From Thermoleophilia bacterium (lineage in GTDB: Bacteria; Actinomycetota; Thermoleophilia; Miltoncostaeales; Miltoncostaeaceae): a stretch of DNA of 59,922 bases. Of the stretch, positions 1 to 59,922 are shown piece by piece. The position numbers were made by a program, and so were the translations under genes. The stretch lies in assembly GCA_020848615.1 (NCBI GenBank), contig JADLHW010000160.1, positions 1 through 59,922 on the forward strand, read 5' to 3'. Position 1 is the stretch's first letter, and each line of letters opens with the position of its first letter. A model generated the notes under the pieces. That model worked only from the letters and a program-made list of their open reading frames with translations, did no database searches and was not told the DNA's origin.

Positions 1-779
<779 letters not shown>

Positions 780-1670
780 CTAGCTGAGGGCATCAGCACC
801 GGCCACCACTTCCAGGATCTCCTGGGTGATCGCGGACTGCCGCGCCCGGTTCATCGCCAGCGTCAGGTCGTCGATCAGGCTTCCGGCGTTGTCGGTCGCG
901 TTCCGCATCGCGGTGCGGCGGGCCGCGTGCTCCGCGGCGGCGCTCTCGAGCATCGCCCGGTAGATGGTGGTGTCGATGTACGTGGGGAGCAGCTTCGCGA
1001 GCAGCTCCTCCGGGGCGGGCTCGAAGATCGCCAGCGAGCGCGACGGCTCCTGGTCCTCCCCGCCCTCCTCGACCACGCGGGAGCGGTCCACGGGGAGCAG
1101 CTGCTCCACGGTGACCTTCTGCTCCATGATCGACTTGAAGGCGTTGTAGACGACCATCACCCGGTCGACGCGGCCCTCGACGAACTCGTTCACGACGTAC
1201 TCCGCCACCTGCGCGGCGTCGGCGAAGGTCGGGCTGCTGGACAGCCCCTCGAACGACTTCGCGACCGACTTGCCGCGGAACCGCAGCGTGCCGGCGCCCT
1301 TCTTGCCGACCGCGACGTACACGACCTCCTCGGCGCCGGCCTCGGTGAGCTCGTCCGCGACGCCGAACCCGGCGCGCAGGACGTTCACGTTGAACGCGCC
1401 GGCGAGGCCGCGGTCACCGGTGACGGTGATGACCGCCGCGCGGGTCACGGCCTCCCGGTCCTCCAGCAGCGGCAGGCCGGAGAGGTTGCCGCTCTGGCGC
1501 GCCGCCTGCGACATGAGGCGGCGCATGGAGGACGCGTACGGGCGCAGCGACTCGATCGACTCCTGGGCCCGCCGGAGCCGCGCCGAGGCGACGAGCTCCA
1601 TGGCCCGGGTGATCTTCCGGGTGCCGCGCACCGACTCGATGCGGCGCTTGATGTCCCTGCTGCTGGCCAT
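780..1670 (-). CDS. atpG: ATP synthase F1 subunit gamma
   Basis: Central rotor shaft of F1, 296 residues, the usual family length. The N-terminus (SSRDIKRRIESVRGTRKIT) and the C-terminal LTLAMNRARQSAITQEILE helix are both diagnostic; together they form the coiled coil that turns inside the alpha3beta3 ring. It starts 19 nt after the atpA stop and precedes atpD, the canonical HAGD order. Confidence 0.98.
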   Translation of the reverse strand: MASSRDIKRRIESVRGTRKITRAMELVASARLRRAQESIESLRPYASSMRRLMSQAARQSGNLSGLPLLEDREAVTRAAVITVTGDRGLAGAFNVNVLRAGFGVADELTEAGAEEVVYVAVGKKGAGTLRFRGKSVAKSFEGLSSSPTFADAAQVAEYVVNEFVEGRVDRVMVVYNAFKSIMEQKVTVEQLLPVDRSRVVEEGGEDQEPSRSLAIFEPAPEELLAKLLPTYIDTTIYRAMLESAAAEHAARRTAMRNATDNAGSLIDDLTLAMNRARQSAITQEILEVVAGADALS

Positions 1671-1689
1671 GGCTGCCCTCGACCGGCCG

Positions 1690-3243
<1,554 letters not shown>

Positions 3244-3286
3244 TGTGAACCTTTCTCGCGGGCGGAAATTCGGAGCGGGAGCCGGG

Positions 3287-3841
3287 CTAGGCGGCGGACA
3301 CCGCGGAGTCGACGGGCGCCTGGGCCATGCTGCGGCGGAGGTCGTCGAGCTTCTGGCGCAGCGACGCGTCGAGCACGAGCTCGCCGACGCGCAGCACGAT
3401 GCCGCCGACGATGTCCGGGTCGACCTCCTCGGTGAGGTCGACGGCCAGGCCGGTCTGCGTGGTGATGCGCTCGACGATGCGGGCGCGCAGGCCGTCGTCC
3501 AGCGGCACGGCCGTGAGCGCGTGCACGTCGATGCGGCCGGCGGCCGATGCGACGCGCTCCGCGTATGCGGCGTTGATGCCGGCGAGGTCGGCCATGCGAC
3601 CCCGGTCGAGCAGGAGCTGGAGGAAGTTGCGGACGAGCGGGTGCGCACCCTCGGCGAGGGTCGCGACCGCGGCCTTCTTGGCCCGCGTCTCGACCTCGGG
3701 GTTCACCAGCACGCTGCCGAGCTCGGCGTTGTCCGCCATCGCCTCGGCGAAGGCGCCGAGGTCCCGGCGCACGTCCTCGACGGCGCCGCCGTCGATGGCG
3801 GACAGGTGCAGGGCCTCGGCGTAGGTGGTCGCGACGCTCAT
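3287..3841 (-). CDS. atpH: ATP synthase F1 subunit delta
   Basis: Peripheral-stalk delta (OSCP) subunit linking F1 to the b subunit, 184 residues. The helical N-terminal domain begins [14 protein letters not shown]. The C-terminal [21 protein letters not shown] motif is the family signature (GG(I/V)..RVGD..(I/L)D). It lies 10 nt after atpF and upstream of atpA. Confidence 0.97.
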
Positions 3842-3851
3842 CCGGTTCCCC

Positions 3852-4397
3852 CTACTGCTTCAGGGCCGTGAGGTCGGCGGAGTCGATGGCCTCCTCGATG
3901 AGGCGGCGGTGGTCCGCATCGGTGAGGGACCGCCCCGAGACCTTCTCGGCGGCGGCCATGGCCAGCTGGACGACGTCGTCGCGCAGACCGGACGCCGCGG
4001 CGCGGGTCTGTGCGGTGACCTGCTGCTCGGCGTCGGCCAGCACGCGGTCACGCTGCTCCTGCGCCTGGGTCACCAGCGCGGCGCCCTGGCGCTCGCCCTC
4101 CTTGCGCGCCTGCTCGCGGAGCTGGTCCGCCTCGCGACGCGCGTCGGCGAGCTGGGTCTTGTAGTCGTCCAGCAGCGCCGCCGCCTCGTCGCGGCTGCGC
4201 TCGGCGTCCTCGATGCTCTGGGAGATCTCGGTGCGGCGCTTCTCGATCGCCTCGCCGACCGGCCCGAAGACGTACTTCTTCAGGATCAGCAGGCAGAGGC
4301 CGAACGTGATGAGCGTCCAGATCATCAACCCCGGGGAGGGGTCGAGGAGGACGTTCTCGCCTACGACGACGTGGACGTCGGTGAGCGGGGTGCCCAT
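3852..4397 (-). CDS. atpF: ATP synthase Fo subunit b
   Basis: Membrane-anchored peripheral stalk, 181 residues. One transmembrane helix at about residues 24-43 (LMIWTLITFGLCLLILKKY) is followed by a long charged, alanine- and glutamine-rich helix, the dimerising stalk. The C-terminus contacts delta. Only 3 nt separate it from atpE, so the two are almost certainly co-translated. Confidence 0.97.
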   Translation of the reverse strand: MGTPLTDVHVVVGENVLLDPSPGLMIWTLITFGLCLLILKKYVFGPVGEAIEKRRTEISQSIEDAERSRDEAAALLDDYKTQLADARREADQLREQARKEGERQGAALVTQAQEQRDRVLADAEQQVTAQTRAAASGLRDDVVQLAMAAAEKVSGRSLTDADHRRLIEEAIDSADLTALKQ

Positions 4398-4400
4398 GTC

Positions 4401-4670
<270 letters not shown>

Positions 4671-4683
4671 TCAGTGCTACGGG

Positions 4684-5568
4684 TCAGTGGGGCGCTTCCA
4701 TCGCGTAACCGATGTACACGCCGGACAGCAGGGCGAAGATGAACGCCTGGAGGCCTGCGACCAGCACCCATTCGAACACGTAGAAGAAGAGCGCGAACGG
4801 GATCGCGACCGCACCGATGACGCTCCCCACCAGGACGGCGAAGCCGCCGGCCATGATGATGAGCAGGTGACCTGCGAGCAGGTTGGCGAACAGACGCACC
4901 GAGAGGCTCACGAGCCGCAGCAGCAGCGAGAGCACCTCGATGACGAAGATGAAGGGCTTGACGGCGCCGGGGGCGTCCGGGATGAGCGTCTTCACGTAGC
5001 CGCCCACGCCGTGCGTCTGCACGCCCACCACCAGCGTCGCCAGGAACGTGATGCTGGCGAGGGTGAGCGTGACGTTGATGTTGGCGGTGGCCGCGTACAG
5101 GCCGAGGTCGGGCAGGCCGCCCGGGAAGGTGTCGGCCTCGTGGGACATCGGGAGCGGGATGAAGCTGATGAGGTTGTTCACCGCGACGAACAGGAACAGC
5201 GTCGCGAGGTACGGGAACCAGCGCGGGATGCCCCGCTGGGGCAGCGTCTGGTGCGCGACCTGCTTCTCGACGAACTCGTAGGCCATCTCCACCACGTTCT
5301 GACCCTTGGTGGGGCGCGTCCTGAGACCGCCGCGCACGACCAGGATGCCGCCCACGCAGAGGATCACCGTGGTGATCAGCAGGTAGATGACGGCCTTGTT
5401 GATGGAGAGGTCGATGGGGCCGAGCTTGAGGTCGAACCAGTAGGGGTCGACCTTGAACTCCAGCGAGGGGTCGAAGTCCTCGGCCTCGGCCGCGGCGGCG
5501 AATGCCGGCATCGTGAGCAGGGCGAGGGCGGCGGCCATCACGGCCCCCCAGACGGCGCGTCGCGTCAT
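4684..5568 (-). CDS. atpB: ATP synthase Fo subunit a, with signal-peptide-like N-terminus
   Basis: Stator channel subunit, 294 residues. The essential arginine is Arg225 in SLSVRLFANLLAGH, facing the c-ring carboxylate. Residues 1-27 (two arginines, then an alanine/leucine stretch ending AFAAAAEA) look like a cleavable signal sequence before an acidic linker, longer than in enterobacterial AtpB. The ATG at 5568 is chosen because it overlaps the stop of the upstream atpI-like gene in an ATGA junction. Confidence 0.95.
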   Translation of the reverse strand: MTRRAVWGAVMAAALALLTMPAFAAAAEAEDFDPSLEFKVDPYWFDLKLGPIDLSINKAVIYLLITTVILCVGGILVVRGGLRTRPTKGQNVVEMAYEFVEKQVAHQTLPQRGIPRWFPYLATLFLFVAVNNLISFIPLPMSHEADTFPGGLPDLGLYAATANINVTLTLASITFLATLVVGVQTHGVGGYVKTLIPDAPGAVKPFIFVIEVLSLLLRLVSLSVRLFANLLAGHLLIIMAGGFAVLVGSVIGAVAIPFALFFYVFEWVLVAGLQAFIFALLSGVYIGYAMEAPH

Positions 5569-5990
5569 GAGTCGGTGGTGGCTCCGGTCGGGGGGGTCTT
5601 GCGCTCGTTCATCGCGAACAGGAGCGCGCGCCCCATGAGGTCGAACGTGAACGCCGCCAGGAACACGAAGGCGGCGGTGATCGCCATGGCCTCCGATACG
5701 CGGAGGGCGACGACGAAGAGGATGATCGCCGTGATCCACGCGCGGGCCATCAGCGAGATGCCGGCCACGCCCACCGCCGCCGTGGGGGAGGTGCTGAGCG
5801 AGACCTTGCTGGTGAAGAGCGACAGCGACCAGTTGCCCAGCCACAGCCCGATGCCCATGAGCCAGCCGCTGAAGGGGCCGCCCGCCAGGAGCACGATGGG
5901 GAGGGCGACCACCGCGACCACGGTGCCCAGTACCGCCGCGATGAACGGCAGCGCGCCCTCCTTGGGAGAGGGGTAGACGCCGCTATTCAT
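5565..5990 (-). CDS. atpI: AtpI-like small membrane protein
   Basis: A 141-residue, strongly hydrophobic protein with four predicted membrane helices (about residues 17-40, 43-60, 78-98 and 101-128). It is first in the ATP synthase operon and coupled to atpB by a 4-nt overlap. AtpI proteins are poorly conserved helpers of c-ring assembly, so the name rests mostly on position and topology. A GGAG ribosome-binding site lies about 6 nt before the ATG at 5990. Confidence 0.65.
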   Translation of the reverse strand: MNSGVYPSPKEGALPFIAAVLGTVVAVVALPIVLLAGGPFSGWLMGIGLWLGNWSLSLFTSKVSLSTSPTAAVGVAGISLMARAWITAIILFVVALRVSEAMAITAAFVFLAAFTFDLMGRALLFAMNERKTPPTGATTDS

Positions 5991-6085
5991 CGGTGCTCCG
6001 GCTGTTTGCGGGGCCAGGGACGAGTCGGGTCTCCTCAGGGCACGGAAACGATGCCGACGGCGCCCAGTGCCGCGCGGCGGGCCGG

Positions 6086-6091
6086 AGTATA
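6086..6091 (-). promoter_or_regulatory. Candidate -10 of the ATP synthase operon promoter
   Basis: On the minus strand this reads TATACT, one base from the sigma-70 consensus, in an otherwise very GC-rich 197-nt gap. It would start transcription near 6079 and give a leader of about 90 nt before the atpI-like gene. No convincing -35 is seen. Confidence 0.4.
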
Positions 6092-6163
6092 CCCATGGGG
6101 GCACGGGGTCGTGCGGCCTCGCCCGGTTGTGCGAATGCCCACTTTGAGGGATGGCCGTGCGGC

Positions 6164-6182
6164 CCTGCGGCCAACCCGCAGG
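6164..6182 (-). terminator. Candidate terminator after the wecA-like gene
   Basis: A perfect 7-bp stem (CCTGCGG/CCGCAGG) with a 5-nt loop lies 6 nt beyond the wecA-like stop codon. No T-tract follows, as is common in high-GC genomes. Confidence 0.35.
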
Positions 6183-6187
6183 AGGCG

Positions 6188-7321
6188 TCAGGGGCGCCCC
6201 ACACGCACGTCCCGCTCCTGGGATCGCGAGGCGCGGCCGTCCCGGACGATCTTCACCACCGGCGTGTTCCGCCACTTGAGGATCTCGAGGACGTAGACCA
6301 GGTACACGGCGGCGATCACCGCCAGCAGGCCCGACGCCGCGATGACCAGGGCGCCGCCCAGCAGCAGGCTCCCGTCGTCGGCGCGGTACGGCACGAACCG
6401 GATCGCCATGGCCACGCCGCCCATGAGCAGGCACCAGCCGTACAGGGCCAGCACGGTCTTGCGCTGCCCCCAGCCGATCGTGAAGAAGCGGTGGTGGAAG
6501 TGGCTGCGGTCGGCGGAGTACACGGGCCGCCCGTGCTTGATGCGCTTGAGGATCACGAACGACGTGTCGAGGATCGGGATCGCGAGCACCAGCAGGGGCA
6601 GCAGCAGCGCGACGGCGGCGGCGCTCTTCATGACGCCGCTCACCGCGACCCCGGCGACCATGAACCCCAGGAACATGGAGCCGGTGTCCCCCATGAAGAC
6701 GCGCGCCGGGTGGAAGTTGAACACCAGGAACGCGGCGCACGCCCCGAAGATCGAGGCGGCGAGCACCGCGGGGTCCGCCCGGTTCAGCGACGCGGCGATC
6801 ACGGCGAAGTTCAGGGCGGCGAGCCCCGCGACGCCGGCGGCGAGCCCGTCCATGCCGTCGATGAAGTTGATCATGTTCACGATCGCCACGAACCAGACGA
6901 CCGTGACCGGGTACTCGGCGGCGCCGAGGTTGTGGACCCCCACGATGGGCAGCGTGATGTGGTCGATGGTGAGGCCCGCCGACACCGGGATGGACGCGCA
7001 CGCCAGCTGGCCCGCCAGCTTGACCATGGGGTCCAGGCCGAGGATGTCGTCGATGGTCCCCACCAGCGCGACGAGCACCGCACCCACGATGAGCGCCCGG
7101 GCCTGCGCGTCGTGGGGCAGGTAGTACAGCGTGGGGACCAGCACCCCGGCCATGATCCCCAGGCCGCCCAGGCGCGGGGTGGGCCGCGTGTGGATGCGCC
7201 GGCCGGAGGGCTGGTCGAGCGCCCCCACGCGCCGCGCGACGACGGACGCGAGCGGGGTGGCGGCCAGCGCCACCAGTGCGGCGGCGATGGCGCAGAAGAC
7301 CGGTATGAGTGTGGTCGTCAT
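6188..7321 (-). CDS. wecA: Undecaprenyl-phosphate sugar-1-phosphate transferase (WecA/TagO/MraY family)
   Basis: Integral membrane enzyme that moves a HexNAc-1-phosphate from a UDP-sugar to a polyprenyl phosphate, the first step in teichoic-acid-like, O-antigen-like or arabinogalactan linker synthesis. It has 377 residues and about 11 membrane helices. Family motifs: Asp91-Asp92 in GTIDDI, NMINFIDGMDG (149-159), FMGDTGS (209-215) and the HFHHR loop (274-278) typical of WecA/TagO rather than MraY. Position upstream of atpI matches Actinomycetota. Donor sugar cannot be read from sequence. Confidence 0.92.
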   Translation of the reverse strand: MTTTLIPVFCAIAAALVALAATPLASVVARRVGALDQPSGRRIHTRPTPRLGGLGIMAGVLVPTLYYLPHDAQARALIVGAVLVALVGTIDDILGLDPMVKLAGQLACASIPVSAGLTIDHITLPIVGVHNLGAAEYPVTVVWFVAIVNMINFIDGMDGLAAGVAGLAALNFAVIAASLNRADPAVLAASIFGACAAFLVFNFHPARVFMGDTGSMFLGFMVAGVAVSGVMKSAAAVALLLPLLVLAIPILDTSFVILKRIKHGRPVYSADRSHFHHRFFTIGWGQRKTVLALYGWCLLMGGVAMAIRFVPYRADDGSLLLGGALVIAASGLLAVIAAVYLVYVLEILKWRNTPVVKIVRDGRASRSQERDVRVGRP

Positions 7322-7408
7322 GGCGCCGGGTGTCCCCTCGTACCCGCGGCGATCCGGTCGCGGGTGACCATCGGTGCGGCGGCGGTGGCCGTCGCACGTG
7401 GATGGGCG

Positions 7409-7414
7409 ATTCTA
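7409..7414 (-). promoter_or_regulatory. Candidate -10 for the wecA-like gene
   Basis: TAGAAT on the minus strand, overlapping the stop codon of the preceding dehydrogenase gene. It would give a leader of about 80 nt. No good -35 is visible, so support is modest. Confidence 0.3.
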
Positions 7415-8239
7415 GATCGGGGCGCGGTCCCCTGCCGCTCGCCGGGTGCGATGCCGGTGCAGCAGGCCCGCCACCGCCACCAGCAGGCCGCGCGGCACCA
7501 CCCTCGCGGCCGCCCGGCTGGCGTGCGCCACCAGGCCGGTGGCGGCCACCGGGCGGCCCGCCTCGAGGGCCCGCCAGGTGGCGCGCACCACCGACGTCGC
7601 GTCGTCGATGGGCAGGATCCACGGCCAGCCGCCGCCCTCCCCGGGCCGGGCGCCCTCCCGGGTGATGACCTCCGAGAACTCGGTGGCCGTGGGGCCCGGG
7701 CACACGGCGACCACACGCACCCCGCTGCCGGCGACCTCCCCGGCGAGGGCCTCGGCCAGGTGCAGCCCGAACGCCTTGGTGGCCGCGTACGTGGCCATGT
7801 ACGGCACCGGCTGGAACGCCGCCGCGCTGCTCACCACCACCAGGCTCCCCCGCCCCCGGGCGAGCATCCCGGGCAGGGCGTGGGCGGCCAGGTCGGTCAC
7901 GGCGAGGCAGTTCAGCCGCACCATCCGCCCCTCCCGTTCCCGGTCGAGGCCGGCGAGGGAGCCCAGCGAGCCGAACCCGGCGTTCAGGACCGCGACCTCC
8001 AGGGGCGCCTCGTCCATCGCCGCGCGGCACGCGGCGAGCCCGTCGTCGGTCGCCAGGTCGCAGGCCAGCACCCGCACCGGCACGGCGTGCCGGTCCCGGC
8101 AGAACGCCGCGACCTCCTCCAGCCGGTCAGCCCGGCGGGCGACCAGCAGCAGCGGGTGGCCGCGCTCCGCGAGGGACCGCGCGTACGCCCGGCCGAGGCC
8201 CGCCGAGGCCCCGGTCACGAGCGCCGCGCCGCGGCTCAC
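7412..8239 (-). CDS. Short-chain dehydrogenase/reductase
   Basis: Classical SDR of 275 residues with a Rossmann fold: TGASAGLG (9-16), NAG (86-88), Ser in VVSSAAA (about 138) and Tyr151/Lys155 in YAATK. The family oxidises or reduces alcohols and ketones with NAD(P); the substrate is unknown. Its ATG overlaps the upp stop (ATGA), so it is translated from the same message. The C-terminal tail is arginine-rich. Confidence 0.88.
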   Translation of the reverse strand: MSRGAALVTGASAGLGRAYARSLAERGHPLLLVARRADRLEEVAAFCRDRHAVPVRVLACDLATDDGLAACRAAMDEAPLEVAVLNAGFGSLGSLAGLDREREGRMVRLNCLAVTDLAAHALPGMLARGRGSLVVVSSAAAFQPVPYMATYAATKAFGLHLAEALAGEVAGSGVRVVAVCPGPTATEFSEVITREGARPGEGGGWPWILPIDDATSVVRATWRALEAGRPVAATGLVAHASRAAARVVPRGLLVAVAGLLHRHRTRRAAGDRAPI

Positions 8240-8871
8240 GGCGCGTACATGCGGTCGCCGGCGTCCCCGAGGCCCGGGACGATGAAGGCCTGCTCGTTGA
8301 GCCGCTCGTCCACGGCGGCCACCGTGACCTGCACGTCGGGGTGGCGGGTGGCGAGGTGCGCGAGGCCCTCGGGCGCGGCGATGATGCCCGCGAGGTGCAT
8401 CGACGCCGGGCTGTGCTTGCGGATCTCGTCGAGGGCGTCCGCGGCCGACCCGCCGGTGGCGATCATCACGTCCAGCAGGATCACGTCCTCACCGGAGAGG
8501 TCGTGGGGCACGCGCTCCAGGTAGACGTGCGGGCGGTGGGTCTGCTCGTCGCGGGCCATCCCCAGGAAGCCCACGCGGGTGCCCTCCGGCAGCAGCGACA
8601 GGGCGGGCTCCAGCATCACCAGGCCCGCCCGCAGCACCGGGATGACGGTGAGCCGCCGGGCCATGCGCGTGACATGGGCGGTGGCGAGGGGCGTCTGCAC
8701 CGTGCCGCCCTGGGCCGCGAGATCCTGGACGGCCTCGGCCAGCACCAGCCAGGTGAGGGCCACCGCGGTGCGGCGGAACTGGGAGATGGGCGTGCGGGAG
8801 TCGCGGAGGACCGCGAGGTGCTCGCCGACGAGGGTGCCGCGCGCGACGCGCGGCGCGAGGGGTCCGGGCAT
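8236..8871 (-). CDS. upp: Uracil phosphoribosyltransferase
   Basis: Pyrimidine salvage enzyme converting uracil and PRPP to UMP. It has 211 residues, the usual size. The PRPP loop is at about residues 130-142 (VILLDVMIATGGS), and the C-terminal uracil-binding region ends FIVPGLGDAGDRMY, the family hallmark. upp just upstream of the atp operon is also the Bacillus arrangement. The start codon lacks a strong ribosome-binding site, so the N-terminus could shift slightly. Confidence 0.96.
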   Translation of the reverse strand: MPGPLAPRVARGTLVGEHLAVLRDSRTPISQFRRTAVALTWLVLAEAVQDLAAQGGTVQTPLATAHVTRMARRLTVIPVLRAGLVMLEPALSLLPEGTRVGFLGMARDEQTHRPHVYLERVPHDLSGEDVILLDVMIATGGSAADALDEIRKHSPASMHLAGIIAAPEGLAHLATRHPDVQVTVAAVDERLNEQAFIVPGLGDAGDRMYAP

Positions 8872-8903
8872 GGCGGGCAGGCTACCCCGTGGGACGGGAC
8901 CGG

Positions 8904-9689
8904 TCAGTCGTCCTCCCCGGCGGGCCCCACCAGCGAGAAGTAGCCCCCCACGGGGTCGACGACCACCGCGATCCGGCCGAACGGCGTGTCGAAGGGCTCC
9001 ACCTCCACCGTGCCGCCCAGCTCCCGGACGTGCCCGACGGCGTCGTCGGTGTCGATGACCGAGAAGTAGCTCATCCAGTGCGGCGGCACGTCATCGGGCC
9101 ACAGCTCGTTCATCTGCAGCACGCCGGCGACCGGCCCGTCCGGACCGGTGAGCATGGTGTAGCCGCTGCCGCCCTCCAGGTCGTGGGCACCCACGCCCAG
9201 CAGCTGTGCGAAGAACACGGCGGCGGCGTCGCGGTCCCGGGTGGCGAGCTCGCTCCACGCCATGGCGCCGGGCTCGTCGCGCACGCGGGCGCCGATGTGG
9301 CTTCCGGCCTGCCACAGGGCCACGGGGGCGCCGGTGGGGTCGGCGATGAGCGCCATGCTGCCCACCGCGGGCACGTCGTAGACCGGCACGAGCAGCCCGC
9401 CGCCCAGGTCCTCCACCCGTGCCGCCGCCGCCCGCACGTCCGGCACGTTGAGGTACACCAGCCACGCGGGGGGCTCCCCCGCCGCCCGCCGCTGCTCCGG
9501 CATGGCGAACACCGCGCACACCTCGCGGCCGTCGAGGGTCATGGTGTTGTAGGTGCGGTCGCTGCCCGGCACCGGGTTCGCGGTCCAGCCGAACAGGTCC
9601 GTGTAGAAGCGCGTGGCCGCGTCCAGGTCGGGCGTCGCCATGTCCGCCCAGCACGGGGCGCCGGTGGCGTAGCTCGTGATCTCTGGCAT
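8904..9689 (-). CDS. Tandem VOC (glyoxalase-fold) domain protein
   Basis: 261 residues with two vicinal-oxygen-chelate modules (about 5-125 and 135-255). Each begins with a membrane-free beta strand pattern (PCWADMATPDLDAATRFY; MAWSELATRDRDAAAVFF). The architecture resembles mycobacterial CFP30B-like proteins. A GGAGGTGA ribosome-binding site lies 4 nt before the ATG. Whether it is an enzyme or a binding protein is unclear. Confidence 0.88.
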   Translation of the reverse strand: MPEITSYATGAPCWADMATPDLDAATRFYTDLFGWTANPVPGSDRTYNTMTLDGREVCAVFAMPEQRRAAGEPPAWLVYLNVPDVRAAAARVEDLGGGLLVPVYDVPAVGSMALIADPTGAPVALWQAGSHIGARVRDEPGAMAWSELATRDRDAAAVFFAQLLGVGAHDLEGGSGYTMLTGPDGPVAGVLQMNELWPDDVPPHWMSYFSVIDTDDAVGHVRELGGTVEVEPFDTPFGRIAVVVDPVGGYFSLVGPAGEDD

Positions 9690-9741
9690 CCGTCACCTCC
9701 GGGGCGGCTGAACGACCCGGCGAGCGTACCCGCCGGATGGG

Positions 9742-9747
9742 TACGGT
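9742..9747 (+). promoter_or_regulatory. -10 hexamer implying a leaderless start
   Basis: TACGGT (TANNNT) ends 7 nt before the ATG at 9755, so the transcript would begin at or within a base of the start codon. The surrounding GTACCC/GGGTAC inverted repeat (about 9726-9746) overlaps it. Confidence 0.35.
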
Positions 9748-9754
9748 GCCGTGC

Positions 9755-10234
9755 ATGGACAACGGATGGACATTGGTGCGGTGGCTCCACCTCGGCGGGG
9801 TCTCGGTGTGGCTCGGGGGGATGATCTTCCTGGGCGCGGTGGTGATCCCGGTGGTGCGCGCCCACGGCGGCCTGCAGGCCTCCCGGGCGCTGGTGACCGC
9901 GGTCGCCCGGCGGTTCGGGATCATCGGCGGCGCGGCCTATCTGCTCATTCTGGTCACGGGCTTCGGCCTGCTGGACCACCGGGGCATCAGCCCCTCGGAG
10001 CTGCCGGACAGCGAGTACGGCCGCCGGGTGCTCATCAAGCTCATCCTGCTGCTGCTGGTGGGCGTCGTGGTGCTCGCGCACTCGTGGATCCAGGGCCCGC
10101 GCCTGCGCCGCGCCGAGGCGGCCGCCGACGACGCGGCCACCCGGAGGTGGAAGATGGTGGGCGGGCTCATGGACGGCTTCATGCTGCTCGCCACGCTCGC
10201 GACGCTCTGGCTCGCGGCGTCCCTGGTGGGTTAG
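9755..10234 (+). CDS. Four-helix membrane protein (CopD/DUF4149-like)
   Basis: 159 residues from ATG 9755, with hydrophobic segments near residues 10-32, 47-66, 88-107 and 131-152. The HLGGVSVWLGGM pattern in helix 1 resembles CopD-like and DUF4149 membrane proteins. An upstream ATG at 9737 is possible, but the hexamer TACGGT argues for 9755. It converges on a cupredoxin-like gene with a 4-nt overlap of the two stop codons, so a link to copper is tempting but unproven. Confidence 0.7.
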   Translation: MDNGWTLVRWLHLGGVSVWLGGMIFLGAVVIPVVRAHGGLQASRALVTAVARRFGIIGGAAYLLILVTGFGLLDHRGISPSELPDSEYGRRVLIKLILLLLVGVVVLAHSWIQGPRLRRAEAAADDAATRRWKMVGGLMDGFMLLATLATLWLAASLVG

Positions 10235-10692
10235 CGCCGCCCCGCCGCGGCCCGCCGCCTGCGCTCCAACGACGCCGCCGGCTGGGCGCGCGCCTCGATG
10301 ACGGCCGTCATCCCGAACCGCTCGTGGGACAGCGCCGGCCCCTCGAAGAGCGAGCACCAGATGCGGTGCCGGCCGGGCGCCAGGGTGGCCACCAGCTCCC
10401 CGGAGGACCGGGGCGCGAGCGCCACGGTGCGCCGGACGCCGGAGGCGTCGACGATGGCGAGGTCGTGGTCGTCCATCCCGCGGTTGTAGACCTGGATGCG
10501 CACCTCGCCCGCCGCCACGACGCGCCGGGACGGCCGGACGCTCCACTCCGTCTCGTCCACCGCGAGCTGCGTGGGCAGCGCCACCGGGGGCGGCAGCGTC
10601 GTGCGGTGGATGCGGGGCGCCGCGACCGCCGACCCGGCGGCCGCCAGGGCCAGGCCCATCAGCGCGGCCGATGCCCGCCGGGCGCGCCTCAC
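10231..10692 (-). CDS. Secreted cupredoxin-like protein
   Basis: 153 residues with an N-terminal signal sequence (about 1-25, RRAR followed by an alanine-rich core and AVAAP). The single beta-sandwich domain keeps an H-C-H-M set that fits a type 1 copper site: His76 (DDHDL), Cys113 (IWCSL), His123 and Met128 (SHERFGM). The GTG start overlaps the DUF1501 stop by 4 nt (GTGA), so it is the last gene of that operon. Copper binding is inferred from ligand spacing. Confidence 0.72.
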   Translation of the reverse strand: MRRARRASAALMGLALAAAGSAVAAPRIHRTTLPPPVALPTQLAVDETEWSVRPSRRVVAAGEVRIQVYNRGMDDHDLAIVDASGVRRTVALAPRSSGELVATLAPGRHRIWCSLFEGPALSHERFGMTAVIEARAQPAASLERRRRAAAGRR

Positions 10693-12179
10693 GCCAGCAG
10701 CGTCGCGGAGAGCCCGGGGACCGGCCCGCCGGGCAGGATGCGGCCGGGATCACCCCCGAGCCACTCCGCGATGACGGACTGGTAGATGCTGCGGAAGTCG
10801 GTCGTCACCTGGAGGTTGCCGCGCCGGTCGGGGCTCGCGAGCCCCGGGTGCTCGGACCGGAGGCCGCCGCGCACCGACGACCCCATCAGCAGCACCGGGG
10901 TCGCGGCCCCGTGATCGGTGCCGGACTGGTTCTCGGCGATCCGGCGGCCGAACTCGGAGAACACCAGGGTGAGGACGTTCTGCTCGATGCCGCGCGCGGC
11001 CAGGTCGTCCCGGAACGCCCCGAGCGCCTGCGAGAGCACGCGCAGCTGCGGGTCGAGGGCCGCCCGCTGGTTGCCGTGCGTGTCGAAGGATCCCCAGTCG
11101 ATGGTGACGACGCGCACCCCGACGCCCGACCCCAGCAGGGTCGCGGCGGTCCGCAGCCGCGTCGACAGGGTGCTGTTGGGATAGCCGGGCGCCGCGGCGC
11201 CGCCGCCGAGGCTGCTGACCTTGCGGGCGACGTCGACGCTCTGCGCGTAGGCCGTCCGGGACCGGCCGAGCCCGGCGTTGCCCTCCCCGGCCGGCGCGGC
11301 CGACAGGGCGCCGATCTCGTCGACGGGCCGCACCTGGGCGGCCGACGACCGTTCGATCGCGAACTGGCCGCCGGTGAGGCCCGCGACCGCGGCGACCGGC
11401 GCCTTCGCGGTCACGATCTGCTTCGACACCGAGTTGCCGATGCTCACGGCCTGCAGCGGGTTGTCCATGGAGCCGTGGGCGTCGAGCCAGCGCCCGAGCC
11501 ACCCGGTGGCGAGCTTGCGCAGGTCGCCGGAGAACCAGTACTCGCGGCTGTCGAAGTGCGAGAGGTTCGGCGGGTTGTAGTCCACGGCGGGGAACAGCGC
11601 GAGGTTCGCGCCGGCGCCGCCCAGGCCGTCGCCCCACAGGGTGTCGAGGCCCACGGTGGCGCCGTTGTTCGCCGTGCCCGACACCGCCGGGTTGGCCCAG
11701 GCGAGCGCGCCCCCCGTGCCGGGGATCGGCGTCGACCCCGTGCGGTCCGCCGTGCTGGCGCCCTGCAGGCGGTGCAGCAGCGGGCGCTTGGCCTGGTAGA
11801 TCGCGTAGTCGGCGGCGCCCACCGGGACGACGGCGTCGAGCCCGTCGAGCCCGCCGTTCAGGAAGATCACCACGAGCTGCGTCGGACCCGTGGCCCCCTC
11901 CGCGACCCCGGCCTCGAACGCCCGCGTCCAGTCGATGCGGGTCGCGGCGTAGACGGACGCCAGGCCGACGATCCCGTTGCGCAGGAACGCGCGCCGCGTG
12001 TGGCGTGCGGTGCGCGGCACCCCGTCCGGGAACCCGAGGAGCGCGTCGGCCGGGATCGGCATGTGGTCCACCGGGCGCAGGTGCTCCGCGGCGCTGTCCG
12101 ACCGGGCGCAGTCCGCGCACCGCACGGCCGCGACGTCCGCGGGGTCCTGGCCGGGCGCGCGGGAGGGATCGACGTCCAT
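10689..12179 (-). CDS. DUF1501 family Tat-exported protein
   Basis: 496 residues. A twin-arginine signal lies near residues 61-80 (TRRAFLRNGIVGLAS), preceded by an unusually long N-terminal region with a CADC pair at 21-24. The body matches DUF1501, an uncharacterised group related to the alkaline-phosphatase/sulfatase fold (VVIFLNGGLDGLDAVVP; FSEFGRR; TDHGAATPVLLMG). DUF1501 and DUF1800 genes are paired in many bacteria. The ATG shares a base with the DUF1800 stop (TGATG). Confidence 0.88.
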   Translation of the reverse strand: MDVDPSRAPGQDPADVAAVRCADCARSDSAAEHLRPVDHMPIPADALLGFPDGVPRTARHTRRAFLRNGIVGLASVYAATRIDWTRAFEAGVAEGATGPTQLVVIFLNGGLDGLDAVVPVGAADYAIYQAKRPLLHRLQGASTADRTGSTPIPGTGGALAWANPAVSGTANNGATVGLDTLWGDGLGGAGANLALFPAVDYNPPNLSHFDSREYWFSGDLRKLATGWLGRWLDAHGSMDNPLQAVSIGNSVSKQIVTAKAPVAAVAGLTGGQFAIERSSAAQVRPVDEIGALSAAPAGEGNAGLGRSRTAYAQSVDVARKVSSLGGGAAAPGYPNSTLSTRLRTAATLLGSGVGVRVVTIDWGSFDTHGNQRAALDPQLRVLSQALGAFRDDLAARGIEQNVLTLVFSEFGRRIAENQSGTDHGAATPVLLMGSSVRGGLRSEHPGLASPDRRGNLQVTTDFRSIYQSVIAEWLGGDPGRILPGGPVPGLSATLLA

Positions 12180-13603
12180 CACATCACCTGACCGTCGGGG
12201 CCGCCGAGCATGAACGCGCGCAGCGCCCGCTGGCGCACCTCCCGGTCCTGGGAGCGCGCCACGGGGGCACGGCCCGCGAACCCCAGCAGGTACGCACGGG
12301 TCGCCGGGGCCAGCCAGGGACGCCCGACGGCGCCGTGCGCGCGCTTGAAGGCGGCGTCCGGCGTCTCGCCGGCGATGTCCTCGGGCGCCTTCGCGGGCAG
12401 GCTCACGAGGCGCTGGGCGAGGGCGAAGCGCGACACGGAGGTGTTGGTGTTGAGCCAGGTGAGGCCCCCCTCCCATCCCGCGACCGTGGGAGGGAAGTAC
12501 GGCAGCTGCCCCATGTCGCGCAGCGCCGTGTACACGCGGTCGTCGGTGATCGACAGCCCCAGCTGGCGCAGCAGGCCGGCGGCGTAGACCACCGGCGGCT
12601 TCACCTTGTTGGGCTCCTTGGGGGACTCGAACAGCAGCGGGTGGGTGAGGATCCGCTCCAGCAGGGGCCGGATGCGGCGCCCCCGCAGGTAGGTCGCGGT
12701 GAGCTGGGCCATCGTCGCCGCGTCCGGCGGCGTCTCGATGAACTCGTGCCACAGCTTGCGCACCAGGAAGGGCGCGTGGGACCGGTGCTCCAGGACGACG
12801 GCGACGGCGTCGCGGTGCCCGAAGTTCCCGCCGCGTCCCAGGAAGGTCTTGGTGCCGTCCACCCAGCGGGTCCGCGTGAAGTAGCCGAACGCGGCGTCCG
12901 GGTTGTCGTCGTTCACCTGCCACCCGGTGAGCGCCTTCGCGAGCTCGCGGACGTCGTCCTCGGTGTAGTTGGGGGCCCCCGCCTCGTCGAGCACGCCGAG
13001 GCAGAACAGCTCCATCACCTCGCGGGCGTAGTTCTCGTTCACCAGCCGGCGGGTGCTGTCCTCACCGGTGAGGAACCGCAGCATCGCCGGGTCCTCGCCC
13101 ACCTCGTACACCAGGTCGGTGAACGTGGCCCCCGGGTTCGCCCCGAGGTCCGCGTATTTCCGGAACAGGCCGTTCTGCTTCGTCATGAGCTGCGGCGGGG
13201 AGACCTCGTCCCGCTGCGTGGCGAAGTGACGGTGCCAGAAGAAGGTCATGCGCTCGACCAGCGGGTTCGCGGACCGCGCCATGCGGTCGACCCAGGTGAG
13301 CACCAGGTCCGTGTCGGACGCGTGGGGCTGCAGCGGGGTCCCGTCGGCGCGCACCGCCGCGGTCCCGTCCAGGCGCTGGGGGGTGCTGAGGAGCCAGTCG
13401 ACCAGGCGCCCGGCGCTCTTGCCGGTCCACGCCGCCCGGTCGGCCTCGGTGGGGCCGAAGCCGGCGCGCCAGAACACGCGGTCCACCATGGCCTCGGTCA
13501 TGCGGCGCTGGGCGCCGCCGGCGGCAGGCAGCCGCAGCCTGCGTCGCCGGCCCCGCTGGGGCCCGGTCGCGGCGCGGCGCCGCGCGGCCTCGCGGGCGGT
13601 CAC
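12179..13603 (-). CDS. DUF1800 family protein
   Basis: 474 residues from GTG 13603, which overlaps the stop of the GH26-like gene (GTGA). DUF1800 hallmarks are clear: the RVFWRAGFGPTEADR opening, RMTFFWHRHFAT, NENYAREVMELFCLG and PPVVYAAGLLRQLG. The first 35 residues are arginine-rich with no clear signal peptide. The family is usually encoded with DUF1501; its activity is unknown. The C-terminus ends directly at the DUF1501 start, implying fixed stoichiometry. Confidence 0.88.
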   Translation of the reverse strand: MTAREAARRRAATGPQRGRRRRLRLPAAGGAQRRMTEAMVDRVFWRAGFGPTEADRAAWTGKSAGRLVDWLLSTPQRLDGTAAVRADGTPLQPHASDTDLVLTWVDRMARSANPLVERMTFFWHRHFATQRDEVSPPQLMTKQNGLFRKYADLGANPGATFTDLVYEVGEDPAMLRFLTGEDSTRRLVNENYAREVMELFCLGVLDEAGAPNYTEDDVRELAKALTGWQVNDDNPDAAFGYFTRTRWVDGTKTFLGRGGNFGHRDAVAVVLEHRSHAPFLVRKLWHEFIETPPDAATMAQLTATYLRGRRIRPLLERILTHPLLFESPKEPNKVKPPVVYAAGLLRQLGLSITDDRVYTALRDMGQLPYFPPTVAGWEGGLTWLNTNTSVSRFALAQRLVSLPAKAPEDIAGETPDAAFKRAHGAVGRPWLAPATRAYLLGFAGRAPVARSQDREVRQRALRAFMLGGPDGQVM

Positions 13604-14583
13604 CGGACGGCCTTGGTGAACGCGCGGAACGCCCTGGCCGAGGCCGGCACGCCGCGCAGCCGGAAGTCGCCGTTCGGCTCCTTGACGTCGGACCAGACCA
13701 GCCCCTGCAGGGCCGGGAAGGCCGAGGGCAGCGTCGCCAGCTCCGCGATCCAGCCGGCCTTCGCGCCGCCGAGGCCCGTCGACCCGGTCTCCGCGATCCA
13801 GAACGGCCGCGTGGGCGCGAGCGCCTGGGTCTCGCGGTAGACGTCGGCGAAGAGGGACCTGGGGTCCGTCCAGGCCAGGCCGCCGCGGTCGCCGAAGTTG
13901 TAGGCGCTGGTCCCGACGAGATCGACCTTCGCGACGCCCGGGAAGTACGCGGCGTAGGCATTCGCCGGGGTGTCGGGGACGGATCGCGCGTAGGGCGCCC
14001 ACATGAGCTTCACCCGGTTGCCGGCGGCCCCGCGGACGACGCGGTGCACGCGGTTCCACGCCCGCCGGTACGCGGCCGCGCTGTTCCCGGTCCTCGCCCC
14101 GGACCAGTGGTACCAGGTGGTGTTCATCTCGGGCATCGGGCGGAGGATGGGGGCCGGGCGCAGGCCGCGCACCTGACGGGCGAGGGCGCGCAGCGAGGCG
14201 TCGTACGCCCCGCGGTTCACGCCCTTCAGCCCGGTCCGGGCCGTCGGCCTGCCCCCGGTCGCCCCGGAGTCGGGCATCCACCCGATGAGCAGCCGCATCC
14301 TGCGGCGCTTTGCCAGTGCGACCACGTCCCTGTCCACCAGCTGCCCGCCCGTCACGTACGTGGAGAGCACCCGGGGTGCTCCCGCCGCGCGGATCAGGGG
14401 GGCGAGCTGGGTGACCGGGTCGTCCTGGTACACGCCCACCTGCACCGCCGCCGCCGCTGCCCCGGGACCGGCGAGGACCGCCAGGACCGGGAGGGAGACG
14501 GCGATGAGGAGACGACGGCGACATCCGGTCGTTTCGTCGCCCCCTTCCGCCGGCCGGGCACGTGACCGGAGGACATGGGGCAT
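13600..14583 (-). CDS. Secreted glycoside hydrolase, GH26-like
   Basis: 327 residues. A hydrophobic segment at about 24-47 (LLIAVSLPVLAVLAGPGAAAAA) is a signal peptide. The (beta/alpha)8 fold has a probable acid/base Glu152 in RPMPEMNTTWYHW and a nucleophile Glu265 in FWIAETGS, both in the GH26 beta-mannanase pattern. Family members cleave beta-1,4-mannan or related glucans. First gene of the four-gene operon with DUF1800, DUF1501 and the cupredoxin. Substrate is inferred only. Confidence 0.8.
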   Translation of the reverse strand: MPHVLRSRARPAEGGDETTGCRRRLLIAVSLPVLAVLAGPGAAAAAVQVGVYQDDPVTQLAPLIRAAGAPRVLSTYVTGGQLVDRDVVALAKRRRMRLLIGWMPDSGATGGRPTARTGLKGVNRGAYDASLRALARQVRGLRPAPILRPMPEMNTTWYHWSGARTGNSAAAYRRAWNRVHRVVRGAAGNRVKLMWAPYARSVPDTPANAYAAYFPGVAKVDLVGTSAYNFGDRGGLAWTDPRSLFADVYRETQALAPTRPFWIAETGSTGLGGAKAGWIAELATLPSAFPALQGLVWSDVKEPNGDFRLRGVPASARAFRAFTKAVR

Positions 14584-14762
14584 GCCGCGACGCTACCCCG
14601 GGGCGATGTCCGGTGTCCGCCGCCCTCAGGGTGTCCGAACGGTCAGTTCACACCCTTCTCATGAACCTCCAAGAACGCTCATCTCCATTCGCGGATCCGG
14701 CGCTCTCGCCGGGAGTGCCGGAGGGCCGGACCGCGGTGCCCCCCATGCGTCACCATGCGGGG

Positions 14763-15677
14763 ATGCGCGACGTGCCCCCTCCCCTCCGCATGCGCCCCGC
14801 GTACCTGCGCGACCTGGGCGACGGGCCCGTCGCCGAGATCGGGGGGCCCGGGGCGCTGGCCGATGCGGCGCGGGGCGGGGGCGTGGTGGTGCTCTCCGGC
14901 GCCGGCATCTCGACGGACTCCGGCATCCCGGACTACCGGGGCCCGGACGGCGCGCTGCGCCGGCACTCCCCCATGACCTTCCAGGAGTTCACCGCGGGTC
15001 CCGCCGGGCCGCGGCGCCACTGGGCCCGCAGCTTCGTGGGGTGGCGGCACGTGGCCGCGGCCGCGCCCAACGCCGCCCACCGGGCCGTCGCTGCCCTCGA
15101 GGAGGCGGGGTTCGTGGACGGGGTGGTCACCCAGAACGTCGACGGCCTGCACCAGGCCGCCGGGTCGCGGGCGGTGGTGGAGCTGCACGGCAGCCTCGAC
15201 GTGGTGGTGTGCCTCGCCTGCGGGGACCGCAGCGACCGGTGGGAGCTCGACGACCGCCTGCGCGCCCGGAACCCGGCGTTCGCCCGGCTGGCCGCGGCGG
15301 CCATCGCCGCGGGCGAGGTGAACCCGGACGGCGACGTCGCCCTGCCGGAGGAGGCGGTGGCCCGGTTCCGCGTGGTGGGGTGCCGGGCGTGCGGCGGGGA
15401 CCTGAAGCCCGACGTGGTGTTCTTCGGCGAGGGCGTGCCCCGGGAGCGGGTGCGGCGCTGCGAGGCGATGGTGGACGCCGCCCGGCTGCTGCTGGTCGCC
15501 GGGTCGTCGCTCACGGTGATGAGCGGCCACCGGTTCGTGCTGCGGGCCGCGGCGCGGGGCATCCCGGTGGCGATCGTCAACCGCGGGCCCACCCGCGGCG
15601 ACGAACACGCGGCGATCCGGCTGGACCGGCCCCTGGGCGAGGTGCTGCCGGGGCTCGCGGCCCGGCTCCTGCCGTGA
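14763..15677 (+). CDS. Sirtuin-type NAD-dependent protein deacylase
   Basis: 304 residues from the ATG at 14763. Motifs: GAGIS in the NAD site (about 46-50), TQNVDGLH (123-130), catalytic His142 in ELHGSL, and a zinc ribbon of Cys150/Cys153 and Cys207/Cys210. The pattern resembles class II (SIRT4-like) bacterial sirtuins. An in-frame ATG at 14745 is an alternative start. Transcribed alone, divergent from the GH26 operon and convergent with glyA. Confidence 0.92.
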   Translation: MRDVPPPLRMRPAYLRDLGDGPVAEIGGPGALADAARGGGVVVLSGAGISTDSGIPDYRGPDGALRRHSPMTFQEFTAGPAGPRRHWARSFVGWRHVAAAAPNAAHRAVAALEEAGFVDGVVTQNVDGLHQAAGSRAVVELHGSLDVVVCLACGDRSDRWELDDRLRARNPAFARLAAAAIAAGEVNPDGDVALPEEAVARFRVVGCRACGGDLKPDVVFFGEGVPRERVRRCEAMVDAARLLLVAGSSLTVMSGHRFVLRAAARGIPVAIVNRGPTRGDEHAAIRLDRPLGEVLPGLAARLLP

Positions 15678-15678
15678 A

Positions 15679-15709
15679 CTCCCGGGCGCCCCGCCGGGGC
15701 GCCCGGGAG
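15679..15709. terminator. Bidirectional terminator between sirtuin gene and glyA
   Basis: A perfect 14-bp GC stem (CTCCCGGGCGCCCC and its complement) with a 3-nt loop lies 1 nt after the sirtuin stop and 7 nt after the glyA stop. It can serve both convergent genes. Confidence 0.75.
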
Positions 15710-15716
15710 GCCGCGA

Positions 15717-17009
15717 TCAGGCGACGGCGCTGCCGGCCAGCAGGCGCGGGTACAGCGGGAAGCGCTCGGAGATCGCGCGGCTGCGCTCGCGCAGGGCGGC
15801 GAGGTCCGCGTCGGTGGCCCCGGGCCGCAGGGCGGCGCCGATGATGCGGCCGATCTCCCGCATCTCCGGCTCCCGCAGGCCCCGGGTGGTGAGCGCCGCG
15901 GTGCCGATGCGAAGGCCGGAGGTGACCGTGGGCGGGCGCTCGTCGAACGGCACGCCGTTCTTGTTCACGGTGATGCCGGCCCGGTCGAGGCGCACCTCGC
16001 CGTCCGCCCCCGTGAGCTCGGTGGCCGAGAGGTCCACCAGCACCAGATGGTTGTCGGTGCCGCCGGTCACCAGATCGAGGCCCGCGGCGACAAGCTCCTC
16101 GGCGAGCGCGGCGCAGTTGGACACCACGGCCGCCTGCCGGTCCCGGAACTCGTCGGTGAGCGCGTGGCCGAGGGCCACGGCCTTCCCGGCGATCACGTGC
16201 ATGAGCGGGCCGCCCTGCAGGCCCGGGAACACCGCCCGGTCCACGGCGCTGGCGTGCTCGGCGTTGCACATGACCATGCCGGCGCGGGGCCCGCCGAGGG
16301 TCTTGTGGATGGTGGTGGTCACGATGTCGGCGATGCCGACGGGGGTGGGGTGCAGGCCCGCGGCGACCAGGCCGGCGATGTGCGCCATGTCCACCAGGAA
16401 CAGCGCGTCCACCTCGTCGGCGATCTCACGGAAGGCGGGGAAGTCGAGGACGCGGGGGTATGCCGATGCCCCCGCCACGATGAGCTTCGGCCTGAGCTCA
16501 CGGGCCATCTCCCGGACCTGGTCGAAGTCGATGCGGCAGTCGCCGCGGCGCACCCCGTAGTGGTGGAAGTCGTACTGGCGGCCCGAGAAGTTCACCTTGA
16601 GGCCGTGCGAGAGGTGCCCGCCGTGGGACAGGGACATCGCCAGCACCGTGTCCCCGGGCTTGAGGACCGCGAAGTACGCGGCCTCGTTGGCGGTGGCCCC
16701 GGAGTGCGGCTGCACGTTCACGTGGTCGGCGCCGAACACCCGCTTCGCGCGATCGATCGCGAGCTCCTCGACCTTGTCGACGATCTCGCAGCCCCCGTAG
16801 TACCGCTTGTGGGGCAGGCCCTCGGCGTACTTGTTCGTGAGCGTGGACCCCACGGCCTGCATCACCGCGTGGCTCGTGAAGTTCTCGCTCGCGATCATCT
16901 CCAGGGTCTCCGCCTGGCGCTCGGCCTCGGCGCGCAGCAGGCGCGCGATCTCCGGGTCGCAGTCGGCGACGTCCTGTGACAGGTAGCTGGTCTCGTCGGC
17001 GAAGCTCAC
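15717..17009 (-). CDS. glyA: Serine hydroxymethyltransferase
   Basis: PLP enzyme interconverting serine and glycine while loading tetrahydrofolate with a one-carbon unit. The PLP lysine is in [29 protein letters not shown] and [15 protein letters not shown] are near-invariant. The GTG at 17009 is chosen (430 residues) because GAGGGG lies 8 nt upstream; an in-frame ATG at 17036 has no ribosome-binding site. Next to prmC/prfA and upp, as in Firmicutes. Confidence 0.96.
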
Positions 17010-17049
17010 CCGCGCGTCCCCCTCGGTGGTCCTCATGATCAGGCTGCCG

Positions 17050-17055
17050 AGGGTA
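17050..17055 (-). promoter_or_regulatory. Candidate -10 for glyA
   Basis: TACCCT on the minus strand. Transcription would begin near 17043, leaving a 34-nt leader with a ribosome-binding site before GTG 17009, which supports that start over ATG 17036. Confidence 0.3.
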
Positions 17056-17093
17056 CACGCCGCGACGGGCGCGCGGCCGTGCCGCGGGGGGGG

Positions 17094-17342
17094 CTAACGC
17101 GGGCGGCGGCGGCCCACGACGCCCTCGCCGGCGCACGCCGCGCAGGTGACGGGCACGAGGCCCTCACCGTTGCGGGCCTGGGACCAGGTGCGGCCCTGTC
17201 CCCAGCAGGCGGCGCAGAAGCTCACGCCGGTGGGGACGAGCGGAAGCGGCGAAGTGTCACGGACACGCTGGCGGTCCTCGCGCCAATGCAGCCAGGAGCG
17301 GTAGGCGACGGGGATGCTGCCGGGTTCCTGTACGGCGAACAT
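17094..17342 (-). CDS. Small protein with two DnaJ-type CxxCxGxG motifs
   Basis: 82 residues from ATG 17342. Two copies of the zinc-binding repeat of DnaJ occur: FCAACWGQG (about 43-51) and TCAACAGEG (about 67-75), which together give four cysteines for one zinc. The rest is aromatic and arginine-rich at the N-terminus (SWLHWREDRQR). No J domain. It sits alone between prmC and glyA. Codon use is like its neighbours. Likely a real small gene; function unknown. Confidence 0.7.
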   Translation of the reverse strand: MFAVQEPGSIPVAYRSWLHWREDRQRVRDTSPLPLVPTGVSFCAACWGQGRTWSQARNGEGLVPVTCAACAGEGVVGRRRPR

Positions 17343-17419
17343 CGAGGTCGTTTCCCTTCGGAAGCTGTGAGAGGGGTGTCGTCTCATTCGGCTTCGGGAG
17401 GCCGTTCTTGAGCGACGCG

Positions 17420-18256
17420 TCAGGCCGGGAGCGTCCCCCCCACCACGCGGTCCAGCCCCGCGAGGTCCCGGCGCACCTCCACCGGGGCGAACCCGGCGGC
17501 CGCCAGCAGCGCCGTCGCGCGGCCCGCCTGGGCCATCCCGATCTCGCACAGCAGCCACCCGCCGGCCTCCAGGTGGGCGGGCGCCTCGGCCGCCAGCCGG
17601 GCGATGCACTCGTCGCCCGCCGGGCCCGCGGCGAGCGCCCCGCGGGGCTCGAACCCCAGCTCCGGCTCGGCCGCCTCCAGCTCCGCGTCGGACCGGTACG
17701 GCGGGTTCGCCACGATGAGCCCGAACCGCCGGCCGGCGACCGCGGCGAAGCCGTCGCCGCGCAGGGTCTCCACGGTGAGCCCGTTCGCCGTCGCGTTCGA
17801 CGCGGCCACCGCGACCGCCGCCGGTGAGACGTCCACGGCGGTGACCGCGAGGTCCGGCCGCTCGTCGGCGAGCGCCAGCGCGATCGCGCCGCTGCCGGTG
17901 CCCCAGTCCATCACCCGCGCCCCGTGGGGGGCGACGGCCACCGCCCACTCCACCAGCGTCTCGGTGTCCGGCCGCGGCACCAGCACGTCCGGGGTCACGG
18001 CGATCTCCAGCCCGCGGAACGCGCGCCGGCCCAGGATGTACGCGATGGGCTCCCGCCTGGCGCGCCGGGCGACCAGGGCCCGGGCGGTGGCGAGCTCGGC
18101 CTCGGTGAGGGGCCGGTCGTGCTCCAGGTACAGGCGCATGCGGTCCATCCCCAGGGCCTCGCCCAGCAGCAGGTCGGCGTCCAGGCGGGCGCTGGGGATG
18201 CCGCGCTCGGCGAGGTAGGCGGCGGTGCGGCGCAGCACCTCGCCCAGCGTCAGCAT
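17420..18256 (-). CDS. prmC: Peptide chain release factor N5-glutamine methyltransferase
   Basis: Methylates the glutamine of the GGQ motif in RF1/RF2. 278 residues: an N-terminal helical substrate-docking domain, the SAM-binding GTGSGA (119-124) and the amide-binding NPPY (184-187). The enzyme's substrate, RF1, is encoded two genes upstream in the same operon. Confidence 0.96.
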   Translation of the reverse strand: MLTLGEVLRRTAAYLAERGIPSARLDADLLLGEALGMDRMRLYLEHDRPLTEAELATARALVARRARREPIAYILGRRAFRGLEIAVTPDVLVPRPDTETLVEWAVAVAPHGARVMDWGTGSGAIALALADERPDLAVTAVDVSPAAVAVAASNATANGLTVETLRGDGFAAVAGRRFGLIVANPPYRSDAELEAAEPELGFEPRGALAAGPAGDECIARLAAEAPAHLEAGGWLLCEIGMAQAGRATALLAAAGFAPVEVRRDLAGLDRVVGGTLPA

Positions 18257-18263
18257 GGGGGCG

Positions 18264-18935
18264 CTACCGCCGGGCCCGGGCCTGGATGAACGACGCCAGC
18301 GGGCCGTGCAGGTAGGCGTCCACGGCCTCCGCGCGCGCCCCGACCTCCTGCAGGTCGTACACCGGCTCGTCCTGCGCGTACACCAGCCGCAGGTACATGC
18401 GGCTCGGATCGGTGTGCATGGGCTCCACGGCGATGTCGAGCGCGCCCTCGCCCAGGCGGCGCCACACGCGCAGCCCGTGGGAGGCGCCCTCCTCGTCCTC
18501 GTCGTCGTCGTCGCCCAGCAGCTCGCGCCGCTCCGCGTCGATGCCGAGCACCTCGTCGGTGAGGTACCGGCGGGCCCCGTCCGGGTCCTCGGTGTCCCAC
18601 ACCGCGATGAGCGTGAGGTCCTCGATCCACATCCGGTCGGCGCCCACGTGTGCCAGGCCCTCCTCCAGGAGGCCCAGCACCCGCTCCAGCCCCTCCCGGA
18701 ACCCGAGGTTGGTGACGCCGGCGGCCGCGGTCTGGGAGGGGCGCAGCACGAGCTCCGCGCCGCCGGGGCCGGACAGGGTGGCCCCCTCCTCCCCGAACTC
18801 CAGGCGGTTCAGGTCGTACGCCTCACCGAACCGCGCGAGCAGCAGGGCGGCGGCCTCACGGTCGCGCACCGTCTCGTCGTGGCGGACGGTGATGCCCAGG
18901 AACTCGGCGCGCAGCAGGTCGGGGTTCGGGTTCAC
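18264..18935 (-). CDS. Unknown protein inserted between prfA and prmC
   Basis: 223 residues with no recognised domain. It is alpha/beta in appearance, has an acidic run near residues 140-147 (GDDDDEDEE) and no signal or membrane segment. Its start overlaps the prfA stop by 4 nt and its stop is 7 nt before prmC, so it is translated in step with both. Codon use matches its neighbours. Position suggests a cytoplasmic role, but nothing in the sequence gives the function. Confidence 0.8.
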
Positions 18936-20011
18936 GCCGACGCCCCCGCCTGCTCCTCCAGCCGGATGCGCCGCTCCTCGGCGGCGAGGGCCGTGGTGAT
19001 GTCCCCCAGGGCTCCCTGCAGCACCTGCTCGCGCAGCGGGACGGTGACCCCCACGCGGTGGTCGGTGACCCGGTTCTGCGGGAAGTTGTACGTGCGCACC
19101 TTCTCCGCCCGGTCACCGGAGCCCAGCTGCGCCTTGCGGGCCGCGCTGATCTCGGCGTTCTGCTCCGCCATGGCCCGCTCGTACAGGCGGGCGCGCAGCA
19201 CGCGCATGCCGCGCTCCCGGTTCTGGAGCTGGCTCTTCTCGTCCTGCATCGACACGACGATGCCGGTGGGCAGGTGCGTGATGCGCACCGCGGAGTCCGT
19301 GGTGTTGACGCTCTGGCCGCCGGGGCCGCTGGAGCGGTACACGTCGATCTTGAGGTCGTTCTGGTCGACCCGGACGTCCACGTCCGCCACCTCGGGCAGC
19401 ACCGCCACGGTGGCGGTGGACGTGTGGATGCGCCCCTGGCTCTCGGTGTCGGGGACCCGCTGCACGCGGTGGACCCCGGCCTCGTGCTTGAACACCGAGA
19501 ACGCGCCCTCGCCCTTCACCGCGAAGGTGACCTCCTTGAGCCCGCCGGCGTCGGCGGGACTGGACGACAGCTCCTCCACGCGGAAGCCGCGCTGCTCCGC
19601 ATACCGCGTGTAGATCTCCAGCAGGTCGCGGGCGAACAGGGCGGCCTCCTCGCCGCCGGCGGCGGCGCGCACCTCGACGATGACGTCCTTGCCGTCGTTG
19701 GGGTCCGGCTCGATCATCGCCTCGCGGATGCGGGGCTCGAGCTGCTCCAGCTCGTCCTCCGCCTCCCGCAGGATCGCGCGCATGTCGTCGTCGTCGCCGT
19801 CGGCGAGCAGCTCCCGCGCCTCACCGGCGCGCGCCTCGGCGTCGCGCCAGTCGTCGACCAGCGTGAAGGCCGTCGACAGCGCGGACCAGCGGCGGTTCAC
19901 GTCAGCGAACCGCGACCGGTCCGCGACGAGCCCCGGATCGGCCATGGCCGTCTGGAGTTCCTCGCGGGTGTGCTCGATCTGCCCGATGAGGCGTGCGAAG
20001 GCTGCGCTCAT
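18932..20011 (-). CDS. prfA: Peptide chain release factor 1
   Basis: Recognises UAA/UAG and triggers peptide release. 359 residues. GGQ is at 231-233 ([20 protein letters not shown]), where PrmC methylates the glutamine. The stop-codon-reading tripeptide is Pro187-Asp-Thr189 in [14 protein letters not shown]; the PxT form identifies RF1 rather than RF2 (SPF). The middle residue is Asp, where E. coli has Ala. Confidence 0.97.
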
Positions 20012-20059
20012 GTCACCCCCGCGGGGTCCCGCGGCCGTGGCCGCGGTGCGCGTGGTCGG

Positions 20060-20269
20060 CTACGCCTTCTGACGGCGCGCCAGCTTGCGCTGGAACCGCT
20101 CGACGCGGCCGCCGGTGTCCACCAGCTTCTGCTTGCCGGTGTAGAAGGGGTGGCACATGTTGCAGATCTCGACCTTGATCTCGGGCTTCACCGAGCGCGT
20201 CTCGAAGACGTTGCCGCACGAGCACACGACCTTCGACGTGACGTACTCGGGGTGCAGATCGGTCTTCAT
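20060..20269 (-). CDS. rpmE: Ribosomal protein bL31 (zinc-binding form)
   Basis: 69 residues, the L31 protein of the large subunit. Cys16, Cys18, Cys36 and Cys39 ([22 protein letters not shown]) form the zinc site, so this is the zinc-dependent paralogue. GAGGAGGG provides a strong ribosome-binding site. Followed 48 nt later by prfA, a very old gene pair. Confidence 0.97.
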
Positions 20270-20297
20270 GGGTGATTGCCCTCCTCAAGCGTGCGTC

Positions 20298-20317
20298 AGC
20301 CGGGCAGGTGCCCGGCT
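20298..20317 (-). promoter_or_regulatory. Stem-loop at the 5' end of the rpmE leader
   Basis: An 8-bp stem (AGCCGGGC/GCCCGGCT) with a 4-nt loop. The -10 candidate TACAGT at 20325-20330 would start the transcript near 20318, so the hairpin would form the first 20 nt of the roughly 49-nt leader. Families of L31 leader RNAs are known in Actinobacteria; this may be one, or simply a stabilising hairpin or the terminator of the upstream crotonase gene. Confidence 0.4.
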
Positions 20318-20324
20318 CGGATGA

Positions 20325-20330
20325 ACTGTA
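20325..20330 (-). promoter_or_regulatory. Candidate -10 for rpmE
   Basis: TACAGT on the minus strand in the only AT-richer stretch between the crotonase gene and rpmE. It places the transcript start just before the stem-loop. No clear -35. Confidence 0.35.
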
Positions 20331-20372
20331 GCGCAGCGGTGCGGGCCCTGCCGGGCGCCCCGCCGCGGGGGG

Positions 20373-21146
20373 TCAGTGCCCCGCGAACCTGGGGGGCCGC
20401 TTCTCGAAGAACGCGGCCATGCCCTCGCGCTGGTCGTCGGTGGTGAAGGCCAGGGCGAACGCATCCAGCTCCCGCGCCAGGTGGCCGCGCAGGTCACCGT
20501 CGAGCGCGAGGTTCACGACCTCCTTGGCCGTGGAGATCGACCAGGCGGGCTTCGCCGCGATCTCCTCACCCATCCTGACGGCCGCGTCAAGCAGGGCGCC
20601 GTGCTCGTGCACGTGGTTCGCCAGCCCGTGGCGCAACGCCTCGTCGGCGGGGCACATGCGGCCCGTGAAGATGAGCTCCTTCGCGAAGCCGGAGGAGGTG
20701 GTGCGCGCCAGGCGCTGCGTTCCGCCCCAGCCCGGGAGGATGCCGAGGTTCACCTCGGGCAGCCCGAAGCGGGCGGACTCGCTGGCCAGGCGGACGTCGC
20801 ACGCCAGGGCCAGCTCGCACCCACCGCCCAGCGCGTAGCCGTTCACCGCGGCGATGACCGGCTTGGGGAACGACTCGATGCGGGCCGTCGTCTGGTGCCC
20901 CCGCTGGGCGTAGGCGCGCGCCTCCAGGGCGGTGGCCTCCCGCATGTGGCGGATGTCGGCGCCGGCGCTGAACGCCTTCTCCCCCGCCCCCGTGATCACC
21001 ACGACGCGGAGGGTGGGGTCCCGCTCGATCGTGTCGAGCAGGGCGTCGAGCTCGTCGAGCATCTCGAGCGACAGCGCGTTGAGCACATCGGGCCGGTTCA
21101 GCGTGGCGACGGCCACCGGACCGCGGCGCTCCAGGTCGACGGGCAT
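20373..21146 (-). CDS. Enoyl-CoA hydratase/isomerase (crotonase family)
   Basis: 257 residues, the usual length. The oxyanion-hole region AFSAGADI and the two catalytic glutamates, in GGGCELALACD and GLPEVNLGILPGWGGTQRL, are both present, which fits true hydratases of beta-oxidation. A GGAG site precedes ATG 21146. The gene is single and divergent from pepA, so no specific pathway is evident. Confidence 0.92.
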   Translation of the reverse strand: MPVDLERRGPVAVATLNRPDVLNALSLEMLDELDALLDTIERDPTLRVVVITGAGEKAFSAGADIRHMREATALEARAYAQRGHQTTARIESFPKPVIAAVNGYALGGGCELALACDVRLASESARFGLPEVNLGILPGWGGTQRLARTTSSGFAKELIFTGRMCPADEALRHGLANHVHEHGALLDAAVRMGEEIAAKPAWSISTAKEVVNLALDGDLRGHLARELDAFALAFTTDDQREGMAAFFEKRPPRFAGH

Positions 21147-21180
21147 GAGGTTCTCCGTGCGGGCGCGGGACGGGCGCGTC

Positions 21181-21186
21181 AGTATA
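21181..21186 (-). promoter_or_regulatory. Candidate -10 for the crotonase gene
   Basis: TATACT on the minus strand within the 90-nt divergent region shared with pepA; a leader of about 28 nt would follow. The core GTATAC is palindromic, so a pepA-facing promoter may overlap. Confidence 0.35.
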
Positions 21187-21236
21187 CGGCGGGGCCGGGA
21201 ACCGGCCGTGGGCTCGGGGAACGGAGCGGATCGGGA

Positions 21237-22703
21237 ATGCAGACCACCCTCAGGAAGGCCGGCGAGCTGCGGACGGCGAAGGCCGACCTGGTCGTCGTGT
21301 TCGTCCCGTCCGGCGACGGCCCGCTCGACGGCCCGGCCGCCGCCGCGGACGCCGCCCTGGACGGCCTCGTGACCGCGTCCCGCGCCGACGGGGAGATCAC
21401 CGGTGAGGCGGGGTCGCTCACGGTGCTGCACACCGGCGGCCGCATGGCCGCCCCGCGGGTCGCGGTGGTGGGGATCGGCGACGGCGGCGTCGACCGCTGG
21501 CGCGCCGCGGGCCGGGCCGCGGGGAACCGAGCCCGCGAGCTGCGGGCCCGGACGGTCGCGATCGCCCCGGGCGACGCCGGCGCCGACCGCGTGGCGGCCG
21601 CCGTGGTGGGCGTGGAGGCCGGGGCCTACCGCTTCACCCGCTACCGCACCGAGGACGTCGCCAAGCGCCCGCCGGTGCGGGCGCTGCAGGTGCTGGGCGG
21701 CGGCGCGACCGCGGCGCAGGTGAGGCGCGCCGCGAACACCGGCACCGCCGTGAGCGGCGCCCGGGTGCTTGCCGACACGCCGAGCAACGACATGACCCCC
21801 ACCGCCCTCGCCGAGCGCGCCGAGGCCATCGCGGCCGGCATCCCGGGCCTCAGCGCGCGGATCCTCGGCCCCCGGGAGCTCACGCGGCTGAAGGCCGGCG
21901 CCCTGCTGGGCGTCGCCCGGGGATCGGCGGAGCCGCCCCGGATGATCGTGCTGCGCTGGACCCCGCCGAAGCGGCGGCGCGCCGCCGCGGACCAGGTGCT
22001 GGGACTGGTGGGCAAGGCCGTCACGTTCGACACGGGCGGCATCTCCATCAAGCCGTCGCAGGGCATGGAGGAGATGAAGCTCGACATGTCCGGCGGCGCC
22101 GCCGTGGTGGAGGCCATGGGCCTCATCGCCCAGCAGGGCGTCCCCCTGGAGGTGGTGGGCGTGGTGCCGGCCACCGAGAACATGCCGAGCGGCACCGCCA
22201 CCAAGCCCGGCGACGTGGTGACCGCGATGAACGGGAAGACCATCGAGGTCATCAACACCGACGCCGAGGGCCGGCTCATCCTCGCCGACGCCCTGTGTTA
22301 CGCCACCGCCAAGGCCGGTGCCACGCGGCTCATCGACTTCGCGACGCTCACCGGCGCCATCGTGGTCGCCCTGGGCGAGGTGTACGCGGGCCTGTTCGGC
22401 AGCGACGCGGAATGGACCGATGCCGTGCGCGCCGCCGGCGAGGCATCCGGGGACCTGTGCTGGCCCATGCCGCTGCACGAGGGCTACGCGAACCTCATCA
22501 GCAGCAGGGTCGCGGACCTCTCCAACTCCGCGAACAAGCGGCAGGCCGGGGCCGTGTACGCCGCCCAGTTCCTGAGGGAGTTCACCGACGGACGGCCGTG
22601 GTGCCACGTCGACATCGCCGGCACGGGGATGATCGGCGGCGCCGGGACGGGCTTCGGGGTGGGCCTCATGCTCCACGCCGCGGAGGCGCTCGCCGGGAGC
22701 TGA
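21237..22703 (+). CDS. pepA: Leucyl aminopeptidase, M17 family
   Basis: Cytosolic dizinc/manganese aminopeptidase, 488 residues from ATG 21237. The C-terminal catalytic domain has GKAVTFDTGG (about 259-268) and the signature NTDAEGRL (340-347), which supply the metal ligands. The N-terminal domain is more divergent, as is normal. The frame is open far upstream but that part only mirrors the crotonase gene on the other strand. Confidence 0.95.
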   Translation: MQTTLRKAGELRTAKADLVVVFVPSGDGPLDGPAAAADAALDGLVTASRADGEITGEAGSLTVLHTGGRMAAPRVAVVGIGDGGVDRWRAAGRAAGNRARELRARTVAIAPGDAGADRVAAAVVGVEAGAYRFTRYRTEDVAKRPPVRALQVLGGGATAAQVRRAANTGTAVSGARVLADTPSNDMTPTALAERAEAIAAGIPGLSARILGPRELTRLKAGALLGVARGSAEPPRMIVLRWTPPKRRRAAADQVLGLVGKAVTFDTGGISIKPSQGMEEMKLDMSGGAAVVEAMGLIAQQGVPLEVVGVVPATENMPSGTATKPGDVVTAMNGKTIEVINTDAEGRLILADALCYATAKAGATRLIDFATLTGAIVVALGEVYAGLFGSDAEWTDAVRAAGEASGDLCWPMPLHEGYANLISSRVADLSNSANKRQAGAVYAAQFLREFTDGRPWCHVDIAGTGMIGGAGTGFGVGLMLHAAEALAGS

Positions 22704-23131
22704 CGGCCACCCGCCGTGTCCGCGGTCCTGTGGGCGAAGGCCCGCTCGGCACGCCCGGCCCCGACGAGGCAGAGCTTCGCGTACTCGGCCCGGTCGAATC
22801 CCGGGGGCGTGGACGCCGGGGAGCGGACGAGGGTCGCCGGTCGCCGGATCGTGAGGTGCTGGTCCTCATCGAACTCGACCTGCACATCGTCCATCGGGAG
22901 GTCCGGCGCGACCGAGCGCACGGGCTTCGCCCCCGGGACGGCCTCATCGCCGTCCAGCACGAGGAGGATCGCCCGGAGGGCATCGTGCGTGGTCTCGGGC
23001 ACGCGGTCCCGAACGGCCGGATGCCCGCGGCCGGTGAGCCACGGAAGCGGTCGGCCGGCAACCGGGGGATGGCCCCGGCCGGTCGCCGGCGCGAAGAACC
23101 GGTCGGCTGCCCGCATGCGTTCTCGTGTCAT
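22484..23131 (-). CDS. Doubtful unknown gene running antisense into pepA
   Basis: Open frame of 215 residues from ATG 23131. The first about 140 residues look protein-like (DALRAILLVLDGDEAVPG; DDVQVEFDEDQHLTIRR), with codon use like real genes here. The last about 73 run antisense through the 3' end of pepA, where they look like shadow. It may be a real gene that lost its own stop, or a decayed gene. No domain recognised. Confidence 0.3.
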   Translation of the reverse strand: MTRERMRAADRFFAPATGRGHPPVAGRPLPWLTGRGHPAVRDRVPETTHDALRAILLVLDGDEAVPGAKPVRSVAPDLPMDDVQVEFDEDQHLTIRRPATLVRSPASTPPGFDRAEYAKLCLVGAGRAERAFAHRTADTAGGRQLPASASAAWSMRPTPKPVPAPPIIPVPAMSTWHHGRPSVNSLRNWAAYTAPACRLFAELERSATLLLMRFA

Positions 23132-23305
23132 CCCACGGTTCGCGCCAGAACCTTGGAACGACACCACGGGGTCGGGGATCGGTCGTGGCAGAACGAACGT
23201 CACGCGGCTCGGCGGGCGCGGTGCGACCGGCGGCCGTTTGGGCACGACGGCCCGGGGTAGCCGCCGAGGGTCCCCGCCGGCACGCCACACCCGAGGAGGT
23301 CGCCG
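22704..23305. other. 602-nt stretch without a confident gene
   Basis: Between pepA and the alpha/beta hydrolase gene. The minus strand has an open frame with good third-position GC (next entry), and the plus-strand frame there is serine/arginine-rich as expected of an antisense shadow. No RNA gene, repeat or insertion element is seen. A GAGGAGG ribosome-binding site for the next gene lies at 23293-23299. Confidence 0.5.
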
Positions 23306-24505
23306 ATGTCCATCGGCTCAGCCATCGGAATCGGCATCTGGACGGCCTGGATGTTCGCCGCCGTCGCCCCGGCACCGCCACCGTGGAGCACCCCGGGGCG
23401 GGTCCTCGCGGTGATCGCGGCGATCCCGGCGGAGGCGCCCGCCCTGGTCCTTCTGGGCCTCGCGGCGTCGGCGGTGCCGGTCCTCGGCGACGGGGATGCC
23501 ACGGCGACGGGCGTCGTGGGCGCCGCGGTGGCGCTGGGCGCCGGCGCGGCGGCGACCGTCCTGCTCACGGCGCGCAGCCTGCGGGCCGGGCCGGCGATGC
23601 GCCGCGCCCTGGGGGAGGGGTTCTCCGGCGGGCCGACGCCCGGGGGCCGAAGCGGCGGTCCGTGGCGCTGGATCGGCGTGCTGGCCACGCCCCTGCCGCT
23701 CCTGCATCGCGGGGTGCGGCGCGAGGCGGGGATCCGGTACGGACCCGCCGCCCGCCGGAACCTCCTCGACACCTACCGGCCGCGACGCGGCGTCACGGAC
23801 GCGCCTGTGCTCATCCACCTCCACGGAGGGCACTTCCGAACCGGCCGGCGGAGCCTCGAGGGACGGCCCCTGCTGCACCGGCTCGCCCGCCGCGGCTGGG
23901 TGACGGTGAGCGCCGACTACCGCCTGCACCCCGAGGCCGTCTTCCCCGACTTCCTCGTGGACGCCAAGCGGGTCGTCACGTGGGTCCGGCGCCACGCCGA
24001 GGAGCTCGGGGCCGACCCCGCCCGCATCGTGATCGCCGGCTCGTCGGCGGGCGCGCACCTCGCGCTCATGACGGCCCTCACCGGCCGGGACCCCCGGTTC
24101 CAGCCCGGGTTCGAGGACGCCGACGCGACGGTGTGCGCCGCGATCGGCCTGTACGGCTACTACGGGCCCGTCGACCGCGACCGCCAGCCGCTGCCCTCAT
24201 CCCCGGCCGACCACGCGCACCCGGGCGCCCCGCCGGTCATGATCGTGCATGGGGAACGCGACACCTACGTCCCCGCGAGTCACGCGCGGGAGGCCGCGCG
24301 CCAGCTCGGGGACGCCGGCTGCCACCCGGTCGTGTTCGCGGAGCTGCCCGGCGCGCAGCACTCGTTCGACCTGCTGCGCAGCATCCGCGCCGAGCTGGTC
24401 GCCGACGGCGTCGAGGCGTTCGCCGCGCGGGTCCTGCGGCCGTCGCCCGGCGCGCCGGCGACGCCGGCTCAGCCCGGTACGCCGTCGAGGCGCGTCGCGT
24501 CGTAG
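23306..24505 (+). CDS. Membrane-anchored alpha/beta hydrolase (HSL/carboxylesterase type)
   Basis: 399 residues. Three hydrophobic segments (about 5-23, 32-60 and 66-89) precede a hydrolase domain. Its parts: HGGH oxyanion loop (173-176), nucleophile Ser247 in GSSAG, acid Asp319 in HGERD and His352 in AQHSF. The pattern is that of the hormone-sensitive lipase family of esterases. The 3' end overlaps the convergent ilvA by 37 nt. Substrate unknown. Confidence 0.85.
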   Translation: MSIGSAIGIGIWTAWMFAAVAPAPPPWSTPGRVLAVIAAIPAEAPALVLLGLAASAVPVLGDGDATATGVVGAAVALGAGAAATVLLTARSLRAGPAMRRALGEGFSGGPTPGGRSGGPWRWIGVLATPLPLLHRGVRREAGIRYGPAARRNLLDTYRPRRGVTDAPVLIHLHGGHFRTGRRSLEGRPLLHRLARRGWVTVSADYRLHPEAVFPDFLVDAKRVVTWVRRHAEELGADPARIVIAGSSAGAHLALMTALTGRDPRFQPGFEDADATVCAAIGLYGYYGPVDRDRQPLPSSPADHAHPGAPPVMIVHGERDTYVPASHAREAARQLGDAGCHPVVFAELPGAQHSFDLLRSIRAELVADGVEAFAARVLRPSPGAPATPAQPGTPSRRVAS

Positions 24506-25686
24506 CCCTCGTCCCGGAGCGCCCGCACGATCCGGTCGATGTGCTCGGGACCGCGGGTCTGCACCACGATCTCGATCTGCACGCGCTCCAGCGACAGGTC
24601 GCTGAACGCCCGCTGGTGGTGGACCTCGTCGATGTTGGCGTCCATGCGGCCCAGCAGCTCGGCGACCCCGGCCAGGCGCCCGGGGACGTCGCGCACCGAC
24701 ACCAGCAGGCGGGTGAGCCGCCCGGAGCGCACCATGCCGCGCTCGATGATCTCCGCGAGCACCAGCGGCTCGATGTTGCCGCCGCTCAGCACCACGCCGA
24801 CGGTGCGCCCGGCGAACGCCTCGGGGTGGCACATCACCGCGGCCAGGCCCACCGCGCCGGCGCCCTCCACCACGGACTTCTCGATCTCCAGGAGGGTGAG
24901 GACCGCCTGCTCGATGTCGCCCTCGTCCACCAGCCGGACCTCGTCGACCAGGTCGCGGATGAGCGCGAGGTTCCCCGCGCCCGGCATCCCGATGGCGATG
25001 CCGTCGGCCATGGTCACGGTGCCCGCGTCCCGCCGCCCGTCGTGCACGGCGTTCCACACCGCGGGGAACCGCTCGGTCTGCACCCCCACGATCCGGATGC
25101 CGGGCCGCACCCCGCGGGCGGCCACCGCCATCCCGGCGATGAGCCCGCCGCCGCCCACGGGCACCACCAGGGTGTCGATCGACGGCTGCTGGGCGAGCAT
25201 CTCCAGCGCCACGGTGCCCTGCCCCGCAGCGATCGCCGGGTCGTCGTACGGGTGCACGAGCGTGAGGCCGCGCTCGCTCAGCAGCCGCATGCCCACCCGG
25301 CGGGCGTCCTCGAAGGTGTCGCCGTCCAGGACCACCTCCGCCCCGAACCGGCGGGTGTTCTCGACCTTCACGCCGGAGGCGAACCGCGGCATCACGATGG
25401 TGGCGGGCACGTCCATGCGCTGCGCGTGGTACGCGACGGCCTGGGCGTGGTTGCCGGCGGAGATCGCCAGGACCCCGGCGGCGCGTTCGGCGGGGGTGAG
25501 CCGGCTCATGCGGTTCAGGGCGCCCCGCTCCTTGAACGACGCGGTGAACTGCAGGTTCTCGAACTTCAGGACCACCGTGCAGCCGGCCATCTCCGACAGG
25601 GTGCGCGACACCAGGCACGGGGTCTTCACGACCTCCCCGCGGATCCGCTCGGCCGCCTCCCGGACGTCGGCGAGGGTGATGCTCAT
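24469..25686 (-). CDS. ilvA: Threonine ammonia-lyase with C-terminal ACT domain
   Basis: PLP fold-type II enzyme turning threonine (or serine) into 2-oxobutanoate (or pyruvate). 405 residues: PLP Lys52 in FTASFKERGALN, phosphate-binding GGGG (178-181), and a single C-terminal ACT domain from about 325. That architecture is nearer to TdcB-type/short IlvA than the two-ACT E. coli IlvA. The ATG overlaps the LLM stop (ATGA). It could be catabolic or supply isoleucine synthesis. Confidence 0.92.
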   Translation of the reverse strand: MSITLADVREAAERIRGEVVKTPCLVSRTLSEMAGCTVVLKFENLQFTASFKERGALNRMSRLTPAERAAGVLAISAGNHAQAVAYHAQRMDVPATIVMPRFASGVKVENTRRFGAEVVLDGDTFEDARRVGMRLLSERGLTLVHPYDDPAIAAGQGTVALEMLAQQPSIDTLVVPVGGGGLIAGMAVAARGVRPGIRIVGVQTERFPAVWNAVHDGRRDAGTVTMADGIAIGMPGAGNLALIRDLVDEVRLVDEGDIEQAVLTLLEIEKSVVEGAGAVGLAAVMCHPEAFAGRTVGVVLSGGNIEPLVLAEIIERGMVRSGRLTRLLVSVRDVPGRLAGVAELLGRMDANIDEVHHQRAFSDLSLERVQIEIVVQTRGPEHIDRIVRALRDEGYDATRLDGVPG

Positions 25687-26489
25687 GGGCGGGGCGGCCC
25701 GGCCTCGGCGAGGGCCATGGCGGCCTCGGCGGTCACCGTGAACGGGTCGAGATCGGTGAGCCACCACGTCGCCCCCGCCGCGGCCCACGGTCCGGGATCG
25801 CCGCCGGGCGGCCGCATGACCACCAGGTCGAACCCCTCCAGGCCTCCGCGGAGCGTCGCGAGGTGGCCGGCGAGGTCCGCCAGCCGCGCCGGCTCGTCCA
25901 CGTCGATGACGAACATGCCGTCCCAGCGCGCGGCGCGGCGCATGGGCGGCCGGTTGGGATACCGCCCCGCGATCCACACCGGGATGCGCGGCGACTGGAC
26001 GGGCGCCGGCTGGAACCGCACGCCGTCGGCGGTGTAGTGCTCCCCGCGGTGCACGACGCGCTCGCCCGAGCAGAGCGCCGCGACCAGGCCGAGGGCCTCG
26101 TCGAGCATGGCCGCACGTCGCCGGTCGTCGAGCTCCTCGCCGAAGGCGGACAGCTCCCGGCCGCTGGTGTCGAGGCCCAGCCCCGCACCCAGGACCACGC
26201 GTCCGCCGCTGAGGCGGTCCAGGGTGACCGCCTGCCGGGCCACGATCTGGGGACGGCGGCGGGCCAGCGGGGTCACCATCGCGCCGATCCGGACCCGGCC
26301 GGTGGCCGCGGCGATGGCGGCGAGGGCGATCCACGGGTCCGCCGCGGCGTCCGCCGGCGGCCGGTACATCACGTGGTCCCACAGGAACACCCCGTCCCAT
26401 CCCGCCCGCTCCGCGGCGCCCGCCACCGCGACCAGCGCGGACGGTTCGGCGAGCCCACCGAAGGGCGGCAGGAACAGGCCGTACCTCAC
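25683..26489 (-). CDS. Luciferase-like monooxygenase (LLM) family protein
   Basis: 268 residues from GTG 26489, which follows the hisC stop by one base. TIM-barrel features of the bacterial luciferase/F420-dependent family: RYGLFLPPFGG at the start, AERAGWDGVFLWDH, VTLDRLSGGRVVLGAGLG and IPVWIAGRYPNR. The flavin (FMN or F420) cannot be decided by eye. Locked between an aminotransferase and a threonine dehydratase gene. Confidence 0.88.
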   Translation of the reverse strand: MRYGLFLPPFGGLAEPSALVAVAGAAERAGWDGVFLWDHVMYRPPADAAADPWIALAAIAAATGRVRIGAMVTPLARRRPQIVARQAVTLDRLSGGRVVLGAGLGLDTSGRELSAFGEELDDRRRAAMLDEALGLVAALCSGERVVHRGEHYTADGVRFQPAPVQSPRIPVWIAGRYPNRPPMRRAARWDGMFVIDVDEPARLADLAGHLATLRGGLEGFDLVVMRPPGGDPGPWAAAGATWWLTDLDPFTVTAEAAMALAEAGPPRP

Positions 26490-26490
26490 C

Positions 26491-27618
26491 TCACGGCGCC
26501 CCCACCTCACCCAGCGACGCGGCGAGCGCGACCAGCATCTCGGCGTTCTCGTGGGCGAGCCCGATGGTGATGCGCAGGGCGGCGGGCGCACCGAACGGCC
26601 CGGCGGGCCGCACGATGATCCCCCGGCGCAGCAGCGCCTGGTTGAGGGCGTTCGCGCGCTCCGGCGTCCCCACGGGCACCATCAGGAAGTTCGCCGCGGA
26701 CGGCAGGGGCTCCAGGCCCAGCGCCCGCAGGCCGGACGCCACCATCCCCCGCTCGGCGGCGATCTCCGCCATCCGCCCGGGGAGGAGTTCATCGGCCTGC
26801 GCGAGGCTGGCGGTGGCGGCGGCCTGCGCGACCGCGTTCACGTCGAACGCGTTGCGCACGGCGCCCAGCAGCTTCAGCAGCTCGGGCGGCGCGACCATGT
26901 ACCCCACCCGCAGGCCCGCCAGCCCGTACGCCTTCGAGAACGTGCGGGTCACGGCGAGGCGCCGGCCGGCGCGCACCAGCGCCACGCCGTCGTGGGAGCC
27001 GGGCGGCAGGTATTCGAAGTACGCCTCGTCGAGGACGGGCAGCACGTGCCCGGGGAGGGCGTCCAGGAACCGCTCCAGCGCGTCGGCGGCCACGGCGCCG
27101 CCCGTGGGGTTGTTGGGGCTCACCACCACCACGATCTTCGTGCGCGGGGTGACCCGCTCCAGCAGGGCGTCCAGGTCGTAGGCGCCGCCGGCGCCGAGGG
27201 CGGCGGTGCGCAGCGTCGCGCCCATCACGCCGGTGCCCTGCCGCCAGGAGATGAACGACGGCCATGCCATCGCCAGCTCGTCGCCGGGCTCCAGCAGCGC
27301 CAGGCACAGCAGCTTGATGATGCTGTCGACGCCGTTGCCGGGCATGACCGACGCGGCGGGGACGCCCAGGCGGGCCGACAGGGCGTCCCGCAGGGCCCAG
27401 CAGCCGGGATCCGGGTACACGCGCTGCAGCGTCGCGGCGTCCCGGATGGCCTCAACGGCGGCGGGGAACGGCGGGTGCGGGCCCTCGTTGGAGGCGAGCT
27501 TGATCACCCGTTCCAGCCCGAGCTCCCGCTGGACCTCCTCCACCGGGCGGCCCGGTTCGTAGGGGGCGACCCCGGCGAGCGCGGTGCGTGCGAGCTGCTG
27601 CAGCGGGGTGGGCTCCAC
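26491..27618 (-). CDS. hisC: Histidinol-phosphate aminotransferase
   Basis: 375 residues from GTG 27618. Fold-type I PLP enzyme: KLASNEGPHPP at the N-terminus, SPNNPTG (167-173), DEAY (197-200), PLP Lys229 in TFSKAYGLAGLRVGY and the C-terminal LRITIG arginine. The family also includes aromatic aminotransferases, and no other his gene is near, so its true substrate is open. First gene of hisC-LLM-ilvA. Confidence 0.88.
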   Translation of the reverse strand: MEPTPLQQLARTALAGVAPYEPGRPVEEVQRELGLERVIKLASNEGPHPPFPAAVEAIRDAATLQRVYPDPGCWALRDALSARLGVPAASVMPGNGVDSIIKLLCLALLEPGDELAMAWPSFISWRQGTGVMGATLRTAALGAGGAYDLDALLERVTPRTKIVVVVSPNNPTGGAVAADALERFLDALPGHVLPVLDEAYFEYLPPGSHDGVALVRAGRRLAVTRTFSKAYGLAGLRVGYMVAPPELLKLLGAVRNAFDVNAVAQAAATASLAQADELLPGRMAEIAAERGMVASGLRALGLEPLPSAANFLMVPVGTPERANALNQALLRRGIIVRPAGPFGAPAALRITIGLAHENAEMLVALAASLGEVGAP

Positions 27619-27626
27619 GGCGGGCG

Positions 27627-27632
27627 ATGGTA
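27627..27632 (-). promoter_or_regulatory. -10 for hisC, probable leaderless mRNA
   Basis: TACCAT on the minus strand ends 8 nt before GTG 27618, which has no ribosome-binding site. This fits a leaderless message. It lies back to back with the plus-strand promoter for the Lon-N gene. Confidence 0.4.
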
Positions 27633-27660
27633 CCAGCGGCACCGGGACACGGCTCCGGGC

Positions 27661-27666
27661 TACACT
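27661..27666 (+). promoter_or_regulatory. -10 for the Lon-N gene, probable leaderless mRNA
   Basis: TACACT ends 7 nt before GTG 27674, the spacing expected if transcription begins on the start codon. No Shine-Dalgarno sequence is present. Confidence 0.42.
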
Positions 27667-27673
27667 CGGCCGA

Positions 27674-28291
27674 GTGGAGACGCGCGACCTCGGCCTGTTC
27701 CCGCTCGACCTGGTCCTCGTGCCCGGGGAACGGATCCCGCTGCACATCTTCGAGCCCCGGTACCGGCAGCTCTACGCCGACTGCGTGCTGGAGGACCGGC
27801 CGTTCGTGTTCGTGCGCGCCGAGGAGGGCGTCGCCGCGGAGATCGGCTGCACCGCGCGGTTCGAGGATCTGCTGCAGCGCGCCGGCGACGGCCGCCTGAA
27901 CGTGGTGGTGCGCGGCGTGGAGGCCGTGCGGATCGTGGAGGAGACCGAGGGCAGCCTCTACTTCTCGGCGATGTGCCGCACGCTGCCCGACGACCCCGGC
28001 CCGGTGGACGTGAACCTGGCCCAGGAGGTCCGGACGCTGTTCGCCGAGCTGTCCCGGCGCGTCACCGGGGAGACCCGGGCGATCACGCCGGAGCCGGACG
28101 TCCCGCTGTCGTACGCCGTGGCCGGCGCCGTGGAGCTGGCCGCGCCGATCAAGCAGCTGCTGCTCGAGAGCCGCGACGAGAACGCCCGCATGCTGCGGGT
28201 CGTCCGCGCGCTCCAGCTCGCCCTGCAGGCGGAGGACCGCGCGGACGTCGCCGAGGGGCGCGCGAAGACCAACGGCAAGGTGAGCCACTGA
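27674..28291 (+). CDS. Lon N-terminal (LON substrate-binding) domain protein
   Basis: 205 residues from GTG 27674. It consists of a stand-alone LON-N domain without ATPase or protease parts: LGLFPLDLVLVPGERIPLHIFEPRYRQL is the family opening, and the C-terminal half is a helical bundle. Such proteins bind unfolded peptides in principle, but their role is unknown. Its stop overlaps the ygfZ ATG (TGATG). Confidence 0.9.
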   Translation: METRDLGLFPLDLVLVPGERIPLHIFEPRYRQLYADCVLEDRPFVFVRAEEGVAAEIGCTARFEDLLQRAGDGRLNVVVRGVEAVRIVEETEGSLYFSAMCRTLPDDPGPVDVNLAQEVRTLFAELSRRVTGETRAITPEPDVPLSYAVAGAVELAAPIKQLLLESRDENARMLRVVRALQLALQAEDRADVAEGRAKTNGKVSH

Positions 28292-29172
28292 TGCCCGCCA
28301 GGGTGGCCGACCTGCCGGCGGCCGTCGCGGGGCTCGCCGGCACCGGCGCGCCCGCCGGGGTGCGCGGCACCTGCGGGCTCATGTGGGTGGAGGGGCCCGA
28401 CGCACCGCGGTTCCTGCAGGGCCTGCTGAGCAACGACCTCGCCGCGCTCGCCCCGGGGGAGGCCCAGCGGACGCTGCTGCTGGACGCCAAGGGTCACATC
28501 GTGTGCGACCTGCGCCTGCACCGGGACGGCGACGACGCGTTCACCCTGGTCGCCACGACGGCGGCGGTGGAGGTGCTCGCCGAGGCGCTCGCCCGCTACC
28601 ACTTCTCCGAGGACCTGGAGCTCCTGGGTCCGGAGCCGTCGGACCTCGTGACCGTGCCCGGCGACCGGCGCCCCGCCGGTGCCCTGGTGCTGCCGGGCCC
28701 GGTGCCCGGCACGACGGACCTCGTGGTGGCGGACGCCGCGGCCGCGCTGGACGAGCTGGGGCTGGCGGAGGCCCCCGCCGAGGCCCTGGAGGTCCTGCGC
28801 GTGGAGCGCGGCGTGCCGATGACCGGCAGGGACACCGGCCCGCGCACGCTCGTGCAGGAGGCCGGGCTGGAGGACGTCGCGGTGAGCTTCACCAAGGGCT
28901 GCTACCTGGGCCAGGAGACCGTGGCGCGCGTCCAGCACCGCGGGCGGGTGCACCGCGGGGTGCGGGGCCTGCGCGCCGGGACGCCGCTGCCGGAGGGCGC
29001 GGAGGTGTCGTCCGGGGACCGCGTGATCGGCACGGTGGGGTCCGCGGCGTGCAGCCCGGCGTTCGGGCACATCGCCCTCGCCGTGCTGCGCCGCGATGTG
29101 CCGGCCGGCACGGAGGTCGTGGTGGAGGGCCTGCCGGGCCCCGCCACCGTGTGCGAGGTGCCGTTCCGGTGA
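28291..29172 (+). CDS. ygfZ: YgfZ/GcvT-like folate-binding protein
   Basis: 293 residues. The signature K202-GCYLGQE-209 contains the cysteine needed by YgfZ-type proteins, which use folate to help repair or build iron-sulfur clusters. The N-terminal GcvT-like fold (GLMWVEGPDAPRFLQGLLSND; LLLDAKGHIVCDLR) is clear. Coupled to its neighbours by TGATG and GTGA junctions. Confidence 0.93.
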   Translation: MPARVADLPAAVAGLAGTGAPAGVRGTCGLMWVEGPDAPRFLQGLLSNDLAALAPGEAQRTLLLDAKGHIVCDLRLHRDGDDAFTLVATTAAVEVLAEALARYHFSEDLELLGPEPSDLVTVPGDRRPAGALVLPGPVPGTTDLVVADAAAALDELGLAEAPAEALEVLRVERGVPMTGRDTGPRTLVQEAGLEDVAVSFTKGCYLGQETVARVQHRGRVHRGVRGLRAGTPLPEGAEVSSGDRVIGTVGSAACSPAFGHIALAVLRRDVPAGTEVVVEGLPGPATVCEVPFR

Positions 29173-29438
29173 ACGAGCGCCAGATCCGGGAGCTGCTGGG
29201 AGGCGTGGGGGCCACGGCCCTGGCCACGGCCCGGCGCGCGCTCCTGCAGGAGCACCCCGACGCGGAGGAGCTGGTGCTCACCTGGGCCGGGTGGACGACC
29301 TCGGAGTGGAACTTCACGTTCGTGCAGCGCACGCCGCCCCGCCGCCTGGCCGTGCACGTGCCGCACGACGCGTCGGAGGTCACCATCCGGGCCCTTGAGC
29401 CGAGCGACCGCCCGGGCGCGGGGCCCCTGGCGGGCTGA
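29169..29438 (+). CDS. Small unknown protein after ygfZ
   Basis: 89 residues from GTG 29169, overlapping the ygfZ stop by 4 nt. Basic/acidic, tryptophan-containing centre (TWAGWTTSEWNFTFVQR); no cysteines and no signal. Translational coupling and normal codon use support a real gene. No family recognised. Confidence 0.7.
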   Translation: MNERQIRELLGGVGATALATARRALLQEHPDAEELVLTWAGWTTSEWNFTFVQRTPPRRLAVHVPHDASEVTIRALEPSDRPGAGPLAG

Positions 29439-29473
29439 GCCGGCGGTCCCTCGCGTGGGCGCGTCGCCGGCTC
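29437..29473. terminator. Bidirectional terminator between convergent operons
   Basis: A perfect 9-bp stem (GAGCCGGCG/CGCCGGCTC) closes a GC-rich 19-nt loop between the ygfZ operon and the parA-ftsZ-ggt operon. Confidence 0.5.
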
Positions 29474-29489
29474 ACCCTCTCCTCGAGGC

Positions 29490-29783
29490 TCAGGCGAACA
29501 CGATCTCGTCGTCCAGCTCGCCCTTCTCGATGCGGGCGCGGACCCGTTCGAGCGCGAGATCGTGGACGATGGGGAACAGCTTCTCCGACGGCCCGTCCGG
29601 CGCCGCCGGATCCTTGGCGTGGACGCTCACACGGCCCACGAAGCAGGTCTTCACGCACACGGTCTGATCCCCCCGCATCACGTTCACGGGGAACCCCCAC
29701 AGCATGGGGGCGCTGTCACTCAGCGAGGTGCGCACGGCCTCCGGGACCATCCGGTACTGCACGCCGTCCACCTCGACGATCAC
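29490..29783 (-). CDS. Small unknown protein ending the parA-ftsZ-ggt operon
   Basis: 97 residues. The GTG start overlaps the ggt stop (GTGA). N-terminal IVEVDGVQYRMVPEAVR and DDEIVFA at the end suggest a small beta-rich domain; two cysteines sit in TVCVKTCFVG. No membrane segment or signal. No family recognised; position ties it to the operon. Confidence 0.72.
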   Translation of the reverse strand: MIVEVDGVQYRMVPEAVRTSLSDSAPMLWGFPVNVMRGDQTVCVKTCFVGRVSVHAKDPAAPDGPSEKLFPIVHDLALERVRARIEKGELDDEIVFA

Positions 29784-31360
29784 GCCGTCGATAGCTCGAT
29801 CACCTCCCCCGCGGGCGTCACGCCCGCGGCGGCGCCCCCGCGGCGGGGGTCACCCGCGCCGCCCAGCGCACCATCCACGAATCCCGCGGCGCTGACACCC
29901 CCGAAGAAGAGGTTCATGCCGCCCCAGCGCCGCAGACGATACCCGGCGGCCTCCAGCGCCGCGCACGCGGCCTCCGGGACGCCGCCCTCCACGTCCACGC
30001 CCCCGGACTCGTGATGCACGCGGGGACGGTGCACGGCATCCCGGATCGGCATGCCGCCGTCCACGATGCTCACGATCGTCTGGAGGATCGCCGAGCGCAG
30101 GCGGTTCGACCCGGCGGAGCCGATGGCGATGCGCGGGGCGGCGCCGTCCAGCAGCAGCGTCGGGGCCATCATCGAGGTGAGGCGCCCCCCGGGGTCCGCG
30201 GCGCCGAAGCCCCCGGGGTTGAGGTCCTCCTCCCCCAGCATGTTGTTCAGCAGGAACCCCGTGCCGGGCAGCATCACCCCCGACCCGGCGCCGTTGCTGC
30301 TGGACAGGCTGGCCATGCCGCCGGCGGCGTCCACCGCGCTCACGTGCGTGGTGCCGTTGGGGCCGCGGCTCGCCGTGCCGGCGTCACCGGCCAGGCGGCC
30401 CCAGAAGCGCTCCAGGAAGTCCTCGTCGTGCAGGCCCGTGGCGAAGTCGTCGTCGCGCAGGGCGTTCGCCGCCTCCCCCGCCGCGGCGATCGCGGAGAAG
30501 TGCGGCACGTCGCCGGTCACCCGCCGGCCCGCCGACAGCGCGGCGAGGGCGGCCGCGATGAGCACGCCGCCCGAGCTGGGCGGCGGGTTGGTGAGCATGG
30601 TGAGACCGCGGAAGGGGACCTCCAGCGGCGTGCGCTCGATGACGCGGTACGCCGCCAGGTCCTCCGCCGTCACCAGCCCGCCCATGTCGCGCAGGCCGTC
30701 GAGGATCGCGGTGGCCAGCCAGCCCCCCGGGGCCATCGCCGGGGCGCCCGTGCGGCCGAGCTCCTCCAGGGTGTCGGCGAGCTCCGGCAGGCGGATGCGG
30801 TCCCCCTCGCCCAGCACCCGTCCCTCCGGCGCGTAGACGCCCGCGGCGTCCGGGGTGTGGGTGAGCATGCCGCCGAGGATCGCGTGCAGGTACCCGGCCT
30901 GGGCGCTCAGCTCGATGCCCTCCCGCCCCAGCCGCACGGCGGGGTCCACCAGCTCGGGCAGCGTGAGGCGCCCGTACCGCTCCCAGGCGGCGAGCAGTCC
31001 CTGCACCATCCCGGGGACGGCGACCGACGCCGGGCCGATGTGGAACACCTGCTCGGCGTCGCCGAACTCCACGGTGTAGGCGTGCAGGTCCTCGTGCCGC
31101 AGCCGCCGCCCGCCGGGGCCCAGGCCGGGGACCGCGACGAAGAAGTCCAGCAGGGTCGCCGGGCCACCGGGGGGACGCACCAGCATGAAGCCGCCCGCCC
31201 CGGGGCCGGTGAGCGGGCTCTCGGCCACCGCGGCGGCGAACGCCGCGGCGACCACGGCGTCCACGGCCGAGCCGCCGCGCGCCAGGGCCTCGGCGCCCGC
31301 GTGGGCGGACGCCGGGTGGCCCGCGGCGACGACGCCGGTGAGCGCCGGCGTGGGGACTAC
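29780..31360 (-). CDS. ggt: Gamma-glutamyltransferase/hydrolase family, start codon unresolved
   Basis: Ntn-hydrolase that self-cleaves before a threonine, here in NGTTHVSAVDAAG, then moves or hydrolyses gamma-glutamyl groups. About 525 residues. The N-terminal GVVAAGHPASAHAGAEAL is conserved in the family, but no ATG/GTG/TTG lies in frame between it and base 31609; the first downstream one is GTG 31264, inside the conserved part. The end given here (31360) is just the codon at the ftsZ stop. No signal peptide, so it may be cytoplasmic. Confidence 0.85.
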   Translation of the reverse strand, partial: VVPTPALTGVVAAGHPASAHAGAEALARGGSAVDAVVAAAFAAAVAESPLTGPGAGGFMLVRPPGGPATLLDFFVAVPGLGPGGRRLRHEDLHAYTVEFGDAEQVFHIGPASVAVPGMVQGLLAAWERYGRLTLPELVDPAVRLGREGIELSAQAGYLHAILGGMLTHTPDAAGVYAPEGRVLGEGDRIRLPELADTLEELGRTGAPAMAPGGWLATAILDGLRDMGGLVTAEDLAAYRVIERTPLEVPFRGLTMLTNPPPSSGGVLIAAALAALSAGRRVTGDVPHFSAIAAAGEAANALRDDDFATGLHDEDFLERFWGRLAGDAGTASRGPNGTTHVSAVDAAGGMASLSSSNGAGSGVMLPGTGFLLNNMLGEEDLNPGGFGAADPGGRLTSMMAPTLLLDGAAPRIAIGSAGSNRLRSAILQTIVSIVDGGMPIRDAVHRPRVHHESGGVDVEGGVPEAACAALEAAGYRLRRWGGMNLFFGGVSAAGFVDGALGGAGDPRRGGAAAGVTPAGEVIELSTA

Positions 31361-32640
31361 TCCGTGCTGCCGTTCACCGGTGCCGCGGGGAGCGTCACCG
31401 GCGTGCGGACGGGCGCCATGATCTGGTCGAGCGGCACCCCGCCCACCGACGGCCGGTGCACCGGCGGCACGGCGTGGACCTGCTGCAGCTGCTGCTGGCG
31501 GGTGGGCACCGGACGGGCCACCGGCCGCGACGACGCGGGTTCCGCGGCCGGCGCGGCGGCCGGGATGGACCGCTCGCCCGTGAGGTTCGCGGCGACCACC
31601 GTCACCCACACCTGGCCGGAGAGGTTCTGGTCGATGCTCGCCCCGAAGATGATGTTCGCGTCCGGGTCCGCGGCCGCGGCGACCACGTCGGCCGCCTCGC
31701 TGATCTCCATGAGCGACAGGTCCGGGCCGCCGGTGATGCCCAGCAGCACGCCCTTGGCGCCGTCGATGGGCGTCTCCAGCAGCGGCGAGGAGATCGCGGC
31801 CTGCGCCGCGTCCGCCGCGCGGTTGCCGCCACCGGCATAGCCGATGCCCAGCAGCGCCGAGCCGGCGTCACGGATGACCGTGCGCACGTCCGCGAAGTCC
31901 AGGTTGATGAGGCCCGGCAGCGTGATGAGGTCGCAGATGCCCTGCACGCCCTGCCGCAGCAGGTCGTCGGTCACCCGGAAGGCGTCCACCATGCTGGTGC
32001 CGCGCTCCAGGACGGACATGAGCCGGTCGTTCGGGATGACGATGACGGTGTCCGCCGCCTCGTGGAGGCGCTTCAGGCCCTCCTCCGCGCACTTCACGCG
32101 GCGGTTGCCCTCGAACGCGAACGGGCGGGTGACGACCGCGACGGTGAGAGCGCCGAGCTCCCGGGCGATCTTCGCCACCACGGGCGCGCCGCCGGTGCCG
32201 GTGCCGCCGCCCTCGCCGGCGGCGATGAACACCAGGTCGCTGCCGCGCAGCACGCGCCGGATGTGCTCCTCGCTCTCCTTCAGGGAGAGCTCGCCCTTGT
32301 CCAGGTCGCCGCCGGTGCCGCGGCCGCGGGTGACCTCCACGCCCACCGGGATCGCCACGTCGGCGTCGCATGCGTCGAGCGCCTGCCGGTCGGTGTTGAT
32401 GGCGACGAACTCGACGCCGCGCAGGCCGGCCTCCACCATCCGGTTGATGGCGTTGCAGCCGGCGCCACCGACGCCCACCACGCGGATCACGGCGAGGTAG
32501 TTGCTCGCGTCGTACGGCCGGTACTCGGGTTCCGGGGCGACGTGCTCCTCGCGCGGTGCCGCGCGCATGGCCTCGGTGTTGCGGAACAGCTCGGTGAGCG
32601 GTCCCTCGCGCATGCTCGCGCGTTCGTGGCGTCCGTTCAT
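31357..32640 (-). CDS. ftsZ: FtsZ-family tubulin-like GTPase, atypical C-terminus
   Basis: 427 residues. Tubulin signature GGGTGTG at 144-150, GTPase T7 loop NLDFAD at 246-251, and VVGVGGAGCNAINRM from about 54. A 46-residue extension precedes the Rossmann core. After the core (about 362) comes a proline/glutamine-rich linker ending PVNGSTE; the usual C-terminal peptide (D-x-PxF(L/M)RR type), which binds FtsA, SepF or ZipA, is not seen. The ATG overlaps the parA stop. No dcw cluster genes are nearby, so this may be a second FtsZ. Confidence 0.93.
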   Translation of the reverse strand: MNGRHERASMREGPLTELFRNTEAMRAAPREEHVAPEPEYRPYDASNYLAVIRVVGVGGAGCNAINRMVEAGLRGVEFVAINTDRQALDACDADVAIPVGVEVTRGRGTGGDLDKGELSLKESEEHIRRVLRGSDLVFIAAGEGGGTGTGGAPVVAKIARELGALTVAVVTRPFAFEGNRRVKCAEEGLKRLHEAADTVIVIPNDRLMSVLERGTSMVDAFRVTDDLLRQGVQGICDLITLPGLINLDFADVRTVIRDAGSALLGIGYAGGGNRAADAAQAAISSPLLETPIDGAKGVLLGITGGPDLSLMEISEAADVVAAAADPDANIIFGASIDQNLSGQVWVTVVAANLTGERSIPAAAPAAEPASSRPVARPVPTRQQQLQQVHAVPPVHRPSVGGVPLDQIMAPVRTPVTLPAAPVNGSTE

Positions 32641-33428
32641 GCGCGCACCTCCTGGAGCTCGGGTCGCAGTTCCCGAGCGATCACCTCCCGCGCGAGCTGG
32701 CGGTACCAGCGCGCGGCCTGTCCGTCCGGGTCGTACGAGAGGACGCTCCTCCCGCGGACCGGCGCCTCGGCGAAGCGGATGGTCTTGCCGATCCGCACGT
32801 CGAAGACGATGTCCCCGAAGCTCTGCTGCAGCACGTCCACCGCCTCGCGGCCGTGGAGCGTCCTGCCGTCGTACATCGTGGGGACGATCCCCATGATGCG
32901 CACGTCCGGGTTGAGGTTCTCCCGGACCTGCTCCAGCGTGGCCTGCAGCTGCGCGAGCCCGCGCAGCGACAGGTACTCGCACTGCACCGGCACGATCACG
33001 CCCTGGGCGGCGACCATCGCGTTGATGGTCAGCAGGCCGAGCGAGGGCGGCGTGTCGAGCAGGATGACGTCGTAGGCGTGCCGCAGCGGCTTGAGGGCGC
33101 GCTCCAGGGCGCGCTCCCGGCCGATGGTGGCGCTGAGCGCGAGCTCCGCGCCGGCCAGCTCGATGCCGGCCGCGGCGACGTCGATCTCCCGCACGTGCAG
33201 CGTCTCGGTGAGCGGCACGCCGCGCACCAGGACGTCGTACATCGTGGTCTCCAGGTGCTCGACGTCGATGCCCTGGCTCATGGAGAGGTTGCTCTGCGGG
33301 TCGAGATCCACCGCGAGCACCCGGTAGCCCTGCATGCGCAGCGCGACCCCGAGGTTCACGGTGGTGGTGGTCTTGGCGACCCCGCCCTTCTGGTTGGCGA
33401 GGGCCAGGACGAGCGCTGGACGTGACAT
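32637..33428 (-). CDS. parA: ParA/Soj-family ATPase
   Basis: 263 residues from ATG 33428, preceded by GAGGCG. Deviant Walker A KGGVAKTT at 14-21, Walker A' DLDPQSNLS, and Walker B VILLDTPPSLG. This is the full chromosome/plasmid-type ParA with no N-terminal HTH. No parB and no parS-like 16-mer (TGTTTCACGTGAAACA) lie in the window, and the gene overlaps ftsZ, which suggests positioning of a division or surface structure rather than DNA partition (inference). Confidence 0.92.
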   Translation of the reverse strand: MSRPALVLALANQKGGVAKTTTTVNLGVALRMQGYRVLAVDLDPQSNLSMSQGIDVEHLETTMYDVLVRGVPLTETLHVREIDVAAAGIELAGAELALSATIGRERALERALKPLRHAYDVILLDTPPSLGLLTINAMVAAQGVIVPVQCEYLSLRGLAQLQATLEQVRENLNPDVRIMGIVPTMYDGRTLHGREAVDVLQQSFGDIVFDVRIGKTIRFAEAPVRGRSVLSYDPDGQAARWYRQLAREVIARELRPELQEVRA

Positions 33429-33502
33429 GGATACGCCTCGACGGACGGCAGGGACCTTCCCGGCGCACATTCGACCCGCCGTGCCGGAGTCCTTTCGTCG
33501 CG

Positions 33503-33527
33503 GCCCGGGATCCCGGGCGCCCCGGGC
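33503..33527 (-). terminator. Candidate terminator of the ABC importer operon
   Basis: GCCCGGG and CCCGGGC arms adjoin the stop of the substrate-binding protein gene. Within it lies a perfect 16-bp palindrome (33503-33518, GCCCGGGATCCCGGGC), so alternative pairings exist. Confidence 0.45.
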
Positions 33528-34492
33528 TATCCGGCCGGCAGCAGCTGCTCGACGGACACCGGATCGGCCATGTACCCGGCGTCCTCGGCGGCGCGCAGCA
33601 GGGCGGCGGTGCCGGCCCGGTTCACGTCGGTGGTCGGGATGTTCGTGCGGATCGCGCCCAGCAGCAGGGCCGGGTCCAGCTTGTTGCCCTTCACCTCCGC
33701 CGTGTAGGCGTCGGCCACGCGCCGCGGGTCCCGTGCGAGCCGCACCAGCTCCCGGTTGGCGGCCGCCAGCTGCGCGACGGCCCGCGGGTGCTCGTCGGCG
33801 AACTCGGCGCGCACGACCAGCACCGTGGTTGGGTAGTGGCCGCCCAGGATCCGGTCGGCGGGCACCAGCACGTCGGCCAGGCCGGCCTGCTCCAGCACCG
33901 ATCCCCAGGGCTCCGGCGGCAGGGCCGCGTCCAGCGCGCCGCGCTCGAAGGCCGTCGTGAGGTCCGCGTTGCGGATGCGCACCAGGCGGACGTCCGGGTC
34001 GCCTCGCGACGTGCTGAGGCCGGCGGCCTCCAGCACCAGGCGCACCGTCATGTCCTGGGTGTTGCCGAAGCCCGGGAAGCCGACCTTCCGGCCGCGCAGG
34101 TCGGCGACGCCGCGGATGCCCGCGCCGCGCCGCACCACCAGGTCGGCGCCGGCCTCCCCCACGCCCGAGAGCACCCGGATCGAGCCCGGCGCCCGGCTGA
34201 GGGTGGTGATGACCGGCCCCATGCCGATGTAGGAGGCGTCGAGGGACCCGGCGAGCATGGCGGCCACGGCCTCCGTGCCCGTCGCGAACTTCTCCGGCCT
34301 CACCGGCATCGCGGTGACCTCCCGGTCGAACACGCCCTCCTGCAGCCCGATGAGCGCCGGGCCGTGGGTGATGTTCGGGAAGTACCCCAGCCGCATCTCG
34401 CCGCCGCCGCCGGACCCGCCGCAGCCCGCGAGGGCCGCGGCCAGGGCGAGGACCGCGACGAGGGCGGCGATGCGACTACACCGGGGTGGCAA
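33527..34492 (-). CDS. ABC transporter substrate-binding lipoprotein (SsuA/TauA/NrtA type)
   Basis: 321 residues. Lipobox LAGC with Cys24 as the lipidation site. Two-lobed periplasmic-binding fold: RLGYFPNITHGPALIGLQEGVF is the SsuA/NrtA opening. The TTG at 34492 is the only sensible start, with GGTGGGG just upstream. Ligand class for this family includes sulfonates, taurine, nitrate and thiamine precursors; none is decidable here. Confidence 0.88.
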   Translation of the reverse strand: MPPRCSRIAALVAVLALAAALAGCGGSGGGGEMRLGYFPNITHGPALIGLQEGVFDREVTAMPVRPEKFATGTEAVAAMLAGSLDASYIGMGPVITTLSRAPGSIRVLSGVGEAGADLVVRRGAGIRGVADLRGRKVGFPGFGNTQDMTVRLVLEAAGLSTSRGDPDVRLVRIRNADLTTAFERGALDAALPPEPWGSVLEQAGLADVLVPADRILGGHYPTTVLVVRAEFADEHPRAVAQLAAANRELVRLARDPRRVADAYTAEVKGNKLDPALLLGAIRTNIPTTDVNRAGTAALLRAAEDAGYMADPVSVEQLLPAG

Positions 34493-35300
34493 GCCCCCAC
34501 CGATGCTTCACCCACCGCTCGAACCGGGTGAACGCCACCTGCTCCACCACGATCCCGATGGCGGCGATCACGACGATGACCCCGATCACCAGCTGGATGT
34601 CGTTGAGCTCACGGCCCTCCTCCAGCAGCTGCCCCAGGCCGGGGGTGCCGCCCACGATGAGCTCGGCGGCCATGAGCGACCGCCAGGCGAACGCCCACGA
34701 CAGCCGCAGCCCCGTCACCAGCGCCGGGACCGTGGCCGGGAACACCAGGGTGCGCTGGAAGAAGACGCCGCTCGCCCCCATCGCCCGCCCCGCCTGCCGC
34801 AGGGTCGGGGAGATCTGGTGCACCGCGCTGATCGTCGCGAGCGTCATGGGCTTGAAGGTCCCGAAGACCGTGATCGCGAGGACCGCCGCGGGGCCGTAGC
34901 CGAACCAGAGGATCGCCAGCGGGAGGAACGCGATGGTGGGGACGGCCTGCAGCCCCGACATCAGCGGGCGGACGCCGTCCTCCACGAAGGGCACCGCGGC
35001 CGCGACGAGCCCGAGGGCGACGGCGGCGACCACCCCGATCGCCCATCCCTGCACCAGCCGGCCCATGGTGCTGCCGATCGCCCCGGCGAGGTCGCGGTTC
35101 CGGAACGCGTTGCCCAGCTCCTCCCACACCGCTCCGGGCGGCGGGAGCTTCACGGCGCCGACCCACCCCGCACGGGTGATGAGCCACCACAGCCCCAGCA
35201 GGAGCGCGACGAGCCACACGCGCCGCAGCACCCACAGCGCCGCGATCCGCGCCGCCCCGGCGCCGGGCACGCCGGCCGTGGACCCGGCCCGCGCGGTCAC
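34476..35300 (-). CDS. ABC transporter permease (SsuC type)
   Basis: 274 residues, about six membrane helices. The EAA loop that contacts the ATPase is in GRAMGASGVFFQRTLVFPATVPALVTGLR. GTG start overlaps the ATPase stop (GTGA); its 3' end overlaps the start of the binding-protein gene by 17 nt. Confidence 0.92.
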   Translation of the reverse strand: MTARAGSTAGVPGAGAARIAALWVLRRVWLVALLLGLWWLITRAGWVGAVKLPPPGAVWEELGNAFRNRDLAGAIGSTMGRLVQGWAIGVVAAVALGLVAAAVPFVEDGVRPLMSGLQAVPTIAFLPLAILWFGYGPAAVLAITVFGTFKPMTLATISAVHQISPTLRQAGRAMGASGVFFQRTLVFPATVPALVTGLRLSWAFAWRSLMAAELIVGGTPGLGQLLEEGRELNDIQLVIGVIVVIAAIGIVVEQVAFTRFERWVKHRWGLATPV

Positions 35301-36166
35301 CCGGCGGCCGCCGATGTCGCGGCGAGGGGCGGTCGGCCGGTCTCGGCGGCCTTCGCGTGCGCCTCGTCGCGCATCCGCTCCAGCATGTCGTTGCGGATCT
35401 CGGTGAGGCGGGGGTCACGCTCCTCGCGGGGCCGGTCCACGTCGACGGTGTAGCGCTTGACGATGCGGCCGGGCCCCGAGGACAGCAGGTAGACGGTGTC
35501 CGCGAGGAACGCCGCCTCCATGAGGTTGTGGGTCACGAACACCACGGCCGGACGCGTCTCCAGGTAGATGCGCTGCAGTTCCTCGTGGAGCACGGTGCGG
35601 GTCTGCGCGTCGAGGGCCGAGAACGGCTCGTCCATGAGGAGCACCCGGGGGCGCAGCACCAGGGCGCGGGCGATCGCGACCCGCTGGCGCATGCCGCCGG
35701 ACAGCTCGTGCGGGTGGCGGTCGGCGACGTGCTCCAGGTGCACCATCGCGAGGGCGTCCATCGCCCGGTCGCGGCGCTCGCCGCGCGCCACGCGCTGCGC
35801 GCGCAGGCCGTACTCGACGTTGTGCCGCACCGACAGCCACGGCATGAGCGCCGCGTCCTGGAAGACCATGGCGCGCCCGCCGCCGGGACCCGTGACGCGC
35901 TCGCCGTCCAGCTCGATGGCGCCCGTGTCCGGGGCGAGCAGGCCGGCGATCATCCCCAGCAGGGTGGACTTCCCGCAGCCGGACGGTCCCACCAGCGACA
36001 CGAACTCGCCCTCGGCGACGTCGATCGAGGTCTCGGTGAGCGCGTCCGCGCCCGTCTGGTATCGCTTGCTCACCCCCCGCACGCTCAGTGCGGGGAAGCC
36101 GGTCCCCGACGGGACCGCGTCCGGCGCGGCGAGCAGGGCGCGGAAGCCCCTCAGCATCTGCATCAC
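35297..36166 (-). CDS. ABC transporter ATPase (SsuB/TauB type)
   Basis: 289 residues. Walker A GPSGCGKST (60-68), Q-loop VFQDAALMPW, signature LSGGMRQR (155-162), Walker B VLLMDEPFSALD and H-loop VTHN. A 25-residue N-terminal extension and a 30-residue C-terminal tail flank the domain. First gene of the B-C-A operon. Confidence 0.94.
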   Translation of the reverse strand: MMQMLRGFRALLAAPDAVPSGTGFPALSVRGVSKRYQTGADALTETSIDVAEGEFVSLVGPSGCGKSTLLGMIAGLLAPDTGAIELDGERVTGPGGGRAMVFQDAALMPWLSVRHNVEYGLRAQRVARGERRDRAMDALAMVHLEHVADRHPHELSGGMRQRVAIARALVLRPRVLLMDEPFSALDAQTRTVLHEELQRIYLETRPAVVFVTHNLMEAAFLADTVYLLSSGPGRIVKRYTVDVDRPREERDPRLTEIRNDMLERMRDEAHAKAAETGRPPLAATSAAAG

Positions 36167-36222
36167 ACCCCTGGCATGGCGTGGCCGGCACCCCCGGACG
36201 GGGATCCCATTGCGGCCCGCAG

Positions 36223-36254
36223 CTTATACCAATGATCAGGATGATTGTGAGCAA
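36223..36254 (-). promoter_or_regulatory. Promoter and palindromic operator of the ABC importer operon
   Basis: On the minus strand: TATAAG (36223-36228) as an extended -10 (TGG just before it), with an AT-rich near-palindrome CAATGATC/GATGATTG (36230-36247, 7 of 8 positions paired) directly upstream. A weak TTGCTC lies at 36249-36254, 20 nt away. This is one of the most AT-rich spots in the window and a likely repressor site. Confidence 0.5.
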
Positions 36255-36334
36255 CGGTCCGGCGCGGACGTGTGCGGCGCCGGATGCGGGCATACTCGCC
36301 GGGGACGATCACCGCCCACCGGAGGTCACCGGCC

Positions 36335-37645
36335 GTGCTCCTCGGCCTCGTCGTGCTCGCCCTCATCGTCGCCTGGAACGCGTTCTTCGTGGCCGCGGAG
36401 TACGCCTTCGTGTCGGCCAACCCCCTGCGGCTCCGGGAGCTCGCCAAGGAGGGGTCGGCGCGGGCGGGCCGGGTCGTCGAGCTGCAGGCGGATCCCACGC
36501 GGTTCATCTCGGCCGTGCAGGTGGCGATCACCGCGTCGTCACTGGGCGCCGGCGCCGTCGGCGAGCCCGCGGTGCGGCGGCTGGTGGAGGGCGTCTTCGA
36601 CCCGCTGGACGGCACCCTCGGCGAGACGCTGCCGTTCGTGCTGAGCGTCGCCCTGGCGTTCACGCTGGTCACGGCCGTCACGGTCGTGCTGGGGGAGATC
36701 GTCCCGAAGACCGCGTGCCTGGCCCACCCGGAGCGGGTCGCCATGGTCGCGATCGGCCCGGTGCGGGCCTTCACCGCCGTGTTCCGCCCGTTCGTGGTGG
36801 CGCTGGAGCGGCTGTCGCGCCTCACCACCCGCGCGCTCGGTCTCCCGGCCCCCTCCGCGCTGGGACGGCGATCGGCCGAGGAGCTGCGCCTGCTGGTCGA
36901 GTCGGCCGGCGAGGAGGGGATCATCGAGGAGGACGAGCAGCGGATGCTGCGTGGCGTGCTGGAGCTCCCGGAGCAGCAGGTCCGGACCGTGATGGTCCCG
37001 CGGCCGGACGTGGTCGCCCTGAACGTGGCGATGCGGCCGGGCGAGGCCGCGGCGGTGGTGCGCAAGCACCCGTACACCCGATACCCGGTGCACGGCGGCG
37101 ACCTGGACGACGTCCGCGGCACGCTCCACGTGCGCCGGCTGCTGGAGGCCATGGACGCGCCGCAGCCGCCCTCCGACCTGGTGCCGTTGCTGCGCCCCGC
37201 CCAGCTGGTGCTCGAGACATCGCGCCTGGACGATCTGCTCGCCCGGTTCCGGCGGGGCCGCGACCACCTGGCGGTGGTCGTGGACGAGTACGGGTCGGTC
37301 GCCGGCGTGGTGACGCTGGAGGACCTCATCGAGGAGATCGTCGGGGAGATCGACGACGAGTTCGACATGCCCGTGACCCCCGCCCAGCGCGTCGGGGCGG
37401 CGGACTGGCTCGTGCGGGCGTCGCTGGGCGTCGGCGAGGCGGCGGACCTCATCGGGCACGAGCTGCCAGACGGCCCCTACGAGTCCGTGGGCGGCCTGGT
37501 GTTCGACGCCCTCGGCCGGCTCCCGAGGGCCGGCGAGCACGTCGAGCGCGACGGCATCGGGTTCACCGTCGACGAGATGCGCGGTCAGCGCGTGACGCGC
37601 GTGCTGATCAGCCTGCCGAGCGGGAGCGCGCCCCAGGCCCCGTGA
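36335..37645 (+). CDS. CorC/HlyC-type CNNM membrane protein with CBS pair
   Basis: 436 residues from GTG 36335, chosen because GGAGG lies 9 nt upstream. Order: CNNM (DUF21) membrane domain (about 1-175, with VLGEIVPKTACL), two CBS motifs (about 200-325), and a CorC_HlyC C-terminal domain. Family members export or regulate magnesium and cobalt; the old name 'hemolysin' is misleading. The 3' end overlaps the convergent regulator gene by 38 nt. Confidence 0.9.
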   Translation: MLLGLVVLALIVAWNAFFVAAEYAFVSANPLRLRELAKEGSARAGRVVELQADPTRFISAVQVAITASSLGAGAVGEPAVRRLVEGVFDPLDGTLGETLPFVLSVALAFTLVTAVTVVLGEIVPKTACLAHPERVAMVAIGPVRAFTAVFRPFVVALERLSRLTTRALGLPAPSALGRRSAEELRLLVESAGEEGIIEEDEQRMLRGVLELPEQQVRTVMVPRPDVVALNVAMRPGEAAAVVRKHPYTRYPVHGGDLDDVRGTLHVRRLLEAMDAPQPPSDLVPLLRPAQLVLETSRLDDLLARFRRGRDHLAVVVDEYGSVAGVVTLEDLIEEIVGEIDDEFDMPVTPAQRVGAADWLVRASLGVGEAADLIGHELPDGPYESVGGLVFDALGRLPRAGEHVERDGIGFTVDEMRGQRVTRVLISLPSGSAPQAP

Positions 37646-37985
37646 CCTCCTGGCCGGGATCCTCGGCGAGCACGTCCAGCAGCCGGCCGATGGTGTGGTG
37701 CCCCTCCAGCGAGTGCCGCAACGGCCGCGACGCGTCCAGGTGGTACCGGTTGCGCCGCCCGTGCTTCTCCCGGCGCAGGTAACCGGCGTCGACCAGCTCG
37801 CCCACGATGCGCTGGGCGGCGCGCTCGGTGATCCCCACGGCGCCGGCGAGGTCCCGCACGCGCATGTCCGGGTCGAGGGCCAGCGCCACCATCACGTGCC
37901 CGTGGTTGGTGAGGAACGTCCAGCCGTGCACGGGTTCCTGGCCGTCCGTGCCGGCGATGCCGCGAATGTCGCTCGTGCGCTCCAT
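37608..37985 (-). CDS. Winged-helix transcriptional regulator (MarR/ArsR-like)
   Basis: 125 residues from ATG 37985. A helix-turn-helix is at about 40-72 (VRDLAGAVGITERAAQRIVGELVDAGYL), followed by a wing REKHGRRNRYHL. No metal-binding cysteines or sensor domain. An upstream ATG at 38015 would overlap the promoter -10, so the shorter start is preferred. Confidence 0.82.
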   Translation of the reverse strand: MERTSDIRGIAGTDGQEPVHGWTFLTNHGHVMVALALDPDMRVRDLAGAVGITERAAQRIVGELVDAGYLRREKHGRRNRYHLDASRPLRHSLEGHHTIGRLLDVLAEDPGQEVTGPGARSRSAG

Positions 37986-38013
37986 CACCCGATTCCTGAT
38001 CTGAGACAGACGC

Positions 38014-38019
38014 ATTGTA
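38014..38019 (-). promoter_or_regulatory. -10 element of the winged-helix regulator gene
   Basis: TACAAT on the minus strand, a near-consensus -10 inside an AT-rich patch. It puts the transcript start near 38007, downstream of ATG 38015, so translation should begin at 37985 with a leader of about 22 nt. Confidence 0.5.
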
Positions 38020-38084
38020 AATCATGCATCCGGAAACAGACTAGCGGCGTGCCCCGACGGCGCACGCGGCGCCGGCGCGTGCGG

Positions 38085-39038
38085 TCACGGCTGTGCGGCG
38101 ACCCCGGCGATCCAGAGGATGACGCCCCACAGGGCGAAGGCGGCGACGCCGACCCAGAACGCCGCGATCGCCAGCCCGCGGCCGCCGATGCGGCGCGACG
38201 AGGCGTCGCTGTCGTGCTTGCCGAGGAGCCCCGCGGCGCCCCCGACGGCCGCCAGCGGGAACACCAGGACGCCGACGAGCGCGACGACGAACCCGATCAC
38301 GCCCATCGGGGGCGCGCTGTCGCGGCCGTCGTCGGCACGGGCCGGGGTGGTGAAGAAGAACGTGGCCATGAGCACGCCCAGCACGCCGAGCCCGGCGGCG
38401 ATGGCGATGCACCACCACCCGAACGAGACGCTCACGTCCGTGCCGGCCACCAGCGCGTCACCGGTGCGGGTCCCGATCATGAACAGGAGCAGGAACATGG
38501 CGGCCCCGGCAGCCACCAGGTGCCCGCCCAGCCGCGCCCACACGTTGGGCACGAGCGCGGCGACGACGGCGCCCGCGGTGAGGACGAGCCCGGTCACCGG
38601 CACCGCGTCGGTCGCCTCGTAGCCGTTGCCCAACGGCTGCTCGGTGAGCGTCTGCCCGATGGAACCCAGGGTGAACAGCCCGCCCACGGCCGCGATCCCG
38701 TGGCCGACCCGGCCCAGCAGGTTCATCGGATAGCCGCCGCGGGTCCCGGTGGACACCGCGACCGCCGCCGGCGCCGCCGTCCCCCAGGTGCCGCCGGCGC
38801 CCGGGGCCGGCTGGCTGCCCGGGGTGGGCTCCGCCGCCCGCTCGGATGCGGTGGAGACCTCGGCGGGCACCTCCCTCACCTGCGACGGCGTCCCGGAGGC
38901 CGGCGCGTGCGGCGCGCCCAGCGGCTCGCTCGCGGTCTGGCCGTTCTCGGACACCCACTCCGTCCACTGGCTGCCATCCCAGTACCGCAGGCGCCCCCCG
39001 CGCGTGGGATCGTCGTACCAACCGGCCGGGGTGCTCAT
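38085..39038 (-). CDS. DUF2510 multi-pass membrane protein
   Basis: 317 residues. The N-terminal 30 residues (PAGWYDDPTRGGRLRYWDGSQWTEWV) are a DUF2510 motif, common in Actinomycetota membrane proteins. A proline/alanine-rich linker to about 100 is followed by about seven membrane helices. Transcribed alone. Function unknown. Confidence 0.88.
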   Translation of the reverse strand: MSTPAGWYDDPTRGGRLRYWDGSQWTEWVSENGQTASEPLGAPHAPASGTPSQVREVPAEVSTASERAAEPTPGSQPAPGAGGTWGTAAPAAVAVSTGTRGGYPMNLLGRVGHGIAAVGGLFTLGSIGQTLTEQPLGNGYEATDAVPVTGLVLTAGAVVAALVPNVWARLGGHLVAAGAAMFLLLFMIGTRTGDALVAGTDVSVSFGWWCIAIAAGLGVLGVLMATFFFTTPARADDGRDSAPPMGVIGFVVALVGVLVFPLAAVGGAAGLLGKHDSDASSRRIGGRGLAIAAFWVGVAAFALWGVILWIAGVAAQP

Positions 39039-39113
39039 GCGGGGCCTCCTGAGGGCGTGGGGTGAGCCGGGCTGCTCGGCGCCGATCGTACCCCGGGCCG
39101 CGGCCGTCCGTTA

Positions 39114-39142
39114 CCCGCCCCCGCGGCGTCCCCGCGGGCGGG
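39114..39142 (-). terminator. Terminator after the response regulator gene
   Basis: An 11-bp GC stem with a 2-nt bulge begins 1 nt past the regulator stop. It separates the two-component pair from the DUF2510 gene. Confidence 0.5.
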
Positions 39143-39143
39143 A

Positions 39144-39812
39144 CTAGGCCGGCGGGAGCTCCAGGCGCCGCTGCCCCGCCCACGCCGCGGCCTGCGACCG
39201 GCGCTGGAACCCGAGCTTGCGCAGCAGCTGGCTCACGTGGTTCCGGACGGTCTTCTCGGAGAGGTGCAGCACCTCGCCGATCGCCCGGTTGGTGTAGCCC
39301 TCGGCGATGAGCGCGAGCATGCGGCGCTCCCGGTCGGTGAGCCCCGCGAGCTCCGCCTCGGCCTGCTTGGCCGACAGCTCCCGGAACTGGCTCAGCAGCG
39401 TCCCCGCGGCCCGGGGGTCGAGGGAGCTCTCCCCCGCCGCGGCGTCGCGGATGGCCTGGGTGAGGCGGTCGGCGTCCGCCTGCTTGAGCAGGTATCCCGA
39501 CGCCCCCGCCATCACGGCGCCCACGATGGCCTCCTCGTCCTGGTACGAGGTGAGCATCACGACCCGGATCTCCTGGTTGTCGGCCTTGATGCGCCGGCAG
39601 GCCTCCACGCCGCTGCCGTCGGGCAGGCGGACGTCCATGAGCACCACGTCCGGGCGGGCCTGGACCGCGAGGGCGATGGCCTCGGCCACCGTCCCGGCCT
39701 CGCCGACGACCCGGAACCCCGCCGTGTTCGCGAGCAGCGTCTTGAGCCCGATCCGGACGACCGCGTGGTCGTCGACGATCAGCACGCGGATGGACTCGGT
39801 GTTGGTGCTCAT
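39144..39812 (-). CDS. NarL/FixJ-family response regulator
   Basis: 222 residues. Receiver: acidic pair DD14-15, phospho-accepting Asp60 (VVLMDVRLPDG), the switch threonine in MLTSYQD and lysine in YLLKQAD. C-terminal LuxR HTH at about 150-212 (LTDRERRMLALIAEGYTNRAIGEVL). Encoded with and probably phosphorylated by the adjacent kinase (ATGA overlap). Confidence 0.95.
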   Translation of the reverse strand: MSTNTESIRVLIVDDHAVVRIGLKTLLANTAGFRVVGEAGTVAEAIALAVQARPDVVLMDVRLPDGSGVEACRRIKADNQEIRVVMLTSYQDEEAIVGAVMAGASGYLLKQADADRLTQAIRDAAAGESSLDPRAAGTLLSQFRELSAKQAEAELAGLTDRERRMLALIAEGYTNRAIGEVLHLSEKTVRNHVSQLLRKLGFQRRSQAAAWAGQRRLELPPA

Positions 39813-41254
39813 GAGGGGATCACCTCTGGGAAGGGTCGTGGGATCGGGAGGGGGGCTGGGACGTCGGAGTCCAGGGGGACGGCGACGACGACCCGGGTTC
39901 CGGCGGAACCGTCGAAGGTGAGGCGGCCGCCCATGCGGCGGGCGCGTTCGCGCATGTTGCGCAGCCCGTGGCCGTCGCCGCCGCCGCCCGCGGCCACCGA
40001 CAGGCCGCAGCCGTCGTCGCGGACCACGAGCTCCAGCTCGTCCGGGGCGAAGGCCAGGCTCACGTCGGCCGTGCACTGGCCGGCGTGGCGGGCGCTGTTG
40101 CTCAGCGCCTCGCGCAGGATCTGCTCCAGGTGGCGGCCGGCGCCGTCCGGGATGGGCCCGCTCACGCCCACGCCGCGCACGCGCATGCGCACCTCCAGCC
40201 CGGTCTCCTGGGCGAACTCGTGGGAGAGGACGGCGAGGCGGTCCGCGATGCCCGCGGCCGTGTCCGGCGTCTCGGACAGGTCGGTGATGTACCGGCGGAT
40301 GCCGTCGGTGACGGTGTTGAGGTCGGCGACGACGCTGCGCACCTCGTGCCGCATCTCGTCGTCGGTCACGCGCATCGCCAGGGCCTCCAGGTGCAGGCCG
40401 GCCGCGTAGATCGACTGGATGGTCCCGTCGTGCAGGTCGCGGCGGAAACGCGCGCGCTCCTCGGCCACGGCCCGTGAACGCTCCAGCGCGTCGAGGCGCT
40501 GCTTGGCCTCGACCTCGAAGATCTCCAGCAGCTTCACCGCGAGGACGCACAGGGCGAGGCCGGCGAGGCCGCGCAGCGCGGCGAGCGGCAGTCCGGTGTA
40601 GTCGAACCACGCCCGGTCGCTGAGCGCCTCGGGCGCCCACGGGGCGGGCTCCACGATGAGCCCGCCCAGCAGGCCGTACACGGCGAGCACCCCGGCGGCG
40701 GCCGCCGCGTAGCTCTTGATGCCGGTCATGCCCGCCGCGGCCAGGGCTCCGCGCTGGCGCCACATGCCCACCGCCGCGAGCAGCGCCCCCGGCAACAGGA
40801 ACAGCAGCCGCGCGGTGGCGTCCAGGGACCGCTCCCAGTCCTCCACGGTCCAGCCGCGGCTGCGGGCGAACGCGGCGGTGACCACCGGCAGGGCCGCCCA
40901 GGCGACCATCGACAGCGCGGTGAGGAGCCGCCGGGTGCGCGGGTCCAGCTGCAGGAGCCGCAGGCCGAACTGCACGAGGAACAGGAACGCCGCGGTCTGC
41001 AGCAGGCCGCGCAGCACGATGAGCGCATCGACGATGCCGTCGCCGAGGTACTCCTCCTGGATGGGGACGAACACCTGCCCCCACACCGCGAACGCCTCGA
41101 TGAACGCGAAGGCCGCGAGCCAGATGAGGGCGTTGGTGAGCACGAGCCGGCTCGCCCTGCGCCGCTGGATCCACACCGCGAAGCCCAGGCTGAAGAACAC
41201 CAGCCCGTGGGCGAACAGGATGATGGTCTCGTTCTGGTCGAAGAACCTATGCAC
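39809..41254 (-). CDS. NarL-type sensor histidine kinase with 7-helix membrane input domain
   Basis: 481 residues from GTG 41254. About seven membrane helices within residues 10-245 with no large extracellular loop, so it likely senses within the membrane. HisKA_3 phospho-acceptor His275 in RRDLHDGTIQSIYAAG, then an HATPase_c domain (EALSNSARHAG; DDGCGL; GHGLRNMRERA). Partner of the downstream regulator. Confidence 0.94.
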   Translation of the reverse strand: MHRFFDQNETIILFAHGLVFFSLGFAVWIQRRRASRLVLTNALIWLAAFAFIEAFAVWGQVFVPIQEEYLGDGIVDALIVLRGLLQTAAFLFLVQFGLRLLQLDPRTRRLLTALSMVAWAALPVVTAAFARSRGWTVEDWERSLDATARLLFLLPGALLAAVGMWRQRGALAAAGMTGIKSYAAAAAGVLAVYGLLGGLIVEPAPWAPEALSDRAWFDYTGLPLAALRGLAGLALCVLAVKLLEIFEVEAKQRLDALERSRAVAEERARFRRDLHDGTIQSIYAAGLHLEALAMRVTDDEMRHEVRSVVADLNTVTDGIRRYITDLSETPDTAAGIADRLAVLSHEFAQETGLEVRMRVRGVGVSGPIPDGAGRHLEQILREALSNSARHAGQCTADVSLAFAPDELELVVRDDGCGLSVAAGGGGDGHGLRNMRERARRMGGRLTFDGSAGTRVVVAVPLDSDVPAPLPIPRPFPEVIPS

Positions 41255-41290
41255 GGGCGGTCACCCCGCGGCCGCGGTCCTCCAGCAGAC

Positions 41291-41324
41291 CGAGGGCGGG
41301 GCGCCCAGGAGCGCCCCGCCCTCG
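41291..41324 (-). terminator. Terminator upstream of the kinase operon
   Basis: A perfect 14-bp stem with a 6-nt loop between the 84-residue gene (minus) and the kinase gene. On the minus strand it follows the small gene by about 47 nt of sequence beyond its stop. Confidence 0.65.
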
Positions 41325-41370
41325 TGGCAGACGGTCTCTGTCGTCCCCGAACACAGGGACGAGTGTACCC

Positions 41371-41625
41371 CTACTCCCCGACGGCCGCCTCGAGCTTCGT
41401 GCGCATCTCGCCCAGCAACTCGTCCTGGACGGCGTCGATGATCTCGGGCTCCTCGAGGAGCGCGCGGCGCTCCAGCGGGGAGAGCCGGTTGGTGATGTAC
41501 GGGTCCTCGAGGATCTCCGCCAGGTGCCGCTCGGTCCCGATCTGGCGGATCACGTACTCCACGAGCCGCTTGTGCTTGGCCGACTCGCTGCCGACCAGCT
41601 TCGCAACCTCATCCTGCAGACCCAT
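41371..41625 (-). CDS. Small acidic unknown protein after htpX
   Basis: 84 residues, mostly helical, strongly acidic (SPLERRALLEEPEIIDAVQDELLGEM). No signal, membrane segment or cysteine. 25 nt after htpX in the same direction, so probably in its operon. No family recognised. Confidence 0.75.
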   Translation of the reverse strand: MGLQDEVAKLVGSESAKHKRLVEYVIRQIGTERHLAEILEDPYITNRLSPLERRALLEEPEIIDAVQDELLGEMRTKLEAAVGE

Positions 41626-41650
41626 CGTCGTCCCCTCGCCGCTCGTACGC

Positions 41651-42535
41651 TCAGGCGCTGTGGCTGTAGGTCGCCATCGCCCGGAGCCGGGCCACCCGCT
41701 CCTCCATGGGCGGGTGCGTGGAGAACAGGCCCGACATCTTGCGGCCGAAGCTCCCCAGCGGGTTGACGATGTACAGCGGCGCCGCCGCCTGGTTCACCTG
41801 CATCGGGACGACCTCCGTCCCGCGGTGGAGCCTAACCAACGCGTCGGCCAGGGGGTTCGGGTCCCCGAGGATCTCGGCGCCGGTGGCGTCCGCCACGTAC
41901 TCGCGCTGACGGGAGATCGCCATCTGGATGACCACCGCGGCGAGCGGGGCCAGGATCATGGCCGCGATCGTCCCGATGAACCCCAGCGGGTTGCCGTCGT
42001 CGTCGCCCCCGCCGAACAGCAGGGAGAACTGCAGGAAGTTCACGATCGCCGAGATGGCGCCGGCCACCATCGCCGCGATGCTCGCGATGAGGATGTCCCG
42101 GTTCTTGATGTGCGCGAGCTCGTGGGCGATGACGCCCTCCAGCTCCCGGCGGGGCAGCGACCGCATGATGCCGCTGGTGACCGCGACGGCCGCGTGCTTG
42201 GGGTTGCGGCCGGTCGCGAAGGCGTTGGGCTGCTCGGCCGGGGTGACGTACACGGCCGGCTTTGGGATGCCGGCGCGGGCCGAGAGGGTGGCGATCATCT
42301 CGTGCAGCTCGGGAGCCTCCTGCTCGCTCACCGGCTGCGCGCGGCTCATCTTGAGGGCCATCGGCCCGCTGAACCAGTAGGCCGCCAGGTTGAAGATGAC
42401 GGCGAACGCGGCGAAGATGATCAGGCCGCCCGACCCGCCCACCAGCTGCCCGATCACCAGCAGCAGCGCCGTGAGGGCGCCCAGGAGGGCGAAGGTCTTG
42501 AACATGTTGCCGATCCGCTGGGGAGCGGAGTTCAT
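41651..42535 (-). CDS. htpX: Membrane zinc metalloprotease HtpX
   Basis: M48B protease that degrades misfolded membrane proteins. 294 residues: two N-terminal membrane helices (about 14-56), zinc motif HELAH at 138-142, a second pair of helices (about 150-205), and the third ligand in REYVADATGAEI. Normal length and order for the family. Confidence 0.95.
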   Translation of the reverse strand: MNSAPQRIGNMFKTFALLGALTALLLVIGQLVGGSGGLIIFAAFAVIFNLAAYWFSGPMALKMSRAQPVSEQEAPELHEMIATLSARAGIPKPAVYVTPAEQPNAFATGRNPKHAAVAVTSGIMRSLPRRELEGVIAHELAHIKNRDILIASIAAMVAGAISAIVNFLQFSLLFGGGDDDGNPLGFIGTIAAMILAPLAAVVIQMAISRQREYVADATGAEILGDPNPLADALVRLHRGTEVVPMQVNQAAAPLYIVNPLGSFGRKMSGLFSTHPPMEERVARLRAMATYSHSA

Positions 42536-42616
42536 GCTTCCTCCTCGATCACGGCCACCGGCGCCCCCAGAAGACGCCTCCGTGGCCTCGGCTCGAGTGT
42601 AGGGACGCCCGGAAAC

Positions 42617-43237
42617 ATGATCCAGATGTCAGCCGTTGAGGACCGGTTAACCACGACCCGCCGCCGGAGCGCCCTCGCGGCGGCGGCCGCGGCGGTCCTC
42701 ATCGCCCTGGCGGGGTGCGGTCCCGAGGGCCCGCGGGACACCGGGGGCCTCGCCGCCGCGGACCCCGTGGCGCTGCTCGGGGTGCTCCCCACCCCCTCGG
42801 GGCTCACCGACGACGGCGGCCCGCTGGCCGCCGAGCCCCTGGACCTCATCGAGGCGATCCTCGGGATGCGCGACGCGGCCCGGGCGGACCGGGTGGTGGC
42901 CGCCGGCCTGCGGCACGGCGGGGTGCGGCGGTGGACGGCGGCCGGCGGGGGATCGATGGCGGCCGCGGTGACGGTGTGGCCCAGCAAGCCCATCGCCTAC
43001 AACTTCTCGCTGCAGGTGAGCCAGCAGGATCTCGGCGGGTCCGGGGTGTCGGCGTGGACGCCGCGGGACGTCCCCGGCGGCCAGGGCACCCGGCAGTCCG
43101 GCGGGGCGCGCGTGCGGGTCCTCACGCGCACGGTCGGGCCCAATGCGCTCGTGATCCGCGCGTCCGGGGCGGTGCCCGACGCGGTGGTCGCGAAGACGAT
43201 GGAACGCCTCATCGTCGTCCAGGAGGCCAAGGGCTGA
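42617..43237 (+). CDS. Predicted lipoprotein, unknown function
   Basis: 206 residues from ATG 42617. Signal sequence with lipobox LAGC (Cys34) after an arginine-rich n-region. The mature domain has no recognised family; it is beta-rich with VSQQDLGGSGVSAWTPRD. An alternative ATG at 42626 is in frame. It precedes hflX by 44 nt. Confidence 0.72.
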   Translation: MIQMSAVEDRLTTTRRRSALAAAAAAVLIALAGCGPEGPRDTGGLAAADPVALLGVLPTPSGLTDDGGPLAAEPLDLIEAILGMRDAARADRVVAAGLRHGGVRRWTAAGGGSMAAAVTVWPSKPIAYNFSLQVSQQDLGGSGVSAWTPRDVPGGQGTRQSGGARVRVLTRTVGPNALVIRASGAVPDAVVAKTMERLIVVQEAKG

Positions 43238-43269
43238 CCGGCCGGTGGTGTGCCGTCCCCGTCGCGCGG

Positions 43270-43275
43270 CATGAT
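43270..43275 (+). promoter_or_regulatory. Candidate -10 for hflX, probable leaderless
   Basis: CATGAT ends 6 nt before GTG 43282. The GGAGG next to the start is too close (1 nt) to act as a ribosome-binding site, so a leaderless message fits better. Confidence 0.3.
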
Positions 43276-43281
43276 GGAGGT

Positions 43282-44637
43282 GTGGGCAAGGACCGATTCA
43301 CCGAGCACGGGAAGGACCGCGACCTCCAGCGCACCTACCGCGGCCGGGCCGAGCGGGACGCGCACGAGGTGCCCCTGCCGCGGCTCGGACCGGAGCGGGC
43401 GATCGTGATCGCCTCGGTGGTCCGCAACGACGAGACCGCCCAGGATTCCCTGGACGAGCTCGCCGAGCTGCTGCGCACCGCCGACGCGGAGGTGGTGGAG
43501 ACCGTCGTGCAGCAGCGCCCGCATCCCGACCAGCGCGCCTACCTCGGCACGGGCAAGCTCGAGGAGGTCGAGGAGCTGGTGACGCGCCTCAAGCCCGACC
43601 TCGTGGCGGTCGACGGGGAGCTCACGCCGCGCCAGCAGCGCGTGCTGGAGGACCGCCTGAGGATCCGGGTGGTCGACCGCACCGCCGTGATCCTCGACAT
43701 CTTCGCCCTGCACGCCACCACCGCCGAGGGCAAGCTGCAGGTCGAGCTCGCCCAGCTGGAGTATTCGTACCAGCGGCAGGAGGGGCTGTGGCAGCACCTG
43801 GAACGCCTGGGCGGCGGCGTCGGCACCCGCGGCCCGGGTGAGAGCCAGCTGGAGTCCGACCGCCGCCTGCTGCGGAACCGCATGGCGGTGCTGCGGCGAC
43901 GCCTGCGCGACCTCGACCGCTCCCGCGCCGTGATGCGCGAGCGGCGCCTGGAGTCCGGCGTGCCGCGCGTCGCCCTGGCCGGGTACACGAACGCCGGCAA
44001 GTCGAGCCTCATGAACGCCGTGTCCGGGGCGGACGTGGCCGTCGACAACGCGCTGTTCGAGACCCTCGACCCCACCACGCGGTCCATCGAGCACCGCGGG
44101 TACCGCGTGCTGCTGAGCGACACCGTCGGGTTCATCCGGGCCCTCCCCCACCAGCTGGTGGAGGCGTTCCGGTCGACGCTCGACGAGGTGCGGGACGCCG
44201 ACCTCATCCTCCACGTCGCCGACGCGTCAGAGCCGGAGGCCCGCCGCCTCGCGCAGGCCGTCGCCGTGGAGGACGTGCTGGAGGAGATCGGCGCCGCGGA
44301 GATCCCCCGCATCAGCGTGCTCAACAAGGTCGACCGCCTCACCCCGGACGAGCGCGACGCCCTGGTGGCCCGTAACCCCGGGGCGATGCTCACGTCCGCC
44401 CTCAGCGGCGAGGGCCTCGAGGAGCTGCGCGAACGGCTCGCCGACCTCGCCCGCGCGCAGATGACCGCCCTCGACGTCGTCATCCCGTACGCCGACGGCG
44501 CGCTGCTCAAGGACGTGTACCGGCAGGGCCACGAGGTGCACGAGGAGGCCACCGACGACGGCCTGCGCATCACCGCCCTCCTCCCCGGCCCGGCCGCCGC
44601 CCGCATCCGCACCGCCCTCGGGACGGCCCGCGCATGA
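43282..44637 (+). CDS. hflX: GTPase HflX
   Basis: Ribosome-splitting, stress-linked GTPase, 451 residues. N-terminal nucleotide-binding domain (RAIVIASVVRND; YLGTGKLEEV), the GGxGTRGPGESQLE linker (178-191) and the G domain with GYTNAGKSS (234-242), DTVGF and NKVD. GTG 43282 is chosen as the only start upstream of the conserved region; GTG near 43369 is possible. Confidence 0.95.
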   Translation: MGKDRFTEHGKDRDLQRTYRGRAERDAHEVPLPRLGPERAIVIASVVRNDETAQDSLDELAELLRTADAEVVETVVQQRPHPDQRAYLGTGKLEEVEELVTRLKPDLVAVDGELTPRQQRVLEDRLRIRVVDRTAVILDIFALHATTAEGKLQVELAQLEYSYQRQEGLWQHLERLGGGVGTRGPGESQLESDRRLLRNRMAVLRRRLRDLDRSRAVMRERRLESGVPRVALAGYTNAGKSSLMNAVSGADVAVDNALFETLDPTTRSIEHRGYRVLLSDTVGFIRALPHQLVEAFRSTLDEVRDADLILHVADASEPEARRLAQAVAVEDVLEEIGAAEIPRISVLNKVDRLTPDERDALVARNPGAMLTSALSGEGLEELRERLADLARAQMTALDVVIPYADGALLKDVYRQGHEVHEEATDDGLRITALLPGPAAARIRTALGTARA

Positions 44638-44897
44638 GCCCGGAGGCCGAGTCGACCGGGCTGCGCAACATCGGCCCCACCTCCGCCCGGTGGCTCGCCG
44701 AGGTGGGCATCGACACGCCGGAGGAGCTCCGGCGCGTCGGCGCCGCCGAGGCCTACCGGATGATCAAGGCGTGGCGTCCGTGGGACGTCACCCTCATCCT
44801 CCTGTGGGCCCTGGAGGGCGCCATCACCGACGTCGACTGGATGGACGTGACCCCGGAACGCCGCCTCGAGCTGCGCCGCGAGGTCGACGAGGCCTGA
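44634..44897 (+). CDS. TfoX C-terminal domain protein
   Basis: 87 residues from ATG 44634, overlapping the hflX stop (ATGA). GLRNIGPTSARWLAEVGI and WDVTLILLWALEGA match the TfoX_C helix-hairpin module. The N-terminal TfoX domain is absent, so this is a stand-alone C-domain; family members of this size are common but uncharacterised. Confidence 0.88.
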   Translation: MSPEAESTGLRNIGPTSARWLAEVGIDTPEELRRVGAAEAYRMIKAWRPWDVTLILLWALEGAITDVDWMDVTPERRLELRREVDEA

Positions 44898-44902
44898 GGG
44901 CT

Positions 44903-44929
44903 CCGGCGGCCCCCGGTGGGCGCCGCCGG
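44903..44929. terminator. Bidirectional terminator between hflX-tfoX-C and the L,D-transpeptidase
   Basis: An 8-bp stem (CCGGCGGC/GCCGCCGG) with an 11-nt loop between two convergent stop codons. Confidence 0.55.
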
Positions 44930-44938
44930 CCGTTCTGG

Positions 44939-45970
44939 CTAGAGGATGGTGACCGGGGTGCCGATGTCGAGGAGCTCGAAGAGGCGCTCGGCGTCCCGGA
45001 TGTACATGCGGATGCAGCCGTGGGACGCGCGGGTGCCGATGGAACCGGGCGACGGGGTGCCGTGGACGCCGATCCCCGGCGCCGACAGGCCCATCCAGCG
45101 GGTGCCGAGCGGGTTGCCGGCGCCCGGGGCGACGGGGCCCAGGCCGGCGGCCCAGCGGGAGTCCGGCGGGTACCAGGTCGGGTTCCGCTGCTTGTCGACG
45201 ACGTGGAAGGCCCCGGTGGGCGTGGGGTAGGCGGGCTGCCCGACCGCGACCGGGAACGTCATGATCCCGCTCCTGCGGACGATGGTGAGCCGGAACCGGC
45301 CGCGGTCGATGAACACCGTGGTGGGAACCGTGGGGACGTCCGCCGCGATCCGCGAGAGGGGCAGGGTGAGCGGCGTGCGGTCACCGGACAGGATCGCGTC
45401 GCGGACCCTGGTGAGCGACCGCTGGACGTTCAGCTCCACCCCGGGACGGGAGCGGGTGATCTTCACCTTCCCGCTGCGGGCGGCGTACGCGACGGTCGCG
45501 TTCCTCGGGGACACCCGGAGCTTCCGGGCCCGCCACTCCAGGACCTTCTTCAGCTTGCCGAGCTGGACGCGCTCGGTGAGCGGGATGTCCACCGGGCCCG
45601 GCGGCTGGCTGCGGGCGACGTTCATGGCGCCGGTCACGGCGCGGGAGATGAGGTACGTGTAGCCGGCGTTGTCCGGGGAGATCGGGATCCGGTGCCCCCG
45701 GATGACCACGACCAGCGGGGCGCGCTTGGGCGCGACGACCTCGGTGGCGATCCTCAGCTCCGCGTCGCGCTTGGTGAGGCCGCTCACGTCGACGCCCTCG
45801 ATGCTCACGCCGGATGCGATGAGGCCCGGTGCGGGCGGCACCACCGGGGCGGTCGGGGTCGTCGGGGTGGTGGTGGTGTCCGTCGGTGTCTGCGCGGACG
45901 CCACGGCGGGAACAAGCGCAATCAATGCGGCGCTCCCGACCCCAACCATCACCCTTGACTTGAGCCTCAT
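44939..45970 (-). CDS. L,D-transpeptidase (YkuD) with peptidoglycan-binding domain
   Basis: 343 residues. Signal peptide (about 1-26, ending AVASA), a Thr/Pro linker, a VanW/PG_binding_4-like domain (about 53-215, with GVDVSGLTKRDAELRI), then YkuD from about 220: His303 in GVHGTPS and His317-Gly-Cys319 in ASHGCIRM. It makes 3-3 peptidoglycan cross-links or anchors proteins outside the membrane. AAAGGG lies just before ATG 45970. Confidence 0.94.
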   Translation of the reverse strand: MRLKSRVMVGVGSAALIALVPAVASAQTPTDTTTTPTTPTAPVVPPAPGLIASGVSIEGVDVSGLTKRDAELRIATEVVAPKRAPLVVVIRGHRIPISPDNAGYTYLISRAVTGAMNVARSQPPGPVDIPLTERVQLGKLKKVLEWRARKLRVSPRNATVAYAARSGKVKITRSRPGVELNVQRSLTRVRDAILSGDRTPLTLPLSRIAADVPTVPTTVFIDRGRFRLTIVRRSGIMTFPVAVGQPAYPTPTGAFHVVDKQRNPTWYPPDSRWAAGLGPVAPGAGNPLGTRWMGLSAPGIGVHGTPSPGSIGTRASHGCIRMYIRDAERLFELLDIGTPVTIL

Positions 45971-46062
45971 CTCACACCCTTTCGGCGGTTCGGGACCGCC
46001 GTTGGCAACCGGGAACCGGGTGATCGTATTGAGCCGGACGGGCGTCCGCCCCGGCGACGGCC

Positions 46063-46848
46063 TCAGGAGACGTCGCTGCGCAGGAGCGCGCCCGTGCGCT
46101 CGTGGCGGGCGATCACCACGTCCCCGGCGGGTCCCGGCAGGCGCGGGCGCACCAGGCGCACGGCCAGGCGGCCGTCGGCGCCGACGGCGACCGACGCCAC
46201 GGCGGCCAGCGCGATGGGCCCGAACACGCCCACCAGCTGCAGGTCCGCGGCGGGCAGGCGGTGGTCGCGCAGCACCCGGCCCCAGTCGCGCGCGAGGCGC
46301 TCGCGGTCGATGAGGCCCCAGTCCACACGCGTGCGGTGCGCCAGCAGCAGGGGGCCGTCCGGGCGCGGGCGGGCGCCCAGCGCCGTGAGCGGTGGCAGCG
46401 GCGCCACGCGGCCGGGCACGGCGCCGCCGAGCGGCGCGTGGGCGGCGCGCGCGGCGGCCGCGCACGGCGCGACCGGGCTCACCGCGACGGGCGGGAACGT
46501 GGCCCCTCCGCGGTGGACGCGCAGCACCGCGGCCAGTGACCCCTCCCGGACCACCGGCGCATCCGCCCGCACGGCGGCGCCGCGCGCCGGCCCGGGTTCC
46601 ATGAGGGTGGCGAGTCCCCGTCCCTCGGTGGCGGGCACCTCCACGGACCCCCCGCGGGTGACGGCCGCGGGCTCCGGCACGCGGCCCGCCGCCGCCGCGA
46701 TGCCGAGACCCAGCGGCTCGGCGTGGGCGACGCACAGGCCGGGGGCGTGGGTCCCGGCCGACGGCGGGGCGACCTCCCGCGTGGACGGGGTGCCGCCGAG
46801 CTTCGCGAGGACCCGCCGGAGCTCCTCGGCGACGGTGCGCCGGGCCAT
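46063..46848 (-). CDS. Unknown protein at the end of the flagellar-side operon
   Basis: 261 residues, alanine/proline/arginine-rich, no signal, no membrane helix. The last 80 residues (VDWGLIDRERLARDWGRVLRDH...) look globular; the first 150 look repetitive and low in charge. 9 nt after the 46858-47403 gene. No family recognised. Confidence 0.7.
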   Translation of the reverse strand: MARRTVAEELRRVLAKLGGTPSTREVAPPSAGTHAPGLCVAHAEPLGLGIAAAAGRVPEPAAVTRGGSVEVPATEGRGLATLMEPGPARGAAVRADAPVVREGSLAAVLRVHRGGATFPPVAVSPVAPCAAAARAAHAPLGGAVPGRVAPLPPLTALGARPRPDGPLLLAHRTRVDWGLIDRERLARDWGRVLRDHRLPAADLQLVGVFGPIALAAVASVAVGADGRLAVRLVRPRLPGPAGDVVIARHERTGALLRSDVS

Positions 46849-46857
46849 CGGGCCGGG

Positions 46858-47403
46858 CTAGACGCTCTCGCCGGCGGCGATGAGCTCCAGCGCCGCCCGC
46901 ACGCGGTCCGCCGGCTCCAGCGGGTCCATGCGCGACCCCAGGGCGACCAGCGCGGCGGTGACCTCCGCGGTGCGGGCGGGGTCGGCGACGCTGATGCGCA
47001 CGGGGTTCGCGCCCTCGGTGACCTGCACCAGGGTCTCACCGGGCGTGTCGGTGCGGGTGGTGCCGGCCTCGCCGAGCGGCGGGACCCGCGAGGGGCCGAT
47101 GACCGCGACGGGGCACTCCGCCTCGATCGCGTCCAGCAGGGACTCGTCCTCCACCAGCAGCACCGTGGGCGGTTCGCTCGCCGCCTTCAGCAGGGTCGCG
47201 GCGACGACGTCGGCGCGCAGGTAGCGGTCGAGCGCGCCGCCGTACAGGGCCCGCTGCAGCCGGGTCGGGGTGATGGGGTCGGTGTAGCGGAAGTCGACCG
47301 GCAGGCCGCTCTCGTCGGTGAGCATGAGGCCGCCCACGTACGTGCCGTCGTCATCCCCGTGCACCACCAGGTACGCGGGACGTGCCCCGGAGCGTCCGTT
47401 CAT
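46858..47403 (-). CDS. Unknown cytoplasmic protein, flagellar-side operon
   Basis: 181 residues. An alpha/beta protein opening YLVVHGDDDGTYVGGLMLTD; the centre VLLVEDESLLDAIEAECPVAVIG could be a Rossmann-like strand-helix pair. No cysteines needed for metal binding. The ATG shares a base with the previous stop (TGATG). Not recognised. Confidence 0.75.
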   Translation of the reverse strand: MNGRSGARPAYLVVHGDDDGTYVGGLMLTDESGLPVDFRYTDPITPTRLQRALYGGALDRYLRADVVAATLLKAASEPPTVLLVEDESLLDAIEAECPVAVIGPSRVPPLGEAGTTRTDTPGETLVQVTEGANPVRISVADPARTAEVTAALVALGSRMDPLEPADRVRAALELIAAGESV

Positions 47404-47660
47404 CAGGCGAACGCGTCCAGCCGGCGGCCGGCGTTTCCGGACGGGTCGGGAGCCCCGCCGGGCCGGGCCGCCTCCGGGCGCCGGCGCTGCGGGTCACGCG
47501 TGTCCTCCCCCTCGTCCTCCGGCTTGGCGTCCGAACCGTCGACCTGCCTGCCGCGGGAGTGGTCCGGCAGCGGCCGGGCCCGCTCGGACTGCCCGATCCC
47601 GACGGTGGAGGCGTCGAACGCCGGGAACCACCGGGGGCCGCCGATCGTGAGACTCGACAT
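47403..47660 (-). CDS. Small disordered unknown protein
   Basis: 85 residues from ATG 47660 (a GTG at 47663 is in frame). After SSLTIGGPRWFPAFD the sequence is rich in D, E, R, P and G and looks disordered. The conserved-looking N-terminus could be a docking peptide. Coupled to the 181-residue gene. Confidence 0.6.
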   Translation of the reverse strand: MSSLTIGGPRWFPAFDASTVGIGQSERARPLPDHSRGRQVDGSDAKPEDEGEDTRDPQRRRPEAARPGGAPDPSGNAGRRLDAFA

Positions 47661-47686
47661 CACACCTCACCCCTTCCGCTGGACGT

Positions 47687-48019
47687 TCACGGGTTCCCCT
47701 CCGCGGCGGAGGGCTCGTCGTCCGACGCCGCGAACTCCGTGGCGGCGGCGTACCGCTCGTTCTGCCGGTGCACCGCGGTGCGCATGAGCGCCTGGATGAC
47801 CATCAGCGCGCACCACCAGCACACCAGCGACATCGCGAAGGCGCCGATCACGCCGCGCAGGAGCGCGTCGGAGGTGGGCAGGCCCTCCCCCCGCGAGATC
47901 CAGAACGCGACGCCGAAGCCCAGCAGCAGGCCGATGCCGCGGGCACGCTGGGTCCACAGGCCCACCGCCCCCGTGTCGCCGCCCTTGGCGGTCTTCGGTG
48001 CCTTCGCCTCCTTGGCCAT
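47687..48019 (-). CDS. Two-helix membrane protein, flagellar-side operon
   Basis: 110 residues. Basic N-terminus (AKEAKAPKTAK), helices at about 25-42 and 54-79 and an acidic tail. 3 nt after the PilZ gene. No family recognised; could be a small integral membrane partner of the export or motor proteins. Confidence 0.75.
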   Translation of the reverse strand: MAKEAKAPKTAKGGDTGAVGLWTQRARGIGLLLGFGVAFWISRGEGLPTSDALLRGVIGAFAMSLVCWWCALMVIQALMRTAVHRQNERYAAATEFAASDDEPSAAEGNP

Positions 48020-48022
48020 CGC

Positions 48023-48712
48023 CTACTCCATCCCGCTCGCACGGCGGCGGAGCACCCGCTGGCGCTCGAACAGGAACTTCACGAGCCGGGACTCCGACTC
48101 ACGGTCGATGTCCGGGAACGTGAGGGCCGCCCGGTACGGCCGGGCGGACTGCTCCTCACGGTCGACGCGGACGACCGTCGCCACGACCTCCACGTCGCCG
48201 CCGTCACCACCGCAGTGGATGACCAGGCGCGCCCTGCTGCCGACGTCGACGGGGTCGCTCAGGCGCACGAGCACCCCGCTGGCCGACAGGTCCTCGGTGA
48301 CCCCGGACTCCAGGATCTCGGGGGCCTCCGCGCCCTCGGGGGCGCCGTCGGGCAGGAGCCGGGCGATGAGCTGCACGGGCACGCGCACGGCGGACCGGCG
48401 CTGCATCCGGTCGACGGACCGGACCTGGAGCCACAGGCCGGGGGCGTCGTCCGGCTCGGCGGTGACGGTGACCACGCGGGCCTCGCACGGCACCTCGCCG
48501 GCGGGGTACGTGATCGCCAGGTCGCGGCCCGGCGCGAGCGTCACGGCCTCCCCGCCCAGGCGCGGCGGCTCCAGCCGGACGCGGTCGCCGCGGATCTCAC
48601 CGACGATGGTGCCGAGCGGACCCATGGGGAGGTCCTCCAGCCACACCTCGGTGCCGGGCAGCGGCAGCGGGCCGGGGTCGCCCGCCTCACGTCGTGCGAG
48701 GAAGAGGGTCAC
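48023..48712 (-). CDS. PilZ-domain protein (YcgR/motility type)
   Basis: 229 residues from GTG 48712 (GTGA overlap with flhF). N-terminal YcgR-like beta domain (1-98), then PilZ with RRSAVR (105-110, matching RxxxR) and DLSASG (141-146, matching DxSxxG), the two motifs that bind cyclic di-GMP. Likely slows or reprograms flagellar rotation, since it sits in the flagellar operon. Confidence 0.88.
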   Translation of the reverse strand: MTLFLARREAGDPGPLPLPGTEVWLEDLPMGPLGTIVGEIRGDRVRLEPPRLGGEAVTLAPGRDLAITYPAGEVPCEARVVTVTAEPDDAPGLWLQVRSVDRMQRRSAVRVPVQLIARLLPDGAPEGAEAPEILESGVTEDLSASGVLVRLSDPVDVGSRARLVIHCGGDGGDVEVVATVVRVDREEQSARPYRAALTFPDIDRESESRLVKFLFERQRVLRRRASGME

Positions 48713-50499
48713 GGCAGCAGCAGCTCCGCCACCCGCACGGGGTCGGCGGGCGACAGGTCGCCGGGCACGCCCGGGCCGTCGGCGAGGAACGCCAACGGCT
48801 TGGCCATGCGCAGCGGCACGTTGACGAGGTTGCCGAGGAACCGTGTCTCGTCGAGCTTGGTGAGGGTGAGGCGGTTCACGCCGGCGAGCCGGAAGCGGCG
48901 GGACACGTCCCCGAGGTCCGCCAGGTGCACGGCGACCGGGAGGACCAGGTGGACCTCCTCCGCCTTGCACGGGGTGAGCAGGCGCCCCAGCTCCTCCATG
49001 TCCCCCAGGTTCTTGTGGGACCGGCCCGGGGTGTCCACGAGGATCGCGTCGTGCCCGGCGAGCTCCGCCCGGGCCTGCGCAACGGCGTCGCCGTCCTCGG
49101 CGATCGCCAGGGCCAGGCCGAGGCGCTGGGTGACGGCCTCCAGGGTGGGGTCGGGGCTGCCGCCGGCGCAGATCACCGCGACGGACTGCCCGGCGGCGTG
49201 CAGGCGCCATGCGAGCTTGCTCACCACGGTGCTCTTGCCGACGCCGCTCTGGCCGACGAACGCGAGCATGTGGCCGGCCGGCCGGCCCTTCCACTCCCGC
49301 GGGACGGGCAGGCGCGACGCGAACCAGCCGCGCACGGAGTCGCGCAGGGCGTCGCCGTCGCTGAACGGCAGGCAGGTGCGGGCGAACCCGTCGAGGAACG
49401 GGTCGAGGTACCGGGCGTCGACGCCGGCGCCCAGCAGCTCGCCGCGGACGGCCTCCAGGGCCTTCGCGGGGCCGGCGGCCGGCTCGGCGGCCGACACCAC
49501 GACCTGCCGGGACCCGGCGCGGGCGGGAGCCGGGGCGATGGGCTCCTCGGCGATCGCGACGGCCTCGTCCTCCATCGCGGGGAGGTCCTCGAGGTCCTCC
49601 TCGTCGTCCTCGATGGCCGGCGGGGGCGGCGGCGCGGCGGCGCGGCGCGGCGCGGCGCGGCGGGACGGGGCGGGCGCGGCCTCGGCTCGGCGCCGCGGCG
49701 GCGCGGCGGGCCCCGGCTCCTCGTCGAGGTCGTCGAGGTACGCCTCGTCCGCCTGGGGGGCGTACGCGGCGGGCGCCTCGAACCGGGCGGCGACCTGCTC
49801 GGCGTACTCCGCGGGGGATGCGGCGGCGCGCGGCAGGGACGGCCGCGCGGTCTCGACGCGCTCCCACACGGGCAGGGCGACGGCCGGGTCGTCGGCGTCC
49901 GGCACCACGTTCATGCCGCCGGCGGTGCGCGCCGCGGGGCGGGTCGCGGGGATGAACTGCGGCGGGTCCGGGAGACCGGTGGCGGTGCGGGCCGGCGGCT
50001 CGGCGACCGCGCTCTGCTCCTCGCGGGCGGCGCGCGCCTGGCGCATCGCGTCGCGGGCGGCATCGATGATCGCCTGCGTGCGCTCCGGGCCGCCGGGCGC
50101 GAAGGGACGGTCCTCCGGCTCCGCGGCCTGGGCGTTGCGGGCGTAGACGCCGGCGGGCGACGCGGCCGGGCCGTCGTACATGCGGGGGTCGGTCTCCGCC
50201 TCGGTGGCCGCCGACATGCGGTGCTGCAGGTGACGGGCGAACGGGTTCGGGAGGTCGTCCTCGTCGTCGTGGACGTCGAGCACGGCCCGGGCGGCGGCCC
50301 GGTTGAGCTGCTCGCGGCCGGCCTCGTCCTCGACTCCCTCGGCGGCGGTGACCTCGATCATCTCCCGGCCGAAGAAGCCGCCGATCCCGCCGCGCACGAT
50401 GCGGCGGGTCTGGATGATCACGGCGTCGTCGCCGAGCTCCGCGCGGATCTGCTTGAGGATCTCATCGACGGAGGATCCGGTGAACTGCTTGATCTGCAT
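48709..50499 (-). CDS. flhF: Flagellar SRP-like GTPase FlhF, long acidic linker
   Basis: 596 residues, longer than most FlhF. B domain at 1-70 (MQIKQFTGSSVDEILKQIR), a low-complexity acidic/proline/arginine linker (about 75-330), N domain and G domain with P-loop FVGQSGVGKST near 412, DTPGRSHKN and TKLDE. It helps place the first flagellar parts. No flhG/MinD-like gene follows; a PilZ gene takes that place. Confidence 0.94.
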   Translation of the reverse strand: MQIKQFTGSSVDEILKQIRAELGDDAVIIQTRRIVRGGIGGFFGREMIEVTAAEGVEDEAGREQLNRAAARAVLDVHDDEDDLPNPFARHLQHRMSAATEAETDPRMYDGPAASPAGVYARNAQAAEPEDRPFAPGGPERTQAIIDAARDAMRQARAAREEQSAVAEPPARTATGLPDPPQFIPATRPAARTAGGMNVVPDADDPAVALPVWERVETARPSLPRAAASPAEYAEQVAARFEAPAAYAPQADEAYLDDLDEEPGPAAPPRRRAEAAPAPSRRAAPRRAAAPPPPPAIEDDEEDLEDLPAMEDEAVAIAEEPIAPAPARAGSRQVVVSAAEPAAGPAKALEAVRGELLGAGVDARYLDPFLDGFARTCLPFSDGDALRDSVRGWFASRLPVPREWKGRPAGHMLAFVGQSGVGKSTVVSKLAWRLHAAGQSVAVICAGGSPDPTLEAVTQRLGLALAIAEDGDAVAQARAELAGHDAILVDTPGRSHKNLGDMEELGRLLTPCKAEEVHLVLPVAVHLADLGDVSRRFRLAGVNRLTLTKLDETRFLGNLVNVPLRMAKPLAFLADGPGVPGDLSPADPVRVAELLLP

Positions 50500-50517
50500 C
50501 GGTCAGCTCGCTCCTTG

Positions 50518-52617
50518 TCAGGCGACGCGTGCCATCCCGACGGGCTCGACTCGCACGTCGGGGAGGATCTCGTTGTAGGAGAGGACGGTCAGGTTGGGCA
50601 GGGCGTGGACGGTGAGTGCCTTCAGGTGCCGGCGGGTCGCGGCGCTGCACAGCACCACCGGCGGGGCGCCGATGGCCTGGGCGGCCTCGGCCTGCTGGGA
50701 CAGGACCTCCAGCAGCTCGCCGAGCCGGTGGGGGTCCATGGACGGGTGGGCGCCGTCCTCGGTGCGGGTGACGGACTCCGCGATCTCGCGGTCCAGGTCC
50801 GGGTCGAGCGTGATGGCGCGCAGGGTGCCGCGCTCGTCGAGGTACCGGCCGCAGATGACCCGGGCGAGGGCCTGGCGGCAGTACTCCGCGAGGATCCCGA
50901 CGTCCTTGGTGATCTTCGCCTTGTCGCCGAGGGTCTCCAGGATCGAGACCAGGTCGCGGATCGACACGCCCTCGGCGAGCAGGTGCTGCAGGACGCGCTG
51001 CACCTCGCCGACCGACAGGTGGTCGGGCACGAGCTCGTCGACGGCGGCGGGGTAGCGCTCCTTGAGCTGGTCGAGGAGTGCCCGCGTGTCCTGGCGGGAC
51101 AGCAGCTCGTCGGCGTCGCGGCGGATGATCTCCGACAGGTGCGTGACGACCAGGGAGGTGGCGTCCACGACCGTGTAGCCGCTGATCTCCGCCTGGCCGC
51201 GCTGGCTGTCGCTGATCCACACCGCCGGGAGCCCGAACGCCGGCTCGGTGGTGGGGATGCCGTCCAGGTGCGCGTCGGCGGTGCCGGGGTTCATGGCGAG
51301 CAGCTGGCCGGGCATGAGGGCCCAGCGCGCCACCTCGACGCCCCGGATCTTGATGGCGTACTCGTGCGAGCTCAGCTGGATGTTGTCCCGGATGCGGATC
51401 GGCGCGAGCGACAGCCCGAGCTCGGTCGCGGTCTGGCGGCGCACCATCGCGACGCGGCCCAGCAGGTCGCCGCCCTCGTCCTTGTCCACCAGCGGGATGA
51501 GGCCGTAGCCGATCTCCAGCTCCAGCGGGTCCAGGGGCAGCAGCTGCGCGACGTTCTCGGGCTCCGACGGCCGGGTGGCGAGCGCCGCGGACTCCTCGTC
51601 CTTGGCGGCCTCCGCCTCGGCCTCGTGACCCCGCTTGAGGATGAGGGACAGGGCGATCACGGACCCGCCGATCACGAAGAACGGCAGCGTCGGGAGCCCC
51701 GGCACCAGGCCCATCGTGGTCACCACGACACCGGTGATCATCAGGGCGCGCGGCTGGGCGGTGAGCTGCTTGGTGAGGTCCTTGCCCAGGTCCGACTCGC
51801 CCGCGGCACGGGTGACGATGATGCCGGTGGCGGTGGAGATGAGCAGCGCCGGGATCTGGTTCACCAGGCCCTCGCCGACGGTGAGCAGCGAGAAGTGCTG
51901 GATCGCCTCGGAGACGCCCATGCCCTGCTGGAGCACGCCGACCGCCATGCCGCCCACCAGGTTGATGAACACGATGAGCACGGCGGCGATCGCGTCGCCC
52001 TTCACGAACTTGGACGCACCGTCCATCGCGCCGTAGAAGTCCGCCTCCTTGGAGATGGCGGCGCGGCGCTTCTGGGCCTCCTCGTCGGTGATCACGCCGG
52101 CGTTCAGGTCGGCGTCGATCGCCATCTGCTTGCCCGGCATCGCGTCGAGGGTGAACCTGGCGGCGACCTCGGCGACGCGTCCCGCACCGTTCGTGATGAC
52201 CACGAATTGGATGACGATGAGGATCGCGAACACGATGAGGCCGACGACGATGTTGCCGCCCACCACGAACTCGCCGAACGCGGCGATGACCTCACCGGCG
52301 TCGCCGTGCAGCAGGATGAGCCTGGTGCTCGAGATGTTCAGCGCCAGGCGGAAGAGGGTCGCGACGAGCAGCAGGCTCGGGAAGATCGAGAACTGCAGCG
52401 GCTCGGTGGTGTAGATCGTCGCGAGGACCACCGAGAGCGCCATCGAGATGTTGAACGTGAGCATCACGTCCAGCAGCGCCTTCGGCATCGGGATGATCAT
52501 CATCCCGACGATCGCGACGATCGCGAGGGCGATCATCACGTCGCCGTAACCGGTGACCCGGTCCATGACGTTCATGCCCCGGTTGCCGGGCGCGACCGTG
52601 GTGGCGTCCGTGCTCAT
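50518..52617 (-). CDS. flhA: Flagellar export gate protein FlhA
   Basis: 699 residues. Eight membrane helices in the first about 330 residues, including the conserved cytoplasmic FHIPEP loop between helices 4 and 5, then a C-terminal chaperone-docking domain (VDATSLVVTHLSEIIRRDADELLSRQDT). It starts 13 nt after the flhB stop. Full length, no disruption. Confidence 0.96.
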   Translation of the reverse strand: MSTDATTVAPGNRGMNVMDRVTGYGDVMIALAIVAIVGMMIIPMPKALLDVMLTFNISMALSVVLATIYTTEPLQFSIFPSLLLVATLFRLALNISSTRLILLHGDAGEVIAAFGEFVVGGNIVVGLIVFAILIVIQFVVITNGAGRVAEVAARFTLDAMPGKQMAIDADLNAGVITDEEAQKRRAAISKEADFYGAMDGASKFVKGDAIAAVLIVFINLVGGMAVGVLQQGMGVSEAIQHFSLLTVGEGLVNQIPALLISTATGIIVTRAAGESDLGKDLTKQLTAQPRALMITGVVVTTMGLVPGLPTLPFFVIGGSVIALSLILKRGHEAEAEAAKDEESAALATRPSEPENVAQLLPLDPLELEIGYGLIPLVDKDEGGDLLGRVAMVRRQTATELGLSLAPIRIRDNIQLSSHEYAIKIRGVEVARWALMPGQLLAMNPGTADAHLDGIPTTEPAFGLPAVWISDSQRGQAEISGYTVVDATSLVVTHLSEIIRRDADELLSRQDTRALLDQLKERYPAAVDELVPDHLSVGEVQRVLQHLLAEGVSIRDLVSILETLGDKAKITKDVGILAEYCRQALARVICGRYLDERGTLRAITLDPDLDREIAESVTRTEDGAHPSMDPHRLGELLEVLSQQAEAAQAIGAPPVVLCSAATRRHLKALTVHALPNLTVLSYNEILPDVRVEPVGMARVA

Positions 52618-52630
52618 TCAGCGATCTCCG

Positions 52631-53695
52631 TCACGCGACGGCCGGCTCGCGGCCGGCGACGCGGTAGACGTGGGCGAGGATCTCGGCGACGGCCGCGAAC
52701 GCCTCGGCGGGGATGAACTGCCCCACCTCCACGGCGGAGTACAGGGACCGGGCGAGCGGCGGGTCCTCCATCACGGTGACCCCGTGCTCGGCGGCGACCG
52801 CGCGGATGCGCAACGCGACCTGGTCGGCGCCCTTTGCCACCACGACGGGGGCGGGCAGGTTGCGCCGGTACTTCAGGGCGACGGCGTAGTGCGTGGGGTT
52901 CGTGATCACCACGTCCGCGTCGGGGACGGCGGACATCATGCGGCGCACCGCCATCTCACGCTGCCGGCGCTTCATCTGCGCCTTCACCTCGGGGGCGATG
53001 TCGCCCTCCTTGGCCTCGCGCTTCACCTCGTCCTTGCTCATCCGCATGTCGCGCTCGTGCTGCCAGCGCTCGTAGACGACGTCGGCGATCGCCAGGACGA
53101 TGTACGCCCCGGCGACGGAGAAGCCGAGCTTCATCACGATGCCGGAGACCACCCCGAGCGACGCCTGCGGGTCCGAGCCGGTGAGGCCCAGGAGCGTGTC
53201 GAGCTGGCCGCGCAGCGACCACCACGTCACGGTCGCGACGATCCCGATCTTCAGGAGGTCCTTCACCAGGTGCGCGACCGACCGGATGGAGAACAGGCGC
53301 TTCGCCCCGGTGAGCGGGTTGATCGCCGAGAACCGCGGGGCGATGACCTTCGGGAAGAACCCGGGCCGCACCTGAAGGGCCGACATGAGCACGCCCACCA
53401 CGACGCCGCCCAGCGCGAACGGGGCGGTGAGCTGCAGCGCCTTCATCCCCGTGTCCATGAGCATCTGGAAGCCGGTGCCCGGGTTGATCTCCCCCGTCTC
53501 ACCCGCGCTCCCCAGGAAGCCGGTCATGATGTCCGCGAAGCTGGTGAGCATCGACCCGCCGAACGCGGCGAGCAGCATGAACAGCGCGAGGAGTCCCACG
53601 GCAGTATTCAGCTCCGTCGAGCGCGCCACCTGTCCCCGGGACCGCGCCTCGTCCCGGCGTTTCGGTGTTGCTTTCTCTGTGCGGTCGTCGGCCAT
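52631..53695 (-). CDS. flhB: Flagellar export switch protein FlhB
   Basis: 354 residues. Four membrane helices, then the cytoplasmic domain with the self-cleavage motif NPTH at about 266-269 (VVITNPTHYAVALKY), which switches export from rod/hook to filament proteins. fliP, fliQ and fliR, usually just upstream, are not in the window; a Fic gene stands there instead. Confidence 0.96.
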   Translation of the reverse strand: MADDRTEKATPKRRDEARSRGQVARSTELNTAVGLLALFMLLAAFGGSMLTSFADIMTGFLGSAGETGEINPGTGFQMLMDTGMKALQLTAPFALGGVVVGVLMSALQVRPGFFPKVIAPRFSAINPLTGAKRLFSIRSVAHLVKDLLKIGIVATVTWWSLRGQLDTLLGLTGSDPQASLGVVSGIVMKLGFSVAGAYIVLAIADVVYERWQHERDMRMSKDEVKREAKEGDIAPEVKAQMKRRQREMAVRRMMSAVPDADVVITNPTHYAVALKYRRNLPAPVVVAKGADQVALRIRAVAAEHGVTVMEDPPLARSLYSAVEVGQFIPAEAFAAVAEILAHVYRVAGREPAVA

Positions 53696-53989
53696 GGAGC
53701 CGGGTCCGGCGCTCCGGGTTCAGCCCTCCATGGCGGTCAACGCAGCGCAGCCGGCGGTCCGTCCGGGACCTGGGGGTGCGGTGACCGGCCCCGGATGGGG
53801 TCCGATCACGTCCCCCTCATCGGCGGCGGCGGCGAGGAGTTGAGCGGAGGCGACCCGGTCGGGGCCGTTCCAGCGCGTGGGGCGCATCGACGTGGAGTCG
53901 GACGGTCCCAGCTCGTCGTCGCTCCGGTCGACGTCCTGGTCCATTCCAGCGGACCGGCCGACCGACGCGCCGAACCGATGGATCCAGGC
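53696..53989. other. 294-nt gap between the Fic gene and flhB
   Basis: No convincing gene. An open frame of 74 codons at 53720-53944 (minus) has no recognisable features. This is the boundary of the accessory segment and should hold the flhB promoter, which could not be picked out. Confidence 0.4.
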
Positions 53990-55147
53990 TCAGCTCAGCT
54001 CGTCCGCCGTCACGACGTCCATGAGGTCGCGCGCGACGTACCGCCGTTGACCCCGCGCGCCCTGCGCCGCTTCCTCGAGCAATCCGGCGCCTTCGAGCTG
54101 GCGCAGCAGCCGCAGGGCCGTCGGGCGCGTGACGTCGAGCCGGGCCTCGACGAGGCGCGTGGTGACGATGGGGTTCTCGCACATCAGATCGACGACCTGG
54201 AGGGCGTTGACGCTTCGAAGATCGGTGGCGACCGCCCGATAGCGCTCGCGCAGCGCGACGATCCGCTCGGCGCGAGCGACGGCGTCCACGGACTGGGAGC
54301 GCACAACCTCGAGGAACAGCTCGATCCAGGGCAGGGCGTCCCCGTCGGTCCGCGTGGCGCGGAGGGCGGCGTAGTAGCGGTCACGCTCACGCTCGATCCC
54401 GGCGCTGACGTACAGCAGCGGCGCGGTGAGGCGTCCCCGCACGATGAGGAACAGCACCAGCAGCAGGCGTCCGAGGCGTCCGTTGCCATCGAGGAAGGGG
54501 TGGATGGTCTCGAACTGCGAATGCAGGAGTGCGTTCTGGACGAGCAGCGGCATGTCGGGCTCCTCGTTGGCGAAACGCTCCCAGTCGGCGAGCGCGGGTG
54601 CCACCTCGTCGGGGGGCGGCGGCACGAAGCTCGCGTTCGCGAGCGTGGAGCCGGGCCGTCCGATCCAGTTCTGGGTGGTCCGGAACTCGCCGGGGCGTCT
54701 CCCCGCCCCGCGGACGCCGTGGAGCAGGCGACGGTGCATCTCGAGCAGCATCCGGTTGCTGAGCGGCAGGCGCGGCGCCTCGGTGACCGCCCACTCGAAC
54801 GCGTCGACGTACGCGAGAACCTCCTCGACGTCGGCGTTCGGCCCGTCACCTGCGGCACCGAACTCGAAGATCTCGGCAAGCGAGGCCTGCGTGCCCTCGA
54901 TCATCGTGGAGGCGAGCGCCTCCCGCAGGAGGTACGGGCGGATCAGCAGGTGCGGGTTCGGCAGAAGGCGTCCGACGCCGGCGAGCCGCCCGAGCGCGGC
55001 CTCCGCCTCGGCCAGGAGCGACACGAGCGGCGGGGGCAGCTCGAACGAACGCGGAAGGGGCGCGGGGAAGTACGCGACGTACCGGTGTCGCCCGACGGTC
55101 CGACGCGCCTCGCCGAAGACGGTGCGTGGGAAGTCGGCGGCGTCCAT
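53990..55147 (-). CDS. Fic-domain AMP-transferase with C-terminal winged helix
   Basis: 385 residues from ATG 55147. Fic motif HPFLDGNGRLGR (216-227) with all catalytic residues. The inhibitory helix STMIEG (80-85), matching [S/T]xxxE[G/N], lies before the Fic core (class II), so activity is self-blocked until the helix moves. A winged helix at about 320-370 (RLVEARLDVTRPTALRLLRQL) probably binds DNA. Such genes attach AMP to protein targets. No separate antitoxin is needed or seen. Confidence 0.92.
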   Translation of the reverse strand: MDAADFPRTVFGEARRTVGRHRYVAYFPAPLPRSFELPPPLVSLLAEAEAALGRLAGVGRLLPNPHLLIRPYLLREALASTMIEGTQASLAEIFEFGAAGDGPNADVEEVLAYVDAFEWAVTEAPRLPLSNRMLLEMHRRLLHGVRGAGRRPGEFRTTQNWIGRPGSTLANASFVPPPPDEVAPALADWERFANEEPDMPLLVQNALLHSQFETIHPFLDGNGRLGRLLLVLFLIVRGRLTAPLLYVSAGIERERDRYYAALRATRTDGDALPWIELFLEVVRSQSVDAVARAERIVALRERYRAVATDLRSVNALQVVDLMCENPIVTTRLVEARLDVTRPTALRLLRQLEGAGLLEEAAQGARGQRRYVARDLMDVVTADELS

Positions 55148-55155
55148 GCTCACCC

Positions 55156-55184
55156 ACGCTACGCCACCCTAACGTGATAGGCAA
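55156..55184 (-). promoter_or_regulatory. Fic gene promoter
   Basis: On the minus strand: TTGCCT (55179-55184), a 17-nt spacer, TAGCGT (55156-55161), and the ATG at 55147 about 8 nt later. This is a well-spaced sigma-70-like promoter giving an almost leaderless message. Confidence 0.5.
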
Positions 55185-55196
55185 ACATCGTTAGGG
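55167..55196. promoter_or_regulatory. Perfect inverted-repeat operator straddling the Fic promoter
   Basis: CCCTAACG (55167-55174) and CGTTAGGG (55189-55196) are exact inverted repeats, 14 nt apart. One half lies between the -35 and -10 and the other just upstream of the -35. A protein bound here would block transcription. The best candidate is the winged helix of the Fic protein itself. Confidence 0.7.
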
Positions 55197-55252
55197 ACAA
55201 CGAAGGACCGTTACGGCGACGTTCGGGTCGGCACCACGTGGCCGTGCGGACC

Positions 55253-55293
55253 CGACGGCATCGAGGCGCCGATGACGCACCTCGATGCCGTCG
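55253..55293 (-). terminator. Terminator of the methyltransferase gene
   Basis: A perfect 14-bp stem (CGACGGCATCGAGG and its complement) with a 13-nt loop, 36 nt past the methyltransferase stop and before the Fic promoter region. Confidence 0.7.
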
Positions 55294-55329
55294 TGGTCAC
55301 CGGCGCGCCCGGGCGGGCGCGGCACGCGG

Positions 55330-56403
55330 CTACGGCTTCGCCTCGAACACCAGGTTGAACGGCGTCTCCGCGGCCCGCCGGAAGCGGGTGAAGCCCCCCT
55401 CCGCGGCGACCGCGGCGATGCGGGCGGGGCCGGCCTGGGCGCCGAGGGCCAGCCCGACGTCCTGCGCGAGCGAGCACGGCGTGCACAGGAGCGTCGAGAA
55501 CCCGTAGTACGCGCGCCCCACCGGGTTGAGGTTGTCCTCGACGCTGTCCCCGGCGGCGGGCTCCACGATCATCCAGGTGCCGTCCGGCGCCAGGGCCTGG
55601 CGGACGTGCCGCGCCGCCCCCACCGGGTCCCCCATGTCGTGCAGGCAGTCGAACATGGTCACCAGGTCGTAGCCCTCCCCGGGGAACGCCGCCGCCGGGG
55701 CCGCCTCGAACCGCACGCGGTCGGCGACACCCGCCTCCTGGGCACGGCGGCGCGCCGTCGCGATCGAGCCGGCGTGATAGTCGGAGGCCACGAACGTCGA
55801 GTTCGGGAACCGGGTCGCCATGAGGATCGTCGACGCCCCGTGCCCGCAGCCCACGTCGGCGACGCGCGCCCCGCGCTCCAGCTTCGCGACGACCCCGTCG
55901 AGGGCCGGAAGCCACGACCCCACCAGGTTGGCGTTGTAGCCGGGACGGAAGAAGCGCTCGCAGCCGTCCAGGACGTCGTGGTTGTGCTCGTGCCAGCCCA
56001 TCCCGTCGCCGGCGCGCGCCGCCTCGGTGATGCGCGGGGAGTCCATCACCGACCCCAGCGCGATCTGGAAGAACCCCGGCAGGAAGGCCGGGCTGTCCTC
56101 GTCGGTGAGCGCCACCGCGTGCTCCGGCGGCAGCGTGTACATGCCGGTCGCCGGCTCGAAGCTCACCCAGCCGCCCGCGGCCTGGGCGTTGAGCCACTCC
56201 CGGGCGTAGCGCGGCGCGACGCCGGCGCGCTCCGCGAGGTCCTCCGGCGTGACCGGTCCCTCCGCCATCGCCCGGTACAGGCCGAGCCGGTCACCCATCA
56301 CCACCAGGGCGGTGTTCAGGGTCGCGCCGACCTCGTCGACGGCCCGGAACACGAACCGCATCAGCTTGTCGTGGTCGATCTGCGGGTCTGCTGTCGTGCT
56401 CAT
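55330..56403 (-). CDS. SAM-dependent methyltransferase with N-terminal winged helix (Rv2258c-like)
   Basis: 357 residues from ATG 56403. An N-terminal dimerising helical/winged-helix region (about 20-95, with LYRAMAEGPVTPEDLAERAG) precedes the Rossmann domain. SAM motif VADVGCGHG at 181-189. Layout as in Mycobacterium Rv2258c and O-methyltransferases of natural-product paths. Substrate unknown. No biosynthetic cluster is present, so it may act on a small metabolite or protein of its own. Confidence 0.88.
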   Translation of the reverse strand: MSTTADPQIDHDKLMRFVFRAVDEVGATLNTALVVMGDRLGLYRAMAEGPVTPEDLAERAGVAPRYAREWLNAQAAGGWVSFEPATGMYTLPPEHAVALTDEDSPAFLPGFFQIALGSVMDSPRITEAARAGDGMGWHEHNHDVLDGCERFFRPGYNANLVGSWLPALDGVVAKLERGARVADVGCGHGASTILMATRFPNSTFVASDYHAGSIATARRRAQEAGVADRVRFEAAPAAAFPGEGYDLVTMFDCLHDMGDPVGAARHVRQALAPDGTWMIVEPAAGDSVEDNLNPVGRAYYGFSTLLCTPCSLAQDVGLALGAQAGPARIAAVAAEGGFTRFRRAAETPFNLVFEAKP

Positions 56404-56518
56404 CGTCACGGTCCTCTCCGCTCGTGTGCCGTGGCACGACGCTACGACCGGGTCGACGCGCGGGGGATGGGGGGACCACCCCCGGATTGCGCGCCGCGCG
56501 CCCCCGGCTTTCGGGGTC

Positions 56519-59113
56519 TCAGCCGGTGCCCATCCCCGTGAAGCGGACGGCGGCCTCACGGCGGTTCGGCACGCCGAGCTTCGCGAGCACCGCGCCCACG
56601 TGGTGCTCCACCGTCTTGCCCGACAGCACGAGCCGGGCGGCGATCTCGGGGTTCGTGAGCCCGGCCGCGATGAGGGCGAGCACCTCCATCTCACGGGCCG
56701 TGAGCCCCTCCGGGTTGGCGCGGGTCGTGCGGCGCGGCCCGCGGGGGACGCTGCGCACCCCGAGGGCCCGCAGGCGCTCACGGGCCACCGGCGCGACGCC
56801 CGCCGCCCCGAGCCCGTCGAGGACGAGGACCGCCTCCCGCACCGCCTCGGGTCGCTCCGAGCGCATCAGGGCGATCGCGCGCGCATACGGGTCGCCGATG
56901 TCCGCCCACGCCCGCGCCGCGGCGAGGGGGTCCCCCGCGATCTCCATCGCGAAGGGCGGCGGGCAGCCGGGCGGCGGCTCGTCCAGCAGGCCCGCGCGGG
57001 CGCGCCACACCGCGAGCTCCCCCCACGACCAGGGCCGGGCCCGATCACGGGCGAGCTCGTACGCCTCCTCCGTCGCCCGGCCGATGCCGGCGATGTCCCC
57101 CGCCAGCCAGCAGGCCTCGGCGCGGGCGCAGGCCACCGGGACGATGCGCTGCGGCTCCCCGGTGGGAAGGGCCAGCGCCCAGGCCCGGTCCAGCAGCGTG
57201 GTCGCGTCCCCTGCGCCGCGACGCAGCTCCACGAGGGCCAGCACCTCCAGCGCGGGGATGAGGGCGACCAGCACCTCGCCCGCGTCCGCCTGCTCCACCA
57301 GCCGGCGGGCGGAGGCCGCCGCGGCATCCCAGTCCCCCAGGCGCAGGTCGAGGATCGCGCGGCTCACGAGCAGGTAGTCCTGGAACATCGACTGCTCGCG
57401 CTCAGCCGCGATGCCGATGCCGCGGTCGACCACCGGCGCGGCCTCCGCGTAGCGGCGGTGCTGGGTGAGCTCCCAGCCGGCGTTCACGAACGGCCGGCAG
57501 GCGTGCTCGTCGAGGTCGGCGGCGATGGCCCCCTCCGCCGCCTCCATCAGCAGGGCGATGCCCGCGTCCAGGTCGGTGCGGCTGAGCGAGGTCCCGACGT
57601 TGGTCTGCGCGTGCACCAGGGTCTCGACGTCACCGACCTCTCGCGCCAGGGCCATCGCCCGGCGCCCGAGTTCGATCGCCTCGTCGTCCCGGCCGGCGAG
57701 CATCTCCAGCTGCGACCGCGTGCTGAGCGCCATCGCGAGCTCACGCGTCGGGCCGAGGGGCTCCAGCACCCGCACCGCCTCCTGCGCGGCGGCGGCCGCC
57801 CCGGCGCCGTCACCGGTCCACCACCGCAGGCGCGACAGCCATCGCAGCGCCCCGCCGAGCCGAAGAGGATCGCCCATCCCTCGCCGCAAGCCGACCGCCT
57901 CCTCCCCCGCCGGCAGCGAGACGGTGGGCTGGCCCGCGTAGTAGGCCTCCTCCGACAGTCGCTCCAGGGACCCCACCAGCTCAGGCGGCTGCAGGAGGTC
58001 CCGGTGGGCGAGCGCCGCCGTGAGGAACCCGACGGCCTCGCGGTGCGCGCGGGCGCCGGCCGCGGTGACGGCCGCCGCCCGGGCGTGCGTCACCACGGCC
58101 GGCGCGTCGCCGGCCTGTGCCGCGTGGTGCGCCAGGCGCGCCGAGGGTGCCCCGTGCCGCAGCAGGCTGCCGAGCGCACGGGCGTTGTGGTCGACGCGCT
58201 GGGCGCCGCTGAGCCAGCCCTCGACCGCCCGCCGGGCGATCTCGTGCCGGAAGCGCACCGAGGTGCCGTCGCTCACCAGGACACCGCGCGCCTCACATTC
58301 GGCGAGCGCGTCGCGGGCCCCCGCCACGCAGTCCTCCACGAGCCACCGCTCGGCACGGCCCGGCACGACGCTCACGAACCCGGCCAGGTCTCGCGCGCCG
58401 GACGAGATGCGCACGAGCCGGGCGAGGACGCCGTCACGCACGCTCGCGGGGATCCCCCGCGGGCCGTGCGACAGCGACTCGGAGACGAAGAACGGGTTCC
58501 CGCCGGTCACCGCGTGCAGGGAGCGGACGTCGACCCCGGGACCGGCCAGACGGTCGACCGCCTCCAGGCTGAGGGGGCGCAGCCCGATGCGGTGGCTCGC
58601 CGCGGCGGGCGCCGCGCCCAGCACGCGGCGCAGGCGGTGGTCCCCGCCGATCTCGTCGTCCCGGAAGGTGAGCACCAGGAGCACGCCGGTGGACTCGAGC
58701 CGCCGCACCAGGTGGGTGAGCACGTCGAGGGTGGCCTGGTCGGCCCAGTGGACGTCCTCCACCACGCACACCGTCGGCGCGCGGGCCGTGAGCGCATCGA
58801 GGATCGCGCGTGCGGCGGCCGCGCCGTCCGCGATGCGGTCCGCCAGGCCGGGGACGGCTCGTGCGATGTCCAGGAACGGCGCCAGCGGCTCGGCGACGGC
58901 CAGGTCGTCGCAGGCCCCCTGCAGGACGCGGATCCCGTCGTCGGCGTGCATGGCGGTGAACGCGCGGACGACGCTGGTCTTCCCGATCCCGGCCTCGCCG
59001 CTGACGAACGCCACGGACCCGTTGCCCTCGCGTGCATCGCGGAGGGCGGCGTCGAGCTGTGCGAGCGCGTCCTCACGCTCGAGGAGCAGACTCGTGTCCG
59101 TCGGGCTTCGCAC
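56519..59113 (-). CDS. LAL-type LuxR transcriptional regulator with AAA ATPase
   Basis: 864 residues from GTG 59113. Walker A GEAGIGKT (39-46), Walker B VCVVEDVHWAD, then TPR-like helical repeats (about 350-770) and a C-terminal LuxR HTH (LTAREMEVLALIAAGLTNPEIAARL). Such large ATP-binding activators respond to inducers. It is directly upstream of the methyltransferase gene, which is a plausible target. The frame is open far upstream but that part has no protein-like sequence. Confidence 0.9.
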   Translation of the reverse strand: MRSPTDTSLLLEREDALAQLDAALRDAREGNGSVAFVSGEAGIGKTSVVRAFTAMHADDGIRVLQGACDDLAVAEPLAPFLDIARAVPGLADRIADGAAAARAILDALTARAPTVCVVEDVHWADQATLDVLTHLVRRLESTGVLLVLTFRDDEIGGDHRLRRVLGAAPAAASHRIGLRPLSLEAVDRLAGPGVDVRSLHAVTGGNPFFVSESLSHGPRGIPASVRDGVLARLVRISSGARDLAGFVSVVPGRAERWLVEDCVAGARDALAECEARGVLVSDGTSVRFRHEIARRAVEGWLSGAQRVDHNARALGSLLRHGAPSARLAHHAAQAGDAPAVVTHARAAAVTAAGARAHREAVGFLTAALAHRDLLQPPELVGSLERLSEEAYYAGQPTVSLPAGEEAVGLRRGMGDPLRLGGALRWLSRLRWWTGDGAGAAAAAQEAVRVLEPLGPTRELAMALSTRSQLEMLAGRDDEAIELGRRAMALAREVGDVETLVHAQTNVGTSLSRTDLDAGIALLMEAAEGAIAADLDEHACRPFVNAGWELTQHRRYAEAAPVVDRGIGIAAEREQSMFQDYLLVSRAILDLRLGDWDAAAASARRLVEQADAGEVLVALIPALEVLALVELRRGAGDATTLLDRAWALALPTGEPQRIVPVACARAEACWLAGDIAGIGRATEEAYELARDRARPWSWGELAVWRARAGLLDEPPPGCPPPFAMEIAGDPLAAARAWADIGDPYARAIALMRSERPEAVREAVLVLDGLGAAGVAPVARERLRALGVRSVPRGPRRTTRANPEGLTAREMEVLALIAAGLTNPEIAARLVLSGKTVEHHVGAVLAKLGVPNRREAAVRFTGMGTG

Positions 59114-59244
59114 CGCGCCATCCCGGGCTGATCCGAGGCCCGATCGTATGCCGGACGGCCGCGCGCGGCCACCCCTCAGGGCGGGGCGCCGGTGGCGCCT
59201 CGCGACCGCGGCGTCCGGTTGCGTCCCGAGCGTTCGACGGACGG

Positions 59245-59490
59245 TCACACGCCTGGAGGCACCGCACCCGTCGCGGTGGGCCACTCCTCGATGACATGGC
59301 CCTGATCCGCGGCCCAGACCCGGCCCCGATCGTGAAGCGCCCGGAGGGCCGGGATCAGGCTGCGCCCGCGCTCGTTCGGGCTGTGGATCACGTGCGGCGG
59401 GGTCGCCGATATCAGCGTGCGATCGATCAGCCCATGGGCCGTCAGGGTCCGCAGTCGGTCGGCGAGAACCTTCTCCGAGATGCCGGAGCA
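59245..59490 (-). pseudogene. HxlR-family regulator fragment, 5' end missing
   Basis: The minus frame reads GISEKVLADRLRTLTAHGLI, then the HxlR C-terminal pattern with PPHVIHSPNERGRSLIPALR and a stop at 59245-59247. The N-terminal half (helix 1, the Cys and the recognition helix start) is absent; homology stops near 59484 and no start codon precedes it. The fragment therefore is not a working regulator. Confidence 0.8.
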
Positions 59491-59600
59491 GCCCGCGGCT
59501 CCGCGAGTTCCTGCAACTCGTGCGCCCCTTCATCGCCGACATCGCGGAGATGCGCCACTACACCCCGGTCGCCGGCCCGGGCATCTCGATTGGGGGCTGA
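59487..59600 (+). pseudogene. 3' fragment of an unidentified gene, 5' end missing
   Basis: Plus frame of about 35 codons reading LREFLQLVRPFIADIAEM, then HYTPVAGPG and a stop at 59598-59600. It abuts the HxlR fragment. No start codon or ribosome-binding site can be found before it. Parent family not recognised; an oxidoreductase is typical beside HxlR genes. Confidence 0.5.
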
Positions 59601-59695
59601 GCTCGTCGCCACCCGAACCGCCCATGGGGCGGCGATCGGGTCAGATCGCGGGCGACCCAGCACACGCCGATCACCCTCGGCGGCGCGGTTCATCG

Positions 59696-59732
59696 CGGCG
59701 TCACCGGACCCCTCCGGGGCCGGGTGACGCCG
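59696..59732. terminator. Terminator between the scar and cheD
   Basis: A 10-bp stem (CGGCGTCACC/GGTGACGCCG) with a further CCCC/GGGG pairing inside. It lies 12 nt past the cheD stop. Confidence 0.55.
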
Positions 59733-59743
59733 AACGTCCTGCC

Positions 59744-59922
59744 CTACAGCTCCTCGACGGGGCCGCCGACGGTGCGGACCGTGACGATCCCGCTCCCGAC
59801 GCGCATCTCCAGCGTGCGGCCGAAGTTGCCGCCCGTCTGGGCGGACTTGAGCCGCAGGCCGGCGCTCTGGAGGGCGGCGCGGACGGCGATCGCGTTGCGG
59901 GAGCCGATGTTGAGCATGCCGC
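59744..59922 (-). CDS. cheD: Chemoreceptor glutamine deamidase CheD, C-terminus only
   Basis: About 59 C-terminal residues; the 5' end is beyond the window. MLNIGSRNAIAVRAALQSAGL and GGNFGRTLEMRVGSGIVTVR match the end of CheD, which deamidates glutamines on chemoreceptors and can bind CheC. The catalytic Cys and His lie upstream and are not seen. It implies a chemotaxis operon to the right. Confidence 0.85.
   Translation of the reverse strand, partial: GMLNIGSRNAIAVRAALQSAGLRLKSAQTGGNFGRTLEMRVGSGIVTVRTVGGPVEEL

Follow-up and report, generated by a model that had tools for sequence, protein, structure and literature searches.

On the minus strand of the window, i.e. the whole analysed stretch of 59,922 nucleotides from a Thermoleophilia contig (JADLHW010000160.1), four genes run from 14583 to 10231 in the order GH26-like hydrolase, DUF1800, DUF1501 and cupredoxin, joined by start/stop overlaps. 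The stop of the GH26 gene and the start of DUF1800 share GTGA (13600..13603), the stop of DUF1800 and the start of DUF1501 share TGATG (12177..12181), and DUF1501 and the cupredoxin again share GTGA (10689..10692), all on the minus strand and read directly from the sequence. Thus, all four open reading frames and all three junctions of the earlier note were found. The overlaps themselves were kept in relatives. The DUF1800 start codon overlapped the GH26 stop in seven of seven loci, window included. TGATG at the DUF1800–DUF1501 junction and GTGA or ATGA at the DUF1501–cupredoxin junction were each kept in 8 of 9 loci of clade B, a branch with SH-aLRT 100 in a quick tree search. Because of this the four-gene adjacency is not due to chance. 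A search of other genomes returned the same order, overlaps included, from several further genera and one further family. Therefore, the objection that it might be confined to this genome does not hold. The translationally coupled GH26-DUF1800-DUF1501-cupredoxin order is conserved within one clade.

A convergent gene on the plus strand (9737..10234) encodes a CopD/DUF4149-like membrane protein (CopD, PF05425, E=2.4e-11). The gene is present as the earlier note had it, yet it is a neighbor and not part of the association: only a genome of the same genus (L042) carried it at this place, and it was missing from the other four-gene loci. As a fifth operon member it was rejected.

The first gene (13600..14583, minus strand) codes for a GH26-like hydrolase with a Sec-type N terminus. 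It matched Glyco_hydro_26 (PF02156) with E=3.4e-5 and 23.8 bits at a cut-off of 20.2. The nearest solved relative by sequence was the GH26 endoglucanase H (PDB 2bv9 and relatives, E=8.5e-14). The pair of catalytic glutamates (in RPMPEMN and WIAETGS; E112 and E225 of the alignment) was invariant in seven sequences and aligned with that of the solved enzyme. However, the residue preceding the acid/base glutamate is proline in place of histidine, RPMPE in 7/7 sequences versus LRPLHE in 2bv9, and for this reason we label the protein GH26-like and not a mannanase. The description as mannanase-like was accordingly dropped; mannanase identity is unsupported. The enzyme forms a separate subfamily tied to DUF1800-DUF1501. 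In 300 genomes of the class, the eight best intact copies (at least 440 bits) and one frame-broken copy all stood beside DUF1800, and the next score was 185 bits. GH26 joins DUF1800-DUF1501-cupredoxin in one clade only.

DUF1800 (12179..13603, minus strand, GTG start) was identified by PF08811 (E=2.3e-85, 287.8 bits, cut-off 26.1, profile positions 2-415 of 419). Its AlphaFold2 model had a pLDDT of 97, and a Foldseek search with the model returned no known fold at E<=0.001. A phycobilisome linker fold was considered and discarded, as a Z of 5.7 over about 122 residues is too low to trust. The protein contains a single cysteine and no CxxCH motif.

DUF1501 (10689..12179, minus strand) matched PF07394 with E=6.8e-26 (91.8 bits, cut-off 27). 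Its AlphaFold2 model (pLDDT 85) resembled NPP/ENPP (Z 18.3 over 238 residues), PafA (Z 17.0 over 261 residues) and choline sulfatase (Z 16.0 over 235 residues). According to the model, DUF1501 has an alkaline phosphatase superfamily fold of the NPP type. A profile comparison of DUF1501 with the Phosphodiest proteins of relatives gave no signal. D96, S191, H192, D350, H352, D406 and H407 were invariant and may belong to a site with the bimetal ligands and Ser/Thr nucleophile of that superfamily. Such a fold favors hydrolysis and speaks against a redox role.

The fourth gene (10231..10692, minus strand) encodes a type-1 copper protein with a Sec-type signal. A Pfam scan of the protein gave no match over the cut-off; it was recognized by its ligand residues and by profile matches to the PDB. 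The predicted copper ligands H76, C113, H123 and M128 were all present, as claimed before, and they were nearly invariant in relatives: across 63 homologues both histidines and the methionine were invariant and the cysteine was kept in at least 90%, with a serine at the single exception (L108). The profile of these 63 proteins matched the blue copper protein 6kol (E=1.7e-7), auracyanin B (2.2e-6) and plastocyanins. Most members in the class share the H...C-x4-H-x4-M pattern of auracyanin/plastocyanin-type cupredoxins, whereas the window copy and most GH26-linked relatives have a longer loop, C-x9-H-x4-M in the window. The operon partners also differ from those of the auracyanin/plastocyanin type.

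The cupredoxin is not limited to the clade with GH26. Among the 78 Thermoleophilia loci with complete flanks, a blue copper protein adjoined the DUF1800-DUF1501 pair in 61 (45 downstream, 16 upstream), usually in the same orientation and less than 100 bp away; in 17 no cupredoxin adjoined. A free search for cupredoxins in 120 genomes of the class gave nearly all best matches (above about 94 bits) next to a DUF1501 gene or a contig edge. The divergence of the cupredoxins paralleled that of the pair (distance correlation 0.72, to which shared ancestry contributes). In one family (f5) the pair had no adjoining cupredoxin and CopC-CopD stood there instead, in one genome together with DUF1775. Elsewhere in the phylum none of 39 sampled pairs had a cupredoxin beside it, nor did any of 74 loci in other phyla, where genomes were scanned with a DUF1800 alignment as query. 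A Pfam scan of same-strand open reading frames flanking the pair in those phyla showed no recurring partner, neither an electron carrier nor a CAZyme; MoeA was most frequent, in 3/72. The association of cupredoxin and pair is nearly certain: a type-1 copper protein is the class-wide third partner of DUF1800-DUF1501. This and the CopC-CopD genes of family f5 strengthened the copper link that the earlier note had proposed for the operon.

How do the products reach the cell exterior? The GH26 enzyme and the cupredoxin have Sec-type signals, and DUF1501 carries the Tat motif TRRAFLRNG, in which R46 was invariant and R47 kept in at least 90% of 62 homologues. The genome of the window encodes TatC. 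At the N terminus of DUF1800 a hydrophobic segment was absent, and a hydrophobicity screen, as distinct from SignalP or another trained predictor, found no signal in 80/81 DUF1800 proteins of the class, 30/31 of the phylum and 54/63 of other phyla. Thus, only one partner of the pair bears a signal. Because DUF1800 is without a signal peptide, the four products are not all independently exported; the claim of four secreted or exported products would be right only with DUF1800 carried by a partner. Such hitchhiking via Tat has a precedent in the heterotrimer PaoABC (PMC4273604). In PaoABC and hydrogenase-2, as in DUF1800-DUF1501, one subunit has the Tat signal, the partner is signal-less and both come from one operon (PMC4273604). 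The difference is that a DUF1800-DUF1501 complex is only predicted.

The pair as such is not new. It was rightly called known and unexplained, being widespread in bacteria and noted with chitin synthases: bacterial chitin synthase operons contain DUF1800/DUF1501 (PMC5122149). The two families, their order and the Tat motif of DUF1501 are alike in the window (PF08811-PF07394; PMC5122149), and the window locus showed no chitin synthase. Biochemical data on any DUF1800 or DUF1501 protein were not found in the papers searched, and none of those papers mentions both cupredoxin and Thermoleophilia. In the operon the DUF1800-DUF1501 pair is enlarged by further genes, the cupredoxin as third member across much of Thermoleophilia and GH26 as fourth in one clade. 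We infer a copper-linked chemistry of the operon, including an extracellular oxidation or polysaccharide function.

Taken as a whole, the data may best be explained by a Tat-carried DUF1800-DUF1501 complex which is served by the cupredoxin and acts on polysaccharide, a reading we hold tentatively and at somewhat less than even chances. The two proteins of the pair would fold as a complex before leaving the cytoplasm, and Tat would then take DUF1800 across the membrane in folded form, carried by DUF1501. The cupredoxin, Sec-exported in the window operon, would dock on the complex at the cell surface and either swap electrons with it or supply copper. The complex may then modify a beta-linked polysaccharide of the surface or the environment, probably of the β-glucan type, and the GH26 enzyme would cut the same polysaccharide. 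For a polysaccharide substrate speak the chitin synthase operons that contain the pair (PMC5122149) and the carbohydrate-binding modules of PSCyt proteins (PMC5615132). The loci of the class that lack an adjoining cupredoxin, the pair outside the class, which does without one, and its neighbors in other phyla, among which no electron carrier or CAZyme recurred, speak against this explanation. Further, the downstream cupredoxins need not bind the complex since they have Sec-type signals of their own.

Alternatively, the pair might be purely hydrolytic, DUF1501 as a phospho- or sulfo-esterase and DUF1800 as a scaffold or substrate binder, trimming polysaccharide together with GH26, while the cupredoxin is merely co-regulated and acts elsewhere, e.g. 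in respiration. The alkaline phosphatase superfamily fold with the conserved D96, S191, D350/H352 and D406/H407, which we infer to be catalytic, would fit, as would the GH26 gene in the same operon and the sulfatases reported near PSCyt genes in Verrucomicrobia (PMC5615132). Yet the cupredoxin linkage survives two gene orders, and its divergence tracks that of the pair, shared ancestry granted; we consider this alternative unlikely. A looser connection, in which a common signal (copper, oxygen or starvation) accounts for the shared operon and the products work in no single complex, draws on the fact that linkage by itself cannot tell co-regulation from complex formation. It appears less likely still, because overlaps conserved at every junction and a trio retained class-wide favor stoichiometric co-production. 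That the genes are mere chance neighbors in one genome has practically no probability left: no point in its support was found, and the order in several genera of two families and the class-wide cupredoxin exclude it.

Could the cupredoxin be a copper donor to DUF1501 or DUF1800, acting as a metallochaperone or buffer, with the complex as a copper-dependent metalloenzyme? CopC-CopD and DUF1775 beside the pair in family f5 belong to copper-handling and not to electron-transfer families. Moreover, sister cupredoxins in family f1 could load metal before Tat export because several of them have no signal peptide. However, the full H-C-H-M type-1 site with its invariant methionine is typical of electron carriers, and known copper chaperones have other sites. 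Donation of copper as the sole role is quite unlikely.

The DUF1800-DUF1501 pair is spread across much of the bacterial tree and seldom mentioned in the open-access papers searched. A blue copper partner conserved in one class and not found elsewhere in the sampled pairs is a lead to copper-linked chemistry outside the cell, and together with the signal-less DUF1800 it makes the 'unknown function' of the pair concretely testable. A parallel exists in planctomycetes. There, a DUF1501 gene was adjacent in 28 of 30 PSD1 loci, and 17 of 19 long PSD1 open reading frames contained CxxCH. Compared by how the systems work, PSCyt-PSD1 (DUF1549-DUF1553) places DUF1501 beside a protein with a one-electron cofactor motif, haem c there and blue copper here; the copper protein may play the role of the haem-c motifs. 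In contrast to PSCyt-PSD1, DUF1800 has no haem motif and the carrier is a separate small protein instead of a fused domain. The similarity of DUF1800 to PSD1 is partial and only suggestive: profiles matched over 56-80 columns with P from 7e-6 to 8e-5 (unrelated controls, 0.08-0.84). It is conceivable, if doubtful, that a single exported redox family comprises both DUF1800-DUF1501 and PSD1-DUF1501 as its branches, a Tat hitchhiker complex assembled in the cytoplasm with a one-electron carrier that can be exchanged from lineage to lineage: planctomycetes would use haem c and Thermoleophilia blue copper. A redox role, if true, would explain the many haem-bearing PSD1 genes beside planctomycete DUF1501 genes.

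The window's minus strand carries, at 14583-10231, the four-gene operon that the earlier note had described, and genes, order, overlaps and copper ligands were as read there from the window sequence. A GH26-like hydrolase (14583-13600; Pfam Glyco_hydro_26, 3.4e-5) is followed by DUF1800 (13603-12179; Pfam, 2.3e-85), DUF1501 (12179-10689; Pfam, 6.8e-26) and a cupredoxin (10692-10231). All three junctions overlap, by GTGA, TGATG and GTGA, respectively. The small protein had no Pfam match above cut-off; it possesses the ligands H76, C113, H123 and M128, and the profile of 63 homologues matched PDB cupredoxin domains, including plastocyanin and auracyanin. The stop codons of the cupredoxin gene and of the convergent CopD-like gene share two bases (10231-10234). 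The label 'mannanase' was dropped. Endoglucanase H, which we take to be a lichenase, is the nearest solved relative of the hydrolase by sequence, with both catalytic Glu aligned. Pro, not His, precedes the acid/base Glu in 7/7 aligned sequences, and the enzyme is therefore named GH26-like only.

The four-gene order is not confined to this genome. It was identical at four loci of the window's family f1 (L039, L040, L041, L044), and another copy was present in family f3 (L123). A same-genus genome (L042) kept the order with the GH26 frame broken into two pieces; this split across two frames (9127-9967) is a pseudogene or an assembly error. At locus L043, GH26 and two tandem DUF1800-DUF1501 pairs run to the contig end, and a cupredoxin starts another contig of the same genome. 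The front of L046 is cut by a contig end, and GH26 and a DUF1800 fragment are adjacent on another contig of that genome (G014). Tandem duplication of the pair was seen at L037, L043, L100, L117 and L119. The GH26 stop/DUF1800 start overlap was kept in 7/7 loci, TGATG in 8/9, and the DUF1501/cupredoxin overlap was GTGA or ATGA in 8/9. A GH26-alignment search of 300 genomes of the class Thermoleophilia returned eight intact copies with at least 440 bits and the broken one with 287, all adjoining DUF1800; the best remaining score was 185. Every GH26-bearing locus is contained in a 14-row clade (SH-aLRT 100) of a DUF1800 tree built with a quick method. Among the 63 cupredoxin homologues both His ligands and the Met never vary, and the Cys is kept in at least 90%. 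Since order, overlaps and ligands are conserved, neither objection named in the earlier note holds, i.e. an order restricted to this genome or ligands lost in close relatives.

The DUF1800-DUF1501 pair was known before, unexplained, and the window's operon is a variant of it. DUF1800 was found in 102/300 class genomes. Counting only pairs flanked by 600 bp or more on each side, and cupredoxins on the same strand within 1.5 kb, a cupredoxin of this family lies beside 61/78 Thermoleophilia pairs (45 downstream, 16 upstream). Loci fetched from the phylum's other classes all had an intact pair (39/39) and none had such a cupredoxin, nor had any of 74 loci of other phyla. When 120 class genomes were searched freely with the cupredoxin profile, almost every top-scoring match adjoined DUF1501 or a contig edge; one clear orphan was on G117:C49. 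The orphan of that genome (L199, 6483-6914) lies, by eye, near formate-dehydrogenase-like genes, and the genome's pair has no cupredoxin. The association is real, conserved and wider than first seen; the chemistry proposed for it is putative.

The cupredoxins diverge in step with DUF1800 and DUF1501 (r = 0.72, partly due to shared ancestry; DUF1800-DUF1501, r = 0.95). The window's cupredoxin is 82-40% identical to most cupredoxins found in its DUF1800 clade and, at 36% identity, further from the sister-operon copy in its own genome. Because of this parallel divergence and because the closest cupredoxins are in the same clade, the operon is, judged by sequence, inherited as one unit. In family f5 the pair is without cupredoxin and CopC-CopD come next (L098, 8289-13201, plus DUF1775; L130, 352-6277). 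As these are copper families, they are a second line of support for a copper link. In one f10 genus (L072, L073, L074, L078, L079) the operon has a cyclophilin-type isomerase ahead of its upstream cupredoxin and an aldehyde dehydrogenase gene after its end.

In the Tat motif of DUF1501 R46 is invariant and R47 at least 90% conserved (62 proteins), and TatC is encoded in the window's genome. A start codon with a hydrophobic segment was absent from DUF1800 in 80/81 class, 30/31 rest-of-phylum and 54/63 other-phyla proteins, as judged by hydrophobicity and not with a trained signal-peptide predictor. The predicted DUF1501 signal and the apparently signal-less DUF1800 are the pattern of a Tat hitchhiker; likewise, one partner carries the signal in the documented precedent PaoABC, an E. 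coli heterotrimer (PMC4273604). The long region before the motif (12030-12179), with CADCARSD and (M/V)PIPADAL motifs shared by many relatives, is unusual for a Tat signal. The window's cupredoxin carries its own Sec-type signal. In f1 sister operons the cupredoxin gene is first (cupredoxin-DUF1800-DUF1501), and seven cupredoxins had no signal in the hydrophobicity screen (L028, 7664-7984 on G000:C30 of the window's genome; L030, L031, L033, L035, L036, L045). They retain all copper ligands; in L035 an in-frame stop is only 16 residues before the domain. Blue copper proteins seldom lack a signal, and its absence here suggests joint export with the Tat partner. If these proteins are exported, it would have to be alongside DUF1501 or along a route not yet recognised.

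We favour a Tat-exported DUF1800-DUF1501 complex which, served by the cupredoxin, would act on beta-linked polysaccharide. The polysaccharide is hinted at by the GH26 partner, by chitin synthase operons containing DUF1800/DUF1501 (PMC5122149) and by the carbohydrate-binding modules of PSCyt proteins (PMC5615132); a redox role is hinted at by the cupredoxin partner and a planctomycete parallel, PSD1. Serious rivals are that the cupredoxin is a copper donor and that the pair is purely hydrolytic. For the DUF1501 model (pLDDT 85), Z was 18 against NPP/ENPP phosphodiesterases, 17 against the phosphatase PafA and 16 against choline sulfatase; this hydrolase fold counts against a redox mechanism. 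The invariant D96, S191, H192, D350, H352, D406 and H407 are candidate residues of the DUF1501 active site. The AlphaFold2 model of DUF1800 (mean pLDDT 97) had no Foldseek match at E<=0.001 in PDB; in a second look the top rows were phycobilisome linker domains (Z 5.7).

As for the parallel, a DUF1501 gene adjoins 28/30 examined planctomycete PSD1 loci. There PSD1 bears the haem c motif CxxCH (17/19 long ORFs), whereas most Thermoleophilia pairs adjoin a cupredoxin. Profile similarity between DUF1800 and PSD1 is weak: 56 columns aligned with P 6.8e-6, against 0.08 to 0.84 for unrelated controls. Planctomycete genomes G673, G674, G675 and G676 have 14 to 91 PSD1 matches each, and DUF1800 is also present.
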